The notes under the pieces were generated by a model, which made no database searches, had not been told where the DNA came from, and saw nothing but the letters and a program-made list of their open reading frames with translations. The translations under genes were made by a program, and so were the position numbers. A stretch of DNA of 64,000 nt, taken from positions 1,794 through 65,793 of the forward strand of contig DYHY01000004.1 in NCBI GenBank assembly GCA_020723935.1. Direction: 5' to 3'. This DNA is from Candidatus Micrarchaeum sp. GTDB lineage: Archaea > SpSt-1190 > DYHY01. Shown one piece after another: positions 1-64,000 of this stretch. The stretch's first letter is position 1; each line of letters starts with the position of its first letter.

Positions 1-418
1 CCTACTCAGGTTACCGGGAATTTACCCTAAAACCTACGGATACGGGACTATCACCCTGTATCGTGGATCATTCCAGACCACTTCTCCTCAGTTCTCGGCT
101 AATGCCCCGGACCTACAACCCCACATCTCCATCCAGTTGCCTGGACGAATTCGGTTTGGCCTCTGCTGCTTTCGGTCGCCCCTACTAACAGCATCTCTAT
201 TGATTTCTTTTCCTGCGGATACTAAGATGTTTCAACTCTCCGCGTTTTCCGTCCTTTCGGACTTGGCGTTCTCTCGAACGTCAACGAAGTCGCATTCAGG
301 AATCCCGGGTTCAAAGGATGCATGCTCCTACCCCGGGCTTATCGCAGCTTGCCGCGCCCTTCTTCGACTTTACTGAGCCCAGCCATCCATCTGACAGCGT
401 CTTTGCTCCTAGTAACAC
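1..418 (-). rRNA. rrl: 23S rRNA, 5' part (partial)
   Basis: Read on the minus strand this is the 5' domain of archaeal 23S rRNA. It holds the conserved stretch that reads GATGGATGGCTGGGCTC and the run leading to AAGCTGCGATAAGCCC. The gene continues past the left edge of the window, so only about the first 420 nt are present. The 5' end is placed by similarity to the usual start of the mature RNA and may be off by 10 to 20 nt. It lies downstream of 16S and tRNA-Ala in the usual euryarchaeal order. Confidence 0.9.
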
Positions 419-612
419 GGCATCATCATGAGAGTGATTTGGGAAACCACCTCACTTGCCAAATCGGGTCCCGATGCGTACGCAGGGGGAACTTCATCTT
501 GGTTTCACGCCCCGTGGTTCGGGGCTGTGAATGGGATCTGTGATGAAGGAAAACTCCAATGGCGGACTGGACGCGGTCCGCTGACCGCGCTCCCTGCACG
601 CTCCGAGGAGCG

Positions 613-684
613 TGGACTGGACGGGAATTGAACCCGCGACCTTCCGGTTGCAAACCGGACGTTCTACCACTGAACTACCAGCCC
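613..684 (-). tRNA. tRNA-Ala (anticodon TGC)
   Basis: A full cloverleaf reads on the minus strand. The acceptor stem is GGGCTGG paired with CCAGTCC (one G-U pair), followed by discriminator A. The anticodon stem TCCGG/CCGGA encloses loop TTTGCAA, giving anticodon TGC. The T-loop is TTCAATT with stem GCGGG/CCCGT. CCA is not encoded. Position in the 16S-23S spacer is the classical place for tRNA-Ala in euryarchaeal-type rRNA operons, so it is probably co-transcribed with the rRNAs. Confidence 0.97.
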
Positions 685-886
685 GCTTTGTCGGGCCCTC
701 GTCCGGCGGTTAAAAACGTTCGCGCCATCCTTTGGGGTTTTCCGTTCTAGCAGGAAGGATTTCTTTTCTTGGGGCAACCGTACGCAATCGCGCCAACAGA
801 CAGCGGGATATGAGGAAGAACACGCAAAAGGCGTGTTTTCAGCGCGGGCTCACTTCGAAGACAGTTGTTGTGCGAGTAGAGTGTTA

Positions 887-2355
<1,469 letters not shown>

Positions 2356-2762
2356 CAATTACTAATATATTGTAAATTGGCGGTGATGAGCTCCTGATCA
2401 AGGTCGTGACCTTTTCTCAAAGAGACTTTGCATTCGTTGTATAACAACGCATGCTCGCATCTCTCCTCGAAGAGGCCGCGCTTAAATCTTACCTCTCTGT
2501 GTGTTCCTCTTGCTCACCACACTGTCTTTGGCTATCGATATTGTTCGAATTACCTTATTCCTTCCTGCCTCGTTCCGAAAGTCACTTCGGATCTCATCCT
2601 GGTGTCGCGCCTGCCGGAACTTTCGTGCGATTTCACCGGGGGCAACCATTTGCCCGTCCTTGTCGCAGATTTTTGGCCGTTAGGCAATGCGCGTTTTTGC
2701 AATCAGCCGGAAGCTCGGTCCCGGCTTCATCTTTTGAGTGGAAATTGCGGGCTTTCTTGGGG

Positions 2763-2773
2763 GTTTATATGGC
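2763..2773 (-). promoter_or_regulatory. candidate TATA box upstream of 16S (proximal)
   Basis: On the minus strand the sequence CGAAAGCCATATAAAC combines a purine-rich BRE-like stretch with a TATA element. Transcription would start near 2740 and run through the structured leader into 16S. This is inferred from sequence only. Confidence 0.4.
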
Positions 2774-3095
2774 TTTCGGAGGTCCGATTTTCGCACCAGC
2801 TGCGCCATTTACCGCGGCCCGCCGGAACGGGTGCGCCGGCGACCGTTTTATCCAAGGGAGGCTGAAAATTCATGCGATGCGGCCATTTCAGAAACATCAT
2901 CTTGGGGGATGGATGCCTCGTGGCAGCGCGGCGCTTGGGGAGGGGGGGAACTCTCCTTCAGGACAAGCGATCGACCGGGCGCGCCCGCATTAGCTGGCAG
3001 GTTGAATATTGAGCGCGTCACCCGAAAATCCGCAATTTATGCGACCTTCCGCACCTCATGAGTTCGGTGCAAAAGCTACAGCCTTGTGTTCCGGG

Positions 3096-3107
3096 AGCTT
3101 ATATAGT
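3096..3107 (-). promoter_or_regulatory. candidate TATA box upstream of 16S (distal)
   Basis: ACTATATAAGC on the minus strand is a good archaeal TATA element, with a start expected near 3075. It lies just past the 3' end of the broken gene at 3155-4188. It could be a second rRNA promoter or drive a separate small RNA. Confidence 0.4.
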
Positions 3108-3154
3108 TTTTGTCACTCGAAAATTGTCACTATCTCCGGATGATGCCGTCCTCT

Positions 3155-4188
3155 TCAGCGCGCGTTCTCGAAATCGGCCACATACCTCCACCAGTCGGCA
3201 AGCTTCCCGTCGGGGCCGCGGCCGGGCGCGTGGGGCAGGTGGGAGAGCCACCAGGTGTGGTGGGCGCGTATTTCGCAGCCCCAGTCCGGGCAGCTCACGG
3301 CCCGCGAGGAGCCTGTGATGTTCGGATAGTCCAGCCAGTCGTCGCAGGAGGACGCCACGCTGGCCGCGCTGGACCAATCGTTGTCGGAGGCGCTGTTGGG
3401 CGCGTAGTGCACGTTGCCGCACGCGGCCCTGCCCGGCGTGATCTTGTCGTAGAGGGTGAAGTTCTCCCAGGCGTTCCCGGGCCGGGGGCCCCCCCTGCCG
3501 TAGACCCGCCTCATCGTCCCCTCGGTCCTGTGGCCGAAATCCTCCAGCATCTCGCCCACCCCGCGCTCGTAGCTGAAGCCCATTATGTTGAGGATCCTGC
3601 CGCACGAGGTCCCCTCGACGGCCGGGCCGTTCGTCCAGAATGCACCCTTCCCCGCCTAGTTGGCCTCCCAGAACCCCATATAGGGCGCGCCGAACATCCA
3701 GAGCTCGTCGATCGTGCCGTTGTTCAGGTATTCGCAGACGGAAAAGTCGCGCAGGATCTTCCTGTAGTCGGACGTGTCCGGCATGTGGCAGGCCTCCGGA
3801 GCGTCCGACAGGCAGGCGAGGAAGGAGGCGTCGTCATAGAGGAAGCCGTCGGCCTTGACGGGGTATGCTTCCGCCTCAACCCTGACGGCCAACGTGTGGT
3901 TGAGGCGTCCCCGGCTCGAATTGAGGAGGTCGGAAGAATAGGCGACCGCAAGGTCGTCGGGCGAGTTCCAGCGTATGTGCCCGATCAGGGTGGCTTTCCC
4001 GCGGCCCTCTAGCACTGGATCGAACACAAGGAGTAGGTATTTCTTTGCCAGGCCGGGGAGCGGGGAGGGAAGCGCAACGCCTTCGGAGGCCGGCTGCGTC
4101 CGGAAGAGAAGGGCCGCCCTGTCACAGCAATCAGGACCGCGATCGCGGCAATCGCCGCGGCGGCGAAAAGGGCCTTCCTCGCTCCCAT
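3155..4188 (-). pseudogene. secreted hypothetical protein, broken by a frameshift and an in-frame TAG
   Basis: ATG at 4188 opens a clear signal peptide (MGARKALFAAAAIAAIAVLI). The downstream protein continues in another frame from about 4115-4075 (ALPSPLPGLAKKYLLLVFDP onward) and runs to the stop at 3155. One in-frame TAG sits at 3656-3658 inside ...GPYMGFWEAN-like sequence (here GAPYMGFWEAN*AGKGAFW). Trp-rich conserved-looking blocks follow: GFSYERGVGEMLEDFGHRTE, CGNVHYAPNSASDNDW and HHTWWLSHLPH. From memory, related bacterial and fungal secreted proteins of unknown function have Leu or Met where the TAG lies; this is unverified. Intact it would be about 340 aa. It is 18 nt after MscL and may share its transcript. 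Decay or sequence error are both possible. Confidence 0.7.
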
Positions 4189-4205
4189 CCCGGGCGGGGC
4201 TGCCT

Positions 4206-4655
4206 TCAAGCCTGCTGCTGCGAGGCGCAGAAGGCGCATTTCCTCGCGGCCTTGGGGATTTTCGACAGGCATTCCGGGCATTCCTTGGCAGTCTCCGGGG
4301 CCGCCGGGGCTTCGGCGGACTTCTTGAGCTTGTTCGCCTGCTTGATCAGGATGAAGATGCACAGGGCGACGAGGATGAAATCGATGATGTTGGAGATGAA
4401 CGCCCCGTAGTTCAGGGTGACCGCGCCGGCCGCCTTGGCTTCCACAATCGTCCTGAACGGGCCGCCGCCGGAAAGGACAAGGAACATGTCGGCGAAGCTC
4501 ACCTTCCCGAGGAGTATCCCCAAGGGGGGCATCATGATGTCGCTCACAAACGAGCTCACGATTTTTCCGAACGCGGCGCCGATTATCACCCCTACCGCGA
4601 GGTCCAGGACGTTCCCCTTGGTCGCGAACTCCCTGAACTCCTTGACAAATCCCAT
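4206..4655 (-). CDS. mscL: large-conductance mechanosensitive channel MscL
   Basis: 149 aa. The N-terminus [20 protein letters not shown] followed by [20 protein letters not shown] is the MscL amphipathic helix plus pore helix TM1 (about residues 15-45). TM2 is about residues 85-105. MscL opens under membrane tension to release solutes in osmotic downshock. The C-terminus carries a zinc-ribbon-like tail with Cys126, Cys129, Cys140 and Cys143, a type of extension seen in a subset of MscL proteins. The stop is TGA. The broken secreted gene follows 18 nt downstream. Confidence 0.95.
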
Positions 4656-4702
4656 AGGGTTGGGGGGCGCCGGAGGATTTTAACTGTTTTCGCGCGGCCC
4701 CT

Positions 4703-5662
4703 TTATCTCAAGTATATCTCCCCCAGCTTCTTGCTGTACGTGCGGAAGTCCTCGGTCTCCGCGAGGGCCGACTTCTTGGCGAGGATGAAAGGGGAGAGCG
4801 TCGCGTCAAGCTCGTCGGCCATGCTCACGAGCTTGGCCTCCGGGAACTGCGGCTCCTTGGGCGAGCCGTATTCCTTCTTGCCGTGGTGGCTTATCATCAT
4901 GTGCAGGATCTTGAGGCGCAGCGTCCCGGGGAAGCCCGGGATGCGGGAGATTCTTTCCGCGACCATCTCCTCGCCTATCGAGAGGTGGCCCCGGAGCATC
5001 CCCTCCTCCGAGACCCGGATGTTCGTCGTGACCGAGAATTCCTGCAGCTTCCCGACGTCGTGCAGGATCGCGCCGGCGATCGCAAGGTCCCTGTCGAGGG
5101 ACGGATGCACCTCGCACTCTGCCTCGCAGAGGCGCATCACCCCCCAGACGTGCTCGACGAGGCCGCCGATGCACGCATGGTGGTTGTACATCGCGGCGGG
5201 GGCCTTCCTTAATTTTTCCGCGAACTCGGCGTCCTCGAGGAAGGAGAGCAGGAGCGCCTTGACGTAGGGATTCTTCGCCGATTCCGCGGCTGAAAGTATC
5301 TCCCTGAAGAGCCGCGGTATGTCCCGGTTGCTCACCGGAAGGAGGTCCTCAACGCGGAATTCCCCCTCGCGCGCCTTCCTGATCTCGCCGCCCGGCTCGT
5401 TCACGGAGATCTTGAGCGCTCCCTTGAACTCGTCGCCCCGGCCCTTCACGAACACGACGCCGTCCGCGGGAAGGGAATTGTAGAGCGCGCGCACGGCCTG
5501 CTGGTCCGGCCCGCCCCAGTACGTCACCTCCGTCTCGGCGCTCCCGTCGGCGACGCCCAGTTCGAACCGGAAGCCCTTCTGGTAGGGCCGCAGGGGGTGC
5601 TTGTACTTGACGGAAAAGAACCCTTCGGCGGGGGCGCCCGCGCGCAGCTCGGAGATTTTCAT
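4703..5662 (-). CDS. OB-fold plus HD-domain phosphohydrolase, YhaM-like 3'-5' exoribonuclease
   Basis: 319 aa, starting at ATG 5662 (MKISELRAG). An N-terminal OB-like region (about residues 1-95) is followed by an HD domain with the metal ligands in order: NHH near residue 175, LHDVGK (the HD pair), GH in LRGHLSIGEE and SHHG. This order is that of YhaM/CBF1-type 3'-5' exonucleases that degrade short RNA or ssDNA. A longer upstream in-frame extension is rejected because it overlaps the divergent gene at 5741 and has poor composition. The function in archaea is less well tested, so the specific nuclease role is inference. Confidence 0.85.
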   Translation of the reverse strand: MKISELRAGAPAEGFFSVKYKHPLRPYQKGFRFELGVADGSAETEVTYWGGPDQQAVRALYNSLPADGVVFVKGRGDEFKGALKISVNEPGGEIRKAREGEFRVEDLLPVSNRDIPRLFREILSAAESAKNPYVKALLLSFLEDAEFAEKLRKAPAAMYNHHACIGGLVEHVWGVMRLCEAECEVHPSLDRDLAIAGAILHDVGKLQEFSVTTNIRVSEEGMLRGHLSIGEEMVAERISRIPGFPGTLRLKILHMMISHHGKKEYGSPKEPQFPEAKLVSMADELDATLSPFILAKKSALAETEDFRTYSKKLGEIYLR

Positions 5663-5740
5663 CCGTGCAACACGGGGGGCTGCTTTATAATTCCGGCGAA
5701 GGAAAGCCTGATAAACGACCCGAGCCCTTCCCCGGCACGC

Positions 5741-6301
5741 ATGGCCGAGAAGAAAATGGTCCTCACCGCGCTCCTCGCGATCGCCACGGCTGTCCTGCTG
5801 TTCGTCCTCTTCCAGCCCTCCGCCCCAAGGGCCCCGGCGGCCAACTTCTCGATGTCGGGCTGCAGCCAGGACCGCGACTGCGTCCTCGTCGACTCCGACC
5901 TCTTCCCGACCTGCTGCTGGTCCGGAGCCTGCGAGCCGGTCGATTATTCGCTTGAGAAATGGATCTCCGTGAACCTGAGCTGGTTCTCCTCGATGCGCGA
6001 CAGGCTCTGCCCATCCGTGGAGAAGTGCGGCGGGGCGCCGAACTGCGACCCTAAGCCGACAAACGACGGCTTCAAGGCCAGGTGCGTCTCGGGCTCGTGC
6101 GAGAAAGCGCCGATAATCGGAAGCTACGTCGCCTGCGGCTGCGGATGCTGCCCAGACGTCCTCCCGCTCCAAGAGTGCATCTACCATTCGGAGCTGGACA
6201 GCATCGAGAGGATAATCGAGCGCGACAGGCTCGCCGCCGCAAGCGAGCAGTGCCCGACGACGGGCTGCTCGCGCGGGATGAACTACACCTTCTGCGACTG
6301 A
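5741..6301 (+). CDS. membrane-anchored or secreted Cys-rich protein
   Basis: 186 aa starting at ATG 5741 (MAEKKMVLTALLAIATAVLL), an N-terminal membrane anchor or signal peptide. The mature part has 18 cysteines, among them DRDCV...TCCWSGAC near the start and ACGCGCCPD in the middle, a spacing suggesting disulfide-rich repeats outside the cell. No catalytic motif is recognised. It is divergent from the HD-domain gene and convergent with the membrane protein at 6323. The upstream in-frame extension from 5597 overlaps the neighbour's start and is not preferred. Confidence 0.75.
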   Translation: MAEKKMVLTALLAIATAVLLFVLFQPSAPRAPAANFSMSGCSQDRDCVLVDSDLFPTCCWSGACEPVDYSLEKWISVNLSWFSSMRDRLCPSVEKCGGAPNCDPKPTNDGFKARCVSGSCEKAPIIGSYVACGCGCCPDVLPLQECIYHSELDSIERIIERDRLAAASEQCPTTGCSRGMNYTFCD

Positions 6302-6322
6302 CTGACGGGGGAAATCGGATTA

Positions 6323-7756
6323 CTACTGCGTCCCAAGGGCCCCGCCGCCATTTCCTTCCTGCGCAAGGAACACCCGCGGAAGCAGGGGCGGCATCGCGCC
6401 TATCGACCGTTCCAGCGGCGAGCTCGGAAGCTCTCCGGTCGGCACGCGGACGCGCCACCTCACATCCTCCGGGAAGTCGGGCAGCCGGGAAATCGCCCAC
6501 GAAAGAAGGAGCATCAGCACAAGGGCCGCCGAGAAGACCGCGGCGGATCCTGCGGGCGAGCGCTCCGCAGCCGAGATGCCGAGGAACGCGAGGAGGAAGA
6601 GGGCGGGGAGCAGCCCCGCCGCAAGGCCAGTCTTGTCGAAGCCCCAGTTCTCCATCGGCGCGAAGAGCAGGAGGAGGGCCAGCACGCCCGCCGCCAGGGC
6701 GGGAGCGAGGGGCCGCGGGCCCAGGAGCGAGCCTGTGACCGCCGCGGCCAAGAGAAGGAGCCCGAGGGCGCTTGCCAGGACTAGCGGGAGCCCGATGAAG
6801 GTTGGATAGGGATAGCCTGGGGTGCGCACGATCGTCCCGCCCTGGAAGTTCAGGAGGCCGTTGAAGGGGAAGCAGGCGGGGCCGAGGCACTGGAAATACA
6901 TCGGGTCCGTCGGCGTCGGCCTCTGGCTTTCGTGGAAGACGATAGACCCGAACGCGAGCTGATGGAAGAGCGCGAGCACAGCGACGAGGGGGGAGAATCC
7001 GGAAAGGAACCCCTTCGCCGCCGACGCGCCTCCCTTCTTTCCGAGGAAAAGGAGCGATGCGAACGCCGGCGCCAGGAACACGGCGTATTCGTGCCTCGTC
7101 GCAACGAGCGCCGCCGCGGCGACGCCCGCGAGGACGCCGCTTCCTCCGGCGGAAAGGCCGAAGAGGAGGAACGCCGAGGTCATCAAAAGGGCGGTCAGGT
7201 GGGGCCACAGGCCCGATATCCCGGGAAAGAGGAGGTTGGAGACCGAGAGGAACCCGAGGGCTCCGGCGAGGAGAAGGCGGGCCGGCCCTCCGCCAAAGAG
7301 CCTCATCGCCGCGCAGACGAACAGGCCGAACGCGAGGGCGGCGGAAATCCCGACGAAGATCCCGCTTCCCGCCCGGGCGGAGAAGAAAGAGAAGAGCGGT
7401 GCGAGCAGGAGGCCCGTCCCCTCGGGCTGGTCGTAGCGCCAGTTCACCGCAAGGCCCGTGCCCAGGAACAATCCCTCCTCGCCCGCAAGGTCGCCGGAGA
7501 TCACGCGGGCGTTCCTGAAATCCGTGTCAAGGGGGTTGGGCGCATAGGCGCGAAAGACCAGGGCGAATATCGCGAGGAACGCGGCGATCGCCGCCGCATC
7601 ACGCAGGGCGGGCCCCCTCAGGCCCCTGAAGATCCGGCGCCGGCCCCTGAAAAGGAGGATCCCCGCAAGGGGGACGAGGACGCACGCCGCGAAGAGGAGG
7701 GCGCTGTCTCGCGCGGACGCAAGATCCGCAAGCGTGAAGAAAGTGGCGGGCTGCAC
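6323..7756 (-). CDS. polytopic membrane protein, possible GT-C-type glycosyltransferase
   Basis: 477 aa with about ten hydrophobic segments alternating with short loops, from ALLFAACVLVPLAGILLF near the N-terminus to VFSAALVLMLLLSWAI near the C-terminus. An early loop contains DTDFRNARVISGDLAGEEGL and later NWRYDQPEGT, the kind of acidic first loop seen in GT-C membrane transferases, but no diagnostic motif is certain. The C-terminal tail (after about residue 430) is predicted outside. It is convergent with the Cys-rich gene, and nothing nearby fixes its substrate. Confidence 0.75.
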   Translation of the reverse strand: MQPATFFTLADLASARDSALLFAACVLVPLAGILLFRGRRRIFRGLRGPALRDAAAIAAFLAIFALVFRAYAPNPLDTDFRNARVISGDLAGEEGLFLGTGLAVNWRYDQPEGTGLLLAPLFSFFSARAGSGIFVGISAALAFGLFVCAAMRLFGGGPARLLLAGALGFLSVSNLLFPGISGLWPHLTALLMTSAFLLFGLSAGGSGVLAGVAAAALVATRHEYAVFLAPAFASLLFLGKKGGASAAKGFLSGFSPLVAVLALFHQLAFGSIVFHESQRPTPTDPMYFQCLGPACFPFNGLLNFQGGTIVRTPGYPYPTFIGLPLVLASALGLLLLAAAVTGSLLGPRPLAPALAAGVLALLLLFAPMENWGFDKTGLAAGLLPALFLLAFLGISAAERSPAGSAAVFSAALVLMLLLSWAISRLPDFPEDVRWRVRVPTGELPSSPLERSIGAMPPLLPRVFLAQEGNGGGALGTQ

Positions 7757-7929
7757 TGGCCCAGCGCGCCGCCCGTGGCTTTAATTTGTTTGCGTGCACG
7801 CGGGGGATTTGGGGCGGGGCCGGCCGCATGCTATTCGTGTGGGACGGCGCGACTGGCCCCCTGATTTTTCCCGGCGGAGGGCCTGCGCGGCCCTCTCCGC
7901 CGGATTCTCCTCCCTAGGAGCCTAACACT

Positions 7930-8293
7930 TCACTCGTAGAGCTTGTCGAGGCCCTCGACGAAGTTCTTCCAGGATTCGTCGGACTGCGCGTCCGACTTCA
8001 TCTTCTCGGCGAGGAACTTCACGACGAGATCCGCCTCCTGGTCGAGCATCTTCCCTGCGAGGGGCTCAAGCTTCTTCTTGATCTTCTCCTTTAGGAGCTC
8101 GAACTTGCTGCCTTCGCCGCGGCCAGCACGAAATCCGCGCGCCAGTCGCCGCCCTCTTCGCCCGAGCAACAGGAGCACCCGCATTCGCCCTCGTCGCCGC
8201 AGCAGGATTCATCGTCTTCGCCGCAGCCGCATTCGCCCTCGTCGCCGCAGCCGCACGCATGTCCTTCTTCGTGTCCTTGTTTGTGTATCTCAA
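7930..8293 (-). pseudogene. small Cys-rich protein, apparently frameshifted
   Basis: The C-terminal half (frame ending at 7930) reads GSKFELLKEKIKKKLEP... to FVEGLDKLYE, a charged helical segment. The N-terminal half lies in another frame and reads ACGCGDEGECGCGEDDESCC and more Cys/Asp/Glu repeats, then GGDWRADFVLAAAK, and the two join at about 8115 if one base is restored. The start is unclear: a TTG at 8293 has an upstream GGAGAAG but lies in a third frame. A TATA element at 8331-8340 suits leader transcription. The Cys clusters suggest metal binding. No family is recognised. Confidence 0.55.
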
Positions 8294-8330
8294 AATTACT
8301 TCTCCTTTTTTGGTCCGGGGACGGTATCTG

Positions 8331-8340
8331 GTATATAAAC
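8331..8340 (-). promoter_or_regulatory. TATA box between divergent genes
   Basis: The sequence reads GTTTATATAC on the minus strand, about 40 nt upstream of the Cys-rich gene, and is nearly symmetrical, so it could also serve the plus-strand NAD kinase, whose ATG is at 8470. Confidence 0.5.
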
Positions 8341-8469
8341 TATACTGTGTCTCCCTGGAGGACGCTTTTTCGGCCGTCGGCGGGGGCTCCAGATGGCGCC
8401 GTCATCCGGACTTCAGGAGAGGTTCCCTTTGGGTTAGGATTAAAACCGGGTTCCGGCGGGCTTCCTCCA

Positions 8470-9201
8470 ATGGAACCGCGGATTGTGGGGGTCGGAAAGG
8501 ACGCTTCCGCCGAGAGGCTTCTCCTCGCCGGCCTGCGCTCGATAGGCCATTCCCCGGTGAAGAGGAATCCGGAGATCGTCGTCTCCCTCGGGGGCGACGG
8601 ATCCCTCCTCAAGGCCGAGCGGCTCTATCCTGGCGTCCCGAAGCTCCCCGTGCGCGACAGGAGCATCTGCGAGAAGTGTGGGGACGGGAGGCTCGGCGCG
8701 CTCCTCAACGCCGCCCTCTCCGGGAAGCTCGCCGTGAAGGAATATGGGAAGCTGGAGGGGCGGGTGCTTCGGAAGGGAAGGCCGGTCTTTCGCGGGATGG
8801 CTGCAAACGACGTCGTCGTGCGAAACGACAAGCCCTACCACGCACTCAGGTTCTCCCTGAGGATAAATTCAAGGCCCGTGGACGGGATAATGGTCGGCGA
8901 CGGGATCGTGGTCTCAACGTCCTTCGGCTCCACGGGGTACTTCCACTCCGTAACCGGGAGGCACTTCAAGGAGGGCCTCGTCGGCGTCGCGTTCAACAAC
9001 CCGATGAGGGGCCGGGCGCCCGTGATCGGGAAGGCCCTTCGCGTGCGCCTGAAAATCGAGAGGAACCCCGCCGTCGTGTGCCTCGACAACGACAGGCGCA
9101 TCTTCCTCGCAAGGGAGGGGGACGTCGTCGAGGCGAGGCCCTCGAAGGGGAAGCTGAGGATCCTGGGCGGCTGGACGTTCGGGAACGGGAAGGAACCCTA
9201 G
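8470..9201 (+). CDS. nadK: NAD kinase
   Basis: 243 aa from ATG 8470 (MEPRIVGVGK). It contains the hallmark GGDGS at residues 41-45 and the later block TSFGSTGYF, both shared by ATP- or polyphosphate-dependent NAD kinases that make NADP. The length is at the short end for archaeal enzymes, with a compact N-terminal domain. Longer in-frame extensions upstream run through the intergenic promoter and are not supported. It converges with the membrane-anchored gene at 9203-9497, with a 1-nt gap. Confidence 0.9.
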   Translation: MEPRIVGVGKDASAERLLLAGLRSIGHSPVKRNPEIVVSLGGDGSLLKAERLYPGVPKLPVRDRSICEKCGDGRLGALLNAALSGKLAVKEYGKLEGRVLRKGRPVFRGMAANDVVVRNDKPYHALRFSLRINSRPVDGIMVGDGIVVSTSFGSTGYFHSVTGRHFKEGLVGVAFNNPMRGRAPVIGKALRVRLKIERNPAVVCLDNDRRIFLAREGDVVEARPSKGKLRILGGWTFGNGKEP

Positions 9202-9202
9202 G

Positions 9203-9497
9203 CTAGTCCGGAAAGGCGTCGCTCGTCCCGAGGCATTCCGAATACTTCGCGAAATTGTCGGCCATGTATTTGCGCCACTGCGCGTCCGTGTAGCCGGGAA
9301 GCTTGGCGCAATAGGCGGCGCCCCCGCCGGTGGCGGATGAGGGGCGCGCCTGCTGCTTCTGCTGCGGCGCTCCGTAGGCCAGGCTCCTGTAGGAAGCGCG
9401 ATACCCTCTCCCCCAGGAAAGCGCCTCCGAGGGAACCGAGCATCAGGAGGAGGAGAACTGCTACTGCGCCCGCCTTCGTGAGCAGGTCCCGTCTCAC
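9203..9497 (-). pseudogene. membrane-anchored small protein with GYTDAxWR motif, frameshifted at a G5 run
   Basis: GTG at 9497 opens VRRDLLTKAGAVAVLLLLML, an N-terminal membrane anchor. Near 9410 a run of five G shifts the frame; removing one G gives FLGRGYRASYRSLAYGAPQQ, a Gln-rich linker and then YCAKLPGYTDAQWRKYM to KYSECLGTSDAFPD with stop TAG at 9203-9205. The C-terminal module is paralogous to that of the next gene (9514-9837). The single-G indel could be a sequencing error, in which case the gene is intact (about 97 aa). Function unknown. Confidence 0.7.
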
Positions 9498-9513
9498 TTT
9501 CTTTCCACCGTGC

Positions 9514-9837
9514 CTAGCCCAGGCATTCCGCATACCGGTCCGGGTGGTGGCCCATGTGCTGTCTCCACGCAGCGTCGGTGTACCCGGCGGGGGTGGCGCA
9601 CTTGTCGAGGGGGTTCTGCGCCGCGAAAGTCCGCTGCGCTTGGGCTGCCGTGTAAAGGGGCTTGGGCGCCAGAATCCCCGAAAGCGTCCAGGCGAGCGTC
9701 CCGACCGCGAAAAGGAGCAAGACTACCAGGGCTGTCGCCTTCATCGGGCCGCCGGAACTTCCCCCCCTCCCCTGCCGCCCGCCGTCTCCGTGTTCGCGCT
9801 CTTCCTTGCCCCTCCGCTCGTTCTCCATGTTTTTCAT
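9514..9837 (-). CDS. membrane-anchored small protein with GYTDAxWR...ECLG motif
   Basis: 107 aa. A charged N-terminus is followed by one membrane segment (ATALVVLLLFAVGTLAWTL, about residues 34-52), then an outside domain with CATPAGYTDAAWRQHMGHHP and a C-terminal YAECLG. Two cysteines are shared with the paralog at 9203-9497 with like spacing. The ATG at 9837 overlaps the stop of the upstream gene (ATGA), implying translational coupling; the second ATG four codons on is also possible. Function unknown, though the paired Cys suggests a disulfide or metal site. Confidence 0.75.
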   Translation of the reverse strand: MKNMENERRGKEEREHGDGGRQGRGGSSGGPMKATALVVLLLFAVGTLAWTLSGILAPKPLYTAAQAQRTFAAQNPLDKCATPAGYTDAAWRQHMGHHPDRYAECLG

Positions 9838-10442
9838 CCTCCATACCTCGCCACGTATCCTATAGCGAAAACAACCGAAATGAACGATATCGTCAGGACG
9901 ACCCGCTTGGCGTACTCCAGGTCGCGCCCGAGAAGGAAGTCGAGGAAGCCGATGCCAGTCACCCTCACGCCAGCCCTCCGGACGTACGAGAGCATCATGA
10001 AGGTCCCTAGAACGTTTGAGAATATCGTAGCGAGGAGAAACGCCGGCTGGTAGCGGAAGAAGAAGAAGCTCGTCAGGGTGGAGATTCCAATGAGGGGGAC
10101 GTCGGTCAGGTGGTGCGCGCAGCGGGCGACCATCGACGCGCCCGAGACTCCTGCGGAGCCCGCGAGCGGGGACGCACCGACCGCGACGAGGCCTGAAGCG
10201 TAGGAATAGATCCAGAACTGGAAGGCGGGGAGGGCCGAGATGACGAGGACGAAGGGCAGCATCTGCCTGAACTGGGCGACCGCGAGATCGAACGAGTTGA
10301 AGACGAGCATTATCGAGAAGTAGAGCGTGGGCATCGCTACCAGGCCTGCCAGGGCCGCCAGGGCCGCCAGGGCCGCGAGGATGCGCCCGGATTTGCCGGC
10401 GGCCTCCACCTTTCCCGGGCCCGCTTTCGTCCCCGCTTCCAT
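9834..10442 (-). CDS. hypothetical integral membrane protein
   Basis: 202 aa with about five hydrophobic segments: ILAALAALAALAGLVAMPTLY, then LPFVLVISALPAFQFWIYSY, a segment around SPLAGSAGVSG, LIGISTLTSFFFF with FLLATIFSNVLGTFMML, and VVLTISFISVVFAIGYV at the end. A single Cys-His-His cluster (ARCAHHLTDV, about residue 112) lies next to a membrane segment and could bind metal or heme. It is coupled to the downstream small gene by ATGA. No family is recognised. Confidence 0.75.
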   Translation of the reverse strand: MEAGTKAGPGKVEAAGKSGRILAALAALAALAGLVAMPTLYFSIMLVFNSFDLAVAQFRQMLPFVLVISALPAFQFWIYSYASGLVAVGASPLAGSAGVSGASMVARCAHHLTDVPLIGISTLTSFFFFRYQPAFLLATIFSNVLGTFMMLSYVRRAGVRVTGIGFLDFLLGRDLEYAKRVVLTISFISVVFAIGYVARYGG

Positions 10443-10443
10443 C

Positions 10444-10713
10444 TCAGTGCCGATGCCTCCCCGCGCCCTTCTTCTCCTCCTCCTTCTCCTCCTTCAGCCC
10501 CCCTTCCTCGCCGCCGTGGTCGTGGCTGTGGCGGCCCTTTCCCGAGAACATCATCCAGAGGTGGAGCGCGGCCATTCCGCTTATCAGAATCATCGAGGCC
10601 GTTCCGCCGGAGATCCTCACGCCCAAGAACGGCAGGGCGACAACCGCAAGGAGCGGCGCTACGCAGGCGAAGACCATCCAGAAGCCGCTGTCGCCGTCCT
10701 TCAGGAATCCCAT
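10444..10713 (-). CDS. small membrane protein with His-rich tail (DUF2933-like)
   Basis: 89 aa. Two membrane segments (FWMVFACVAPLLAVVALPFL and ASMILISGMAALHLWMMF) are followed by a charged tail with clustered His (GRHSHDHGGEEGG and a final GRHRH). The arrangement resembles the short DUF2933 membrane proteins often found next to copper genes, by general likeness only. It begins directly after the YHS gene's stop (10714), so both are surely on one transcript. The His cluster suggests metal binding. Confidence 0.7.
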   Translation of the reverse strand: MGFLKDGDSGFWMVFACVAPLLAVVALPFLGVRISGGTASMILISGMAALHLWMMFSGKGRHSHDHGGEEGGLKEEKEEEKKGAGRHRH

Positions 10714-11036
10714 CTAGTGGCAGCAGTCTCCTCCGGAGTGCCCGCGGGATTCCAGCTCGACCTTGCGCTCGAATTTCTCGAGGCAGTTCTTCGAGCAGAA
10801 CCATTGGCCGTGGCGCTCCGTGGCGCTCCCTTCCTTCCTCTTCCTCCCGCATATCGGGTCCTTCTTCGTCTCGAACAGTCCGAACAGTTCCCTTCTACTC
10901 AGCTCCTTCTTTCCTTTCTCGCAATCTTGCCGGCCTTGCCCGCAGCCTCGTCCTCGCCGCAGCAAGGTGATTCCGGGAACTTCCTGGCCGCTTCCGCCGC
11001 CTCGGGGTTCCTCCTGGCGAGATCCTCGAGCGTCAC
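10714..11036 (-). pseudogene. YHS/TRASH-type metal-binding small protein, apparently frameshifted
   Basis: GTG at 11036 (overlapping the upstream stop as GTGA) opens VTLEDLARRNPEAAEAARKF and a CCGEDEAAGKAG segment. Near 10935 the frame changes and continues KKELSRRELFGLFETKKDPI, CGRKRKEG, then HGQWFCSKNCLEKFERKVEL and a C-terminal GGDCCH. The KDPICG...FCSKNC pattern is that of YHS/TRASH domains, which bind copper or other soft metals, and matches the YHS at the N-terminus of CopA (21397). Alternatively these are two short adjacent genes. Intact length would be about 107 aa. Confidence 0.65.
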
Positions 11037-11460
11037 TTTTTCCCCGCCTCCCGGAGGAACCAGAAGAGCGCGTAGGCGTCGAGGGCGTCGGAGAAACAGT
11101 CCATCGCGGCCTTCCTGTCGCCCGCCCCGCCCCTCTTTATCCCGACCTCAAGGAGGCGCATCGTTGTCCTGAGGAGGTGCTTTGAGACGCATCACATCTC
11201 GCCGGAGGTGTTGCGCACTACTATCTGCTTCTGGTACTTGCTGCGAAGCTTCCTCACCGCGGAATAGGTGCCGCGGTAAGTGGGATCCTTGGTCTTGACG
11301 GCCGCGAAGGCGGGGTGCTCCTCGATTGACACGAGGTTCATCACCGCGACCGATATCTCCTGCAGCGTCCCGAGGTCCGACTTTTGGAAGTCTTCGCGCC
11401 TTCTTTCGTTTCCGCAACCGTGTTGCCGTTATTGTTGCCCTTCTTCGTTCTTTTCGCCAT
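11033..11460 (-). pseudogene. DUF-type archaeal cytosolic protein, broken by a frameshift and an in-frame TGA
   Basis: ATG at 11460 opens a basic N-terminus (MAKRTKKGNNNGNTVAETKE). The frame changes near 11395 and continues DFQKSDLGTLQEISVAVMNL, VSIEEHPAFAAVKTK and QKQIVVRNTSGEM, then an in-frame TGA (11192-11194), then CVSKHLLRTTMRLLEVG to the final TGA at 11033. From memory, related archaeal proteins have Trp at the TGA position (pattern W-C-x-S-K-H-L), so the codon looks like TGG changed to TGA; unverified. Alternatively translation re-starts at ATG 11197 or nearby. Function unknown. Confidence 0.55.
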
Positions 11461-11466
11461 CTTGGA

Positions 11467-11884
11467 TCACATCAGCGCCATCGGCAGTATGTAGCCGCCG
11501 ATCGCCAGCATCGCGAGGCCCGCGAGGAGCGAGACCGCCCGATGGCCCGCCTTCTCCGCGCGCTCGATGTTGTCGACGACTCGCCTGTTCGCGGCGATCG
11601 CGAGTATCGCTATGAGCGGCAGGACGAACATCATCGCGTTGTAGACCATCAGGTACATGAACCCCCGGGCGGGATTGCCTATGAGCAGCGACGTTATGGA
11701 GAAGTAGATGCCTGACGTGCAGCTGGAGGAGCAGATCCCCACAAGGAGCCAAAGGAGGAAGGCCGCGGGGAGGGATGCCCTGCTCGCGAGCTTGACGAAG
11801 CGCCCCTTCTGGTATGAACATGGGCTTGAGCAGGAAGAGGAACGCGATGTAGGAGATTATCCCGACGGCTATCATGAGCGCCAT
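11467..11884 (-). pseudogene. CcdA-like membrane protein fragment, frameshifted
   Basis: ATG at 11884 opens a membrane helix (MALMIAVGIISYIAFLFLLK). Near 11815 (CCAGAAGGGG) the frame changes; removing one base gives QKGRFVKLASRASLPAAFLL, then WLLVGICSSSCTSGIYFSI and further helices to GGYILPMALM and stop at 11467. The CSSSC pair inside the membrane resembles thiol-electron carriers of the CcdA/DsbD group or vitamin-K-type redox proteins, but the match is partial. An ATG at 11975 in yet another frame gives a basic leader and could be the true N-terminus if a second indel exists. It follows the trans-sulfuration gene. Confidence 0.55.
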
Positions 11885-11993
11885 CTTGGAGGGGGAGGTC
11901 TAGCTCCACGGCGGGAAGCCTGGCGGTGCCTGCCTGCCTCTTTTTTCCGGAATCCCGCTTTGTCACCCTTTTCATCCTCCCTCGCCGCGAGTT

Positions 11994-13172
11994 TTAAGCC
12001 TTCTTCAGCGCGGCCCTCAAATCTTCAAGCAGGTCTTCCTTCGTCTCGATCCCGACGGAGAGCCTGACGAGGCCCGGCTCGACTGCTATCTGCGAGCCCG
12101 CGGTCGACGCGTGCGTCATCGCGAGCGGCACCTCGATTAGGGACTCCACTCCCCCAAGGGACTCTGCGAGCGGGAAGAGCCGTGTGCCCTCCGCGAGCCT
12201 CCTGGCGGCCCGTGCCCCGCCCTTCATCACGACGGAGACCATCCCGCCGCCGTTCCTCATCTGCCGCTCCGCGAGGGAGTGCTGCGGATGGGACGGGAGC
12301 CCGGGGTAGAGGACGCGGGAGACCTTTGGATGGCCTTCGAGGAGCTCGGCGATTGCGAGCGCGTTCTCGGCATGCCGCTCCATCCTGACCGCGAGCGTCT
12401 TCGTCCCGCGCAGGATGAGGAAGCAGTCCATCGGGCCCGGGACCGCGCCGATGGCGTTCTGCAGGAACTTCAGGCGGGAATACATCTTCTCGTCGTTTAG
12501 GAGGAGCGCGCCCCCAACGACGTCCGAGTGGCCACCCAGGTATTTCGTCGTCGAATGGACGACGATGTCCGCCCCCAAGGAAAGGGGCCGCTGCAGGTAG
12601 GGCGTCGCGAAGGTGCTGTCGACTGCGACCTGCGGCCTCGCCCGGGACTTGCGGGCCAGATCCGATATCTCGCGTACGTCGCAGAGCGCCATGCGGGGGT
12701 TGGTCGGCGTCTCGAGCCAGACTAACTTCGTGTTCGGCAGGATGGCTTGCGCGACCGCTCCGGAATCCGATCCGTCGACATATGTGAAAGAGAGCCCGTA
12801 CTGGCGCAGGACGCGCTCGAAGAGCCGGTAGGTGCCGCCGTAGACGTCGTTGCACGCGACCACGTGGCCTTCGGGTCCTACCGTGCGGAGGACCGTGTCT
12901 ATCGCCGCCATCCCGGAGGAGAACGCGAGGCTGTGGCGCGCGCCCTCGAGCGCCGCGAGGTTCTTCTGAAGAGCCGTCCGCGTCGGGTTGTCCGTGCGCG
13001 AATAGTCGTATCCCTTGTGCTTCCCTATTCTTTCTTGGGCGTAGGTGGAAGTCAGGTAGACCGGCGTCATCACGGCGCCTGTCGACGGGTCGGGCGGCTG
13101 GCCCGCCCTGACTGCGAGAGTCTCGAATCCCTGTTCCTTCCCTTTCAGAATGCCCTTGTTCACGTAGGTCAT
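11994..13172 (-). CDS. PLP-dependent trans-sulfuration enzyme (cystathionine gamma-synthase/lyase family)
   Basis: 392 aa, full length for the Cys/Met metabolism PLP family. Family blocks seen: YDYSRTDNPTRTALQ near residue 55, SSGMAAIDTV, VVACNDVYGGTYRL, WLETPTNPRM, and HSTTKYLGGHSDVVGG, whose Lys is the PLP Schiff-base residue. The members (MetB, MetC, MccB, methionine gamma-lyase) share these motifs, so the exact substrate is not resolved; cystathionine synthesis or cleavage is most likely. Its ATG overlaps the stop of CcdA (13169) as ATGA. Placement beside thiol-redox genes suggests a link to cysteine supply. Confidence 0.93.
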   Translation of the reverse strand: MTYVNKGILKGKEQGFETLAVRAGQPPDPSTGAVMTPVYLTSTYAQERIGKHKGYDYSRTDNPTRTALQKNLAALEGARHSLAFSSGMAAIDTVLRTVGPEGHVVACNDVYGGTYRLFERVLRQYGLSFTYVDGSDSGAVAQAILPNTKLVWLETPTNPRMALCDVREISDLARKSRARPQVAVDSTFATPYLQRPLSLGADIVVHSTTKYLGGHSDVVGGALLLNDEKMYSRLKFLQNAIGAVPGPMDCFLILRGTKTLAVRMERHAENALAIAELLEGHPKVSRVLYPGLPSHPQHSLAERQMRNGGGMVSVVMKGGARAARRLAEGTRLFPLAESLGGVESLIEVPLAMTHASTAGSQIAVEPGLVRLSVGIETKEDLLEDLRAALKKA

Positions 13173-14242
13173 GTCGTTCCCCTTCCAAGCGTCTTGCTCT
13201 TTTTCTTCTTTTTCTTCTTCTTCTTCTTCTTCTCCCGCTCTTGCTCCGCGCCCCTGTTGCCGCGGAAACGCAGGACATGGGCCGCCAAAACTATCACGAG
13301 CAGGAGGAGGGCGCCCCCTAGCACCTTAGGATAGGGCCCGGAGGAAGAGGAGAGCGCCCTGCCCTGCACCGAATAGAAGTACTGCTTGAGGTGGAGGAAA
13401 TCCCAGGTGTTGACGACGGAAGTCCCCCTGAATACGACAAACGACAGGCCGATGAGCGCGAGGAACGCGCCCGACACCAGGTTCGTCGTGTGCAGCAGCA
13501 GGTCCTTCCCGAACAGGCGGACGCGCACCTCTTTTCCCCTGATAAGCGGGCTCTTCGCGAGGCCTGTGGAATCGTAGAAGACAGACAGGATGAAGAGCGG
13601 GGCGAAGATGCCCAGGGAATACGCGCCCATAAGGAGGCTAGCGTAGAGGACGTTCCCGAGGAGCGCCGCGACGGAGAGAATCCCGCTCAGTATCGGCCCG
13701 ACGCAGGCGGTCCAGCCCAGGGCGAAAAGGGTGCCGGAGACGAAGACCCCCGCGACGCCGTCGCCGCCGGGAGCCGGGGCGGTTCTCGGCCGGATGAAGG
13801 AGGAGAATCCCTTGCCGAGGGCGGTCATGATTCCCATCGCCATCAGGACGAGCCCCGCCACGAGGACGAGCTCCGGCCTCTGGAGCTTCAGGAGCGATTG
13901 CTCGCCGACGAATCCGGCGACCGCGCCGAACGCCATGAAAACCACCGCGACCCCTAGCGAGAACGCGAGGGTCATCTTCGTCACTTCCGTTTTGCCTCCC
14001 GGCCGGAAGGTGTAAGAGAAGTACGCGGGAAGGAGCGGGAGGACGCAGGGAGAGAGGAGTGTGAGGGCGCCGGCAAAGAACGCGATGAGGAAGGAGATCT
14101 TCGCCTGGAAGTCCCTGGCATAGCCCTGGTTATAGTCCTTTATCTTCTGGAGGGCCGGCGGGAGAGCCGATGCGTCCGCCGCGAGGGCGGGCGCCAGGAG
14201 GACGAGCGCCAGCAGCGCCCGGCCCAGATCCATCCTATCCAT
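13169..14242 (-). CDS. ccdA: cytochrome c biogenesis/thiol-disulfide transport protein CcdA family
   Basis: 357 aa. After a signal-like N-terminus come six to eight membrane segments. The redox cysteines lie in LLSPCVLPLLPAYFSYT and in LGWTACVGPILSG, the paired-Cys signature of CcdA/DsbD, which carry electrons from cytosolic thioredoxin across the membrane to outside acceptors. The C-terminal tail ends with an unusual block of about ten consecutive Lys followed by SKTLGRGTT. The likely partner is the thioredoxin-like protein at 14856-15840. It lies directly downstream of the CuA-motif lipoprotein. Confidence 0.93.
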   Translation of the reverse strand: MDRMDLGRALLALVLLAPALAADASALPPALQKIKDYNQGYARDFQAKISFLIAFFAGALTLLSPCVLPLLPAYFSYTFRPGGKTEVTKMTLAFSLGVAVVFMAFGAVAGFVGEQSLLKLQRPELVLVAGLVLMAMGIMTALGKGFSSFIRPRTAPAPGGDGVAGVFVSGTLFALGWTACVGPILSGILSVAALLGNVLYASLLMGAYSLGIFAPLFILSVFYDSTGLAKSPLIRGKEVRVRLFGKDLLLHTTNLVSGAFLALIGLSFVVFRGTSVVNTWDFLHLKQYFYSVQGRALSSSSGPYPKVLGGALLLLVIVLAAHVLRFRGNRGAEQEREKKKKKKKKKKKSKTLGRGTT

Positions 14243-14246
14243 CCTA

Positions 14247-14831
14247 TCAGTTCACCGCCAAGGTTCCCCTCATCAAGCTGTGCCCGGAGCCGCAGGGGCG
14301 GTTGCAGAAGAATGCGAAACGCCCCTGCCTGTCCGCGGTGAACTCGACGACGACCGGCGCGTCCCCGGGGGAGAAGGACTGCGTCGCAACCCCATAGTCG
14401 GGAAGGGTGGGGCCGTGCGTCCCCGACGTGCTTGTTAGAACGAGCCTAACGCGGTCTCCCTGGCTCACGGTTGTGGTCGACGAGTTCCAGCCGAAGGAGT
14501 ATGCCTCGACCTTTATCTCCTTCATGGGCGCCTGGCCCGCCGTCGAGGAGGTGGGCGAGCTGGAGGATGAAGAGGAGGGGGATGAAGAGGAGAGGGATGA
14601 AGAGGAAGGGGATGAAGAGGAGGGGGATGAAGAGCCCTGCGAGCTTGATGTCGAACTGGATGGACTTCCTGAGCCAGCCGAAGGCATCCCCGCGTCCTGC
14701 GCTGGCCCCGTCACGCATCCCGCGACCAGGACCGCCGCCGCCAGCAGAACGGCCGCCACAACCGCAAAGGAGGCGGCCGTCTCGGGCATAGCCTTCCCGA
14801 TGTTTCCCCTGAATCCCGATGCGTATCCCAT
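14247..14831 (-). CDS. lipoprotein with CuA-type cupredoxin domain
   Basis: 194 aa. A signal peptide ends in the lipobox-like VLVAGC (about residues 35-40), then a Ser/Pro linker of about 50 residues (SSSSPSSSS repeats), then a cupredoxin domain beginning near IKVEAYSFGWNSSTTTVSQG. The C-terminal sequence C-N-R-P-C-G-S-G-H-S-L-M is exactly the CuA pattern C-x3-C-x3-H-x2-M of cytochrome oxidase subunit II and nitrous oxide reductase. No oxidase subunit I is in the window, so a stand-alone copper or electron carrier role is inferred. The start at 14831 is favoured by the following signal sequence. Confidence 0.88.
   Translation of the reverse strand: MGYASGFRGNIGKAMPETAASFAVVAAVLLAAAVLVAGCVTGPAQDAGMPSAGSGSPSSSTSSSQGSSSPSSSSPSSSSLSSSSPSSSSSSSPTSSTAGQAPMKEIKVEAYSFGWNSSTTTVSQGDRVRLVLTSTSGTHGPTLPDYGVATQSFSPGDAPVVVEFTADRQGRFAFFCNRPCGSGHSLMRGTLAVN
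14570..14645 (+). repeat. low-complexity repeat coding the Ser/Pro linker
   Basis: Degenerate tandem units of the kind GATGAAGAGGAGGGG lie on the plus strand. In the lipoprotein on the minus strand they code for runs of Ser with spaced Pro. Such repeats are prone to length change. Confidence 0.8.
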
Positions 14832-14855
14832 TTCCGTCCTTTCATCCTCCCGTTC

Positions 14856-15840
14856 TTATCTCTTTCCCGCCGTCCCGTTCGGAACCACGACCGAGCCGTC
14901 GGACAGGTTCCTATACGGCAGGCTGAATATCTCGACCGTCTGGAAGACGTACGTCCCGTCCCGCTCGACCGTCCCAACGTACTTCCAAGAGCCGTTCAGC
15001 GCCGGATACGCATCCACGTCGCCGTTCAGGATCGCCGTAGGGACGAGGAGTATCCCGTAGCGCGAGAGAAGCTCCTTCCCCCTCAGCCGAGAATATGTCG
15101 ACGGATTTCTCGGCTTGCACGGCCGCCCCGACCTTGGCCAAGACCTTCTTGTGTATGGGCCCGGGATCGTAGCAGGACGCGCACGAGGCGTCGCGGACTA
15201 TCGTGAGGTTGACGTACCCGACGGCCCGCCCGAGGGAAGCGTCGTAGTAAGGCGGAAGGGGTTTCTCGGCCACGTAGGCGGAACCGTCGGCTGAGAGGGG
15301 GGCCGTGCTGAAGATTCCGGGAAGGATGCCCTCGTACGCCGAAAGCTCCCCTGAGAGGACGACAGCGGGGAATTTCGAGAGGGAATACTCGAGCGCGAGC
15401 GAGCGTCCTTTGGGGGAAGACAGGTTCACCTGGCTGATGCTTCCCAAGCCCACCCCAGCTAGGCGCAGCTGGCTTAGGAACGGAAGGGAGCCCGCGCAGG
15501 ACAGGGCATAGATTACGGAAACGTTCACTATTCCTGCGACCGACCCGCTAGAGACGTCGAAGTAGAAGGGGTCTGGAGAGGAAAACACGATTGCGTCGCC
15601 AGAAAGCCTTCCGCCGGGAACCGCTTGCAGGGATTTCGCCTTCCCTATCTCGCCCGTCACGATCACCGCCGGAAGACGCGTTATCCCGTACCTGGAGATT
15701 AGGGGAGCAACCAGGGAGGAGCCGAAATCCAGGTCGTCTTGCGATGCCACCCGCACTCCGGCGGACTTGCGTATGGAATCTGCCAGGGCCGCGGGCGATG
15801 AGCACCTGCCGCAGTCGGCCTTGACTACTATGGTAGTCAT
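14856..15840 (-). pseudogene. thioredoxin-like repeat protein, frameshifted at a G5 run
   Basis: ATG at 15840 (MTTIVVKADCGRCSSPAALA) begins a protein with repeated thioredoxin-like modules. Cys positions are C-x2-C in KADCGRC, a lone Cys in YALSCAGSL and C-x2-C in RDASCASC; each module is followed by a ...LPAVIVTGE or FPAVVLSGE type cis-Pro segment. At about 15085 a run of five G shifts the frame; with one G removed it reads SAEGKELLSRYGILLVPTAI, LNGDVDAYPALNGSW and ends NGTAGKR with TAA at 14856. Likely an outside thiol oxidoreductase fed by CcdA. The N-terminal anchor may be the neighbouring frame at 15837-16109. Confidence 0.75.
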
Positions 15841-16055
15841 GGAGACGTCCGCCGGGAGGGGCGCTCCTGCTCGGTTCGGACGGCCGAGCCCAGGATTCTG
15901 GAGAGCGAGGAGGACGAGAGGAGGTCAACGGACGCGAACATGACGAGGGCCGCCGCGAGGGCGAGTACGAGGCCTTCCCTCCTAAAAACCCCGGGAGGCT
16001 CCGGCCCGCGCGATTCCGCTGCCTGCCTACTGCTCCGCCTCGTCTCCATCGCCAT
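15837..16055 (-). CDS. N-terminal membrane anchor, perhaps part of the thioredoxin-like protein
   Basis: From ATG near 16055 (MAMETRRSSRQAAESRG) a basic stretch leads to one membrane segment (LVLALAAALVMFASVDLL). The frame stops at 15837, overlapping the next ATG as ATGA. The sequence just before that ATG in the other frame (AGAPLPADVS) would join smoothly, so this may be the true N-terminus of the thioredoxin-repeat protein split by one indel. As a separate 72-aa protein its function would be unknown. A longer start at 16109 is also possible. Confidence 0.45.
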   Translation of the reverse strand: MAMETRRSSRQAAESRGPEPPGVFRREGLVLALAAALVMFASVDLLSSSSLSRILGSAVRTEQERPSRRTSP

Positions 16056-16159
16056 CTCGCAAGTATTGTGCCCCGGGGGGCGCGCTCTCTTGATTCCTGA
16101 ATAGAACAAAGGAAGGGTCTTTTTTTGGGAAACGGAAATAATCCCTCTGACGCCCTAAA

Positions 16160-16396
16160 CTAACAGCCACCCACCTGCTGGGGAAGACTCGCAAGGCTCT
16201 TGGGAACCGAGCCTCCCGACGCCGCGGCGATGCCTCCGCTGTTGCTGCCTGCGGCCTCGGACGCTGCGAAGAGCTCCCCGAGGGAAACCTTCCCGTCCGA
16301 GACCTTCGTCCTAAGCTCGTTCAGCTGGAACGTCTGCGCCGCGGAGACTACCACGAACACCGCGAGAATCGCCGCGAGTATCTTCGTCTGGTCCAT
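16160..16396 (-). CDS. small membrane-anchored protein ending in LPQQVGGC
   Basis: 78 aa. An N-terminal membrane segment (ILAAILAVFVVVSAAQTFQL) is followed by a short Ser/Gly-rich outside part and the C-terminus SLASLPQQVGGC. The last residues match those of the next gene upstream (16444-17256, SLPSQVGGC). The shared C-terminal motif with a final Cys suggests sorting, lipidation or metal binding at the C-terminus, none of which I can show. It sits 47 nt downstream of its partner, so the two are likely co-transcribed. Confidence 0.8.
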   Translation of the reverse strand: MDQTKILAAILAVFVVVSAAQTFQLNELRTKVSDGKVSLGELFAASEAAGSNSGGIAAASGGSVPKSLASLPQQVGGC

Positions 16397-16443
16397 CTTT
16401 TTTCGACACCTCCTTGTCTTTCTTCTTTCCTGATCTGATTAGC

Positions 16444-17256
16444 TTAACACCCGCCGACCTGGCTCGGGAGGCTCGCGGCGCCCGGCCCCGCGTCCCCGCC
16501 CGCCACATTGAGACCCAAGGTAACCATGTCCTTGGGGAAGAACAGGGTCTTCCACTTCATCGCCTCGTAGAGTATCTGCCCGTCGGAGTAGTTCGGCCTG
16601 TTCGCCGAGAGCCAGAGGGCCACGGAGAGCATCGCCGGGTTGTGCTGGCAGCCGCAGAGCGAGTTGCCGTTGGAGTCAGCTCCGGTCGGCCCTATCCCGC
16701 AACAGTACTCGCAGGAAATGCCGACCGGCTTGGTAGCGAAGCCTATGAACCTCTGGAACGCCTCAGGGTTGTTCTTCTTTACGTCGTCCTTGAGGCTCGG
16801 ATAGGATTTCGCGAGGAGGTCGAGCGACTTTATCGGGTCGTCGAAGCTCACTCCCATCTCGGTGCCGTACTCGGGGGTGCCCGTCGGGAACATCGCCGCC
16901 ATCGCCCCATCGGCCGTCTTCATCTTGTCGAGGGGGAAGACCGCGGCGATCGTGTCGGCCGTGGATTTTATCTTCGAGACGTCAACCTTGGAGAGGTCAG
17001 CTCCGTCGGAGCTCCCGGCCTGGAGGACGCTCGAGAGAAACCCTATCGAGGGCCCTTTGGCCCCGCCGCTGCCGTAGAGGGCGCCGGATATCGCGAATAT
17101 CTGGGCCTGGTTGACTGCGAGGAGTATCGCCGCTATGACAATGAGCGCTATCACCGGGGCGCCCAGCCTCATCGCGCCGGATTCCCTCTCTGCCGCCCCC
17201 TTCTCGGGAGCTGCCTTGGCCGCAGTAGCTTGCGTAGCATGATGCCTTTCCGCCAT
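16444..17256 (-). CDS. membrane-anchored PCYCGC-like protein ending in LPSQVGGC
   Basis: 270 aa. One membrane segment (VIALIVIAAILLAVNQAQIF, about residues 34-53) is followed by an outside domain. The core has ISCEYCCGIG near residue 182 and SLCGCQHNPAM about 20 residues on, a Cys pattern resembling the PCYCGC lipoprotein family, then WKTLFFPKDMV and a C-terminal SLPSQVGGC. Several Cys and His are placed to bind a metal. It is divergent from the membrane sensor at 17320, with a shared promoter region, suggesting that the sensor may control it. Confidence 0.82.
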   Translation of the reverse strand: MAERHHATQATAAKAAPEKGAAERESGAMRLGAPVIALIVIAAILLAVNQAQIFAISGALYGSGGAKGPSIGFLSSVLQAGSSDGADLSKVDVSKIKSTADTIAAVFPLDKMKTADGAMAAMFPTGTPEYGTEMGVSFDDPIKSLDLLAKSYPSLKDDVKKNNPEAFQRFIGFATKPVGISCEYCCGIGPTGADSNGNSLCGCQHNPAMLSVALWLSANRPNYSDGQILYEAMKWKTLFFPKDMVTLGLNVAGGDAGPGAASLPSQVGGC

Positions 17257-17282
17257 TTTCGGTCCGGTCGAGAACGCTGCCC

Positions 17283-17296
17283 CTATATTTAAAAGG
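17283..17296. promoter_or_regulatory. shared TATA region between divergent genes
   Basis: CTATATTTAAAAGG lies about 25-36 nt before the GTG (17320) of the plus-strand sensor, which suits a leaderless or nearly leaderless transcript, and about 27-40 nt before the ATG (17256) of the minus-strand gene. A near-symmetrical AT core could serve both. Confidence 0.6.
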
Positions 17297-17319
17297 GGGG
17301 AAATAACCGTGAAAAAACA

Positions 17320-19068
17320 GTGAAAGAAGGGGAAAACCAGCCTGCCGCGCAGCAGCGGGGCGTTTTCGCGAGCCAGAGGTCGGTCCTGGCGCTCTCCTTG
17401 GCGCTCCTCCTGATGGGCGCGGTGGTCCTGGTGAACTTCCTGTCCTTCTCCAAGGTCGGGGGGGTTATGGAAAGCCAGCTCCTGGACCGCCAGCAGATAG
17501 CGGCCGACTACGCGGCGTCAAGGATCGAGGAGCACATCCATCAGGTCAGTATGGAGGTGACGACGCTTTCCAGCTTCCCCGCGCTGAAGAACCTCGACCT
17601 GAGCCAGTGCAGCGGGGACGTGAAAATAATACACCCCAGCCTCGAGGGCAAGACGAAGGTACTCCTGCGGGTTGACGCTCTCGGGAACATCGTGGAATGC
17701 TCGTCCCCGAATTACAAGGGATACGTTGGCTTGAACGTCAGGAACAAGGACTATTTCAAAGTCCCGGCCGAGACGGGGGCTTCCTATGTCTCGGGCCTCG
17801 CGAGGGACGGGAGCGACTACAATGTCTTCGTCTCCGCCCCCATCTTCGAGGGGGGGTCTGGAGGAACATACCCCAATAACGGCGAGTTCGGGGGAATACT
17901 CCTAAGCATCGTGGGCCTCCAGGACCTCTACGACCTCTACATACACCCAATAGGGCCGATGGGCAGGGACCTCTTCGTCCTCGCGAGCGTGGATGCGGGC
18001 GACACCGTGATGAAAAGCCAGGGCGCCCCTGACCTGGGCGGCCTCGGCAAGGTGCACGAGATAAGGGATTATGCCGGGACGGGCAGGACCATAGCCGTCT
18101 CCTCCGACCTCTCCCTCGGGAGCGAGAAGTTTCGCCTCTTCATCCTCACACCCCTCGCCAACGCAGACAAGGAGATACGGGACGTCAGAGCGGGCTACCT
18201 GTTCTCCCTGTTCTTGGCCGTTTCGGCCATCCTGGGCGCCCTCCTTCTCGCGGCTTCGGCGTACCTGTCGCGCGAGAGGATAAGGACGCAGCTCGCGCGG
18301 ACCACAGAGACGCTCGAGAGCCTCGGGATCACGGTCGAGACGGAACGGAGCGGATATTCTCCTACCGACATCGTCCTCGAGCCCCACAAGGTCTACCTCC
18401 TTAAGGAGGACGGGGAGACGAGCCCCCACGACCTCTTCATTGGGATGCTCTCACATGGCTTCGCGGGCCTCGGCATAGTGAGGGACGACCCCAGGGAGCT
18501 GCGGAAGAAGTACAGCCTCAAGAAGACTTCGTTCATATGGCTCTCGGAGGCGGGCGGGGGCCGGGGCGTCCCGGCCGAGACCAAGATCGAGACGCTCCTC
18601 GGCCTCGCCAGGGAGTTTGTGGAGAGGAGCGAGAAGAGCGTCATATTGATAGACCGGCTCGACTACCTGATATTCGAGAACGGCTTCGAGCGGGTCCTCA
18701 AGGCGGTGTACGCCCTCCGCGACCTCGTCGCGAGGAGGAAGTGCGTCGTGATAATCTCGGCCAACCCCGCGGTCATACCCAAGGAGCAGATGGAGGCGTT
18801 CAGCGCGGAGACGATCGACCTCTTCGGCGGCAGGGCCGGGGCCGGCCTCTCCAAGGACGAGGCCGAGCTGCTCTCGTTCGTGAACGAGGGGAACGTCGCG
18901 AGCAGGCTCGTCTCCTACACGGACGTGACGGAGCAGCTTGGGATAACGAAGCCCACCGCCCGAGCCAAGATCCGGCGCCTGCAGGACGCGGGCTTCCTCT
19001 CCGTCGAGAAGGTCGGGCGGGTGAAGGCCGTGCGGATAACGTCCCTGGGCAGGAAAATCATTTCCTGA
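17320..19068 (+). CDS. membrane sensor: PDC/Cache domain, DUF835 and winged helix
   Basis: 582 aa from GTG 17320. Membrane segment one (about residues 22-42) and two (about 290-315) bracket an extracytoplasmic PDC/Cache-like sensor (RNKDYFKVPAETG and later ...VGLQDLYDLY). The cytoplasmic part holds a DUF835 domain (VYLLKEDGETSPHDLFIGML to VVIISANPAVIPKEQMEAF, about 360-500), related to P-loop-less ATPase-like archaeal signalling domains, and ends in a winged helix (VTEQLGITKPTARAKIRRLQ, about 510-580). This architecture suggests a one-component membrane regulator. A divergent promoter faces the LPSQVGGC genes. Confidence 0.88.
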   Translation: MKEGENQPAAQQRGVFASQRSVLALSLALLLMGAVVLVNFLSFSKVGGVMESQLLDRQQIAADYAASRIEEHIHQVSMEVTTLSSFPALKNLDLSQCSGDVKIIHPSLEGKTKVLLRVDALGNIVECSSPNYKGYVGLNVRNKDYFKVPAETGASYVSGLARDGSDYNVFVSAPIFEGGSGGTYPNNGEFGGILLSIVGLQDLYDLYIHPIGPMGRDLFVLASVDAGDTVMKSQGAPDLGGLGKVHEIRDYAGTGRTIAVSSDLSLGSEKFRLFILTPLANADKEIRDVRAGYLFSLFLAVSAILGALLLAASAYLSRERIRTQLARTTETLESLGITVETERSGYSPTDIVLEPHKVYLLKEDGETSPHDLFIGMLSHGFAGLGIVRDDPRELRKKYSLKKTSFIWLSEAGGGRGVPAETKIETLLGLAREFVERSEKSVILIDRLDYLIFENGFERVLKAVYALRDLVARRKCVVIISANPAVIPKEQMEAFSAETIDLFGGRAGAGLSKDEAELLSFVNEGNVASRLVSYTDVTEQLGITKPTARAKIRRLQDAGFLSVEKVGRVKAVRITSLGRKIIS

Positions 19069-19155
19069 CATTCTCGGCGGTTTGCCGGCGGCTTTTCACT
19101 GTTTTTTCACGGTTGTTTCGCCTTGCTTTAATATGGTGCTTTCTCCGTTCCCCGC

Positions 19156-19755
19156 ATGGAAAACGAAAGCAAGGCCGCAATCCCGGTGCTCGCCGTTGCC
19201 GCGCTCGCGGTATTATTGGCGCTCTTCGCGCTCCCCCTCGCGGGGGCGTATGCGTACGAGGGGAACTTCACCAAGGAGGCTCTCGCGATAATAGCGGCGA
19301 ATGTGTCGTGCGGCTCGATAACCGAAGCACAGCTCGAGACCCTGGGCGAATACTACAAGGAGCTCATGCATCCGGGCGCGGCCCACGAGGCTATGGACCA
19401 GATGATGGGTGGCGAGGGGTCTGAGTCCCTGCGGCAGGCGCACGTCGGAATGGGCCGGGCGTTCCACTGCGGCGCTTCGGGAAGCTTCAGGGGGATGATG
19501 GGCCTCGGCTACAGGATGGGCATGATGGGCGGTCCTTATTACGGGGGATACACCGGCTACGGCGGGGGGATGATGGGCGCGTCCTATGCTACTCCTTGGT
19601 ATCTGGTGCTCGTCAACGTCCTCTACTTGCTCCTCCTCCTGGGTGCGGTGATTTTGGTCTTCATCTGGGTCGTGCGGTCCTGGAGGGCGCTCAACAGCGG
19701 CGCCCGGCAGGAAGCCGGGAGCGGCCCGGTAAGGAAGCCTGCGAGGCGGAAATAA
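19156..19755 (+). CDS. Met/Gly-rich membrane protein, probable copper handling
   Basis: 199 aa. N-terminal membrane or signal segment (VLAVAALAVLLALFALPLAG), an outside part with CGSITEAQLETLGEYYKELM, HPGAAHEAMDQMMGGEGSES and a second Cys in GRAFHC, then a Met/Gly/Tyr-rich stretch (MMGLGYRMGMMGG and GGGMMGA), and a final membrane helix (LVLVNVLYLLLLLGAVILVF). His, Met and Cys spacing fits soft-metal binding. It begins a plus-strand run of four genes ending in the copper ATPase. The MM-containing core recurs in archaeal and bacterial proteins of unknown function. Confidence 0.82.
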   Translation: MENESKAAIPVLAVAALAVLLALFALPLAGAYAYEGNFTKEALAIIAANVSCGSITEAQLETLGEYYKELMHPGAAHEAMDQMMGGEGSESLRQAHVGMGRAFHCGASGSFRGMMGLGYRMGMMGGPYYGGYTGYGGGMMGASYATPWYLVLVNVLYLLLLLGAVILVFIWVVRSWRALNSGARQEAGSGPVRKPARRK

Positions 19756-19756
19756 G

Positions 19757-20422
19757 TTGGGCGGAACGGACGGAAAGGCGGCGGACGCCGTCTTCTACGC
19801 AATACTCATCGTTGCGGCTGCCGGGGCGACGGGAATAGCCATCCTGTCGGCATTACAGCCTCCCTCCCCGGCAGCCCCAACTTCATTCGGCCCGCGCGCA
19901 ACGAAGCTCACCTCATTCGACATATCGCTCGCGCAGGGGATGATGGACAGAAACGGCGACGGGAAATGCGATTCCATGGGATCGTCGGTCGAGGGCGAGA
20001 TCCTCGCGAACAGGCTCCAGTGCATGGGCGACCCCAACGCGACGATAGGGCAGCTCGGCTCCTCGCACCACCACGCGGACTTCAAGGTCTACGTAAACGG
20101 GCTGCCGACGGATTTCAACGACCCGAAATACTTCGTCAGGAGCTCGTTCGCCCATGTGGAGCCCGACGAGGTTTTGGGGGCGACCGGGACCGTCTTGCAC
20201 CTCCACGCGACGGGAGTCCCGTTATGGGTCTTCTTTAAGAGTGTGGGGATGGACCTGGACGGGGCGAAGATCCTCGTGAACGGCGCGGAGAGTGGTCTGC
20301 TAGGGGACTATGCGCCGTCAAACGGCGACAGGATACTGGTGTCTTACGGAAACGCTACGCAAGGGGAACTGAAGAGAGAAATGGACAGCGTCACTGACTA
20401 CGCGGCGATGGGGAGGGTCTGA
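19757..20422 (+). CDS. membrane-anchored protein with HHHADF module
   Basis: 221 aa from TTG 19757, one base after the previous gene. A membrane anchor (AVFYAILIVAAAGATGIAIL) is followed by an outside domain with an acidic calcium-like stretch DRNGDGKCD, then SSHHHADFKVYVNGLPTDFN and LHLHATGVPLWVFFKSVGMD. The His cluster plus HLHATG resemble a family of archaeal extracellular proteins of unknown function. Placement between Met-rich and cupredoxin genes supports metal binding. The TTG start is chosen for spacing and because no in-frame ATG precedes the anchor. Confidence 0.8.
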   Translation: MGGTDGKAADAVFYAILIVAAAGATGIAILSALQPPSPAAPTSFGPRATKLTSFDISLAQGMMDRNGDGKCDSMGSSVEGEILANRLQCMGDPNATIGQLGSSHHHADFKVYVNGLPTDFNDPKYFVRSSFAHVEPDEVLGATGTVLHLHATGVPLWVFFKSVGMDLDGAKILVNGAESGLLGDYAPSNGDRILVSYGNATQGELKREMDSVTDYAAMGRV

Positions 20423-20424
20423 AA

Positions 20425-21366
20425 ATGACTTCCACTGGCGCCTACATTTTCTCGTACCTGCTCTATATGGCGGTGCTCTCGGGCGCCGCCCTCTACGTCT
20501 GGAAGTACAGGAAGGGCCTCGACGAGATGTACGGCATGATGATGGGAATGACGTTTGGCACGGTCGCAGGTCTTGCGACCGGCCTCTTCTACGCCCTCCC
20601 GAGCGGCGACTTTGTCGGCGGGGCGATTGTCGGGACCGTGGCCGGGCTCCTCTTCGGGATACTGCTAGGGGTGATCGGCGGGCCCCTCGGGATAATGGAG
20701 GGCGTTATGGGCGCCTTCATGGGGGGCTTCATGGGCTCGATGACGGGGCAGATGGCGCGCCCGTTCCCGCTGGGCGCGTTCTCTCCGGTCTTCGCGGCGA
20801 TATTCCTCGCGATGATGGCGGGGATCACCTATGCCGCGGAAACGGGCAAGACCTGCTGCGCTCCCGCGGGGGGTAAGCCGGAGGCGCCCGAGAGGCCGAA
20901 GCTGGTGAACCCGTCGGGCAAGTTCGTCGCCACGTGGACAGTCGTCGCCGCAATCCTCCTCTTCGCGAGCTTCGCGATAGACCTCTCGCCGTACTCCGCA
21001 CAGGGCGCCCAGTCGACTGGCACGCAGAGCACGGCTCTTCCGGCGTCGCTTCGGGCGCTCACGGAGGAGCAGCAGACCCAGGCAGTCCAAAAGGACGGCT
21101 ACCAGGAAGCGTCATTTAGGGTGACCGCGGGGAGGTACACGCCTAACGTCATAGTCGTCAAGGCTGGGACGCCGCTTAGGCTGAACATCGCAGCAGACAG
21201 GAACGCCGGATGCGGGACTGACATCGTCTTCCCGGATCTCAGGGTGCGCTCGCTCATCCCCCCGGGGACGTCCAAGACGGTCGAGGTGGGGACCCCGTCC
21301 GCGGGGAACCATTCGTTCTCCTGCTCCATGGGCATGTTCCGCGGAAAAATCGTCGCGGTCGGTTAG
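20425..21366 (+). CDS. membrane protein with C-terminal cupredoxin domain
   Basis: 313 aa. The N-terminal part has four to five Gly/Met-rich membrane segments (MYGMMMGMTFGTVAGLATGL; GGPLGIMEGVMGAFMGGFMG), then a TCCAPAGG loop, another membrane helix near residue 175, and a C-terminal cupredoxin (ASFRVTAGRYTPNVIVVKAG to NHSFSCSMGMFRGKIVAVG, about 230-313). The Cys and Met near the end (SFSCSMGM) and the earlier GCGTD are candidate copper ligands. It overlaps no neighbour and is 2 nt after the previous gene, so it is in one operon with CopA. Confidence 0.88.
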   Translation: MTSTGAYIFSYLLYMAVLSGAALYVWKYRKGLDEMYGMMMGMTFGTVAGLATGLFYALPSGDFVGGAIVGTVAGLLFGILLGVIGGPLGIMEGVMGAFMGGFMGSMTGQMARPFPLGAFSPVFAAIFLAMMAGITYAAETGKTCCAPAGGKPEAPERPKLVNPSGKFVATWTVVAAILLFASFAIDLSPYSAQGAQSTGTQSTALPASLRALTEEQQTQAVQKDGYQEASFRVTAGRYTPNVIVVKAGTPLRLNIAADRNAGCGTDIVFPDLRVRSLIPPGTSKTVEVGTPSAGNHSFSCSMGMFRGKIVAVG

Positions 21367-21396
21367 TCAGTTAAAAAGAGGTAAAGGGGGAGAAGA

Positions 21397-24036
21397 GTGA
21401 AAATGGCGATGGAAAAGGATCCTATATGCGGCATGAATGTCGACCCGCGGACCGCGAGGTTCAAGGGCGAGAAGAGTGGGAGGACATACTACTTCTGCAG
21501 CAAGTCCTGCATGGACGCTTTCCTGGGGGGCGGCGAGGAGGGCGTGGGGGAAGAGGGGCGCCATCGCGGCGACGGGGAACCGGAATCCGGGAAGGAAGAA
21601 GGACTCCCGCAAAAAGGCCCGCCGAAGAGGATGTTCAGGATAAAGGGCATGCACTGCGCTAGCTGCGCGATAACGATAGAGAACAACCTCAAGAAGCTCC
21701 CAGACACCAGGGCGAGCGTCAACTACGCCTCCGAGAAGGCCTATGTCGAGGGGCCCGCGACCGACGCGCGGGTCATGGCGCGCGTGAAGGAGGCTGGCTA
21801 CGAGGCGATCCCGGCTTCCGACAGGCCGGGGGAGATGGTCCTTGAGATATCCGGGATGGATTCCATGCACTGCGTCGGGATCGTCGAGAGCTCGCTCAAG
21901 CGCGTGCACGGGGTCTCCGAAGTCAAGGTCAACCTCGCCACGGGCAAGGCGAGGGTCGCGTTCGACCCGGCAAGGGCCCATGCAAGCGACCTCGTCAAGG
22001 CTGTGAAAGCCGTCGGCTACGGCGCGATGGCGTCTAGCGAGAAGCGCGACGAGCACGCCGAGGAGCAGCGGGCGGAGATACGCTCCTACCTCTCCCGGAT
22101 AGCGGTATCTTTCTTCTTCGCAATCCCTCTCCTCTACCTCTCGATGGGGATGCTCGTGGGCCTCCCGGTGCCGGAGTTCAAACCGTTCGAGCTGGGGCTC
22201 CTGGAGCTGGCGCTCGCTACGCCTGTGATAGTCGCGGGCCGGGGCTTCTACACGCGCGGCTTCAAGTCGCTCGCGAACCTCACGCCCAACATGGATTCTC
22301 TCGTCGCCATAGGGACGGGGGCTGCATACGTCTACAGCGTCTACGGCGTCGTCTCAGCGTACTACGGCGCGTCGCCGGAATACTATTTCGAGGTATCCGC
22401 GCTCCTGATAGCTTTCATACTCCTCGGGAAATACCTGGAATCGGCCGCAAAGGGCAGGACGTCGGAAGCGATAAAGAAGCTAATCGGCCGGCAGGCCAAG
22501 ACGGCGACCGTCGTCCATCACGGAGTCGAGACCGAGATCCCAATAGAGGAAGTGGCGATCGGCGACATCGTCATCGTCAAGCCCGGCCAGAAGATACCTG
22601 TGGACGGGACCGTCACCGAAGGGAGGTCCACCGTCGACGAGAGCATGATAACGGGCGAGAGCGTCCCCGTCGGGAAGGGCCCGGGGGACGCCGTGATAGG
22701 TGCGACGATGAATAAGACCGGCGCCTTCAGGTTCAAGGCAGAGAAGATAGGCGCCGACACGATGCTCGCGCAGATAGTGCGGATGGTTGAGGAGGCTCAG
22801 GGATCCAAGGCGCCGATACAGGCGCTCGCCGACAGGGTCTCGGCCTATTTCGTCCCGGCGGTCGTCGGAATCGCCCTCGTATCTTTCCTCGCGTGGCTCT
22901 TCCTCGCGGGCAAGCCGTTCCCGTTCGCCCTCACGATATTCATATCCGTCCTGATAATCGCCTGTCCCTGCGCCCTGGGCCTCGCGACGCCCACGGCCGT
23001 GATGATGGGGACGGAGAAGGGGGCCGAGAACGGGATACTCATCAAGACGGCCGAGGCCCTGCAGATGGCCGGGAGCGTCGGAACGGTCGTCTTCGACAAG
23101 ACCGGGACTCTCACAAAGGGCGAGCCTTCCGTGCCGGACGTCGCAACGGTCGCAGGCGGCGAGGAGAACGACGCCCTCGACTACGCGGCGGCCATAGAGA
23201 AGAACTCCGAGCATCCCCTGGGCGAAGCGATAGTGAGGTTCGCCGCCGAGAAGGGCATAAGGCCGGAGGCCGTGAACGAGTTCAGCTCGATCACGGGGAA
23301 GGGCATCAAGGCGTTCTACAGGAACAAGCTAGTGCACCTGGGCAACAGGGCGCTCATGGATTCGGAGGGGATCCCCTACCGCGCGTACGAGGACAAGACG
23401 TCCGGGCTCGAGGGCGAGGGGAAGACAGTCATGTTCCTCGCGGTCGACAGGAAGGTGATCTCGCTCATCGCGGTCGCGGACACCCTCAAGGAGCATTCGA
23501 AGGAGGCCGTCGCCGAGCTCGGGAGGCTCGGGATAGAGACGGCCATGATAACGGGCGACAACGAGCGGACGGCCAAGGCGATAGCCTCGCAGGTCGGGAT
23601 AAAGACCGTCCTCGCGCAGGTCCTTCCCGGCGAGAAGGCCGAGAAGGTGAAGAGCCTCCAGGAGGGGGGGAAGCGCAAGGTCGCGATGGTCGGGGACGGG
23701 ATAAACGACGCGCCCGCGCTCACCCAGGCAGACGTGGGGATAGCGATAGGCTCAGGGACCGACGTCGCGATCGAGTCAGGGGGGATAGTCCTCGTCAAGG
23801 ACGACCTGCGCGACGTCGTGAAGGCGATACGCCTGAGCAAGTACACGATGGGGAAGATCAGGCAGAACCTCTTCTGGGCGTTCTTCTACAACCTGATCGG
23901 GATTCCGGTGGCCGCGGGCGCGCTCTTCCCGTTCACGGGCGGGCTGCTCAACCCCGTGGTAGCCGGCGCCGCCATGGCTTTCAGCAGCGTGAGCGTTGTC
24001 ACGAACACGCTGACTATGAAGGGGTTCAAGTTGTAG
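21397..24036 (+). CDS. copA: copper-exporting P1B-type ATPase with YHS and two HMA domains
   Basis: 879 aa. Order: YHS domain (KDPICGM...YYFCSKSC, residues 7-42), linker, HMA1 with GMHCASC (Cys87, Cys90), HMA2 with GMDSMHC (first Cys replaced by Ser156, Cys159 kept), then the P-type core with the CPC transport motif ([18 protein letters not shown]), phosphorylation site [13 protein letters not shown]-like [10 protein letters not shown] and [10 protein letters not shown]. These mark a Cu(I)/Ag(I) exporter. GTG 21397, ATG 21403 or ATG 21409 could be the start; a purine-rich ribosome site precedes all three. The YHS fusion matches the small YHS protein at 10714. Confidence 0.96.
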
Positions 24037-24056
24037 TAAGGGCCGCCCGCATCGGG

Positions 24057-24689
24057 CTAGCCCCGTTTTTTCTTCTTCTTGGCGGGAGATCTGCTCTGCT
24101 TCCCCTTCCGCCCGATGAACCTCGTCGAATACGCGACGGTCGCCGCGAGGGAGACTGCGATAGGTATCACGACGATCGGCATCGCGAAGGCGGGCGGGAT
24201 GATCGCCGCTATCGGCGGGAAAAGCGCTGAGAAATAGAGCCCAAGGGCGCCGGCCTTCTGCGTCCCCGCCCACGCGTCCTCGTTTCCCTTTATCCAGGGG
24301 AAGCGGAAGCCGAGGGCCGGGTTTTCCGGCGCGGATTGGACGCACCAGCCCAGGTATGCGAGGGCTGCCGAGAAGAGGAGGAGGAAAGCCAGGGGCGTCC
24401 TCTCGTTCCCCGCGAGGATCGCAATCACCTGGTCGTTGGCTATTATCACGAGGAGGAGGAACATCAGCTCCAAGTTCCTTAGCGAGGAGACAACCCCTTC
24501 GGGAAGGAGCTCCTTCCTTTTCCTGCCCTTGAGCCGGAAGAGGAGGAACACCGCGATCGCCGCGGCCGGGGCGGCGAAGAGCAGGGGGCTTGCGAGGCCG
24601 GCTGCGAAGCGGAGGCGGAAATAGATGGAGGATGCGAGCGGGAAGAGCGCGAGGAAGGCGGAGAGGAGAAGGTACGCGAAGGCGGCCAT
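24057..24689 (-). CDS. SdpI-like membrane protein
   Basis: 210 aa with about six membrane segments. The block PALGFRFPWIKGNEDAWAGT matches the SdpI signature (LGIR.PWT..NE..W..T), named after the Bacillus immunity protein. The N-terminal half carries three extra helices and a basic loop (RLKGRKRKELLPEG). The tail is very basic (GRKGKQSRSPAKKKKKRG). In archaea the role is unknown. It begins one base before the stop of the upstream small membrane gene (24690) and is convergent with CopA. Confidence 0.78.
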   Translation of the reverse strand: MAAFAYLLLSAFLALFPLASSIYFRLRFAAGLASPLLFAAPAAAIAVFLLFRLKGRKRKELLPEGVVSSLRNLELMFLLLVIIANDQVIAILAGNERTPLAFLLLFSAALAYLGWCVQSAPENPALGFRFPWIKGNEDAWAGTQKAGALGLYFSALFPPIAAIIPPAFAMPIVVIPIAVSLAATVAYSTRFIGRKGKQSRSPAKKKKKRG

Positions 24690-24968
24690 CTATTCCCCCC
24701 TTGCGCCCTTCTTCGTCTTCTTCTTCGCCGCCTTGGGGAAGAACCCCGGAAGCGCCGCGTACGCGAGGACCGAGAAGGCTATCACGGCGAGGGCGGCGAA
24801 TGCGGGCGTTGAGACGGGCGCCTCGGAGAGGAGGAGCTCAAGGCCCCCGGTGGGGACCCTTGGCGGGCCGGGCTTCTCGCTTTGCGTCAGGAGGAATATG
24901 AAGATGAAGGCGAACGCCGCTATCAGGAGGACGAATATCAGGAGGAACAGCTGCTTTGTCTTGGACAT
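24690..24968 (-). CDS. small two-helix membrane protein
   Basis: 92 aa from ATG 24968 (MSKTKQLFLLIFVLLIAAFA). Two membrane segments flank an outside loop (SEKPGPPRVPTGGLELLLSE). The C-terminus is basic (KKKTKKGARGE), so it is predicted inside. No family is recognised. It directly abuts the SdpI-like gene, so the two are likely translated from one message. Upstream in-frame ATG at 25001 is less likely because of the basic, non-hydrophobic lead. Confidence 0.7.
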   Translation of the reverse strand: MSKTKQLFLLIFVLLIAAFAFIFIFLLTQSEKPGPPRVPTGGLELLLSEAPVSTPAFAALAVIAFSVLAYAALPGFFPKAAKKKTKKGARGE

Positions 24969-24997
24969 TCTCCTGTCTCGCCTCCACCCCAAGCGCG

Positions 24998-25276
24998 TCA
25001 CCCCTGCTTATATCCCTTTTCGGCAGACGGCCTTCTCGCGGCGACCGCGGCCTTCACCGGGCAGGGGCAGCACCGGTAGCAGGGGTCGCAGTAGGGGCCG
25101 GGAGCGCTCTTCCCGGGGTCGAGGATCGCTCCGCCCGCCTCCCTCGCGTTCAGGTCCGCCTTTATAGAAAGGCAGTACGTTCCCGCGTCCGTCGGGCAGG
25201 TGCAAATCCTGGGGACCAAATAGAGTATCGGCGCGCGCGCCGCCCGCCCGTGCCCTTCCCTCCCGAAGGGACGCAC
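24998..25276 (-). CDS. small Cys-rich protein
   Basis: The frame codes ICTCPTDAGTYCLSIKADLN and GPYCDPCYRCCPCPVKAAVA, eight Cys in about 50 residues, and shows the strong G/C third-position bias of real genes here, unlike the other frames. A CxC...C and CxxCxxCCxC pattern suggests zinc or iron-sulfur binding. The start is uncertain: ATG 25276 gives 92 aa, but a TTG near 25219 would begin just before the conserved-looking part. Function unknown. Confidence 0.5.
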   Translation of the reverse strand: MRPFGREGHGRAARAPILYLVPRICTCPTDAGTYCLSIKADLNAREAGGAILDPGKSAPGPYCDPCYRCCPCPVKAAVAARRPSAEKGYKQG

Positions 25277-25334
25277 AGTTCCCCCTTCCCGGGGCCCTGT
25301 GGCCTTAAAACGTTTCCAGCCCTCGCGCGTATCT

Positions 25335-26000
25335 TCAGGCCGGGCCGCCGTAGGAGGAGACTATCTTTGCAATCCGCCTCGCCGTCTCGGTCTGCGTGAT
25401 GTCGGTCACGTCCAGGATGTGGACGTCCGGGAGCGCGATTGTCCTGCCGTCGCCACAATCCAGGCTCCTTGCCTGCGCGGCGAGGCGGAAGTACTTGTCC
25501 GTGAGCTCAAGCCTGCGCGTGTCGCTCTCATTCCACCTCTCGGCCGTCCCGGCGTCGCGCTTCCCGTCCTTCACGCGCTCCACAATGCGCTTGCGGTTCT
25601 CCTCGACGGTGGACACGAGTATTATCTCGGCACGCGGGAGTATTATCCCGCCCGACTCGACGGCCGAATACATGCTGTCCAGCGTCGGGCGCACCTTCTC
25701 GTCGGCCCATCCGTACTCCTCCTGCATCACGCGCAGGTACACCCAGACATCAAGGTACCCGCTCCTGTCCGAAAAGACGGTGGAATTCGGTGGGGCGGCG
25801 GCTAGCATGGCGGACCTCTCCCTGTGCTGGCGTATCAGCTCCTCCTCCCCTTTCAGGCTCCCTAGGAAGGGGTTGAGGGGCTCCTCGAGATAGAGCGCCC
25901 AGGGGACGAGCCTTACGAGTTCCGCCAGGGTCTCGGTTTTGCCCACGCCGTGGGAGCCGTTCACCGAAAAATAAAGTCCGTGCGTTTTCTGCGGCGACAC
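25335..26000 (-). CDS. P-loop deoxynucleoside-kinase/thymidylate-kinase-like protein
   Basis: About 221 aa from GTG 26000. The Walker A is NGSHGVGKTETLAEL near residue 14, followed by YLEEPLNPF, FSDRSGYLDVWVYL and a lid-like RIVERVKDGKRDAG, the pattern of the dNK/TMK group that phosphorylates (deoxy)nucleosides or nucleotides. The exact substrate cannot be read. A longer frame upstream would run through the 54-bp repeats and tRNA-His, so the internal GTG is chosen. Confidence 0.72.
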   Translation of the reverse strand: MSPQKTHGLYFSVNGSHGVGKTETLAELVRLVPWALYLEEPLNPFLGSLKGEEELIRQHRERSAMLAAAPPNSTVFSDRSGYLDVWVYLRVMQEEYGWADEKVRPTLDSMYSAVESGGIILPRAEIILVSTVEENRKRIVERVKDGKRDAGTAERWNESDTRRLELTDKYFRLAAQARSLDCGDGRTIALPDVHILDVTDITQTETARRIAKIVSSYGGPA

Positions 26001-26054
26001 CCTCCGGCCGGAACTTGCCCAATAAAAAGGAGATGGCAACGGCGGGCGCGCTAT

Positions 26055-26162
26055 CGGCCGGGCCGCGGCGGGGTCTGGAGGGCGCCGAACGAAGAGAGGG
26101 GCCCGGAACGGCCGGGCCGCGGCGGGGTCTGGAGGGCGCCGAACGAAGAGAGGGGCCCGGAA
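26055..26162 (+). repeat. perfect 54-bp tandem duplication next to tRNA-His
   Basis: Two identical 54-bp copies (26055-26108 and 26109-26162) each end in GGGGCCCGGAA. The second copy ends inside the 3' acceptor end of tRNA-His (26154-26225), so the duplication carries the last few tRNA bases as well. Confidence 0.9.
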
Positions 26163-26225
26163 CGGGAATCGAACCCGTGTTTGGGGATCCACAGTCCCCC
26201 AGTCTGCCACTAACTTATCCAGGCC
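26154..26225 (-). tRNA. tRNA-His (anticodon GTG)
   Basis: Minus-strand cloverleaf with anticodon stem GGGGA/TCCCC around CTGTGGA, giving anticodon GTG. An encoded G(-1) faces C73, the identity pair of tRNA-His, and the acceptor is GCCTGGA with TCCGGGC. T-stem is ACGGG/CCCGT with loop TTCGATT. CCA is not encoded. Confidence 0.96.
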
Positions 26226-26600
26226 ACGATCGACTGCGAAGACTCCTGGAAGGCGCTTTATAAAAGTTAGATGCCCCGCGCTTCCTGCCGCGGCGCGCCA
26301 TTTCGCCGGGCTTGGCTAGCTCCACTGCGCACAGCATCCAGAAGGCCGCCGCGCAGATGAGGAGGGCCTCCGCGAGCAGTATCAGCCAGTCGGACCCGAT
26401 CCCGCGCGCGAAGGCGCGCGTCGCGGCCGCCGTCCATAGGAGGATGACGAAGAAGACGACGCCGGAATAGCCCGGCCGAAGATCCCCCCGCTGCCCCTGA
26501 GCGCCCGGACGCCCGCGACGATGGAATATGCCATGAGGCCGCCGCCGCGAGCCCGAGGAAAAGTATCGAAACAGTCAGGATGCCGCCCGTCCCCCTGCAA
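26226..26600 (-). pseudogene. small membrane protein fragment with several frameshifts
   Basis: Hydrophobic, G/C3-biased sequence lies in three successive frames: ILTVSILFLGLAAAA (near 26570), LMAYSIVAGVRALRGSGG (near 26510) and GYSGVVFFVILLWTAAATRA with SDWLILLAEALLICAAAF (26440-26330), then a basic tail. The second switch falls at a run of seven G. Joined, they would form a three- to four-helix membrane protein of about 120 aa. The last frame runs into tRNA-His before a stop, so the gene is either decayed or the sequence is in error. Confidence 0.45.
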
Positions 26601-26644
26601 GCCGGCAGCGCTCAGTTTAAGGGTTCTGCCGGAAGACCCGGAAC

Positions 26645-26654
26645 GTTATAAATG
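26645..26654 (+). promoter_or_regulatory. TATA box for the radical SAM gene
   Basis: GTTATAAATG is centred about 26 nt before GTG 26675, the spacing expected of a leaderless archaeal transcript. Confidence 0.65.
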
Positions 26655-26674
26655 CCGGGCGGGGCCCCGCCCCC

Positions 26675-27721
26675 GTGCTAGGGACCAATATCGCCCTCGC
26701 GGCCGAAGCGGTGATGTCCAACTTCAGGAGGCCCGCCTTTCCATACAAGCTCACATTCGCCGTCACCTACAACTGCAACTCGCGCTGCAAGACGTGCAAC
26801 ATCTGGCAGAACAGGAGCACGGGCGAGCTGACGCTCGGGGAGATAGACTCGTTCCTCAGGAAGAACGGTGGCTTCCGCTGGGTCGCCATAACGGGCGGGG
26901 AGCCGTTCCTGCGCCGCGACCTCCCCGAGATCTGTGAATCGTTCGCGAAGAACTGCCCGCTCCAGATACTCACAATAACGACCAATTCCCTCCTCCCGAC
27001 GCTCCAGATAGAGGGGATAAGGAAGATAGCGAAGCTCAAAATCCCCAGGCTCATCGTCACGCTGAGCTGCGACGGGGCGGGCAAGCTGCACGACGAGATA
27101 CGCGGCGTGCCTGGGAACTTCGAGAAGCTCTGCCGGATATACTCGGAGCTGCGCGGCCTGCAGGACAGCCACTTCCGGATTTTCTTCGGGATGACGCTCT
27201 CGTCCTTCAACGTCGGGAAATTCGATGAGCTCTACAGGGAGCTGCATTCGCGCTTCCCGGAGATCGGGTACGACAGGATCCACGTGAACGTCTTCCACAC
27301 CTCGAGCCACTTCTACAGTAACGCTGAGGGCGGCGCCGAGGAGAAGAGGGAGAAATGGAAGAGGGCGGCGATAGCGGAGATGAGGAACGTCCTCTTGAAG
27401 AGGAGGTTCTCCCCCTTCGATTCCCTCGGGTTCCTCGAGCGTAGGTACATCAAGGGCTCGATAAGATATATGAAGACGGGCAGGTCGCCGATGTCCTGCC
27501 TCTCGCTCTCGAGCTCGATGTTCCTCGACCCGCACGGGAACCTCTATCCCTGCACAATATGGAACAGGAAGATGGCGAGCATCCGCGAGAACAAGGATTT
27601 GAGGAAGCTGTGGAACTCGCGCGAGTTTCGGGAGACCGCGCGCCTCGCCCGCGAGCTCAAATGCCCCAACTGCTGGACCCCTTGCGAGGCGTATCAGACG
27701 ATACTCGGGAATCTTCTCTAA
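26675..27721 (+). CDS. radical SAM protein with C-terminal Cys cluster (SPASM-like)
   Basis: 348 aa from GTG 26675. The [4Fe-4S]/SAM site is C-N-S-R-C-K-T-C (CxxxCxxC, about residues 34-41), followed by ITGGEPFLRRD, the GGE motif. Towards the C-terminus lie SCLSLSSSMFLDPHGNLYPC and CPNCWTPCEAY, which look like auxiliary cluster ligands of a SPASM or twitch domain. Such enzymes modify peptides or cofactors; the substrate here is unknown. It is alone between tRNA-His and the coiled-coil protein, with its own promoter. Confidence 0.9.
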   Translation: MLGTNIALAAEAVMSNFRRPAFPYKLTFAVTYNCNSRCKTCNIWQNRSTGELTLGEIDSFLRKNGGFRWVAITGGEPFLRRDLPEICESFAKNCPLQILTITTNSLLPTLQIEGIRKIAKLKIPRLIVTLSCDGAGKLHDEIRGVPGNFEKLCRIYSELRGLQDSHFRIFFGMTLSSFNVGKFDELYRELHSRFPEIGYDRIHVNVFHTSSHFYSNAEGGAEEKREKWKRAAIAEMRNVLLKRRFSPFDSLGFLERRYIKGSIRYMKTGRSPMSCLSLSSSMFLDPHGNLYPCTIWNRKMASIRENKDLRKLWNSREFRETARLARELKCPNCWTPCEAYQTILGNLL

Positions 27722-27808
27722 AAAGGGCCCAAGGGACGTTTCTGCGTAATGTCATGAGTAACAGTTAAAAACTCCTTGCCAGTTATACCGCACCGGGGGA
27801 ATACCAGA

Positions 27809-29062
27809 ATGTCAACTAGTGATAGCAGAAAGTCTCTCCCGTGCATTTTGACCTCTAGTCCGAAGGCGCCTAAGGGGGGAAGCGGTATCAAGCTTCCGGG
27901 CGTTCCCAAGGGCCCGGTGCCCTACGTCGTTGGCGTGGGGGCCTTCCTGACGATGGTGCTCGCCGGATACCAGAGTTTGGCATACAGCCCGCCGGATTCC
28001 CCGGACTTCGAAGTCGACAGGCTAGTTGACCCCTACGCCAGGGACCTCGCTAAGACCAAGACGCAGGGCACGATAGCTGAACTTATCTACTACCGGCTCG
28101 CGGCGCTCCCGACCTACCTGACCGTGAAGGGCGCGATAGATGAGTGCAAGACCAGTCCCCCCCCAGCCGAGGAGACCGCCTTCCTACACAATGCGGCGTG
28201 TGTTGATGCGGCCCTCGCGAGCTACCAAGCAGGCCTTAATCAGGTCATCGCCGACATGGGGAACCCGGCATCCGTCGTCTACACACCCGTCGGGAGCGCG
28301 ATGGGAGGGGTTGAGGGCAGGCTCTCCCTCCTAGACAGGCAGATCGCCGCGGCGAGGGCAGGGATCGCAGAGACCGGGGAAGCGTACAGGAACGGCGTGG
28401 ACACCCTCGGCCGCCTCACCGCCGAGCGGGCCGGGATACAGCGCGAGCAGGACGAGAGGAGCGACGAGCTCACGCAGGCCACCTACGACAGGATGCAGGT
28501 GGAACAGCAACTCGCTGCCCTCACGGCCTACAACGTGGGGGAGGACGTGCCGCTCTCCGGCGTGAGGCGCTGGGCCGAGGACTTGTGGGAGCTGCCAACC
28601 GCGATCGGCCTCAAGGGCCAGCTCTCCGAGAAAGCGGCAGCCGAAGCGCAGGCGCAGGCGACCTTGGATTCCACGAACATCAGGGCGAAGGCGACGGACC
28701 TGGAGATCAAGGCGACAGAGAGCGTCCTCTCCAACGGGGAGAATATTGTCAAGGCCGCGTACGTTGATCCGACGCTGACCCTCCTGGGCGACTTCATGGG
28801 ATATTCCGGCGCGAACGACGCAAGGGACGCGCAGGTCGTAAGCGTCCCGGAGGAACTAGATAACATCCGGCAGCTCTCCCGCGACTCGATACTGCAGGAT
28901 TCGCAGGCGTTCGTGGAGGCTGCCCTCGCCGACGCAAGGGACGATGCGGCAAGGAACAAGCCGAACCCCTTGGCCGGCCCCATAGCGACGGCGATCGGAG
29001 GCACTATCCTGACCCTGACGATTGCCGGAGCCACGCTCCTGGGTAGGAAGAGCAGGGGCTGA
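27809..29062 (+). CDS. hypothetical membrane-anchored coiled-coil protein
   Basis: 417 aa from ATG 27809 (MSTSDSRKS). One N-terminal membrane segment (YVVGVGAFLTMVLAGYQSLA, about residues 38-57) and one at the C-terminus (IATAIGGTILTLTIAGATLL), between them a long Ala/Glu/Gln-rich helical region (for example LLDRQIAAARAGIAETGEAY). Two Cys lie near residue 120-145. A TATA-like AGTTATACC at 27781-27789 stands 20-28 nt upstream of ATG 27809. The base composition is slightly lower in GC at the very start than in its neighbours. Function unknown. Confidence 0.75.
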   Translation: MSTSDSRKSLPCILTSSPKAPKGGSGIKLPGVPKGPVPYVVGVGAFLTMVLAGYQSLAYSPPDSPDFEVDRLVDPYARDLAKTKTQGTIAELIYYRLAALPTYLTVKGAIDECKTSPPPAEETAFLHNAACVDAALASYQAGLNQVIADMGNPASVVYTPVGSAMGGVEGRLSLLDRQIAAARAGIAETGEAYRNGVDTLGRLTAERAGIQREQDERSDELTQATYDRMQVEQQLAALTAYNVGEDVPLSGVRRWAEDLWELPTAIGLKGQLSEKAAAEAQAQATLDSTNIRAKATDLEIKATESVLSNGENIVKAAYVDPTLTLLGDFMGYSGANDARDAQVVSVPEELDNIRQLSRDSILQDSQAFVEAALADARDDAARNKPNPLAGPIATAIGGTILTLTIAGATLLGRKSRG

Positions 29063-29102
29063 ACAGAGAAGTAGGAAGGCAGCAGCTCCCTAGCAAGAGG
29101 GC

Positions 29103-29372
29103 TCAGTCCTCGTACTGGCTCCGGGATATCTCCCAGCCTATTGCGGCGCTAGCAAGGAGCGCGGCGACGGTGAGGACGGTGACCGGCACCGCCAGCGCGA
29201 GCATCCGGTAGGCGGGAGTCAGGATCCCGAAGAGGAACAGAGCGAGCAGCGCGACGGAAGCGAAGGTGAGCATTATCCCGCTGAGGTTCCCGGCCTGCGG
29301 GCCCTGCGGCCCCTTCTTCCCCCCTTTTTCCGGGGCAGCCCCTTTGTAATCCTTCCTGCTCGAGCGAGGCAT
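29103..29372 (-). CDS. small two-helix membrane protein
   Basis: 89 aa. A charged Gly/Lys/Pro-rich N-terminus (SSRKDYKGAAPEKGGKKG) is followed by two membrane helices (GIMLTFASVALLALFLFGIL and ALAVPVTVLTVAALLASAAI) and a short tail ending SRSQYED. No family is recognised. It converges with the coiled-coil gene. The composition and G/C third-position bias support coding. Confidence 0.68.
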   Translation of the reverse strand: MPRSSRKDYKGAAPEKGGKKGPQGPQAGNLSGIMLTFASVALLALFLFGILTPAYRMLALAVPVTVLTVAALLASAAIGWEISRSQYED

Positions 29373-29755
29373 ATTCGGAAGCCTGGATGGAGAGGCGGTT
29401 TAAAATCGTTTTCGGAGAGGGCTGCTGTGCGGGGCTCCGGAACGGCGGGGGTGGGGGGCAGGAAACCTTCCTTCTGGGATTTTCCCTTCCCGGGCAGCTA
29501 GGGCCGGGCGGCCCTGCAATGCCTCGTGGGAAACGGGAGTGCAGTTCTCTTGTCGCCCTCTCGCATCCCCTTTTCCGGAGCCCTCAATCATTCGGCTTGC
29601 GCGCCTGGCGGTTATGCTTCCGATATCCTCACATGCGCGGGGCTTCCCCGCAATCCTCCTTGCCCGTCCTCCCGCGCGCCCTGCGGATAACGATTGGGGG
29701 AGGGCTTTTCCGCTAATGCTTTTATCTCGGGAATGCTCTCCCGGGAAGGAACATA
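29373..29755. other. non-coding stretch, nothing recognised
   Basis: About 380 bases between two genes. Open frames here lack coding bias. A T-rich CTTTTATC at about 29718-29725 could be the promoter element for the plus-strand gene at 29756. Confidence 0.5.
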
Positions 29756-30160
29756 ATGGCGCTCTCCGACACCAAGAAGAAGGCCGCGCGCGAGATGGTC
29801 CTCGCGGCCCTGGGGAACAAGGGGAGGGATGGCGCCAGGTTCTCCGAGCTCTTCTTGATTGCGCGGCGCTCCATCGACCCCTCCGAGCTCAAGCTCCTCC
29901 TCTTCGAGATGCAGCTGGCAGGCGAGGTCGAGGAGATTGTCCCGACGCTCTTTCGCCTTGCCGACAGGAAGCCGCCGCCAAAGGAGAAGGAGCCCGAGAA
30001 GCCGACCTTCAAGTGCAGGATCTGCGGCCTCACCTACGCCGACGAGAAGTGGTGGAAGAAGTGCGAGTTGTGGTGCGCGACGCACCCGGCATGCAACCTG
30101 CAGATAGGGCAGCACTCGCTCGAGGGCCGCGGCGAGAAGGAGTCGGACCTGGAGCATTAG
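29756..30160 (+). CDS. winged-helix-like protein with C-terminal zinc finger
   Basis: 134 aa. The N-terminal 70 residues look like a small winged helix (MALSDTKKKAAREMVLAALG, then FSELFLIARRSIDPSELKLL). After an acidic/Pro linker a metal-binding part follows: FKCRICGLTYADEKWWKKCE, WCATHPACNLQIG, with Cys-x2-Cys and further Cys/His resembling a treble-clef or C2H2-like finger (C...C...C...H). A small DNA- or RNA-binding regulator is plausible, without closer identity. Confidence 0.78.
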   Translation: MALSDTKKKAAREMVLAALGNKGRDGARFSELFLIARRSIDPSELKLLLFEMQLAGEVEEIVPTLFRLADRKPPPKEKEPEKPTFKCRICGLTYADEKWWKKCELWCATHPACNLQIGQHSLEGRGEKESDLEH

Positions 30161-30247
30161 CAGGCACCCGAGGCCGTCCCGAGGGACGGGCGCTTTTCTT
30201 CCGAAGAGGATGGAGGGCCCGTTCTTTTCGCAAAAGAAGGGGGGTTC

Positions 30248-30316
30248 TGGTGCAGGAGGCCGGGCTCCGAAGAGTCCGGTTTTGTTGCACCATCTGAGGA
30301 TGGTGCAGGAGGCCGG
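30248..30316 (+). repeat. 16-bp direct repeat including the tRNA-Leu 3' end
   Basis: TGGTGCAGGAGGCCGG occurs at 30248-30263 and 30301-30316, 53 bp apart. The second copy is the 3' end of tRNA-Leu. It has the form of a small tRNA-end duplication or att-like site, but no integrase is nearby. Confidence 0.7.
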
Positions 30317-30387
30317 ATTCGAACCGACGAACCCTCTAGGGGAGCAGATCTTGAGTCTGCCGCGTTTGACCGCTCCGCCACTCCTGC
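30304..30387 (-). tRNA. tRNA-Leu (anticodon CAA)
   Basis: An 84-nt minus-strand tRNA with a long variable arm (type II). Acceptor GCAGGAG pairs with CTCCTGC, discriminator A. Anticodon stem CAGA/TCTG holds loop with CAA. The T-loop is TTCGAAT. CCA is not encoded. The last 13 nt plus three flanking bases recur as a 16-bp direct repeat at 30248-30263. Confidence 0.96.
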
Positions 30388-30431
30388 GAAGGAGAGGCCG
30401 GCGCGACTCATTTAAAACCCTTGCATGGCTT

Positions 30432-30882
30432 TCCGAAAAGAGGGGAGAGCGAGACCAGGGCAGACCTGTCCGCGAGAAAGACGAAGGCGCTTGTCGCGAT
30501 TTCCGAAGAGCTCTCGCGCGCGCCGGCGTCGAGAAGTGGTGCCTCATAGGGAGTTGCGCCCTCTTCGCGCGCGGCGTGACGCAGAAGGAGCCAAACGATA
30601 TCGACATCCTGACCGACCTCCCGGGGGCAAGGACTGCCGGGCGCGCCCTCGCCGGGATGGTCGTGTCTTCCAAGGAAACTCCAAAAGAAGGCGCCCAGCC
30701 GCTCATGCTTTCCGTCGTCCTGTTGATCGGGGGCTGCGAGGTCGAGATCATCGGCGAGGAGCCTGCGCCGGACCTGTCGCATCTGGAATGGATCGCTGCG
30801 GGAGGGGGCCGGTCGTCCCGCTCCGGCCGGCAGAGGAGGAGCTGGCCCTCTATGAGCGGCTCGGGAGGGGGGAGCGCGTCGG
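30432..30882 (+). pseudogene. nucleotidyltransferase-like protein, copy 1, frameshifted
   Basis: Coding signal moves between frames: ETRADLSARKTKALVAISEE, then AGVEKWCLIGSCALFARGVT, PNDIDILTDLPG, GGCEVEIIGEEPAPDLSHLE, and in a third frame GPVVPLRPAEEELALYERLG. GSCALFARG...PNDIDILTD is the GS...DxD active-site pattern of minimal nucleotidyltransferases. At least two indels break it. A second copy follows immediately. Confidence 0.6.
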
Positions 30883-31366
30883 GGAGATTAGAGTGTGGCT
30901 CGCCCGCGCGAGGGTGTGGGCCCTGAAGCTGGTCTGCGCGAGGCTTGGGGGGTTGGGAATAAGGTGGGCGCTCGTGGGAAGCAGCGGCCTCGCGCTGCGG
31001 GGCGTGGACGTTGAGCCGCACGACATCGACATCCTCACGGACGAGGGTGGGGCATACGGAATTGACCGGCTGCTCTCCGAATTTTCTCCGTCCGCAAGGT
31101 CTCGTTCTCCGAGACCACCCGGTTCAGGTCGCACTTCAGGGAGCTGAGGATGGACGGCGTCAAGGTCGAGATTATAGGGGATCTCCGGACGCGGGAGCCT
31201 GGCGGAAAGTGGTCCGAAATCGGGGACCTCTCCAAGGGCATGCAGGAGGGCGCTCCTCGCGGACAAGACGAGGGTTCCCGTGAGGCCCTTTGAGTCCTAC
31301 CTGCGGATGAGGCGAAAGGAAACGACGGAAGCTATAACGTGCAGGCTCTCTAGGAGCTCCGGTTGA
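30883..31366 (+). pseudogene. nucleotidyltransferase-like protein, copy 2, frameshifted
   Basis: This part reads WALKLVCARLGGLGIRWALV, GSSGLALRGVDVEPHDIDIL (the GS...DxD signature again), then in another frame KVSFSETTRFRSHFRELRMD, GVKVEIIGDLRTREPGG, and in a third VPVRPFESYLRMRRKETTEA. It is a tandem homologue of copy 1, with the same C-terminal PVRP/PLRP element. At least two indels interrupt it. The end overlaps the 3' end of the convergent gene at 31350. Confidence 0.6.
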
Positions 31367-32054
31367 GCTTGTTTATCTCCTCGCGGATCTTCCTTATCCT
31401 GTCTTCTATTCCGTCTATCTCCTCGGGAGCCATCTTCTTGACCGACTCGTAGCGCGAGCCGCTCACCCGCTCCTGCACGTCCTCGAGGCGGCCGAGGATC
31501 TTGTCCAGCTTTATCTGCGAGCGCTCGAGCTCCTTCATCAGGCCGTCGAGGATCGAGACCGAGTCAAGCTGCACCTCGCGCACGAGGCTGAAGACCTCCG
31601 CGAGGTTCTTGATGTTGTTCATCGTCGCCTTCATGTCGGAGAGCTCGGTGAGTATCTCCTCGTACTTGTCGATCTTGACGAACACCGGGGCGTCCGGGTT
31701 GCTCGCGACGACCGTCGGCTGTAGGTCGCGCTCCGTCGAGTCGCGCTGGACCTGCACTATGACCGGCTGCCGCTCGGGAGGATACATCTGCTGGGACATC
31801 TGCTGCTGGAACTGCGGCTGCTGCGGCTGCGGGGGCTGGGGCGCGGGCCTGGGGGCCTGCTGCTGGGTGACGACGTGCACCGTGACGGGGACGGGAGGAG
31901 TGTAGTTGGACGGAAGAGAGGCCGCCCTCTGAGGGGGCATCCAGCCGGGGCTTGCGGGCTGCTGCTGGGGCATCCCCAGGGGCGATTTTAGCGGTACCGT
32001 CTGGGGCTGCATGGAATTCGCGGCCGTCGGCTTGGGTTTCGTGAATATTCCCAT
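31350..32054 (-). CDS. hypothetical protein: Pro/Gln-rich linker plus coiled coil
   Basis: 234 aa from ATG 32054 (MGIFTKPKPTAANSM). Residues to about 120 are Pro/Gln/Met-rich and likely disordered (PQPPQPQQPQFQQQMSQQMY). The rest is helical with coiled-coil heptads (YEEILTELSDMKATMNNIKN; EDRIRKIREEINKLNRSS). No membrane helix is seen. A cytosolic scaffold or cell-shape role could fit, but this is open. It is preceded by the cation ATPase reading away on the same strand. Confidence 0.78.
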   Translation of the reverse strand: MGIFTKPKPTAANSMQPQTVPLKSPLGMPQQQPASPGWMPPQRAASLPSNYTPPVPVTVHVVTQQQAPRPAPQPPQPQQPQFQQQMSQQMYPPERQPVIVQVQRDSTERDLQPTVVASNPDAPVFVKIDKYEEILTELSDMKATMNNIKNLAEVFSLVREVQLDSVSILDGLMKELERSQIKLDKILGRLEDVQERVSGSRYESVKKMAPEEIDGIEDRIRKIREEINKLNRSS

Positions 32055-32134
32055 TGCGTATAGTTTCACTCCACTTGGTGGTGACAGGATGGAGGGCGAC
32101 TTTCTTTAAAAAGGTTCTTTATCCGGCGGGCCCC

Positions 32135-34762
32135 CTAGACAAGGAAGCTCACGTATCCCTTGCGCCCGGCCCATTTCAGGGCTTCGTAGGCGACGAGCAC
32201 GCTCGAAGCAGTCAGGAACGCGAAGACCCAGTCGAGGGGGCCAAGGGCGACCGTCCGGAAGATCCTCTGCAGGAACGGGACGTACACTATCAGGACGTGC
32301 GCCGACATCAGGACGGCGATGGATGTCACGCCGACCCTGTTCGTGAGGATCCCTATCTTGAAGGCGGACTCGTCGAAGGAGCGGCAGTTAAGGACGTTGA
32401 AGACCTGGAAGATGGCGAACGTCGTGAAGGCCACGGTGGTCGCGCGCGTCTGGTCGCCCGCGAGGAAGTAGGCCCAGAATATGGAGAGGGTCCCTAGCGC
32501 CATTATCAAGCCCGTTATCGCCATGTTGATCAGCATGTTCCTGGATATCAGCGGCTCGCGCATCCCCCTGGGCTTCCTGGACATCAGGTTCCGCGCGCGC
32601 GTGGGCTCCAGGCCCAAGGAGAGGGCAGGGGGCCCGTCGATCGAGAGGTTTATCCACAGGAGCTGGACGGGGAGTATCGGGAGTGGGAGGGAGATGGCGA
32701 TGCTCAGAAGTATCAGGAGGATCGCGCCGATGTTGGTCGAGAGCTGGTAGCGGATGAACTTCCTGATGTTCTCGTATATCGCCCGCCCCTCCTCGACGGC
32801 CCCCACGATGCTCGCGAAATTGTCCTCTGTGAGGACCATCGCAGAGGCCTCCTTCGCCACGTCCGTCCCCGTGAGGCCCATGGAGATCCCGATGTCTGCC
32901 TTCCTGAGGGCGGGCGCGTCGTTCACGCCGTCCCCCGTCATCGCGACGACGTAGTCCTTCTGCTGCAGGGCCTTCACGATCTTGAGCTTGTGCTCGGGCG
33001 AGACGCGGGCGTAGATGACCATCTCCTCGACGATGTCCTCCAGGGACGTGACCTCGTCTATCTCGCGGCCAGTGAGGACCTTGGGCTCCAGGCCCAGGGA
33101 CTTGGCTATGGCGATCGCCGTGCCGGCGTGGTCGCCCGTTATCATGACGACCTTTATCCCCGCGCGCATGCACCTCTCTATCGCGCCCTTCACCTCCTCG
33201 CGCAGGGGGTCCATCATCGCCTGCAGGCCCACGAACACGAGGTTTTCCTCGTGCAGGTGCTCGCCGGGGAAGAGGGGCTTGTATGCGAAACCGAGGATCC
33301 TGAGGCCCTCGGAGGAGAAGACGTCGTTCGCCTCCAGGGCCTCCTTCCTGTGGCGCTCAGTCATCTGGAACTCGCGGCCGCCGTAGAGTATCTTTGTGCA
33401 CTTGGCTATCACATCGTCGGGCGCGCCCTTGACTAGGAGCATGGGGTTTGCCCCGAGGAGGTTCACCGTGCTCATGAGCTTCCTCTCGCTCGTGAACTCG
33501 AACTCATCTATCCTCTTGAAGACGCGCTCCAGCTCCTCCTTGTGTATCTCGCCCTTGGCGGCGCTCACGATGAGCGCAATCTCCGTCGGGTCCCCCGAGA
33601 CCTTGTCGTGGAAGAAGGAGGCGTTGTTGCAGAGGGCTCCTATCTGGAGGAGCATCTCGAGGGCGGGCGTGCGGTCGCCAAGGATCTTGCCGTGGACGTT
33701 GTAGCCCTGGCCTGATACCTCACACGTGCGCCCGTCGTAGAAGACCTTGGTCACGGTCATCTGGTTCTTCGTGAGGGTCCCCGTCTTGTCCGTGCAGATG
33801 ACGTTCACGCACCCGAGGGTCTCAATGGACGCGAGCCTGCGCACGAGGACGTGGCGGTGGACCATCCTCCTTATCCCGACGGCGAAGGTTATCGTCATCA
33901 CGATGGGCAGGCCCTCGGGGAGCGCGGCGACTATCATCGCGACGGATGTGAGGAGGACGTCCAGGAACGGCCACTTCTTGACGAACAGGAGGAAGCCGAA
34001 GACGAGGACGGAGAGCGCGAGGATCCCGTAGGAGAGCTGCTTGCTCATCCTGTCTATGCTCTTCTGGAGGGGCGTGCTCTCGAACTCTATCCCCTCTATG
34101 AGCTTGGCGATCTTGCCTATCTCCGTGCGGGGGCCCGTCTCGACGACGACCGCCGCGGCCCGCCCGGTCGCGACGACCGTGCCCGAATAGGCCATGTTCT
34201 TCCTCTCCGCAAGGGGCGTGTCCTTGTGCAGCGTCTCGGCGTGCTTCCGGGACGGCGACGATTCGCCCGTGAGCGCGGCCTCTAGGACGGAGAAGGAATG
34301 ATGCTCGGTGATCCTCGCGTCCGCCGGGACGCGGTCGCCCGTCTCCAGGAATATGATGTCGCCGCGCACGAGCTGGGGTGCCTCTGCTAGCTGCTTGAGG
34401 CCGTCGCGCAGGACCTTCACCTTGAGCGCGGACATCCTCTTGAGGGCCGCTATCGCGTTCTCGGCGTTCCTCTCCTGCGCGAAGCCTATCACGGCGTTTA
34501 TGAGGAGAATCAGGGCGATCGCGAGGGACTCGGCCCGGTCGCCGAGGATGAACGAGAGGACGGATGCGGCGAGGAGCAGGAGGACGGGGAGGCTCTTGAA
34601 CTGCTCGAGGAAGAGCACTGCGTCGTGGCGGCGCTTGGCCTCCGCGAGGAGGTTCCTCCCCTCCGCGGAAAGGCGCCTGGAAGCCTCGGCCGACGAGAGC
34701 CCCTCCTTCCCGGTCCCAAGCTCCGCAAGGAGGACGTCGATGTCCTTCGCATGATGCGACAT
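32135..34762 (-). CDS. P2-type cation-transporting ATPase (Ca2+/Na+-type)
   Basis: 875 aa. N-terminal cation ATPase domain (LGTGKEGLSSAEASRRLSAE), then LTGESSPSRK (actuator loop), the P2-type PEGLP motif in VAALPEGLPIVMTITFAVGI, phosphorylation site [21 protein letters not shown] and GDGVNDAPAL, and a long C-terminal membrane domain. The PEGLP helix and length match SERCA/PMA-like pumps. Calcium or another monovalent/divalent cation may be moved; ion choice cannot be fixed here. Start ATG 34762; a longer frame upstream is non-coding. Confidence 0.93.
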   Translation of the reverse strand: MSHHAKDIDVLLAELGTGKEGLSSAEASRRLSAEGRNLLAEAKRRHDAVLFLEQFKSLPVLLLLAASVLSFILGDRAESLAIALILLINAVIGFAQERNAENAIAALKRMSALKVKVLRDGLKQLAEAPQLVRGDIIFLETGDRVPADARITEHHSFSVLEAALTGESSPSRKHAETLHKDTPLAERKNMAYSGTVVATGRAAAVVVETGPRTEIGKIAKLIEGIEFESTPLQKSIDRMSKQLSYGILALSVLVFGFLLFVKKWPFLDVLLTSVAMIVAALPEGLPIVMTITFAVGIRRMVHRHVLVRRLASIETLGCVNVICTDKTGTLTKNQMTVTKVFYDGRTCEVSGQGYNVHGKILGDRTPALEMLLQIGALCNNASFFHDKVSGDPTEIALIVSAAKGEIHKEELERVFKRIDEFEFTSERKLMSTVNLLGANPMLLVKGAPDDVIAKCTKILYGGREFQMTERHRKEALEANDVFSSEGLRILGFAYKPLFPGEHLHEENLVFVGLQAMMDPLREEVKGAIERCMRAGIKVVMITGDHAGTAIAIAKSLGLEPKVLTGREIDEVTSLEDIVEEMVIYARVSPEHKLKIVKALQQKDYVVAMTGDGVNDAPALRKADIGISMGLTGTDVAKEASAMVLTEDNFASIVGAVEEGRAIYENIRKFIRYQLSTNIGAILLILLSIAISLPLPILPVQLLWINLSIDGPPALSLGLEPTRARNLMSRKPRGMREPLISRNMLINMAITGLIMALGTLSIFWAYFLAGDQTRATTVAFTTFAIFQVFNVLNCRSFDESAFKIGILTNRVGVTSIAVLMSAHVLIVYVPFLQRIFRTVALGPLDWVFAFLTASSVLVAYEALKWAGRKGYVSFLV

Positions 34763-34904
34763 TATTGTCGGGAAGGACCCGCAAATCGGCGTTAATAATG
34801 GTTTGTTTTGTGGGGAACGGCCGGTGGGCCGACCGGAAGCGGCCCTCGGACCGCAGAGAAGTCCGCCGATTTCCGGCCAGACCTGTCACTAGTTGAGAAA
34901 TTGG

Positions 34905-35114
34905 TGGGGTCGTAGGGATTTGAACCCTAATAAGCAGGTTTCTCCGAAACCAGCCGGAATCTCAAACCCGCTGTCCTGGCCTCCCGCTTCGAGGCGGGAT
35001 TGTGCCATTCCTTCCTTTCTTTTCAGTCATCGTCTCGTGGTCCGCTGACCACTCGACTCTTAGCTCCAAGATTTCCCTGGAGCCTGCCGTAATGCCTAGT
35101 TATACGACGACCCC
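34905..35114 (-). tRNA. tRNA-Trp (anticodon CCA) with a 137-nt intron
   Basis: Exon 1 is 35077-35114 and exon 2 is 34905-34939, the intron 34940-35076. Acceptor GGGGTCG pairs with CGACCCC, discriminator A. Anticodon stem GCAGG/CCTGC encloses CTCCAG...A with anticodon CCA. The splice sites form a canonical bulge-helix-bulge: central helix CTCC/GGAG, 3-nt bulges AGG and AAA, inner helix GAAA/TTTC. The intron lies between positions 37 and 38, the usual place. Removal needs tRNA endonuclease and ligation by RtcB (57726). Confidence 0.95.
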
Positions 35115-35140
35115 TTGCTTTGGGTGAGAACCGGGGAGAC

Positions 35141-35150
35141 TTTATATAAA
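35141..35150. promoter_or_regulatory. bidirectional TATA box for tRNA-Trp and the acyl-CoA synthetase
   Basis: TTTATATAAA is self-complementary. It lies 27-36 nt from the tRNA-Trp 5' end (minus) and 30-39 nt before ATG 35180 (plus). Confidence 0.7.
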
Positions 35151-35179
35151 ACTTGGTGCCGGGGGGAGATGAGGGCAAA

Positions 35180-36565
35180 ATGGCAGAGGCACGGGGAGCG
35201 ATCAACACCTTCTTTGACCCCAAGACAATAGCGGTCGTCGGGGTCTCCTCCACTGAGGAGGAAGGGCCGGGCCGGATAATATTCAAGAACCTCTCCTCGG
35301 GCTTTCCTGGGAAGGTCTATGCTGTCAACCCCCGGGCCGCGCAGATAGAGGGGGCGCGCTGCTACCCGTCCGTCGGGGAGATACCCGGGCCCGTCGACCT
35401 GTGCGTGATAGCGACGCCCGCCGCGGTCGTCCCGCAGATACTCGAGGACTGCGGCCGCAAGGGGACGCGCAACGCGATAATAGTGTCCGGCGGCTTCGGC
35501 GAGGTCGGGAACACGGACCTGGAGGCGCGCCTCGAGGAGGCCTCAGTCAAGCACGGGATCAGGATAATAGGCCCAAACTGCCTGGGGATCTACGACTCGC
35601 ATTCCAAGATAAACGCGTTCTTCCTCCCCAGCTACAGGATACGCGTGCCGAAGCCTGGGAACGTCGCGTTCATCAGCCAGAGCGGCGCGGTCGCCGGCGG
35701 GGGCCTGGACTGGGCGGCCGCCGAGAACATCGGGATCTCCAAGATCGTCTCCTACGGCAACAAGCTGGACGTAGGGGAGTGCGAGATGCTCGAATACCTG
35801 GAGCGCGACGACCGCACGAAGGTCATAATGGTGTACCTGGAGGGCCTCAAGGACGGGAGGCGGTTCGTGAGGATAGCCCGCAGGGTCTCCAGGAAGAAGC
35901 CTATAATAGTCCTCAAGGTCGGGAACACCTCCAGGGGCGCGGCCGCGGTCAAGAGCCACACCGGGTCCCTCGCGGGCGACTCCAAGGTCTACGCCGGCGC
36001 CTTCGCCCAGGCGGGCATCGTCCAGGCGAGGACCCTGGAGGAGCTCTTCGACTTCGCGAAGGCGTTCTCCCTCCAGCAGCCGGGCGCGGGCCCGCGCGTC
36101 CAGGTGATAACTAGCGGCGGGGGCTTCGGCGTCATGGGGACGGACGCGATAGAGGAGAACGCTCTCGTCATGGCCGAGATGGGGGAGGAGAGGCGGGCTG
36201 CCCTGCGCGCCCAGCTCCCGGCGCATTGCGTGATCGTAAACCCGCTGGACGTCACGGGGGACTCGGACGCCGAAAGGTACAAGCTCGCGACGGACGCGGC
36301 GATAGATGACCCTGCGGTCGACGCGATCCTCCTGATCTTCCTCTTCCAGCTCCCGAAGCTCTCGACGGAGGTCGTGAAGATAATGGCCCTCGCCGACAGG
36401 CGCACCGACAAGCCGATAGTCGCCGTCGCGATAGGGTCGGAATTCACGCACCTGCACCGGGTCACGATGGAAGCCGAGGGGATCCCGGTCTACGACACGC
36501 CCGAGCGGGCGGTGCGCGCGATGAAGGCGCTCGTCGACGCGGGACGCCTCCGCGCCGCGCCATGA
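35180..36565 (+). CDS. acdA: ADP-forming acetyl/acyl-CoA synthetase, alpha subunit
   Basis: 461 aa from ATG 35180 (MAEARGAINTFFDPKTIAVV). CoA-binding Rossmann part (about 1-135), then the two succinyl-CoA-synthetase-like parts; the block VKSHTGSLAGDSKVYAGAF contains the His that carries phosphate. These enzymes make ATP from acyl-CoA, ADP and phosphate in sugar and amino-acid fermentation. The ATP-grasp beta subunit is not in the window. An upstream GTG at 35153 is less likely than the ATG after GGGGGGAG. The stop overlaps the next ATG (ATGA). Confidence 0.92.
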   Translation: MAEARGAINTFFDPKTIAVVGVSSTEEEGPGRIIFKNLSSGFPGKVYAVNPRAAQIEGARCYPSVGEIPGPVDLCVIATPAAVVPQILEDCGRKGTRNAIIVSGGFGEVGNTDLEARLEEASVKHGIRIIGPNCLGIYDSHSKINAFFLPSYRIRVPKPGNVAFISQSGAVAGGGLDWAAAENIGISKIVSYGNKLDVGECEMLEYLERDDRTKVIMVYLEGLKDGRRFVRIARRVSRKKPIIVLKVGNTSRGAAAVKSHTGSLAGDSKVYAGAFAQAGIVQARTLEELFDFAKAFSLQQPGAGPRVQVITSGGGFGVMGTDAIEENALVMAEMGEERRAALRAQLPAHCVIVNPLDVTGDSDAERYKLATDAAIDDPAVDAILLIFLFQLPKLSTEVVKIMALADRRTDKPIVAVAIGSEFTHLHRVTMEAEGIPVYDTPERAVRAMKALVDAGRLRAAP

Positions 36566-37503
36566 CCGCGGGCGTGCCCTGGAACGGGAAGGTCAGGTTC
36601 ATAATATCGGACGTCGACGAGACCGTCGCCGACGTCTACAGGAAGGCCTCGCCTAATCTCGTCAAGCGGATAGAGGACGTCCTCTCGGGTGGGCGCTCGA
36701 TCCTCTTCATATCGGGCCAGGGCAAGGAGGGCATACACGAGAGAATTACGGGAATGCTCGAGCCGGCGCTGCGCCAGAGAACCCTCGTCGGCGGATGCCT
36801 GGGCGCGGAGGTCTGGGGCTTCGGGGCGGACGGCAGGTTCCTCGGGCGCCCCCTCTATAGCCTCTACGACGCCCTGACGGGCCAGCAGAAGAGGAAGTGG
36901 CGCGAGATCGTGGGCAGGGTGGCTGGCGAGTTCTCCCTCAGGATCTTCCCGCCGATGCCCTTTGCCGACTTCAAGAAGAAGGCGGGCGGGAACCCGCGGG
37001 CAGTCATGCTCGCCGACAGGGGCGCGCAGATAACCCTCGAGGTCGTGAACAAGAGCCTTGCGCCTGGGATACCCGACATGCGGGTCCCCATCGCTAGGAG
37101 GCTCAAGGCGCTTCTGTCCGCGGCGAGGCTCCCCGTCAGGCCGACGTTCGGCGGGGCGTTCGCCCTAGACATGCGCCTCGCCGGGGCGTCCAAGGGCCTC
37201 GCGGTGAGGCGCGTCGTCTCCGACGAGAGGGTCCTCTCCGCGGTGGGCCTCTCCAGGAGGGAAATCCTCCCTATGCGCGAGCGCGTGGAGGTGTGGGGCG
37301 ATAGGTTCGAGGGCGGGGGCGTCGATTCGGAGATAAGCAGGGCCCTTCCGCCGGCGGTCAGGTCAATCGACTTCCGTGCCGAGGACCCGGCTCGCTTCCC
37401 AAAGGGGCGAAACATCGTCCTCTGGGACGGGCGGCGTAGGCTCCACGACGGCCTCCTGCAATACCTCTCCTCCCGGCAGCCGCGAAAAGGGCATATTAAT
37501 TAA
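36562..37503 (+). CDS. HAD-family phosphatase
   Basis: 313 aa. Motif I is ISDVDETVADVY (DxDxT) near residue 14; motif II is LFISGQGKEG; a late acidic pair and VSDERVLSAVGLSRREILPM follow. This is the C2-cap HAD pattern of sugar-phosphate or phosphoglycolate phosphatases. A Cys-containing cap is visible around GGCLGAEVWGFG. The substrate cannot be read from sequence. It is translationally coupled to AcdA by ATGA and precedes CysRS by 38 nt. Confidence 0.82.
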   Translation: MTAGVPWNGKVRFIISDVDETVADVYRKASPNLVKRIEDVLSGGRSILFISGQGKEGIHERITGMLEPALRQRTLVGGCLGAEVWGFGADGRFLGRPLYSLYDALTGQQKRKWREIVGRVAGEFSLRIFPPMPFADFKKKAGGNPRAVMLADRGAQITLEVVNKSLAPGIPDMRVPIARRLKALLSAARLPVRPTFGGAFALDMRLAGASKGLAVRRVVSDERVLSAVGLSRREILPMRERVEVWGDRFEGGGVDSEISRALPPAVRSIDFRAEDPARFPKGRNIVLWDGRRRLHDGLLQYLSSRQPRKGHIN

Positions 37504-37541
37504 CCGGCCCCTCGGGCCACCCGGGCAAGGGAAAGAGAAGT

Positions 37542-38969
37542 ATGGGAATACGCCTCTACAACACGCTCACGAGGAAGGTCGAGGAGTTCTCGCCGATGGG
37601 CGAGACGGTCGGCCTCTACACCTGCGGCCCGACGATATACAACTTCGCGCACATCGGGAACTTCCGCGCCTACGTCTGCCAGGACGTCCTCAAGCGCCAC
37701 CTGCGCCACAGGGGCTTTGCCGTGCGCCACGTCATGAACCTCACGGACGTCGACGACAAGACGATACGCGACTCGCAGAAGGAGGGCGTCGTCTTGAAGG
37801 CCTTCACGGACAGGTACAAGAAGGCGTTCTTCGAGGACATCGCGGCGCTCAGCATCGTCCCCGCCGAGGCCTATCCCGAGGCGACCGCCTACATCGAGGA
37901 CATGATCTCCCTCATCGAGTCGCTAATGAGGAAGGGCGTCGCGTACCGGGGCGAGGACGGCTCGGTCTACTACAACATAAGGAAGTTCCCGGAGTATGGT
38001 AAGCTCTCCAAAATAAACCTCGAGGGGCTCCTCGCCGGCGCGAGGGTCAAGCAGGACGAGTATTCCAAGGAGCAAGCCAACGACTTCGCGCTCTGGAAGG
38101 CGTACGACCCCCCGGACGGGATGGTCTACTGGGAGAGCCCCTGGGGCAGGGGGCGCCCCGGCTGGCACATCGAATGCTCCGTGATGAGCATGAGGAACCT
38201 CGGGGAGACCTTCGACATACACTGCGGGGGGATAGACCTCATCTTCCCCCACCACGAGGACGAGATAGCGCAGAGCGAGGCCGCCACAGGGAAGAAGTTC
38301 GCGAACTACTGGGTACACAACGAGCACCTCCTCGTCAACGGGAAGAAGATGTCCAAGTCCATGGGGAACTTCTACACCCTGCGCGACGTCCTTTCCAGGG
38401 GCTACTCGGGGAAGAGTGTGAGATACCTCCTCATCTCGACGCAATACCGTCAGCAGCTGAATTTCACCTTCCAGGCCCTGGACGCCGCGCAGGCGGCCGT
38501 CGGCAGCCTCGAGGAGCTCGTGAGGAACCTGAAGGCGCGCGAGGAGGCGGGAAGGGGTGCGGCTAGGTCGGACATGCTCCCCGCGCTCGTCGAATCCTCT
38601 AGGCGCGCGTTCGATTCCGCGATGGACGCCGACCTCAACACCCCCGAGGCGCTCTCCGCGGTGTTCGCGTTCGCGCACGAGATGAACAGGCTCATGGGCT
38701 CCCTTTCGGCCGAGGACGCGCAGGACGCCCTGAGGCTCCTCTCGGAGTTCGACTCCGTCCTGGGGGTCCTGGGGGAGGCGTTCTCGGAGAAGGAGGCCCT
38801 CCCGCCGGAGGTGGAGGAGCTCGTCGCGAAGCGCGAGGAGGCGCGGGCCGGCAGGGACTGGAAGATGGCCGACTCCTTCCGCGCCCAGATAGAGGCTTTC
38901 GGCTATGCAGTGCAGGACCGCAAGGACGGGGCGCCCGCAGTCAGGAAAATACGACCCGAACGTCGCTAG
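37542..38969 (+). CDS. cysS: cysteinyl-tRNA synthetase
   Basis: 475 aa, full length. HIGH signature in [17 protein letters not shown], zinc ligands including Cys in TCGPT, ECSVMS and [18 protein letters not shown], and KMSKS in [10 protein letters not shown]. Charges tRNA-Cys with cysteine. The C-terminal 29 nt overlap the convergent gene at 38941. An intact CysRS means that the Sep-tRNA route is not needed here. Confidence 0.97.
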
Positions 38970-39381
38970 GCGGCCGGGGCTTCCAGGAGGAGACCTCCTT
39001 GTGCAGCCTGTCGAGGAGGTCGCGCGCCTCGGGGCCTATGTATTGCAGCTCGACTGACAGGCGCGTGGGCTCGAAGGTCGCCGAGACGAGCGGCTGGCTG
39101 TTGTAGAAGTTGGACCAGGTCATCCTCGCTATCGCCTTGTGCGGACGCTCCTCGGAGAGCTGGTCCGAGTACATCGCGACCAGGCCCTCGCGGTCGATAG
39201 GCTTGGCCAGGTCCTTGTAGTGGATTATCTTGGAATATTGCGGGTAGAATGCCATGCCTGCCTGCGGCTCGGTCGTGACGTCGTGGCGGAACTCCAGGAC
39301 GTGCACCTGCTCGGGCTCGCCGAGTATCGAGAGGAGGCGTCTGAGGAATTCGGGGTGCCATGCGACGGGGCTCTTCACCAT
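38941..39381 (-). CDS. conserved hypothetical protein
   Basis: 146 aa. Soluble, with blocks such as LEFRHDVTTEPQAGMAFYPQ, KDLAKPIDREGLVAMYSDQL and SVELQYIGPEARDLLDRLHK. No known motif. It lies 12 nt downstream of Cbf5, so it is probably in the same transcript as Cbf5, EMC3 and SecY. It overlaps the end of cysS on the other strand. Confidence 0.78.
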   Translation of the reverse strand: MVKSPVAWHPEFLRRLLSILGEPEQVHVLEFRHDVTTEPQAGMAFYPQYSKIIHYKDLAKPIDREGLVAMYSDQLSEERPHKAIARMTWSNFYNSQPLVSATFEPTRLSVELQYIGPEARDLLDRLHKEVSSWKPRPPSDVRVVFS

Positions 39382-39393
39382 GCGGGTGCGGAA

Positions 39394-40383
39394 TCAAGCC
39401 CCCTTCTTCGGCTCGTCCTTCTTCTTCCACATGCGCGGATAGGTGCCGCCGGGCATGACGACCCTCACGGGGCTCGCCGCCCAGCCCCTGCTTGCGGACG
39501 CCATCTGCCGGGCGTCGCACATCGACGTCGCGAGGGAGACTAACTCCTCCTTGCCGCTTATGACCGCGATGAGCTCGCCCGGGACGATTCCTGCATCGAT
39601 CTTCGTCAGCCCCACGCTCGCTAGGTTTGCCCCACAGCAGACGGCCTCGATCGCGCCGTCCTTCACCCAGACCTTCGGGAGGTGGGAGACTGCGGATTCC
39701 ACCGGGAGCACGGCCTTCCTGATCCTCGCCTCCTCGCCGGACTCCATCGCGTCGGCAAGGTCCTGGAGCGTCACGCTGTCCGCCTCCATGAACGGCCCGG
39801 CGCGCGTGCGCCGCAGCTCCGTCATGTTGGCGCCCCCCAGCTTCCTCCCGAGGTCGTGGCACAGCTTCCTGATGTAGGTTCCGGCCTCCACGCTCGTCCT
39901 GAACAGGGCGTCCTGGCCCTCGATCTCCGTTATCTCCAGGGAATACACGCGCCTGGGCCTGATCTCGCGCTTCACCGCCGAGCGCACAGGGGGCTTCTGC
40001 ATTATCGTCCCGACGAACCCCGCGGCCGCGGAGCGCAGGGCGGCCTCGTCGACCGGATGGTGCAGGTGCATAACCCCGACGTACTCCTTCCCCGCCGGAA
40101 GGAGGGCGTAGAGGACCTTCGTCGCGTCGTTTATCGCGGTCGGGAGGACGCCCGTGACGTTAGGGTCCAGGGTCCCTGAATGGCCCGCGCGCGCGGCCGA
40201 GAGCATGTCCCTCACCCAGGAGGCAACCTCGTGGCTCGTCGGGCCCGCGGGCTTGTTCAGGTTTATCACGCCGAAGCGCATGAGCTCCTTCATCGGCCGC
40301 GCGTCGGGGAAAATGCCGAACTTCTGGTCGGACTCCTCGGAAGATGCGCCTTCGCGGGAAAGGAACTCGCCGGTCTTGGGCAT
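39394..40383 (-). CDS. truB: Cbf5, archaeal tRNA/rRNA pseudouridine synthase
   Basis: 329 aa. The catalytic Asp is in AGHSGTLDPNVTGVLP near residue 73, preceded by NLNKPAGPTSHEVASWVRDM. A PUA domain follows (VESAVSHLPKVWVKDGAIEA onward). Cbf5 works in H/ACA RNPs with Nop10, Gar1 and L7Ae, and also on tRNA U55. Its place downstream of SecY and EMC3 in the ribosomal region is common in archaea. The N-terminal 30 residues are extra to the usual length, so ATG further in (MKELMRFG) is possible. Confidence 0.95.
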   Translation of the reverse strand: MPKTGEFLSREGASSEESDQKFGIFPDARPMKELMRFGVINLNKPAGPTSHEVASWVRDMLSAARAGHSGTLDPNVTGVLPTAINDATKVLYALLPAGKEYVGVMHLHHPVDEAALRSAAAGFVGTIMQKPPVRSAVKREIRPRRVYSLEITEIEGQDALFRTSVEAGTYIRKLCHDLGRKLGGANMTELRRTRAGPFMEADSVTLQDLADAMESGEEARIRKAVLPVESAVSHLPKVWVKDGAIEAVCCGANLASVGLTKIDAGIVPGELIAVISGKEELVSLATSMCDARQMASASRGWAASPVRVVMPGGTYPRMWKKKDEPKKGA

Positions 40384-40447
40384 TGTGCTCAGCCGGAGTG
40401 CGCGGCCCCCTCTTTTAAAACCGCGCCGCCCGCCGCTCCCGGGCCGC

Positions 40448-40912
40448 CTAGATCTCTATCTCGAAAAAGTCGCGCACGATGAGGCTCGCGACGACCGCTA
40501 TGTAGAAGTACCACCAGAACCAGGAGAGGCTGGACACGAAGGCTATCGGGGGCATCTTCCAGACGAGGATCGGGATGGGCATGGGCGTCGGTATCTGCAG
40601 CGTCGCGTACGCCTTCTGGGCCCAGCCGAGGAGGAAGATGAAGATGAAGGACGAGATGAGGTTGGGCTTCATCGTGAGGGAGAGGCGCCTCATGGAGAGC
40701 TCGTTCACCTTCCCCAGGGCCCCCTCGAGCTTCTTGGGCTCCTTCGTCTTCTGCGCCTCCTTCATCTTGGCCTGGGCGTGCTCCAGCTGCTTCTTGAGCT
40801 CGCGCAGCGCCGTCTGGTCGGAGAGCTTCTTGAAGAGGAGGTTCTGTATTACCACCGCGGCGAACGCTATCGCGATTATCTCAAGGGCCTTGAGGGCGAC
40901 TTCGGAGACCAT
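40448..40912 (-). CDS. EMC3/DUF106-family membrane insertase (YidC-like)
   Basis: 154 aa. Three membrane helices (ALEIIAIAFAAVVIQNLLF; LISSFIFIFLLGWAQKAYA; FVSSLSWFWWYFYIAVVASL) and a charged coiled hairpin between helix one and two (ELKKQLEHAQAKMKEAQKTK). This is the archaeal EMC3/TMCO1/YidC-like pattern (DUF106), a membrane-protein insertase. It lies 12 nt after SecY, a conserved neighbourhood. Confidence 0.92.
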   Translation of the reverse strand: MVSEVALKALEIIAIAFAAVVIQNLLFKKLSDQTALRELKKQLEHAQAKMKEAQKTKEPKKLEGALGKVNELSMRRLSLTMKPNLISSFIFIFLLGWAQKAYATLQIPTPMPIPILVWKMPPIAFVSSLSWFWWYFYIAVVASLIVRDFFEIEI

Positions 40913-40924
40913 CCTAGGGCCCCC

Positions 40925-42382
40925 TCACTTGCTCCCGGCGACGAAGCCTTTGAGCATCGGGGCCATGTCGACGAGGTGCTGCTTGACGACGCTCTCGTAC
41001 ATCTTGTAGACTATCATGACCGTAAGGAGTATCCCCGTGCCCCCGCCTATCGCCTGCGTGAAGTCGGCGAACGCCGCGAGGAGGCCGACGGCCGCCCCGC
41101 CTATCACGGTGAGGTAGGGGATGTAGCGGTCCAGGATCATCTCTATCACGCGCGGGTCGCTCCTGAAGCCTCTCACCTGCATCCCGGCCTGGTTGATCTG
41201 CGCGGCGACCGACTTTGTGTCCTGGCCACTAGTCTTCACCCAGAAGATGGAGAAGAGGACGGAACCCACGACCATGAAGACTGTGTACGTGAAGGCCTGC
41301 AGGAGCATCGTGAGGTATATCAGGTTGTAGAAGTTGGCCGCCCCGCCGGCGACGAAGAGTGATGACACGTCGCGCGCGACCCCCCCGAAGAAGGCGAAGG
41401 GGTTGAGGAGGTATGTTATGAAGTTCGTCGGGGGCGTGAGGAAGAATATCAGGCCCGTCGCCGGGGCGTTGTTTGTCACGGTCCCCAGGAAGGCGAACCC
41501 CGCGTTCTGCGCGAGGCGCGCCCAGAGCTGGAGGTTTGCTATCAGCGCCGCGACGAGGATGACGGGGATGTTCCCCGTGTAGAAGAGGTTGAGCGGCCAG
41601 CGCGTCGTCATCCCCGCGATCCTGCCGAACGCGAGGGGGATCTCGACGTTTATCGACTGGGCGTAGACCGCGATGAAGAAGACGATGATCGTGAACACTA
41701 TCGGGACGAGGACGTAGAGGGCCTGCGTCGGGTCGCCCTGGCCGAGGAACTGTAGGGCAGCGGGTATCCGGCCGGCCGCGATCGTCGGGTTCTGCGGGTT
41801 GGGGAGCGGGTTGAGGGCAGCGACCATCACTTCCGTCGCGACGCCCGCCGCTATGAACAGGCTTATGCCCGAGACGAACCCCCATTTCTGGCAGAGCTCG
41901 TCGAGGAGGGCTATCAGCATCGTGCCCATGAAGAGCTGGGCCACGAGGAGCATCTTGAGGGTCGGGTCGTTGTTGAGCGCCGGAAGGCCGCCCATGTAGA
42001 CGTAGATCCCCGCCTCGAAGAGGGCGACGACGATCGTGAGGACCTGCGAGAGGCCCTGGAAGATCTGCTTGTCGCGCGGCTTGCTCATATCCAGCGGCAG
42101 GAGCTTGACGCCGACAAGGAGCTGCAGGATTATCCCGGCGGTGACTATCGGGCCTATTCCCAGGGTTATTATGGACCCGAAGCGCCCGGCTATTATCGCC
42201 CTGACCGCCTGGAAGAAATCCACTTCCCACTGGGGGTCCAGGCCGTAGAGGGGGATCATGCCTAGGACGTAGTAGATGAGGAGGGCTATGGCGGTCCATT
42301 TCAGCTTCTCGTTGAATCCGAGGCGGAGGGTCGGCTTCTTTATCGCTGGGATGTATTTCAGGACTTCCTCTATTCCCGGCAT
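40925..42382 (-). CDS. secY: preprotein translocase subunit SecY
   Basis: 485 aa with ten membrane helices. N-terminal KYIPAIKKPTLRLGFNEKLK, plug region after helix one, loop IGPIVTAGIILQLLVGVKLL and the cytosolic loops with FRSDPRVIEMILDRYIPYLT near the end are typical of archaeal SecY/Sec61alpha. It forms the protein-conducting channel with SecE and Secbeta. It is 59 nt downstream of uL15, the usual order. Confidence 0.97.
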   Translation of the reverse strand: MPGIEEVLKYIPAIKKPTLRLGFNEKLKWTAIALLIYYVLGMIPLYGLDPQWEVDFFQAVRAIIAGRFGSIITLGIGPIVTAGIILQLLVGVKLLPLDMSKPRDKQIFQGLSQVLTIVVALFEAGIYVYMGGLPALNNDPTLKMLLVAQLFMGTMLIALLDELCQKWGFVSGISLFIAAGVATEVMVAALNPLPNPQNPTIAAGRIPAALQFLGQGDPTQALYVLVPIVFTIIVFFIAVYAQSINVEIPLAFGRIAGMTTRWPLNLFYTGNIPVILVAALIANLQLWARLAQNAGFAFLGTVTNNAPATGLIFFLTPPTNFITYLLNPFAFFGGVARDVSSLFVAGGAANFYNLIYLTMLLQAFTYTVFMVVGSVLFSIFWVKTSGQDTKSVAAQINQAGMQVRGFRSDPRVIEMILDRYIPYLTVIGGAAVGLLAAFADFTQAIGGGTGILLTVMIVYKMYESVVKQHLVDMAPMLKGFVAGSK

Positions 42383-42441
42383 CTGTGTTTCGAATCCTTC
42401 CCTTCAGTTCCCCGGCCGACCGCGCGGCCCGCGCCTTCCGG

Positions 42442-42897
42442 CTATTCCTTCTTCCCGGGGGGAGCCGCTATGCTCCCGCCCGCGGATTCCACCTTCTCCT
42501 TCGCGGATTCGGTGAAAGATGTGCAGTTCGTGAGTATCAGGGGGCGTGTGACCTTGCCGCTCCCCAGGACCTTCCCTATGCCGAGCTTGGCGCAGTCGAT
42601 CTCGACGGACGCGCCGCGCATCGACGCCAGCTTCTCCGCGACGAGCTTCTCTGCCATCGCGTCGAGGAGCCCGACGTTCGCGGTCTCGGGCCTGTTCGCG
42701 ACCTGGCCGGGCGTGTGGAAGCCGCACTTCCCGAAGTGGCCGGGGTCGTACTTGAGGCTCCAGACCCACAGGTGCTTGTCCCAGGCGTATCCCTTGCCGC
42801 CCTTGTTGCCCTTGCCGCGGTGCTTCTTCCCCGCCCCGTAGCCATGGGTCCTGTGGCCGCGCTCCTTCCTGGAGCGCTTCGGAAACCTCTTTGCCAT
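42442..42897 (-). CDS. rpl15: ribosomal protein uL15
   Basis: 151 aa from ATG 42897 (MAKRFPKRSRKERGHRTHGY). The Gly/Lys-rich N-terminus GAGKKHRGKGNKGGKGYAWD and the block PGHFGKCGFH are uL15 hallmarks. The longer in-frame lead from 43017 crosses a TATA element and is rejected. It heads a separate unit (uL15, SecY, EMC3, Cbf5) because a plus-strand gene splits it from uL30. Confidence 0.95.
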   Translation of the reverse strand: MAKRFPKRSRKERGHRTHGYGAGKKHRGKGNKGGKGYAWDKHLWVWSLKYDPGHFGKCGFHTPGQVANRPETANVGLLDAMAEKLVAEKLASMRGASVEIDCAKLGIGKVLGSGKVTRPLILTNCTSFTESAKEKVESAGGSIAAPPGKKE

Positions 42898-42938
42898 GAT
42901 GTGACTAACTATGCCTCGCCTGCAAGCCGTTTTTGGGT

Positions 42939-42949
42939 GTTTATAAAAC
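42939..42949 (-). promoter_or_regulatory. TATA box for the uL15-secY unit
   Basis: GTTTTATAAAC on the minus strand lies about 42-52 nt before the uL15 start. It gives the uL15-SecY-EMC3-Cbf5 unit its own promoter. Confidence 0.55.
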
Positions 42950-43018
42950 TTGGGTGGAGGCCGCGAGGCGCCTGACGGCGGCCTGCCTGCGGCTTGCCAT
43001 TGGAAAGGGCTAAACAAG

Positions 43019-43030
43019 AAATTTATACAA
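43019..43030 (+). promoter_or_regulatory. TATA box for the plus-strand gene inside the ribosomal cluster
   Basis: AAATTTATACAA is centred about 25 nt before GTG 43049, as expected for a leaderless message. Confidence 0.6.
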
Positions 43031-43048
43031 GGTCGGGCCCTCCTGCGC

Positions 43049-43766
43049 GTGGCCTACGAGAACGAGGACGACCTTTCCGCCGCCGAGCGGGCCCGCCTCG
43101 GGATAAGCTTCTCGCACAAGGTCTACATCATGAGGGACACGACGGGCGAAGCCGTGGCGGTGAAGACCGTGGACCCGATGGCCAACAAGGAGAGCGTCAT
43201 AGACCTCAAGGTCGCGATGCCCAAGGAGGGGCGCGGGACGCTCCTCGAGATCGTGAAGGGTGTCTATTCGGGGATGCGCAGACTCCCTCAGAACTACGCC
43301 ACCTACATGGCGCCCGACGGCATGCTCACCCGCGCGCAGAGGAGCGGGGTCGTCGGATACTCGGCCGAGAGGAGCCTTGAGGAGAACGGCCGGGTCGCGC
43401 AGTTCGTCGTGGGGAATTCCTCCGCGATGCAGGCGTTCATAGGGCGGAAGCGCGCCGCCGCGTCGGACGCGTACGGCGCCGGATCGTCGGACGGGTACAA
43501 GGGGGATTCCAGCGCCGATTCCTACGGGCGCGGCGGCGAGGCGGAGCTCTGGGCGGGGCACAAGAAGGACGATGATGCATCCTCCCTGGCCGCGGGCGGG
43601 AAGAAGGCGGGGAAAGACCGGACCATCCAAGCCGGCCCTGCCGCCCGGCATCGCCGCGGGCGGGGCGCCGGAGCTGCTGCCCGGCGGGGAAAAGGGCCTC
43701 AGGAAGAGGGTGGTAGGAACGTGCGGGCCCCGTCCCCGTTTGCCACGGCAGACTTCCTGGAGATAG
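43049..43766 (+). pseudogene. unknown protein on the opposite strand of the ribosomal cluster, frameshifted near its end
   Basis: From GTG 43049 the protein reads VAYENEDDLSAAERARLGIS, FSHKVYIMRDTTGEAVAVKT, GTLLEIVKGVYSGMRRLPQN and NGRVAQFVVGNSSAMQAFIG, then a Ser/Asp/Gly-rich linker. At a GGGGAAA run near 43613 one base too many shifts the frame; corrected it reads GKTGPSKPALPPGIAAGGAP, ELLPGGEKGLRKRVVGTCGP and stops at 43766. Without correction it would run on into uL30. About 238 aa if intact. No family is recognised; codon bias supports a real gene. Confidence 0.65.
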
Positions 43767-43835
43767 AGCTACTTCTTACCGAAACCGCCGCGGCCACGAC
43801 ATACCTGCAGCGAGAGCCGCCGTCTGCGGGCCCCG

Positions 43836-44312
43836 TCAGATCATCCTTTCGAGGAGCGCGCCCATCCCGGCCTTCCTGTAGCCGGCCTCGCCCTTGGAGG
43901 AGACCTGCCGCTTGAGGCTCTTCTTGAAGCCCCCCGCGGGGGGGTGGAGGCGCATGTGCCTCTTGATCCCGTAGTCCTGAAGCTTCTTCCCCGAGAAGAG
44001 GCCCGCCGAGGCGTCCTTGGCCTTGGCCTCGTCGACGCGCGCATCCCCAGGGAGCCTTCCGCGCCTGGCGACGACCTTGGCGACCGTCTCCTGGTCCACT
44101 GGCCCCCACGCGACGTAGTCCTTGGCTATCTGGAGCATCGCGCGCGACGTCGGCGTGTCCGGCAGGAGCATGCAAGTGTTTATCCGATGGAGGTTGAGTA
44201 TCACAAGGGTCCTCCTCGCGTCGGGCTTGGAGCCTATCGGCGACTTTATGAGGACCGCCGCGACCACTCCTCCGGCCGCCGGCGACTTTTCGTCTTTCTT
44301 GGGTATCTTCAT
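43836..44312 (-). CDS. rpl30: ribosomal protein uL30
   Basis: 158 aa. The core VVAAVLIKSPIGSKPDARRT, LVILNLHRINTCMLLPDTPT is the uL30 fold entry; the archaeal-type C-terminal extension ends in a basic helix region with FSGKKLQDYGIKRHMRLHPP and AGGFKKSLKRQ. It follows uS5 by 27 nt. It converges with the plus-strand gene at 43049-43766. Confidence 0.95.
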   Translation of the reverse strand: MKIPKKDEKSPAAGGVVAAVLIKSPIGSKPDARRTLVILNLHRINTCMLLPDTPTSRAMLQIAKDYVAWGPVDQETVAKVVARRGRLPGDARVDEAKAKDASAGLFSGKKLQDYGIKRHMRLHPPAGGFKKSLKRQVSSKGEAGYRKAGMGALLERMI

Positions 44313-44339
44313 CTCAGATCGTTTCTCCTTCCTTGCCTT

Positions 44340-45134
44340 TCACTTGAGGCCCCATTTCTCCGCGAATTCCTTGGGGACCGAGAGCGTGCTCGTCTGCTTG
44401 AGCGCCTCGAATGTGGCGTAGCCAAGGTTTATCCTGTTCCTCGTCTCTCCATCTATCCTTGACCAGGCATCCGTTATCCCGGCGAGCGCGAGGATCCTCT
44501 TCGCCTCCGGGTGCACGACCAAGCCCGTTCCCCGCGGGGCGGGGATGAGCTCGACCATGACGCTCGAGGACTTGCCGCGTATCTTGAAGGGGACGCTGTG
44601 GGGCTTTCCGCACCCGCATTCCCACGATCCGCACGCGCGAAGGACCCTCACCATATTGAGCTTGGCCGCCTTCGTCGAGGACTCCTTTGCAGGGAGGGAT
44701 TCCCTCGACGAGCCCTTGCCCATGCCGATGTACCCGTCGTTGTTCCCGACGATCGCAAGGTACGAGAACTTGGTCCTCGCGCCCTCGCGCACCTTCTTCT
44801 GGGTGTTCTTGTACACCCTGCGCGCGCCGCCGCCGAACTTGCCCTTGGACTGGCCGATCATGACGAAGTCCACGGCGAGCTGCGGGAAGAAATAGTCGAC
44901 GATCTCAGGCTCCATGACCTTGATGCCCTTGGAGAGTATCTCGTCGAAGCTCTTCACCTTGCCCGCAAGGACGTCTCGCCCGAGAGCCGTCTTGGGGATC
45001 CAGATCTTGGGCGCCGCGTCCTCGTCGCGCCTGTATCCTCCGGCCGCGCCCTTGCGCCTTCCCCGGCCCCTGCCTCCGCCGAAACCTCCGCGTCCGCCGG
45101 GCCTTCCGCCCGCTGATGGTCCTGCCATTTTCAA
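44340..45134 (-). CDS. rps5: ribosomal protein uS5
   Basis: 264 aa (or 262 from the second ATG). An Arg/Gly-rich N-terminal tail precedes the double-stranded RNA-binding-like domain (VMEPEIVDYFFPQLAVDFVM, RTKFSYLAIVGNNDGYIGMG) and the C-terminal domain (HPEAKRILALAGITDAWSRI). A Cys-x-Cys pair lies in SWECGCGKPH, common in archaeal uS5. The start overlaps the uL18 stop by ATGA. Confidence 0.96.
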   Translation of the reverse strand: MKMAGPSAGGRPGGRGGFGGGRGRGRRKGAAGGYRRDEDAAPKIWIPKTALGRDVLAGKVKSFDEILSKGIKVMEPEIVDYFFPQLAVDFVMIGQSKGKFGGGARRVYKNTQKKVREGARTKFSYLAIVGNNDGYIGMGKGSSRESLPAKESSTKAAKLNMVRVLRACGSWECGCGKPHSVPFKIRGKSSSVMVELIPAPRGTGLVVHPEAKRILALAGITDAWSRIDGETRNRINLGYATFEALKQTSTLSVPKEFAEKWGLK

Positions 45135-45700
45135 TCGCTACCTCCGTCGTCGTTCCTGCTCTTCTCTATCCTGCCCTTCACTTCCGCGAAGTTGGCCGGT
45201 ATCTGCGACGGCTCCAGGCCGTGCTTCTTGTAGTCGGAGAACGTCGACGGCGCGCCCTTGATGTGCGCGCCCTCTAGGCGCTCCTTGGACGGGAAGACCC
45301 CTTCGTCGCATTCGACAAGGAGGCCTGCGTCTATCGCGCCCTTGAGCGCCGCGAAGATCCTGCCGCCCTTGGCCGGGCGCTGCAGGCCCACGTCCAGGAT
45401 CGCCTTCTGCGCCTTGCCGGCGGAGCGCTTCCCGACGAGGTAGCCCACGAGGTACGCCGTGGGGATGTTCCCGAGGTTCCCCTTCCATCCCAGCTTCCTG
45501 ATGTCCGCCCCGGACGCCGCCGCGACCGTCGTGTCGCCTTCCGGCCTGAACTCGACGAGCTGCGCGTAGACGTTGGAGAGGCTCTTCCTCACGACGAGCC
45601 GTGTCATCCCCGACCTCACTGCCGCAAGCCTGCGGCGGTAGTCGGTCTTCCCTTCCCGCCTCCTCCTGAAGCGGACCCGGTATATCGGTGAATCTGCCAT
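45131..45700 (-). CDS. rpl18: ribosomal protein uL18
   Basis: 189 aa, archaeal length. Binds 5S rRNA with uL5. Typical blocks: YRVRFRRRREGKTDYRRRLA, RLVVRKSLSNVYAQLVEF and IPTAYLVGYLVGKRS. Its stop overlaps uS5 start as ATGA; it follows eL19 by 1 nt. Confidence 0.96.
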   Translation of the reverse strand: MADSPIYRVRFRRRREGKTDYRRRLAAVRSGMTRLVVRKSLSNVYAQLVEFRPEGDTTVAAASGADIRKLGWKGNLGNIPTAYLVGYLVGKRSAGKAQKAILDVGLQRPAKGGRIFAALKGAIDAGLLVECDEGVFPSKERLEGAHIKGAPSTFSDYKKHGLEPSQIPANFAEVKGRIEKSRNDDGGSD

Positions 45701-45701
45701 C

Positions 45702-46166
45702 TTACTGCTTCGCGCTCCCTTCCTTGTTCCTCGCTTCCGCGCCCTTGCCCAGGTGCAGCTTCAAGTGCGTCTTACTCCTGAAGTACCCCCCGCGCGCCTT
45801 GGCATAGAGGTCGGTGTACTCCTTCTTGGAGACCTCGCCCTTGGAAAGCATCGCCTTGAGCAGGCGCCTTATCGGGCGGATCGTGTTTATCCAATCGCGC
45901 TTGTCGGACACTGAGGAGCCCCTCCTCGTCGCCGCGCCGCGGGGGCGGCCCTTGCGCCGCTTCTCGCCGCGCGCCCGGGCCCTCGCCCTAGAGGTCCCCA
46001 GCTCGTCGCGCTTCCCTATGATCCCTTTCTCTATCAGGCGCCTCACGTCGTCGCGGGTTATCGCCGCGGAGACCTTCTTCCCCGCATCCGGGTCTATCCA
46101 GACGCGGTTGATCCCTACCTTGAGTATCTCCGACGCCATCCTTCTCTGAGAGTATACGTCCGTCAT
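45702..46166 (-). CDS. rpl19e: ribosomal protein eL19
   Basis: 154 aa. The archaeal/eukaryotic eL19 pattern is clear: MASEILKVGINRVWIDPDA, RLIEKGIIGKR, RGPRGAAT-like RKGRPRGAATRRGSS, and RRLLKAMLSKGEVSKKEYTD. No bacterial counterpart exists, confirming an archaeal source. Start ATG 46166 overlaps the eL32 stop (ATGA). Confidence 0.96.
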   Translation of the reverse strand: MTDVYSQRRMASEILKVGINRVWIDPDAGKKVSAAITRDDVRRLIEKGIIGKRDELGTSRARARARGEKRRKGRPRGAATRRGSSVSDKRDWINTIRPIRRLLKAMLSKGEVSKKEYTDLYAKARGGYFRSKTHLKLHLGKGAEARNKEGSAKQ

Positions 46167-46594
46167 TGCTGCTTCTTCTCCTCCTCCGCCTTGCCCCCGG
46201 CGGGCGCGGCCTCGGCCTTCTGCGCCGTCTTGGCCTGCGCCTTCTTCCTCGCCTTCGCCGGGTTGAAGACCTTTATCCCTGCCTTCTTCGCAGCCTCGGT
46301 GATCGCCACCTTGTTCCTCCGGGAGAGGTTCCCCGAGATTCTCGCGCCCTCGCCCTTCTTGTCAAGGAGCGACAGGTCCGCTATCCTGAAGACCATGATT
46401 TCCGCAAGGCCCGTAGGATGCAGCCCGCGCAGGGCCGCGGCCTTCCCGAACCCCGCGTCCACGACGCGCGGGTTGCCCTTCCTGTGCTCGCGCATCTTGC
46501 TGTGGTGGCCGCGCGGCTTCCTCCAGGAGGGATCGTGCGCGACCCTCTTGTACCTGTGGTGCTCCTGCTTGAGAAACTTTACTCTTCCTGCCAT
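46163..46594 (-). CDS. rpl32e: ribosomal protein eL32
   Basis: 143 aa. FLKQEHHRYKRVAHDPSWRK, PRGHHSKMREHRKGNP and GFGKAAALRGLHPTGLAEIM match eL32. The C-terminal tail is Ala/Lys/Gln-rich and likely flexible. Another protein found only in archaea and eukaryotes. Translationally coupled to eL19. Confidence 0.95.
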   Translation of the reverse strand: MAGRVKFLKQEHHRYKRVAHDPSWRKPRGHHSKMREHRKGNPRVVDAGFGKAAALRGLHPTGLAEIMVFRIADLSLLDKKGEGARISGNLSRRNKVAITEAAKKAGIKVFNPAKARKKAQAKTAQKAEAAPAGGKAEEEKKQQ

Positions 46595-46601
46595 TTCCTT
46601 T

Positions 46602-47180
46602 TCAGGCTCCTTCCACCCCTTTCGGGCGGACCTTCTTGTCGATTATGTAGACCCCGTCCTGGAACGTGCGGTGGTCCTTCCTCTTTATCTTCGTGGCGTC
46701 CTCTATCTTCTGGGCGCTCTTCCCCAGGGCCTCAACGTCGGATCCGGAGAGCGTCAGGGACTTGCCGCCGACCTTGGCCTTCACCCCGGGCTCGATTTTG
46801 ACGACCCGCGGGGATTTCTCCCCGATGAAGTTCTCGATCCTGACCTCCGAGCCCGCCGCCGTGACCTTTATCGGGAAGTGGCTCTGGACTACCTCCAGCC
46901 TGTACTCGAAGCCGTTCAGGACGCCCTCGGCCATGTTGGCTATGTGCGCCTGGATCGTCTCCAGGGTGGCCTTGGCCTTCCTGTTCTGGGACCTTGCGAC
47001 GAGGATTATCTTCCCTCTGTCCACCGACACGGCGACGAACGGGCTCACCATCGCGCGGGAGACGGATCCCTTGGGCCCCCTCATCGTGAGGCGCCCCTCC
47101 TTCATTTCCGCGGACAGACCGCTTCCGAGGGACTCGATCCCTATTTCCCTCGTGACCTTGTGCGTAGCTTCTGTTGCCAT
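46602..47180 (-). CDS. rpl6: ribosomal protein uL6
   Basis: 192 aa from ATG 47180 (MATEATHKVTREIGIESLGS). Two uL6 repeats; blocks include LTMRGPKGSVSRAMVSPF, AHIANMAEGVLNGFEYRLEV, HFPIKVTAAGSEVRIENFIG and GKSAQKIEDATKIKRKDHRT. A longer frame from 47333 runs into uS8 and is rejected. Confidence 0.96.
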   Translation of the reverse strand: MATEATHKVTREIGIESLGSGLSAEMKEGRLTMRGPKGSVSRAMVSPFVAVSVDRGKIILVARSQNRKAKATLETIQAHIANMAEGVLNGFEYRLEVVQSHFPIKVTAAGSEVRIENFIGEKSPRVVKIEPGVKAKVGGKSLTLSGSDVEALGKSAQKIEDATKIKRKDHRTFQDGVYIIDKKVRPKGVEGA

Positions 47181-47203
47181 GTTGTTCTCTTTCCTGCGTC
47201 CGT

Positions 47204-47587
47204 CTAGTAGACGAACGCTATGAGCTTCCCTCCCACCTTCTTCTTCTTGGCTTCCTCGTGGGTTATGACGCCCGCCGAGGTTGTCAGGATGAGTATGCCG
47301 AAGCCCTGGGCCGGGAGGTAGCGCTTCTCCCATTTCTCTATCTCAAAGACTCTCACCGGGGTCCTCGGGCTTATCGCCCCGCAGTTGTTCACGGTGTGTG
47401 GGAGCTTCAGGCGGTAGACCTTGCCCCTGCCGTCGTCTATCGTCTCGAACTCCCCGACGTAGCCGTTCTTCTGCATGAGCTGCAGCACCGCGGTACAGAC
47501 CGCCGACGTGGGCCGGACGAGCGCCTCGCTCTTCCCGCTATTTGCGGCGTTCTTCACCGTCGCCATCATGTTCGAAAGCGTTGTCAT
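47204..47587 (-). CDS. rps8: ribosomal protein uS8
   Basis: 127 aa. TLSNMMATVKNAANSGKSE, LQLMQKNGYVGEFETIDDGR and PAQGFGILILTTSAGVITHE match archaeal uS8, which binds 16S helix 21. The stop is TAG, which shows that TAG serves as a normal stop in this genome. Confidence 0.96.
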   Translation of the reverse strand: MTTLSNMMATVKNAANSGKSEALVRPTSAVCTAVLQLMQKNGYVGEFETIDDGRGKVYRLKLPHTVNNCGAISPRTPVRVFEIEKWEKRYLPAQGFGILILTTSAGVITHEEAKKKKVGGKLIAFVY

Positions 47588-47615
47588 TTTCTCTTCGTTC
47601 TCCTTCCTTGGTTCG

Positions 47616-47777
47616 TCATTCGTACTGCTTGAAGCCGAGGTCCTTGGAGACCTCCCTGAAGCACTGCCTGCAGACGTTGAGGCCGTACTTGCGTATGAGG
47701 GCGTTGTGGTTCCCGCATATCCTGCACTGCCTCGACCCCTTGCCGAAAGCGCGCTGCACCTTCTGGTTCTTGACCAT
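47616..47777 (-). CDS. rps14: ribosomal protein uS14 (zinc-binding)
   Basis: 53 aa, read from ATG 47777 to TGA 47616. The sequence holds a zinc site C-x2-C...C-x2-C (QCRICGN and NVCRQCFRE), ending LGFKQYE, typical of archaeal uS14. It is short and lies between uL5 and uS8, the usual order, 28 nt before uS8. Confidence 0.96.
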
Positions 47778-47786
47778 GTCGGACTA

Positions 47787-48326
47787 CTATTCCTCCTCCT
47801 TGCCCTCTTCGCGGCTCGATATCTTGGCCCCGAAGCGCTTCGCGAACTCCATCGCGTCCTCCCTGGACACCCTGTGATGTAGCCCCACCTTCGCCGGCCT
47901 CATCCGCCTCCACTTGACGCGGTAGCCCGGACGCTTGAGCGTGACGCACACGTCCATCCCTATTATCCCGAGGCTCGGGTCGTACTTGACGTCGGGGAGG
48001 TCGATGTACTCCTTTATCCCGAACGCGAAGTTCCCCTCGTTGTCGAAGCTCGTCTCGCGGACGGTGTTCTCGGCCGCCGCAAGCGCCCGCTTGAGGAACT
48101 TCTCCGCGGCCTCGCCGCGCAGCGTCAGCTTGCAGCCTATGACGGTGTTGGGGCGCACGCCGAAGTCCGGGATCCTCTTCGTCGTCATGGTCTTGACGGG
48201 GGTCCTGCCCACGACCTTCTTGAGGACGTTTATCGCGTTCTCCAGCTTCGCGCCGCCTTCGCCGACGCCGACGTTTATCGTCACCTTCTCTATCGCGACC
48301 TGCTGCATCGGGTTGGTCTTGGCCAT
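47787..48326 (-). CDS. rpl5: ribosomal protein uL5
   Basis: 179 aa. AIEKVTINVGVGEGGAKLEN, GRTPVKTMTTKRIPDFGVRP and VKYDPSLGIIGMDVCVTLKR match uL5, a 5S rRNA binder. It ends in an acidic tail with TAG stop, 9 nt before uS14. Confidence 0.96.
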   Translation of the reverse strand: MAKTNPMQQVAIEKVTINVGVGEGGAKLENAINVLKKVVGRTPVKTMTTKRIPDFGVRPNTVIGCKLTLRGEAAEKFLKRALAAAENTVRETSFDNEGNFAFGIKEYIDLPDVKYDPSLGIIGMDVCVTLKRPGYRVKWRRMRPAKVGLHHRVSREDAMEFAKRFGAKISSREEGKEEE

Positions 48327-48328
48327 CT

Positions 48329-49057
48329 CTAGGCTGCCTCCTTCTTGCCCTCGGAAACCGTGAGCTCGGGCTTGCCCACGCCGACAGCTATCACATACTC
48401 CTTGAGCGTCTCGAGGGACTTCCTGCCGGCTTCGAGGAGCACCGTCGGGGGGGAGTTCGCCGTCCCGCTCCTGAACTCCGATATCTCGAAGACCTTGCCC
48501 GTGTGCGCGCCGTCGTAGACGACGACGATGGTCCTCTTGTCGAGGGGTATGTACTTGGCGACCTTGCCGCTCTTCAGGTCGAAGAGCACCGAGAAGCCGG
48601 TCTTGACGGACCCGGCCGCCGCGGCGTCAAGGAGGAGGGTCCTCCCGTCGTGGAAGGCGACCTGCGTCTTCCCGCCGCCGATCGTGCGCTTCCCCGTGAC
48701 CTTGAGGATCTTGAGGAGCGCCTCCTTCTCCGGTATTTCGACCAGGCCCAGGCCCTTCCCCAAGGGGACCACCCGGTAGTGCTTGCCGACGGTCTTGAAT
48801 GTGATCGTGTCCATGAGCCCCACCGCGAGCGAGCCCTTCATGCACGCCTTGCCGTCGACGAGGACCTCCTTGGCCCCCAGGATCGCGTTGACCTCCCTTG
48901 CGGTCCGTCCCAGCTTCAGGACGTCGCGCATCACGACGAGGAGCGGCAGCGACCTGTCCTTCGGGTGCCTGCCCGGCTTGGGCGTGACGACCCAGTACGC
49001 GGTCTTCTTGCCCGTCTTCCAGTAGGACGGGGATATTATGCGTTTCAGATGCGCCAT
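48329..49057 (-). CDS. rps4e: ribosomal protein eS4
   Basis: 242 aa. AHLKRIISPSYWKTGKKTAY at the start, an S4-like part and a KOW-like tail (DGAHTGKVFEISEFRSGTAN) match eS4. Archaea/eukaryote-specific. Sits between uL24 and uL5, 2 nt after each boundary. Confidence 0.95.
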   Translation of the reverse strand: MAHLKRIISPSYWKTGKKTAYWVVTPKPGRHPKDRSLPLLVVMRDVLKLGRTAREVNAILGAKEVLVDGKACMKGSLAVGLMDTITFKTVGKHYRVVPLGKGLGLVEIPEKEALLKILKVTGKRTIGGGKTQVAFHDGRTLLLDAAAAGSVKTGFSVLFDLKSGKVAKYIPLDKRTIVVVYDGAHTGKVFEISEFRSGTANSPPTVLLEAGRKSLETLKEYVIAVGVGKPELTVSEGKKEAA

Positions 49058-49059
49058 GA

Positions 49060-49443
49060 CTATTTCTTCCTCCCTGCTGCCGTCGCCCTTTCGAGTGCCT
49101 TCTTCCTCATCTTGTCGTCCCCGGATATCTCCAGGATGATGAGGTTGGACGGGTGGAGCGGGACGCGGACCTTGGACCCGTTGACCTTCTGCACCGTGAC
49201 GCCCTCCAAGTAGGCCCTGGACCTGACGAGGTCCACTTCCTCAACCTTGGCGACGGTCCCGTTGAACTCGCCGCGCACGACCTTGACCTTGTCGCCCTTC
49301 CTCAGCTGGATCGCGCGCTTCCCTATCTTCGCCTTCAGGTCCTTGGAGACGTGCGCGTGCACGAGCGACTGCCGCTTGTGCATCGGCGCGTTGTAGAGGG
49401 CTTTGTGCTGGTTTCGCCTAAGGGCGGATCTCGTGAGCACCAT
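49060..49443 (-). CDS. rpl24: ribosomal protein uL24
   Basis: 127 aa. The KOW motif is in LRKGDKVKVVRGEFNGTVAK; SKDLKAKIGKRAIQ precedes it. An assembly initiator of the large subunit. Stop TAG. It abuts uL14 (49444) without gap. Confidence 0.95.
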   Translation of the reverse strand: MVLTRSALRRNQHKALYNAPMHKRQSLVHAHVSKDLKAKIGKRAIQLRKGDKVKVVRGEFNGTVAKVEEVDLVRSRAYLEGVTVQKVNGSKVRVPLHPSNLIILEISGDDKMRKKALERATAAGRKK

Positions 49444-49872
49444 CTAGACAACAATCCTCGCGACCTTGCCTATCTTGTTCCAGCGCTCGATCGCCTCCTT
49501 GGCAATCGCCGCCTTGACCTCGGAGCCCTTGGGGCCCCCCTCGTCGTCGACGATGACGCAGGTGTTCTCCTCGAATTTGATCCTCGTCCCGTCGGCGCGC
49601 CTGAACTCCTTCCTCATGGAAGTGATGACCGCCTTGGCCAGCTTCTTCCTGTATTCAGGCGTGCCGCTCTTGACCGCGACGAAGACCATGTCCCCGATCG
49701 TCGCGCGCGGAGCGCGGCCCCTGACCCCGTGGTAGCCCTTGATCGCGGCTATCTCGCAGATCTTGGCTCCGGAGTTGTCTATGCACTTGATCCTGCTCCC
49801 CGTGTTGAGGCCCCGCGTCGTCTTGATCGTCAGGGGCCTCTTGCCCGAAACCTTTACACGTCGTTGTCCCAT
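49444..49872 (-). CDS. rpl14: ribosomal protein uL14
   Basis: 142 aa. KCIDNSGAKICEIAAIKGYH, RAPRATIGDMVFVAVKSGTP and RFEENTCVIVDDEG-like FEENTCVIVDDEGGPKGSEV match uL14, which contacts uL19/eL24e and the small subunit. Between uS17 and uL24 as usual. Confidence 0.96.
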   Translation of the reverse strand: MGQRRVKVSGKRPLTIKTTRGLNTGSRIKCIDNSGAKICEIAAIKGYHGVRGRAPRATIGDMVFVAVKSGTPEYRKKLAKAVITSMRKEFRRADGTRIKFEENTCVIVDDEGGPKGSEVKAAIAKEAIERWNKIGKVARIVV

Positions 49873-49880
49873 CTAGAAAA

Positions 49881-50270
49881 TCATGCCCCTTCCTTCTTCT
49901 TCGCTGCCGCCGGTGTCGCCGCGGCGGCGGCTCGGACGTGCTCCGCCCGCTTGATCACCGCTGTGACTATGAAGTTCATCGTCTTGGAGAGCTTCCTCGT
50001 CTCCTCGATCCTGACCGTGTCGCCGGACCGCGCGCCGAGGCCCTCGGGGTTCCTCGCCTTAACCCTGCTGGAGAGCCTCTTGAACCTGTTGTACTTGGGG
50101 ACCCAGACGACGCGCGGCCACTCCACAATGACCGAGCCGTGCATCTTGTCGGACACGACCGTCCCCTCGAAAAACTTGCCCCTGGTCCTTACTGCCAGGG
50201 CTCCCGCCACGCCGAAAGCACCCTTTGGAGCCGCTTTGTGCGCTCCTCCGGTCTTGCCATGATCGCCCAT
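49881..50270 (-). CDS. rps17: ribosomal protein uS17
   Basis: 129 aa from ATG 50270, but the first 80 nt overlap Rpp29. The core LAVRTRGKFFEGTVVSDKMH and SVIVEWPRVVWVPKYNRFKR, SRVKARNPEGLGARSGDTVR match uS17. A later start (GTG near 50205, at VAGALAVRTRG) would nearly remove the overlap and is a real alternative. Ala-rich C-terminal tail. Confidence 0.93.
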   Translation of the reverse strand: MGDHGKTGGAHKAAPKGAFGVAGALAVRTRGKFFEGTVVSDKMHGSVIVEWPRVVWVPKYNRFKRLSSRVKARNPEGLGARSGDTVRIEETRKLSKTMNFIVTAVIKRAEHVRAAAAATPAAAKKKEGA

Positions 50271-50539
50271 CCTTCGATATCCACCTTCGTTGTTCTTTTG
50301 CTGCTTCCCTTCTTTCCCTCGCCGGCGGGAATCGAGAAGCGGAACACGGCCCCTTTCTTCGGGACCTTCGTCTCCCGCTGCTTCCTCTTCCCGCTAGCGC
50401 TCTCAATCACCAAAAGGCGCTCCGTTTCCCACGCGACCGTCCCCGACAGGCCGACGAGGCCAGGGTCCGTCGCGCGCACGACTTTTACAGGAATCCCTGC
50501 GAACTCGTGACCCGCAAGGTTCCGAGGTGTGACAGGCAT
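50189..50539 (-). CDS. rnp1: RNase P protein component 1 (Rpp29/Pop4)
   Basis: 116 aa. LAGHEFAGIPVKVVRATDPG, LVGLSGTVAWETERLLVIES and KGAVFRFSIPAGEG fit the Sm-like barrel of Rpp29, which with Pop5, Rpp30 and Rpp21 supports the RNase P RNA in tRNA 5' maturation. Its place between SUI1 and uS17 is conserved in archaea. It overlaps uS17 unless that gene starts later. Confidence 0.93.
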   Translation of the reverse strand: MPVTPRNLAGHEFAGIPVKVVRATDPGLVGLSGTVAWETERLLVIESASGKRKQRETKVPKKGAVFRFSIPAGEGKKGSSKRTTKVDIEGWAIMARPEERTKRLQRVLSAWREPWQ

Positions 50540-50578
50540 AACGTCTGCTGGAAGTAGGGGGCCAGGTTCCCCGGCCGT

Positions 50579-50941
50579 TTATAAGAGTTCCGGATGACCC
50601 TTCCTGAGGGAAAAGGGCCCCCTGTGGGAGCAAATCAGAAATAGGGGTATTGCGGCCCGCCCGAGGTAGAGGGCGGTGAGGACGAGGACTGCGCACGTGA
50701 GCAGGCCCATCTTCCACCTGCGCGGGACGTCCTCGAGGGCCGTGTCCAGGAAGTCTAGGAACAGGAGGAGGGCGAGGGCGCAGCCCACGAGGAGGATGAG
50801 GAAGTTCGCCCCTTGAGAAAAGTCCGCGCGCATCTTGAAGGAGAAGGCGTTGTAGCCGGAGTCCCCCTAGTTGGCGACCGCGTAGGAGAGGAGCACGAGG
50901 GCTAGGAGGAGGCTGGCAAAATAGAGCTTTATGTCTGCCAC
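50579..50941 (-). pseudogene. small membrane protein with in-frame TAG
   Basis: GTG at 50941 opens a membrane helix (VADIKLYFASLLLALVLLSY), followed by AVAN, a TAG at 50867-50869, then in the same frame GDSGYNAFSFKMRADFSQGA and three more helices (NFLILLVGCALALLLFLDFL and GLLTCAVLVLTALYLGRA). The frame is unbroken apart from the stop. A re-start at ATG 50833 would leave an 84-aa protein. It sits between SUI1 and Rpp29 in the ribosomal cluster, an unusual place for a membrane protein. Function unknown. Confidence 0.6.
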
Positions 50942-50991
50942 GGTATTCCTACTAGGCGGGCAAAATAAAGCTTTCCCTGCGCGGGCTGCCC

Positions 50992-51306
50992 TCAGTCGTT
51001 GTCCTTGACCTCGACCGATTCGGGGGGGAACCCGGCCGCGGCCAGGGCGGGGAGTATCCTCTTCCTGTGGTCGCCCTGCAGCTCTATTATCGCGTCCTTC
51101 CCGGTGCCGCCGCAGGCGAGGCGCTCCTTGAGTTTCTTTGTCACGTCCTCAATGTTGACGTCCTTGGGGTTTATCCCCTCGACGAGCGTCACCATCTTCT
51201 TGAACCTGCGCTTCTCGACCCGCACGACGATCTTCTGGACCTCGCGGGAAATGCTCTCGCAGACGCAGAAATCCTTAGGTAGTCCGCACTTCTTGCATAC
51301 TTCCAT
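50992..51306 (-). CDS. translation initiation factor SUI1 (aIF1)
   Basis: 104 aa. A zinc knuckle-like N-terminus (CKKCGLPKDFCVC) precedes the SUI1 fold (VTLVEGINPKDVNIEDVTKK, CGGTGKDAIIELQGDHRKRI). It helps choose the start codon on the small subunit. Found between uL29 and Rpp29 in many archaea. Confidence 0.95.
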   Translation of the reverse strand: MEVCKKCGLPKDFCVCESISREVQKIVVRVEKRRFKKMVTLVEGINPKDVNIEDVTKKLKERLACGGTGKDAIIELQGDHRKRILPALAAAGFPPESVEVKDND

Positions 51307-51312
51307 TTGCGA

Positions 51313-51522
51313 CTATTTGCCCATGACCTTCTTGGATGAGGAGACGGTGAGAAGCTTGGCGATGGCGCGGCGGATGTTCTTGATGCTCGACGGCTTCGTC
51401 GGCGCTCTCCCGGTCGCCCTCTTGGACATCTCCTTCACTAGTTCCGCCCTGAGCTCTTTTAACCTTTTGCCGGCTTCCGCCGCTCCGAGGCCCGCGAGCT
51501 CCTTCTTCTTGATGATCGCCAT
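51313..51522 (-). CDS. rpl29: ribosomal protein uL29
   Basis: 69 aa. Helical hairpin with ELAGLGAAEAGKRLKELRAE and KPSSIKNIRRAIAKLLTVSS, typical of uL29 near the exit tunnel. It follows uS3 by 2 nt. Confidence 0.95.
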   Translation of the reverse strand: MAIIKKKELAGLGAAEAGKRLKELRAELVKEMSKRATGRAPTKPSSIKNIRRAIAKLLTVSSSKKVMGK

Positions 51523-51524
51523 CC

Positions 51525-52226
51525 CTACTGTACCTCCCCGGCCGATGCCGCCGCCGGCGCGGCCTGCGGCTGCTGCGGCTGCTGCGGCTGCTGCGGCTGA
51601 GCCGGTTTCTGGGCCGCCGCGCTCGCCGCGATGTTCTCGGCGATCAGGACCTCGTCCGGGAAGCCGACGTTCTGGGGCATTATCCTCACGCGCACGCCGA
51701 CGACTCCCGGCTTGAGCTGGGCGTCGTAGTATCCGACGAGGACGCTGTCCTTGACCACCTGCCCGCAGTGCCTGATGTAGCCCTTCTTGAATATCCAGTC
51801 CTTGGCCCTGGCGCTAGGGACCTTGCCCGAGATTCGGATCTCGGCGCCCCTCGCCCCGGCGAGCATTATGCTGTCAAGGACCCTGTGGGCGACCTTCTTG
51901 AAATAGTAGCCGCGCTCCAGGAACCCGCCGACCTTCGCCGCCTGAAGCTGCGCGTCAACGTCGGGGTTGTCTATCGTCTTCACCTCAACCTGCGGGTTGT
52001 CTATCTTGAAGTCGGTCTTGAGCTTCTCCGTGAGCTCCTTGATGCTCTCGCCGCTCCTGCCGATGACGAGGCCCGGGCGCATCGCGTAGATTATGACGCG
52101 CGTGCCCATGGGCGTGCGCTTTATCTCGGTGTGCGAGTAGCCGGCGCGCCTAAGGTTGCGCGCTAGCATCCTCATCACTTCCAGCTCCTTCATCTTCTCC
52201 GACACGAAGAACTTTTCGACTGTCAT
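51525..52226 (-). CDS. rps3: ribosomal protein uS3
   Basis: 233 aa. KH domain with GLVIGRSGESIKELTEKLKT (GxxG), then the C-terminal domain (AEIRISGKVPSARAKDWIFK and GVRVRIMPQNVGFPDEV). A Gln/Pro/Ala repeat tail (QPQQPQQPQQPQ) follows, likely flexible. Confidence 0.96.
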   Translation of the reverse strand: MTVEKFFVSEKMKELEVMRMLARNLRRAGYSHTEIKRTPMGTRVIIYAMRPGLVIGRSGESIKELTEKLKTDFKIDNPQVEVKTIDNPDVDAQLQAAKVGGFLERGYYFKKVAHRVLDSIMLAGARGAEIRISGKVPSARAKDWIFKKGYIRHCGQVVKDSVLVGYYDAQLKPGVVGVRVRIMPQNVGFPDEVLIAENIAASAAAQKPAQPQQPQQPQQPQAAPAAASAGEVQ

Positions 52227-52227
52227 C

Positions 52228-52683
52228 TTAGCGCACCCTCTCCTCCAGAACTATCTCCACGCTCGCCCTTCTGCTTCTGTTGGACGGGCCCTTGGCGAAG
52301 GCGCGGGCGGTGCCGGGCCTCTTGTGGACCGACCTGTTTGCGACCGCGCTCACGACGTAGAGCCTCTTCTCGTCCAGGCCCTTGGCCTTGGCGTTGCCCT
52401 TGGCGTTGAGGAGGATCGTGAGGACTTCCTGCGCGGCGTTCACCGGGAAGCGCGCGGGCCCGATGCCCGGCTTGTGCCCGACCTCGGTGTTGTACCTGCG
52501 GAACCTTATCGGGGTCTTCACGTAGATCACCTTGCTGAGGACGTCCTCTGCCTGGGCGACCGGGAGGCCCCGGATGTTCCAGACAACCTCGACTGCGTCC
52601 TTTGCGGATATGTGCAGCGCCATCGCGTGGGCCTTGGCAACCTTCGCCCCGTTGGGCGCTTCGTAGGAATATTTCCTTGGCAC
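52228..52683 (-). CDS. rpl22: ribosomal protein uL22
   Basis: 151 aa. AMALHISAKDAVEVVWNIRG, FLSKVIYVKTPIRFRRYN-like LSKVIYVKTPIRFRRYNTEV and GPARFPVNAAQEVLTILLNA match archaeal uL22, lining the exit tunnel. It follows uS19 by 21 nt. Confidence 0.95.
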   Translation of the reverse strand: MPRKYSYEAPNGAKVAKAHAMALHISAKDAVEVVWNIRGLPVAQAEDVLSKVIYVKTPIRFRRYNTEVGHKPGIGPARFPVNAAQEVLTILLNAKGNAKAKGLDEKRLYVVSAVANRSVHKRPGTARAFAKGPSNRSRRASVEIVLEERVR

Positions 52684-52704
52684 GTGTGTTGTCCTTCCTC
52701 CTTC

Positions 52705-53100
52705 TTACTTGAGCGGGATGAACATGCTGCTCTTCGTCGCGCCGATTCCCGGAGCCCCGTGCTGGACGCGGTGCCTCGTGAGCGCGAACTCACCCATCCT
52801 GTGGCCCACCTGCTCGGCGGTTATCTCGAACGTCACGAACTCCTTGCCCGCGTGGACGGCGACCAGGGCGCCCACCATCTGCGGGGTGATTATCACATCT
52901 CTGTAGTGCGTGCGCACCGGGTTTTTGTCCTTGTTCTTGGCCGCGTTCAGGACGTCGAAGACGAACTTCTTCTCCGCGGGCGAAAATCCGCGAAGAAGGC
53001 GCCTCCGGGCCCTGGCCGGGACCAGCTTCGAGAACTCCTGCAGCGTCAGCTTCTGGAGCTCCTCTATCGTCTTTCCTCGGTATTTGAAGATCCTTGCCAT
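52705..53100 (-). CDS. rps19: ribosomal protein uS19
   Basis: 131 aa. The archaeal N-terminal stretch FKYRGKTIEELQKLTLQEFS and the core VRTHYRDVIITPQMVGALVA, GKEFVTFEITAEQVGHRMGE match uS19 in the small-subunit head. The end reads IGATKSSMFIPLK. Confidence 0.95.
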   Translation of the reverse strand: MARIFKYRGKTIEELQKLTLQEFSKLVPARARRRLLRGFSPAEKKFVFDVLNAAKNKDKNPVRTHYRDVIITPQMVGALVAVHAGKEFVTFEITAEQVGHRMGEFALTRHRVQHGAPGIGATKSSMFIPLK

Positions 53101-53124
53101 CTGGTGAGCGTGTTCCTCCTGTGC

Positions 53125-53928
53125 CTATTCCTTCTTCTTCTTCTCCTGCTGCTGCCCGGAGTCCTGCTGGCCTCCGGAGCCTCCGCTTACTATCTGGGAC
53201 TCCTTCTTCTTGGAGGAGCCGCGGCCCATCGAGCGCGCGGCGATGCTCCCGACCTTCCTTCCGGGCGGCGCGTTGTGGCTCACCGTCTGGGACTTACCCA
53301 GGTGCTGGTGGCCTCCGCCCCCGAACGGGTGGTCGACGGGGTTCCTCGCGGACGCCGAGCTCCTCGGCCAGCGCAGGTTCCTCGCGTGCTTCTTGTGATG
53401 CATCTTCCCAGCCTTTGCGAACGGCTTGAGTATGCGCCCGGATCCGGCGGCGATCCCTATTGTCGCGCGGCACTGGGGAAGGAGCGTCCTCATCTCCCCG
53501 GACGCGAGGCGGATGTTTATGATCCCCCTGTCCTTGGCGACGATGAACGCGTAGCTTCCGGAGGAGCGGCCGATCTTGCCGCCGTCGCCGGGCCTAAACT
53601 CGATGTTGAAGACGGGGATCGTCTCGGGGATCATCCCGAGCGGGAGGACGTTGCCCTCCTTCGCCTCGGCCTGCGAGCCTATGAAGACCTTCTGCCCGAC
53701 GAGCAGGCCTTCCTTGGCCGGCACGAGGGCTTCGGCCGGGCCCCGCCTGATCACCGCGACCGGGACGTTGTGCCCGACGGAGTGGATGATGTCTGAGACC
53801 GTCCATTCCTCGGCCGCGCCGTCGGCGGAGGGCTCCGGATAGGCGAGCGTCCCCGCGTACCTGTGCGAGGGCGCCCTGAAAGTCGGCAGGTTCTTACCGC
53901 GTCTCTGTTGGATGAGTCGTTTTCCCAT
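53125..53928 (-). CDS. rpl2: ribosomal protein uL2
   Basis: 267 aa. The peptidyl-transferase-near loop is in VDHPFGGGGHQHLGKSQTVS; earlier GDGGKIGRSSGSYAFIVAKD and HHKKHARNLRWPRSSASARN. A charged Gln/Lys tail follows. Essential for subunit joining. Confidence 0.96.
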   Translation of the reverse strand: MGKRLIQQRRGKNLPTFRAPSHRYAGTLAYPEPSADGAAEEWTVSDIIHSVGHNVPVAVIRRGPAEALVPAKEGLLVGQKVFIGSQAEAKEGNVLPLGMIPETIPVFNIEFRPGDGGKIGRSSGSYAFIVAKDRGIINIRLASGEMRTLLPQCRATIGIAAGSGRILKPFAKAGKMHHKKHARNLRWPRSSASARNPVDHPFGGGGHQHLGKSQTVSHNAPPGRKVGSIAARSMGRGSSKKKESQIVSGGSGGQQDSGQQQEKKKKE

Positions 53929-53935
53929 TTTTCCT

Positions 53936-54319
53936 TCACAGCATCCCGAGTTTCGATGCGAGGTCGGAGGCGGAGGATTCGGGCGACAGGTCTATGTACG
54001 CCTTCTTCTTGCCGTTCGCGGCGTTCTGCGTCCTCACGGCCGCCACCTTCACGCCGTAGAGCGATTCCATCGCCATGCGCACCGTCCCCTTCGTGGCCGT
54101 GCGGGCCACAATGAAAGTTATCGTGTTGAGCGCAGTCATCCTGACCGCCTTTTCGGTCGTGTAGGGATAAAGGAGGACCTCCTCGGGCCTGAAGGTTCCC
54201 GGGAATGCCTTCGCCTTCCCCTTGCCTTTCCCCTCGGCGCCCGCCGGCGACGCGCCGGGCTTCTTCCTGGGGGATTTCATGGGTTTCTTGACCTGCTGGG
54301 GTTCAGCCGTTTCAGCCAT
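53936..54319 (-). CDS. rpl23: ribosomal protein uL23
   Basis: 127 aa from ATG 54319 (MAETAEPQQVKKPMKSPRKK). After a basic, probably flexible 40-residue lead comes the uL23 fold (YPYTTEKAVRMTALNTITFI, ESLYGVKVAAVRTQNAANGK). It docks SRP at the tunnel exit. The start overlaps the uL4 stop by 8 nt. Confidence 0.93.
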   Translation of the reverse strand: MAETAEPQQVKKPMKSPRKKPGASPAGAEGKGKGKAKAFPGTFRPEEVLLYPYTTEKAVRMTALNTITFIVARTATKGTVRMAMESLYGVKVAAVRTQNAANGKKKAYIDLSPESSASDLASKLGML

Positions 54320-55136
54320 GGTAGTAGAGTTTCTCCTCCTTGAGTTTCGCGATCGCGCCCTCGCTCCAGACTGTGAGCCTTCCCGGCACCGTCCCGGGCG
54401 CGAGAAGCTCGGCGTTGAGCTGGTTGACCGTGACTGCGTCAACACCGGGGATGTTCCTCGCGGCCCTGAGCGCGGCCGCGCCGGGCTTGGATAGGATGAG
54501 GAGGACCGACTTCTTGGCCTTGTAGGGCCGCCCCCTCATCTTCCCGACGCCCGCACGGGTCTTCCTCTTGGAAACGCGCTCTAGGTCCGAGCCCAGGCCC
54601 AGCTTCTGGAGAAGCGTCTCCATCTCCTTTGCCTTGGAGATCTCCTCCGCGCCGTCCTCGACGATTATCGGGAGCTCCAGCTCCTTCGCTATCCTGTGGC
54701 CGCGCGCCTGGACGAGCATTATCTGCGCCGTCGCGGCGATCGCGCTCCTGATCGCAAGGAGCCTCTCCTTGCGGTTGATCCGCTCCGTGAAGTTCTTCTC
54801 GGGGGTGGGGGCGTGCACCGACCTTCCGCCCACCGCCTGCGGGACGATCTTGGCCTGGCCGACGCGCCTTCCGCCCTTCTTTATCAGGAGGCGTGGGATC
54901 CTGGCCTGCCCGTATCCGTAGGAATGGCCCCAGCCCTTCCTCGTGCCCTTGTAGCGGGCGGACGAGCGCTTGCCGCTCTTGGGGTCCGGGCCGTAGGGCT
55001 GCCGCCTCGCGTTCTGCGAGGAGATGACGGCGCGCGCTATGACGTCGGGCCTCACGCTTTCGGAGAACTGCGACGGGAGATCGGACCTTGCGGAGGTCTT
55101 CTCGCCCGACTTCGAATATACTGGAACCTTGCTCAT
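54312..55136 (-). CDS. rpl4: ribosomal protein uL4
   Basis: 274 aa. ARRQPYGPDPKSGKRSSARY, KGTRKGWGHSYGYGQARIPR and GGRSVHAPTPEKNFTERINR match archaeal uL4 with its long tunnel loop; the rest (VLLILSKPGAAALRAARNIP, VDAVTVNQLNAELLAPG) is the globular part. Start overlaps the uL3 stop (ATGA). Confidence 0.96.
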   Translation of the reverse strand: MSKVPVYSKSGEKTSARSDLPSQFSESVRPDVIARAVISSQNARRQPYGPDPKSGKRSSARYKGTRKGWGHSYGYGQARIPRLLIKKGGRRVGQAKIVPQAVGGRSVHAPTPEKNFTERINRKERLLAIRSAIAATAQIMLVQARGHRIAKELELPIIVEDGAEEISKAKEMETLLQKLGLGSDLERVSKRKTRAGVGKMRGRPYKAKKSVLLILSKPGAAALRAARNIPGVDAVTVNQLNAELLAPGTVPGRLTVWSEGAIAKLKEEKLYYHG

Positions 55137-56095
55137 TGCCTGATCACTCCTTCCATCGCGACATTGTCTACCTTCCTCGCGGGGTAGACCTTTTCAGGTA
55201 TGCGCATGGCGAACCTCAGGCGCACGAGCCTCTTGGATGGCCCGGGGACCGAGCCCGCGATGAGGAGATAGTCGCCCTCGACCTTGCCTCCGTAGCCCGT
55301 GATTCCGCCGGGGACGTCCAGGCCCTTGTCGGACATGAAGACGACCTGCTTGTTGAACTCGCAGCGCTGGTTGTATCCGGCCTTGCCGGGCATCGGCGTC
55401 TGCCAGAGGACCCTCTTGGGGCGCCAGCTGCCGATGTTGCCCGGCCGCCTCCTTGAGCGCTTGGTCTTAGGGGGCTGGAGCGGGACGTTGTGCCTAGCGA
55501 CGGGGCCCAGGAACCCGTGGCCCTTGGTGACCGCGAAGACGTCGATGTAATCGCCGACAGTGAGGACGTCGGATGCCCTGATGTCCTTCCCCAGGAGCTC
55601 TTCGGCCTTCTTCTTCTGCTCCTCAGGGGTGCCGGCGACCGCCACTTCCATCACTTCCGGCTTCTTCTTCCCGAAGCCTGCGATGCGTGGCTGCGTCGCG
55701 ACGAGGATCACCACCTTGTCGAACTTCTCCGGGGCCTTGCCCTCGGCGGCCTTCTTGGGAAGGGGCCTCATCGTCCTCGCGAGGTCCTTGGGGAGGCTTG
55801 ATGCCATCACCTGGCCCGTCTTCTTCTTCCCCTTGTAGAACACGGCGCCTATCGCCTTCAGGGGCGGCGTGTGGAGGACGGTGAGTGCCTCCTGGCGCGG
55901 CTGGTTCACGAGGATGCTCTTGGGATTGTTCTCTATGAGCTGGCCGTGGGTTATCGCAACCTTGTATCCCGAAAAGCCGAGGATCGACTTGCCCTCGGGA
56001 GCGACCCATGTCCGGATGCGAGGTATCTCGCTGTCCGCGCGTGCACGGGGATTGAACTGCCTGCTTCCCCTTCTAGGATGGCTGAATTTGCCCAT
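55133..56095 (-). CDS. rpl3: ribosomal protein uL3
   Basis: 320 aa. SHPRRGSRQFNPRARADSEI at the start, GHGFLGPVARHNVPLQPPKT and RPGNIGSWRPKRVLWQTPMP match archaeal uL3. First gene of the ribosomal cluster in transcription order, with a TATA element at 56126-56135. Confidence 0.96.
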   Translation of the reverse strand: MGKFSHPRRGSRQFNPRARADSEIPRIRTWVAPEGKSILGFSGYKVAITHGQLIENNPKSILVNQPRQEALTVLHTPPLKAIGAVFYKGKKKTGQVMASSLPKDLARTMRPLPKKAAEGKAPEKFDKVVILVATQPRIAGFGKKKPEVMEVAVAGTPEEQKKKAEELLGKDIRASDVLTVGDYIDVFAVTKGHGFLGPVARHNVPLQPPKTKRSRRRPGNIGSWRPKRVLWQTPMPGKAGYNQRCEFNKQVVFMSDKGLDVPGGITGYGGKVEGDYLLIAGSVPGPSKRLVRLRFAMRIPEKVYPARKVDNVAMEGVIRQ

Positions 56096-56125
56096 GTTGG
56101 TATCGGGAAGGGGCCTTCTTGAGCC

Positions 56126-56135
56126 GTTTATAATG
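56126..56135 (-). promoter_or_regulatory. TATA box for the ribosomal protein cluster
   Basis: CATTATAAAC on the minus strand lies 31-40 nt before the uL3 start, the right spacing for a short leader. Confidence 0.65.
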
Positions 56136-56144
56136 TTTTAGGGG

Positions 56145-56151
56145 TTTAAAA
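56145..56151 (+). promoter_or_regulatory. candidate TATA box for trkH
   Basis: TTTAAAA about 45-51 nt before ATG 56196; divergent to the uL3 promoter. Confidence 0.4.
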
Positions 56152-56195
56152 GGGGGCCTGGAACGCCCCGGGGCGCCCTTGCGTCAGTGTTTAAT

Positions 56196-57720
56196 ATGTG
56201 GGACAGGGCTCCTGCCGGGGAGGTCCGCAAAGGCGGTCCTTGCCAACAGGGGGTTCTTCCTGCAAATAGCCGGCGCCCTCACAATCCCCTCTGTCGTCCT
56301 CTCGTTCTACTATTCCGAGACGCATGCGACAATAGCGCTCCTCGTCACCGCTCTCCTCTTCCTCCTCGCCGGCTTCGGCCTGAACAGCCTCGCCGAGAAG
56401 AGGGATCTCAACGTGCGGGAGGCCTCCGCCCTCCTCGTGACCGCTTTCGCAGCCATGGCCCTCATCAGCTCCTTCCCGTTCCTCTATCTCAACTCCACCG
56501 GCGGGGCGGGCATGGCCGAAAGGGTGACGAACGCCTATTTCGAGGGCGTCTCCGGCTACACGACGACGGGCTTCTCGTTCATAGCCGACGAGAGCATCCT
56601 GCCGCGCTCCGTGCAGACCCACCGGGCGATGATAGAGTTCGTCATGGGGATCGGCCTCGTCTTCATGCTCCTCTCGTTCCTCTACCCGGAGAAGTCGATC
56701 AAGGGGTTCTTCGAGACCGTCGGCAGGGAGCGCCTCGGGAACTCGAGCATGCCGAGGACGTATTTCGAGATCGCGTCCGTCTACGCCCTCTACATTGCGG
56801 CGGCCGTGATAACGTTCTACGTGCTCGGCTTCCGGGGGCGGCTCATGATGTTCGCGTTCGCGACCCACATACTGACCGGGGGTTTCACCCCCGCGCCGGA
56901 GACGCTTGCCAGGTACCTGGCCTGCCCCGGCGCCGCGATAATCGTGGTGACGATGCTCGCGGGCTCCGTGAGCTTCGTCTTCCACAACTCGCTCCTCGGC
57001 AGGAGGATAAGGAAGGCTCTGACCGCGGAGGTCTTCGCCTATTTCCTCGTCATCCTCGCGGGCGCCCTCGCCTTCCTCGGGACTTCCCCGGTGTGGGCGC
57101 TCTTCAACACCCTGAGCTTCTCGTCGGGGACGGGGGTGACTAGCGCCCTCCAGATGACCGAGCAGGTGAAGGTCGTCCTAATAGCCTTGCTGTTTGTCGG
57201 CGGCTGCGGCTTCTCGCTCGCCGGCGGGATCAAGATATTCAGGCTGGTGCTGATGGTGAAGTCCGTCCTCGCGAGGTATTCGGGGGGTGACCTGGACTTC
57301 GCCGAGACGCCCAAGAGCCACAGGAAGACCACCGACCTCCTGGTCGCGATGCTCTCGGTGCTCGCCGGGATGGCGATCGTCTTTTCCGCGGCGGCGGTCT
57401 TCGCAGTCGCGCTGGGAATACCGTTCGTCGACGCGCTCTTCGAGTCCGTGTCCGCCTATTCCACGACCGGCGCGACCCTGGGCAGCATATCGGCGGCGGT
57501 GCCCATCGGCCTCGAATGGCTCGTCATGGCGCTCATGGCAGTCGGGCGGCTCAAGATAATCTTCTTCATGGTCGCCCTCTTCGCGCTGGGCATGAGGATC
57601 GGCCGCAGCCTGATGGGCGGGGCGGCGGACGGGCTCCTCGCGGTTGAGATAATGCCCTCTGGAAAAGGGGACAAGACTGAGAAGGCCGGGCCGCAAAAGG
57701 GGACCCTTGACGATCCCTGA
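56196..57720 (+). CDS. trkH: Trk-type potassium uptake channel subunit TrkH
   Basis: About 508 aa if one base is removed near 56231 (AAAGGCGG to AAAGCGG): then ATG 56196 gives MWDRAPAGEVRKAVLANRGF joining the long frame; otherwise the only start is TTG 56179. Eight helices with four selectivity loops: GVSGYTTTGFS, GGFTPAPE, GTGVTSALQ and SAYSTTGATLGS. These filter K+ in TrkH/KtrB channels. A TrkA-type NAD-binding gating subunit is not seen nearby. The tail after about residue 485 is charged and cytosolic. Confidence 0.9.
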
Positions 57721-57725
57721 GCGCT

Positions 57726-59195
57726 TCAGCCCTTCACTACACCTATCGGCCGCATCCGCGCGACGAGGCGCCCTATCCCCGCCTCGTGGGACACGCGCGC
57801 GACCTCGTCAATGTCCTTGTAGCAGTCCGGCGCCTCCTCCGCGATCGATCTCCAGGAATCGCAGCGAACGAGTATCCCGCGGGCGCCTAGCTCCTTCACT
57901 ATCTCCTCGCCGCGGTGCCTCCTGAGCGCCTCGCCGCGGCTCATCATCCTCCCGGCGCCGTGGGCGGTCGAGCCGAAGGTGCGCTCCATCGCGGTCTCGC
58001 TCCCGACGAGGACGTAGCTAGCAGTCCCCATGCTTCCGGGCAGGAGCACCGGCTGGCCGACGCGCCTATATGCCTGCGGGACCTCCTTCCGTCCCGGGCC
58101 GAAGGCGCGGGTCGCGCCCTTCCTGTGCACGAAGCACTTCCTGGCGTGGTGCTCCTCTATCTTGGCGATGTTGTGGGCGACGTCGTAGAGGAGGCTCATC
58201 CCGAGGTCCTCGGGCGTCCTCCCGAACACGCGCGAGAAGGCGCCGCGCACCGAATGCATTATCGCTTGCCTGTTCGTGAAGGCGAAATTGACGGCGCAAG
58301 CCATCGCGGAGAAGTAATCGTCGGCTTCCCTGGTCCCTGCCGGCGCGTAGGCGAGCTCGCGGTCGGGCAGGCCCGAGATCTCCTCCTTGAACTTGTCCTC
58401 CATCACGCGCAGGTAGTCGGAGCATACCTGGTGGCCGAAGCCGCGCGAGCCGCAGTGGATCATCACTACTGCCTTCCCCTTCTCAAGGCCGAAGGCCTCC
58501 GCTTCCGGGCCGAACGTCTCGCCGATCTCCTGCACCTCGAGGAAATGGTTCCCTGCTCCAAGAGTCCCTACCTGGCTCTTCCCCCTGTCGCGCGCCTCCG
58601 CCGACACCTTCTCGGGCCTAGCGCCGGGAAGGCTCCCTCCCTCCTCGCAGTGCTCGAGGTCCTCCTTCCAGCCCTGGCCGATTCTCACGGCGGCTTTCGC
58701 GCCGTCTACCAGGACCGCGTCAAGTTCGGAGGGCGAGAGCTTCCTCTTGGTCGCCCTTCCGACACCGCTGGGCACCGAATCGTGTATCTTGTCAAGCAAT
58801 TGCTTGATTTTCGGGCGCACCTCGGCCGCGGAAAGGTTCGTCCTTATCAGGCGCACGCCGCAGTTGATGTCGTAGCCTATGCCGCCCGGGGAGATCCCTC
58901 CCGTCTCGCAGTCGAGGGCGACGACGCCGCCTATGGGAAAGCCGTATCCCTCATGGCTGTCTGGCATCGAGATCGGGAATTTGACTATCCCGGGGAGGCA
59001 GGCGACGTTCGCGAGCTGGCGCAGGGTCCTGTCCGTCCGGATCTTCTCCAGGAGCGCCTTGCTTGCGATTATGCGCGCCGGCGTCTTCATCTGGGCGACC
59101 GTTCCCATCGGTATCTCCCATTCCACCGGCCCTATGCGGTCCAGTTTCAGGGCCCGGGTGTCGAGGTCCGCGTGGGCGTGAGGGGAATCTTCCAT
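57726..59195 (-). CDS. rtcB: RtcB, tRNA-splicing RNA ligase
   Basis: 489 aa, full length. GGIGYDINCGVRLIRTNLSA holds the metal-binding Cys; GTLGAGNHFLEVQEIG, MIHCGSRGFGHQVCSDYLRV, HNIAKIEEHHARKCFVHRKG (guanylylated His region) and GSMGTASYVLVG are all RtcB hallmarks. It joins 2',3'-cyclic phosphate to 5'-OH ends, the ligation step in archaeal tRNA splicing. Archease lies 49 nt upstream of its start. No intein is present, although archaeal rtcB often carries one. Confidence 0.97.
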   Translation of the reverse strand: MEDSPHAHADLDTRALKLDRIGPVEWEIPMGTVAQMKTPARIIASKALLEKIRTDRTLRQLANVACLPGIVKFPISMPDSHEGYGFPIGGVVALDCETGGISPGGIGYDINCGVRLIRTNLSAAEVRPKIKQLLDKIHDSVPSGVGRATKRKLSPSELDAVLVDGAKAAVRIGQGWKEDLEHCEEGGSLPGARPEKVSAEARDRGKSQVGTLGAGNHFLEVQEIGETFGPEAEAFGLEKGKAVVMIHCGSRGFGHQVCSDYLRVMEDKFKEEISGLPDRELAYAPAGTREADDYFSAMACAVNFAFTNRQAIMHSVRGAFSRVFGRTPEDLGMSLLYDVAHNIAKIEEHHARKCFVHRKGATRAFGPGRKEVPQAYRRVGQPVLLPGSMGTASYVLVGSETAMERTFGSTAHGAGRMMSRGEALRRHRGEEIVKELGARGILVRCDSWRSIAEEAPDCYKDIDEVARVSHEAGIGRLVARMRPIGVVKG

Positions 59196-59244
59196 CTTCG
59201 GCCGGTTTCCAGGGCTTGCGGGGCAGTATAAAAAATAGCGCTTA

Positions 59245-59667
59245 TTAGACGTCCAGGACGACCCGGCAGACGAACCGGCCGGCGCGCTTCGTTATCGCCA
59301 TCTCGTGATAGGTGACCGACTTCACCAGGGAGAACGTCGGGTGTTTCCGGGATATGGGCTCGCCCCGCGCGACGGCGGAAAGGCCCGCCTTGGTGATCCT
59401 CACCGAGAACGAGGAGAAGAACATCCCCTTCGCGTCGTAGAGGTAGACGAGCCTGTCGAGGAAATCGTAGAGGAGGGCGACATCGTCGGAGCGGCGGGGG
59501 ACGGAAACCCGGACCGCCTTCTTCCTGGCGACCTCGGACAGATCGGTCATCGAGGCGAAGGTGGCTTTCCCGGCGTTCGCGAAAGCCCGGGAAAGCGTGC
59601 GTCCGTAGGATTCGAACTCGACGTCCGTCGTGTGGGGGAGGAATCTGAAGCCGGAATCCTCAGTCAT
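59245..59667 (-). CDS. archease (RtcB activator)
   Basis: 140 aa from ATG 59667 (MTEDSGFRFLPHTTDVEFES). FLPHTTDVEFESYGRTLSRA, FANAGKATFASMTDL, LLYDFLDRLVYLYDAKGMFF and the C-terminal HPTFSLVKSVTYHEMAITKR match archease, which speeds guanylylation and turnover of RtcB. Upstream of rtcB in one unit. The longer frame from 59724 lacks coding support. Confidence 0.94.
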   Translation of the reverse strand: MTEDSGFRFLPHTTDVEFESYGRTLSRAFANAGKATFASMTDLSEVARKKAVRVSVPRRSDDVALLYDFLDRLVYLYDAKGMFFSSFSVRITKAGLSAVARGEPISRKHPTFSLVKSVTYHEMAITKRAGRFVCRVVLDV

Positions 59668-59750
59668 ATGGCTGGGTGGAAAAAGACGGAAAATAAAAGA
59701 AGATTGGTGGCCCGCCGGGGCCACCGTTCTTGCCTGCTTGCTCCGCTTGC

Positions 59751-60353
59751 CTAGCGCTTCTTGCGCCTGGGCGCGGGCCTCTTGGGCGCGGGCCTCTTGG
59801 ACTCGAACTTCTCCTCCTGGCCTGCGACGACGTCCGCGATGTGGGACGTGTACTTGGAAAGATCCTTGTAGAGGATCTTCCCGGCGGCCCAGAAGAGGGC
59901 GAGGGACACCGCGACGATGAACCAGATTGATATCGTTGCTAGCATCTGCCCGACGACCGGTATCAGCGCCAGCATCCCAGGCAGGAACGGCGTCAGGAGG
60001 ATGAGGACCAAGGCGAGGACTATCTCCTTTATCGCCTTCTTGAGGTCCGCAGCCTCGCTCCCCCTAACGAGGGGCGCGTAGCCGACAATTGTCTCCGCTG
60101 CCGTGTCCGCGAGAGCGAGTACATCCTGGATGACTGCTATCGCGAAGTACAGCATGACCACGATCAGCGACGCGATCACGAGGAATCCCGTCGAGATCTG
60201 GGCGCCTGGAATCACCGAGCCGAGCGATTGCACGGCCGGGGACACGAGGGTCGCTATGAACCACACGGAGAACAGAACCGCGAGGTTCAGTATAATCCTT
60301 GGTAGTTTCTGTCTTATCCTATTGCCTAGTTCGGTCATTCTTTCGAATGTCAC
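59751..60353 (-). CDS. integral membrane protein, MscS-like N-terminal helices possible
   Basis: 200 aa. Four membrane segments (IILNLAVLFSVWFIATLVSP; ISTGFLVIASLIVVMLYFAI; EIVLALVLILLTPFLPGMLA; LATISIWFIVAVSLALFWAA) and a basic tail with PKRPAPRRKKR. A conserved-looking ETIVGYAPLVRGSEA lies between helices two and three. No channel or enzyme motif is clear, so the MscS likeness is only general. Possibly in a unit with nothing else. Confidence 0.7.
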   Translation of the reverse strand: MTFERMTELGNRIRQKLPRIILNLAVLFSVWFIATLVSPAVQSLGSVIPGAQISTGFLVIASLIVVMLYFAIAVIQDVLALADTAAETIVGYAPLVRGSEAADLKKAIKEIVLALVLILLTPFLPGMLALIPVVGQMLATISIWFIVAVSLALFWAAGKILYKDLSKYTSHIADVVAGQEEKFESKRPAPKRPAPRRKKR

Positions 60354-60372
60354 CAGAGCTAGTGGTAACTAA

Positions 60373-60744
60373 CTACGTATTTATGGGTTGGTAGGGGTTT
60401 AGCCTATTTTCGGACCAAAAGGGAGATACCGAGGTGGAATCTGCGAATTTCAATCGTTTTTTCGGCTTGAAGGAGTTGAGCTGGAAGTGGGGGCCGGAGG
60501 TCTGAGCCATCCGGTCCGTGAAAGTTAGGCGAGGGCTGAAAGTCCGACTCGCCCTGCGAGGGATAGATAAGGGAGGGGCCTCCCCCGTGGCGGTCAGGAA
60601 AGCCCCAAGGCTCAGTTGCGCCACGTCCCCGGGGGCGAGAACCGATATCGCCCCGCAGGAAGCGCAGTGGTGAACCCACGTCCTATCCATGGTAGAGCCG
60701 CCCGAGAGGAACCAGTACCTGCCGCACCTGTTGCAAGTCTGCAT
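60373..60744 (-). CDS. possible zinc-ribbon protein
   Basis: About 123 aa from ATG 60744 (MQTCNRCGRYWFLSGGSTMD). An N-terminal C-x2-C (TCNRCG) and a second C-x2-C (HHCASCGAIS) form a zinc-ribbon pattern; the next part is Ala/Leu-rich (GDVAQLSLGAFLTATGEAPP). The C-terminal half (from about SIPRRAS) has poor G/C third-position bias and may be an extension caused by a missed stop or indel. A small transcription- or RNA-linked ribbon is possible, unproven. Confidence 0.45.
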   Translation of the reverse strand: MQTCNRCGRYWFLSGGSTMDRTWVHHCASCGAISVLAPGDVAQLSLGAFLTATGEAPPLSIPRRASRTFSPRLTFTDRMAQTSGPHFQLNSFKPKKRLKFADSTSVSPFWSENRLNPYQPINT

Positions 60745-60795
60745 CCTCGGGCTTCTTTCCATGGGGAAGCTTCCCCCGCGGAAAGGTAAAGGTGT

Positions 60796-61440
60796 TTGCA
60801 GGCACCTCCCTTCCGGTATTTTTTTATCCGGCGCGGGCGGCGGAGCGCGGGAAGCGAAGCGGACCAAAAGCCTGAAGACTGGAAGAAGCGCCTGACGCCG
60901 CAGGAGGTCTACGAGCCGCAGGAGGATTCCGAGCTCCTGCTCTCCGTCATCAGGAAGCTGGGCCTCTCGGGGAAGCTCGCCTGCGACATGGGGACGGGCT
61001 CCGGGATCCTCGCAAACGAGCTTGCGAAGGGGTTCGGGGCCGTCGTCGCGGCGGACGTGAACCCCGCGGCGCTCGATCCTAAGAACTTCGCAGCGAAAAA
61101 CATCCGTCCGGTCGAAAGCGACCTGTTCTCCGGCATTCCGGAGCGCAGGTTTGACTTGGTAGTCTTCAACTCCCCCTACCTTCCAGGCGACGAGGATGCG
61201 AGGTGGTCGTGCGGGCCGGACGCAAAGGTGGTCGCCGATTTCCTCGCGCGGGCGGCGGGGAGGCTTTCCGAAAAAGGGGAGATACTCCTCCTCATCTCGA
61301 GCCTCACGCCGCCGCAGGCGTCCGCTGCGGCGCGCAGGCTCTTTCGCAGGGTCGAGATCGCCGGCGAGCGCAGGCTCCCGGGCTTCGAAACCCTCTTCGT
61401 GCTAAGGCTTTCTGGACCCAAGGGCCCTCATGCCGATTGA
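60796..61440 (+). CDS. PrmC/HemK-like class I methyltransferase (archaeal Mtq2 type)
   Basis: Up to 214 aa; the true start is uncertain (TTG 60796 lies upstream of a T-rich TATA-like stretch). VYEPQEDSELLLSVIRKLGL, CDMGTGSGILANELAKGFGA (SAM site) and VVFNSPYLPG (NPPY-type NxPY) match HemK2/Mtq2 methyltransferases, which methylate Gln in release factors. Its 3' end overlaps the cytidylate kinase on the other strand by 39 nt. Confidence 0.85.
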   Translation: MQAPPFRYFFIRRGRRSAGSEADQKPEDWKKRLTPQEVYEPQEDSELLLSVIRKLGLSGKLACDMGTGSGILANELAKGFGAVVAADVNPAALDPKNFAAKNIRPVESDLFSGIPERRFDLVVFNSPYLPGDEDARWSCGPDAKVVADFLARAAGRLSEKGEILLLISSLTPPQASAAARRLFRRVEIAGERRLPGFETLFVLRLSGPKGPHAD

Positions 61441-62013
61441 GCCCTTGATCTTCGCGAGGATCCTGCCCTTGAACGAGTTCCTCCTCCTGCCGCGGGAAGC
61501 CCCGATGGCGCGGGCGGCGGCGACTATCAGGGCGGCCACCTGGTCGGCGTTGAGGTTGTCCGTGTTTATCTCGATGTCGACTTGCGGCCGCGCCCCGACG
61601 TCCACGCCGTAGAGCCTCTTGTAGCGGGCGATGTTCTTCTCGTCGCGCATCTTCGTGAAGTAGAGAGCGCGCTCCATGGGGACCCCGTCCTCCTTCGCCC
61701 TGCGGGCCGCGCGCACTTCCACGGAAGCAGAGAGCCAGACATAGAGGTCGGCGTCGACGAGCCAGCACGCGAGGCGCGAGCCGGTTATCGAGTTCCTGCT
61801 CCTGTCGGAGCGCGTTATCAGGCGGCCGTCGACGAGGTAGTCTATCCGGTCGTCCTTCTCGGCCTCCGCCTGGATCGTCTCGAACGGGACGCCCCGCTCC
61901 TCGGCTATCTGCCTCAACGTGTAGTTGACGACCTGCAGGCCTATGGCCTTCGCGACCTTGTTGCACGCGGTCGTCGTGCCCGCCCCGGAAAGGCTCGATA
62001 TCGCTATTTTCAT
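61402..62013 (-). CDS. cmk: cytidylate kinase (archaeal Cmk)
   Basis: 203 aa from ATG 62013 (MKIAISSLSGAGTTTACNKV). The P-loop is SSLSGAGTTT, followed by YTLRQIAEERGVPFETIQAE, ADLYVWLSASVEVRAARRAK, and DIEINTDNLNADQVAALIVA, the archaeal Cmk pattern. Makes CDP/dCDP from CMP/dCMP. In many archaea it lies between Adk and Cbf5 in the ribosomal region; here it lies away from it. The C-terminal 30 residues are basic and longer than usual. Confidence 0.92.
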   Translation of the reverse strand: MKIAISSLSGAGTTTACNKVAKAIGLQVVNYTLRQIAEERGVPFETIQAEAEKDDRIDYLVDGRLITRSDRSRNSITGSRLACWLVDADLYVWLSASVEVRAARRAKEDGVPMERALYFTKMRDEKNIARYKRLYGVDVGARPQVDIEINTDNLNADQVAALIVAAARAIGASRGRRRNSFKGRILAKIKGSIGMRALGSRKP

Positions 62014-62057
62014 GTGGGGGGTCCGGAAAGGAAGGTAAAAAAACTTTTTGGTTCCCC

Positions 62058-63656
62058 TCAGGCCGGGAGCAGGTAATAGGAGAACTGGCCCGTCGGGTCT
62101 GTGGCCATGAGCTTTGCCGCGGGGTTCTTGTCCATTATCTGCCTGCACTGGCCGCCCTTGAACGGCGGGACGGTGCACCAGAAGCCGTAGTCGAAGATCG
62201 CGCACGGCGCCTTCTCCAGGGCCTTGGCGCGCAGCGCCGGGTCCTGCAGGTACCAGGGCTGGGCGGAAGTCCTCCCCAGGTCTATGTGCAGGGAAGTCAC
62301 GTGCGAGAAGATCGTGCAGTTCTCCGGGAGCCGGACGTCGCGCGCGAACTCCGCGTAGGACCTCGCCTGGTTGGCCTCCGCTATCCTCGGGGCGGGCGTG
62401 GAGACCGAGGGGTAGAACGCGACGAGGAAATATGCGCAGAGCAGGACCGAGAACGCCGCAAGGTGCCTTCCCGAGGGGAGGAGTAGGGCGAAGGCGGACG
62501 CCGCGATCGCGAACGGGGCGTAGTAGGAGACCACGTAGCGCACGTCCGTGCCGTACCTCACGCTTCCGGCGTAGAAGGCGGCGTAGAGGAGGAAGAGGGA
62601 GAGGAACCAGAGCAGGAGGACGAGTGCGGCCCTCCTGCGGCCGCCAGCCAGGAGGACGAGCGTCCCTGCGACCGCGAGGGCGGAGAGGAGGAGCGGGTGC
62701 TCTATCGCCGGATAGCCGAAGAGGAAGAACCCCGCGTTCACCGGGAGGTTCTGGCCGAAGTACTCCCGGGAGAACTTGGCGCCCGTCGCGCCCCAGGAGC
62801 TCTTCGTCGCGCCCAGGTAGACGTGGAGGAGGTGGGGCGCGGAGAGGAGGAGAACGAGGGCTGCCGACGCGTAGAAGGCCGGCTTCAGGAGGGTCGCGCG
62901 CGGGCCGGCGAGGATCGCGGCGGCCAGGTAGAAGAGAGGCAGGAGGACGCCCGTCTCGGCCTTGGACTGGATCGCCATCGCGAGGGTCGTTCCCAGGAGG
63001 AGGAGGAAAACCTGCTCCTTCCCCTCGGAAAAGAGGAGGAGGGAAAGGAAGGAGAGGAGGGAGAGGAAAAGGAACGTCGTCTCGGCGGCGATCGTGTTGG
63101 ACCATACGATCGCGACCGGGAGGAGGTTGATGAGGAGGGCGGAGAGGAGGGCGGGGCGCTCCCTCTTCCCGAAGAGGAGGTAGGTGCAGAGGAACATCAG
63201 GAAGCCGGAGGCGAGGAATGCCGCCTGGGAATATGCGAAGCCCGCGGCCCTCGACGGGCCGAAGGCGTGGAAGACGAGGGCCATCAGGAAGGGATGGGCG
63301 GCCGGAGCCTTGTTGATGATGCAGTCGTAGCAGGCCGAAGCGTCTCCCCAGTTGCACATGCACGACCGCCCCTCGAGGAGGACGTTCCTCGCCATGTTCT
63401 CGTAGAGATCCTCGTCGAAATAGACGCGGTTCGTCAGCGGCACGAAGGCGAGGCGGAACGCGAGGGACGCGAAGAGGATGAGCACCAGGGCGAGCCAGGC
63501 TTTCCTCGAGACGCGGGAGAAGGCGGCGCGGATCTTCCTCCAGGACAGGGCGGCGAGGAGGATCGTGAGCCCGAGGGCAGCCCACATGGAAATCACGGTG
63601 CCGTATTCGATTATGTTAAGCTGCAGGGGTGTCGTCGCCATGAGCTCGCCCGACAT
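62058..63656 (-). CDS. GT-C membrane glycosyltransferase (PMT/ArnT-like)
   Basis: 532 aa with about twelve membrane segments. The first outside loop has VYFDEDLYENMARNVLLEGR, the acidic DE motif of dolichyl-phosphate-sugar-using GT-C enzymes, then a Cys-rich SCMCNWGDASACYDC. A C-terminal outside domain (ENCTIFSHVTSLHIDLGRTS) follows. Probably moves a sugar from a lipid carrier to a protein or lipid outside. ATG 63656 or 63641 (MATTPLQ) may be the start. Confidence 0.82.
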   Translation of the reverse strand: MSGELMATTPLQLNIIEYGTVISMWAALGLTILLAALSWRKIRAAFSRVSRKAWLALVLILFASLAFRLAFVPLTNRVYFDEDLYENMARNVLLEGRSCMCNWGDASACYDCIINKAPAAHPFLMALVFHAFGPSRAAGFAYSQAAFLASGFLMFLCTYLLFGKRERPALLSALLINLLPVAIVWSNTIAAETTFLFLSLLSFLSLLLFSEGKEQVFLLLLGTTLAMAIQSKAETGVLLPLFYLAAAILAGPRATLLKPAFYASAALVLLLSAPHLLHVYLGATKSSWGATGAKFSREYFGQNLPVNAGFFLFGYPAIEHPLLLSALAVAGTLVLLAGGRRRAALVLLLWFLSLFLLYAAFYAGSVRYGTDVRYVVSYYAPFAIAASAFALLLPSGRHLAAFSVLLCAYFLVAFYPSVSTPAPRIAEANQARSYAEFARDVRLPENCTIFSHVTSLHIDLGRTSAQPWYLQDPALRAKALEKAPCAIFDYGFWCTVPPFKGGQCRQIMDKNPAAKLMATDPTGQFSYYLLPA

Positions 63657-63705
63657 TCCAGTCCCTCCTACCTCCCGGCGCCTGGCGCGCGGGCCCCTTG
63701 TTTCC

Positions 63706-64000
63706 TCACTTCGTGCGCCCCTTGCTCTTGCCCTTCTTCGCGCCCGCGGCCTCCTTCCTGCAGGTTATGTGGACGCCTTCCGCGAACAGGTGCTCGGCGC
63801 GCGTCTTCTCCATCATGTCGAGTGCGTCGTCTATCGAGGAGACTATCGGGTCCCCGTGGAGGTTGAAGGATGTGTTGAGCACTATCCCGTATCCCGTGCG
63901 CTTCCTGACGCGCGATATCAGGGCGCGGTATTCCCTGTTCTCGCCCCCGACCATCTGCGGGCGCGCGGAGCCGTCGACATGCGTGACGGCAGCAAGGTCG
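63706..64000 (-). CDS. carbamoyltransferase (NodU/TobZ family), C-terminal part
   Basis: The frame enters from the right edge: HVDGSARPQMVGGENREYRA and TGYGIVLNTSFNLHGDPIVS are the C-terminal domain motifs of NodU/CmcH/TobZ carbamoyltransferases, followed by a basic tail (GAKKGKSKGRTK). Only about 97 residues are in the window. These enzymes carbamoylate a sugar or other acceptor; the nearby GT-C protein may work in the same surface pathway (inference). Confidence 0.9.
   Translation of the reverse strand, partial: DLAAVTHVDGSARPQMVGGENREYRALISRVRKRTGYGIVLNTSFNLHGDPIVSSIDDALDMMEKTRAEHLFAEGVHITCRKEAAGAKKGKSKGRTK

Follow-up and report, generated by a model that had tools for sequence, protein, structure and literature searches.

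Two neighboring genes of the window, the 64,000-nucleotide stretch of DNA analyzed here, encode small predicted membrane-anchored proteins whose C-termini share a short motif with cysteine as the last residue. These proteins, which we call VgcA and VgcB as working labels, are an undescribed two-protein system that matches no curated family. The tailed pair recurs in well over 100 further genomes of archaea, many of them from small-genome lineages (sizes mostly 0.5 to 2 Mb; the surveyed genomes are mostly draft assemblies). A genome assigned to the same domain as the host encodes a ribosomal protein P1 of archaeal type, in line with an archaeal host. From the computed features, namely, the conserved pair and its gene order, the matching tails, the conservation of the thiols, the related anchors, and the copper and thiol genes in the neighborhood, we give about even odds to a reading in which VgcA and VgcB each form one half of a membrane-tethered thiol relay outside the cytoplasm, most probably one for Cu(I), with association as the functional basis.

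The VgcA/VgcB pair in the window

Both open reading frames lie on the minus strand, separated by 47 bases (Table 1), which bears out the first-pass annotation of two adjacent proteins ending in SLPQQVGGC and SLPSQVGGC. As read from the open reading frames, the longer protein, VgcA, ends in SLPSQVGGC (...GAASLPSQVGGC, stop codon TAA) and VgcB ends in SLPQQVGGC (...SLASLPQQVGGC, stop codon TAG), the last residue of VgcB being its sole cysteine. The codons that specify the two tails are unlike (CAGGTGGGTGGCTGT versus CAGGTCGGCGGGTGT). In the 1.14-Mb genome, QVGGC followed by a stop occurs at exactly two sites, those of VgcA and VgcB, and a reversed control pattern occurs at none. Since the tail is retained by homologues of VgcA and of VgcB in other genera, its presence in both is not due to chance.

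Table 1. Coordinates of VgcA, VgcB, their parts, and selected neighboring genes in the window
Feature	Position	Strand	Description and basis
VgcA (working label), 270 aa	16444..17256	-	N-terminal TM helix, linker, core domain C-x2-CC...C-x-C-x-H, C-terminal tail LPSQVGGC; ORF, sequence, homologues
VgcA transmembrane anchor, NQxQI end	17101..17166	-	Hydrophobicity; profile match to VgcB anchor
VgcA core Cys/His cluster, residues C182 to H205 (CEYCC...CGCQH)	16642..16713	-	Invariant in alignment
VgcA tail SLPSQVGGC codons	16447..16473	-	Stop at 16444-16446
VgcB (working label), 78 aa	16160..16396	-	Small one-TM protein, flexible linker, tail LPQQVGGC; ORF, sequence
VgcB transmembrane anchor, AQTFQL end	16325..16381	-	Hydrophobicity, profile comparison
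VgcB tail SLPQQVGGC codons	16163..16189	-	Stop at 16160-16162
Thioredoxin-like repeat protein, next gene after VgcB	14857..16109	-	Weak Thioredoxin_3 match
Cupredoxin, CuA-type motif C-x3-C-x3-H-x2-M	14247..14831	-	COX2 profile; L-NosZ and CoxB domain matches
DsbD/CcdA-type thiol electron transporter	13169..14242	-	Pfam DsbD_TM 8e-18
dCache + DUF835 + winged-helix protein, divergent gene	17320..19068	+	Pfam; similar protein near ~9 of 141 loci
Recurrent unnamed membrane protein, family C12	19156..19755	+	Near 20 of 141 loci
Multi-TM protein, C-terminal cupredoxin-like domain	20425..21366	+	Sequence; clustered with copper proteins; no NCBIfam match
CopA copper-translocating P-type ATPase, YHS and heavy-metal domains	21397..24036	+	TIGR01511 643 bits versus cut-off 397

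The thioredoxin-repeat gene runs through three frames with two apparent frameshifts (at about 15.85 and 15.06 kb) and its homologues are intact, so it carries sequencing errors or has decayed. The CuA-type cupredoxin is an orphan, the host genome being without heme-copper oxidase subunit I. The divergently transcribed dCache protein is a possible membrane sensor-regulator of the cluster. Positions 9834-10442 encode a membrane protein with a ARCAHHLTDVPLIG motif, apparently a member of the CCAHH family, which is found repeatedly near VgcA loci.

Distribution and pairing among archaeal genomes

A profile of the VgcA domain recovered the protein from 26 of 394 widely drawn genomes, from 19 of 87 genomes of a second phylum, and from 103 of 371 (about 28%) of a third, large archaeal phylum. 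Among 10 genomes of the host phylum, VgcA is present in three others, where it is fused to an N-terminal CPSCG membrane domain and always ends in MVGGC; two of these have a VgcB with the same MVGGC ending, and the contig of the third stops short of the VgcB position. Other matches to VGGC plus stop in this phylum (in G001, G002, and G004 and one more each in G000 and G005) do not belong to the system. The viral contigs searched contained no relative, and the sole match of the contig search, on a Spirochaetes contig (L004), was dismissed as a chance hit in a TonB-receptor-like frame.

The analysis of pairing used 144 VgcA frames from the locus DNA whose C-x2-CC...C-x-C-x-H core is intact. This set includes related lineages, so that the counts are not independent events; tree-based counting was applied to the switches to Q only. 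The tail is present on 125 of the 144 proteins; the motif, which might have been confined to the window, is thus not absent from other genomes. A short one-TM tailed protein follows downstream on the same strand at 133 of the 144 loci and is never found upstream or on the opposite strand (0 in each case). Of the 11 loci without VgcB, 5 are no more than 450 bases away from the end of a contig, and some of the rest are on short contigs. Each locus has only the two tailed proteins, occasionally with a second VgcB.

The two tails of a locus also match each other. All 114 tailed pairs have the same tail core in both partners (109 MVGGC/MVGGC, 3 QVGGC/QVGGC, 1 MAGGC/MAGGC, and 1 MAGACG/MAGSCG), and none of the 114 is mismatched, though the search pattern permitted it. 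Well-supported branches of a VgcA tree built without the tails require at least three independent switches from M to Q, every one of them shared by both partners. Because the tails of a pair match and the Q switches are independent, both tails probably meet the same contact, which could be the partner tail, the core of VgcA, or some third protein.

Several outlying sequences were also observed. A divergent VgcA-like protein (L102:12800-13366) is without the first core Cys, ends in SGAGACG, and has no VgcB of its own, and stray VgcA-like copies without an intact core occur at L234:5485-6099 and in L166. A 56-residue one-TM frame ending in SALPSMVGGC (L106:1958-2125), from a 3.6-Mb genome (G331) that is without VgcA and has DUF411, is either a chance match or a lone VgcB.

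Specificity of the tail

The motif is enriched at C-termini and is not as common within proteins, two checks that the first-pass annotation had proposed. In the 26 VgcA genomes, the 15-base pattern coding for MVGGC has 38 sites, 37 of which stand directly before a stop, at the VgcA locus. Across the 394 genomes, MVGGC plus stop gave 43 matches versus 8 for the reversed control, with 37 of the 43 in VgcA genomes (Fisher p = 2e-23, by genomes). Sortase (PF04203) was detected in none of 40 genomes (3 of 14 controls were positive), and the tail motif forms the last residues, with none of the following TM helix that is the archaeosortase/PGF-CTERM trait. Given that 37 of the 38 MVGGC sites sit at the VgcA locus, the tail is not a genome-wide sorting or lipidation signal; with the tail almost confined to the locus pair and no sortase in 40 genomes, a general signal of this kind was rejected. 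Of the proposal of a C-terminal signal, what stands is a conserved functional feature, for which thiol or metal chemistry is the best reading; sorting and lipidation find no support, given two carriers per locus and no sortase in the genomes searched.

Recent duplication or gene conversion was likewise rejected as the source of the matching tails. In 99 pairs, the partners differ at 225 of 396 synonymous tail positions (57%) versus 66% expected for independent codons, and VgcA and VgcB are therefore not the recent copies that had been considered as an alternative.

Conserved thiols, flexible arm, and related anchors

The five Cys and one His of the C-x2-CC...C-x-C-x-H core are invariant in all 41 aligned VgcA sequences, including two tail-less ones. 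Over the stretch that begins 60 residues ahead of the core and runs to the C-terminus, tailed VgcA always has six Cys (125/125), five in the core and one in the tail, and tail-less VgcA always has five (19/19). In VgcB, the tail Cys is the single one that follows the TM helix (145/145). These fixed counts leave no room for additional thiols, as thiol chemistry would predict. In tailed proteins the tail Cys is never replaced, while the adjoining G varies to A, S, R, or E. All 19 tail-less VgcA proteins keep a tailed VgcB, which makes the VgcB tail the constant element of the pair, and this tail may stand in for the missing one of VgcA. A short lipoprotein-like frame with YVGGGCGVAP, present at five loci (L217:3708-3920), possibly holds a further tail-like thiol motif.

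The VgcB arm has about 48 residues, with a high content of Ser, Ala, Gly, Thr, and Gln, and resembles a flexible tether. The two proteins had been described as otherwise unlike, a view that the anchors contradict. With the tails removed, the N-terminal anchors of VgcA and VgcB matched in profile-profile comparison with 94.9% probability (E = 4e-8) versus at most 24% for ten other locus families, and a search with the VgcA profile directly recovered one VgcB anchor (E = 5e-4). The two may be ancient paralogues, of which VgcA gained or VgcB lost the core domain. Some VgcB proteins (L095:668-937 and L099:7746-8063) have a CC-containing, His- or Lys-rich segment N-terminal of the TM helix, perhaps a cytoplasmic metal site.

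In the 41-sequence alignment, no compensating core residue was found in the three Q-tail lineages, which lends no support to a contact between tail and core. A single-sequence AF2 model of VgcA, made without an alignment, had a pLDDT of 40.

Gene neighborhood across loci

Genes within 5 kb were counted at 141 VgcA loci, as raw numbers without a random-locus background. The most frequent were a membrane MarR-type regulator (79), thioredoxin repeats (64), and an AHCPLCT membrane protein (58), followed by CcdA/DsbD (47), CopG/DUF411 (42), a CCAHH membrane protein (42), cupredoxins (33), and P-type ATPases (26); a DsbA-like thioredoxin family also recurs. Where 3 kb of sequence was available on each side (86 loci), copper-type genes were present at 52 loci and thiol-transfer genes at 51; 75 loci had at least one of the two kinds, and 11 had none of the listed families. 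No enzyme family is present at every pair among the 141 loci, and the suggested co-occurrence with one candidate enzyme family was not borne out.

Close to VgcB, the thioredoxin-repeat family lies at most 700 bp downstream in 48 of 145 cases and CopG/DUF411 within 700 bp in 40 of 145. Tails of the LP type accompany thioredoxin repeats and CcdA, and tails of the G type accompany CopG, AHCPLCT, and CCAHH. DUF411 was found in 11 of the 26 genomes with VgcA versus 12 of the 368 others (Fisher p = 9e-9, phylogeny ignored). CopG binds a Cys-bridged Cu4 cluster and is a proposed copper oxidoreductase that interconverts and passes on copper (PMC7558416, PMC8456105). BlaI/CopY-type repressor and BlaR1/M48-type peptidase families also occur near VgcA loci (16 each; L159:2223-2609 and L226:6641-7417), possibly for copper-responsive control.

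Relation to known families and systems

Searches of Pfam and NCBIfam with 26 VgcA members, the core pieces also taken alone, gave nothing above noise or the curated cut-offs, and VgcA matched no PDB sequence. With 21 VgcB members, scattered weak matches were obtained, none at a curated cut-off and none to SaoC (NF040734). In the literature library searched, no relevant paper names the motif, the matches to "MVGGC" being unrelated. The proposal of an undescribed surface-attachment or cofactor system thus stands for the undescribed system; surface attachment is not supported, both proteins being already anchored.

The nearest parallels are in working principle. DsrC carries its penultimate Cys on a flexible C-terminal arm that swings into the active site of its partner (PMC3397948), and DsrC/TusE thus resembles VgcA/VgcB in having a single catalytic thiol at the end of such an arm. 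However, DsrC/TusE is cytoplasmic, has a globular body and no TM anchor, carries sulfur, and has no tail shared by two proteins; no sequence relation was found, the NCBIfam scans of VgcA and VgcB giving no match to a TIGR03342-type domain. SaoC, a (seleno)protein termed "Cys-Cys-COOH" and encoded in presumed metal-resistance clusters (PMC13188914), is similar in its thiol or selenol C-terminus and its presumed neighborhood, but it ends in Cys-Cys or Cys-Sec and is part of an ABC-transporter system.

CopG/CutG (DUF411) and CutF share with VgcA/VgcB an extracytoplasmic, Cys-based handling of copper, a small partner protein, and a similar gene neighborhood, CopG often being adjacent to the pair. 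Their motifs are unlike those of VgcA/VgcB, CutF having C-x3-C and a proline-rich end (PMC8456105), and neither VgcA nor VgcB matched PF04214, so that both stand outside DUF411, which is encoded by a separate neighboring gene. PCYCGC proteins (PF13798), also Cys/His rich and extracytoplasmic, have members in some VgcA clusters, but comparison of the one PCYCGC frame used with the VgcA core gave a probability of 0.3%. With profile comparisons weak or nil, kinship of the core with PCYCGC or PCCGK/DUF1573 proteins was rejected. LPXTG and archaeosortase signals are likewise short C-terminal motifs; the VgcA/VgcB tail differs in having no following TM helix or basic end, two carriers per locus, and no sortase.

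Proposed mechanism and alternatives

A Cu(I) thiol relay is favored because the tail Cys is kept while its flanks drift, there is no other thiol outside, VgcB is little but a tethered thiol, and the neighbors are copper and thiol genes. From these features we infer topology, the identity of the metal, a direct contact between tail and cluster, and the possible directions of transfer. VgcA and VgcB would be held in the membrane by their related TM helices, probably side by side. VgcB would be no more than an anchor bearing a flexible arm, rich in Ser, Ala, and Gly, with a single thiol at its end; VgcA would combine an anchor with the five-Cys/one-His domain and, in most cases, a thiol arm of the same kind. 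This arm thiol would take up Cu(I) delivered via CopA or CopG (DUF411) and pass it to the VgcA cluster, or accept it from there, either in cis or in trans, while thioredoxin repeats with DsbD/CcdA, or CopG, would maintain the proper redox state of the thiols and of copper. We hold with middling confidence that interchangeable Cys-ended arms, which change together, swing Cu(I) (or electrons) to or from a five-Cys/one-His cluster outside the cell in an undescribed and widespread archaeal two-protein system. A metal-binding role for the Met at position -5 would be hard to reconcile with its replacement by Gln in both proteins, which speaks against a Cu(I) relay; given this replacement, the Met is probably not an essential ligand.

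It is possible, albeit unlikely, that the relay is purely one of thiols and disulfides, in which short-lived disulfides link the arm Cys to the VgcA cluster and to thioredoxin- or DsbA-like partners, so that electrons, and no metal, are moved. Terminal-thiol arms that make such transient disulfides to move electrons are found in known enzymes, and the thioredoxin repeats after VgcB, DsbD/CcdA, and the DsbA-like family at VgcA loci fit this chemistry. However, it gives no account of the CopA, CopG, and cupredoxin neighbors, the C-x2-CC...C-x-C-x-H cluster resembles a metal site, and the G-tail loci, which have CopG and AHCPLCT, seldom have DsbD/CcdA (4/34).

Less probable is a role in maturation of the binuclear CuA site on the adjoining cupredoxin, where VgcA and VgcB would donate copper and thioredoxin and DsbD would reduce the site Cys, a Sco/PCuAC-like job without an oxidase. 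The cupredoxin beside DsbD in the window, with its CuA-type motif, and those near 33 of 141 loci agree with such a role, yet most loci are without a cupredoxin in the stretch examined. Heme-copper oxidase subunit I (PF00115) had no match in 24 of the 26 VgcA genomes and was fragmentary in the other 2. With no COX1 in most VgcA genomes, a role in oxidase assembly itself was rejected.

We consider it slightly more doubtful still that the tail is a docking peptide by which both proteins bind one pocket of a third protein, such as CopA or the AHCPLCT protein, with the Cys serving recognition only. A shared pocket predicts the concerted change of both tails, but no third family is present at every locus, and it is the Cys that is never replaced in tailed proteins when the adjoining G is. 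A C-terminal processing signal for sorting, lipidation, or envelope cross-linking is very improbable, since the tail, although a short conserved sequence at the exact C-terminus, is confined to the locus pair (37 of 38 sites) in proteins already anchored in the membrane, with no sortase in 40 genomes and no co-conserved enzyme.

Significance

Through this analysis, a curious C-terminal motif becomes a defined and testable system, present in about 28% of the sampled genomes of one large archaeal phylum. Its carriers are archaea with tiny genomes, whose handling of metals and thiols outside the cytoplasm is poorly understood. The matched tail variants and the nineteen natural losses amount to a natural experiment that shows what is essential. 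Moreover, the VgcA profile, together with a downstream one-Cys TM protein, provides a handle for annotating genes that at present match no curated family.
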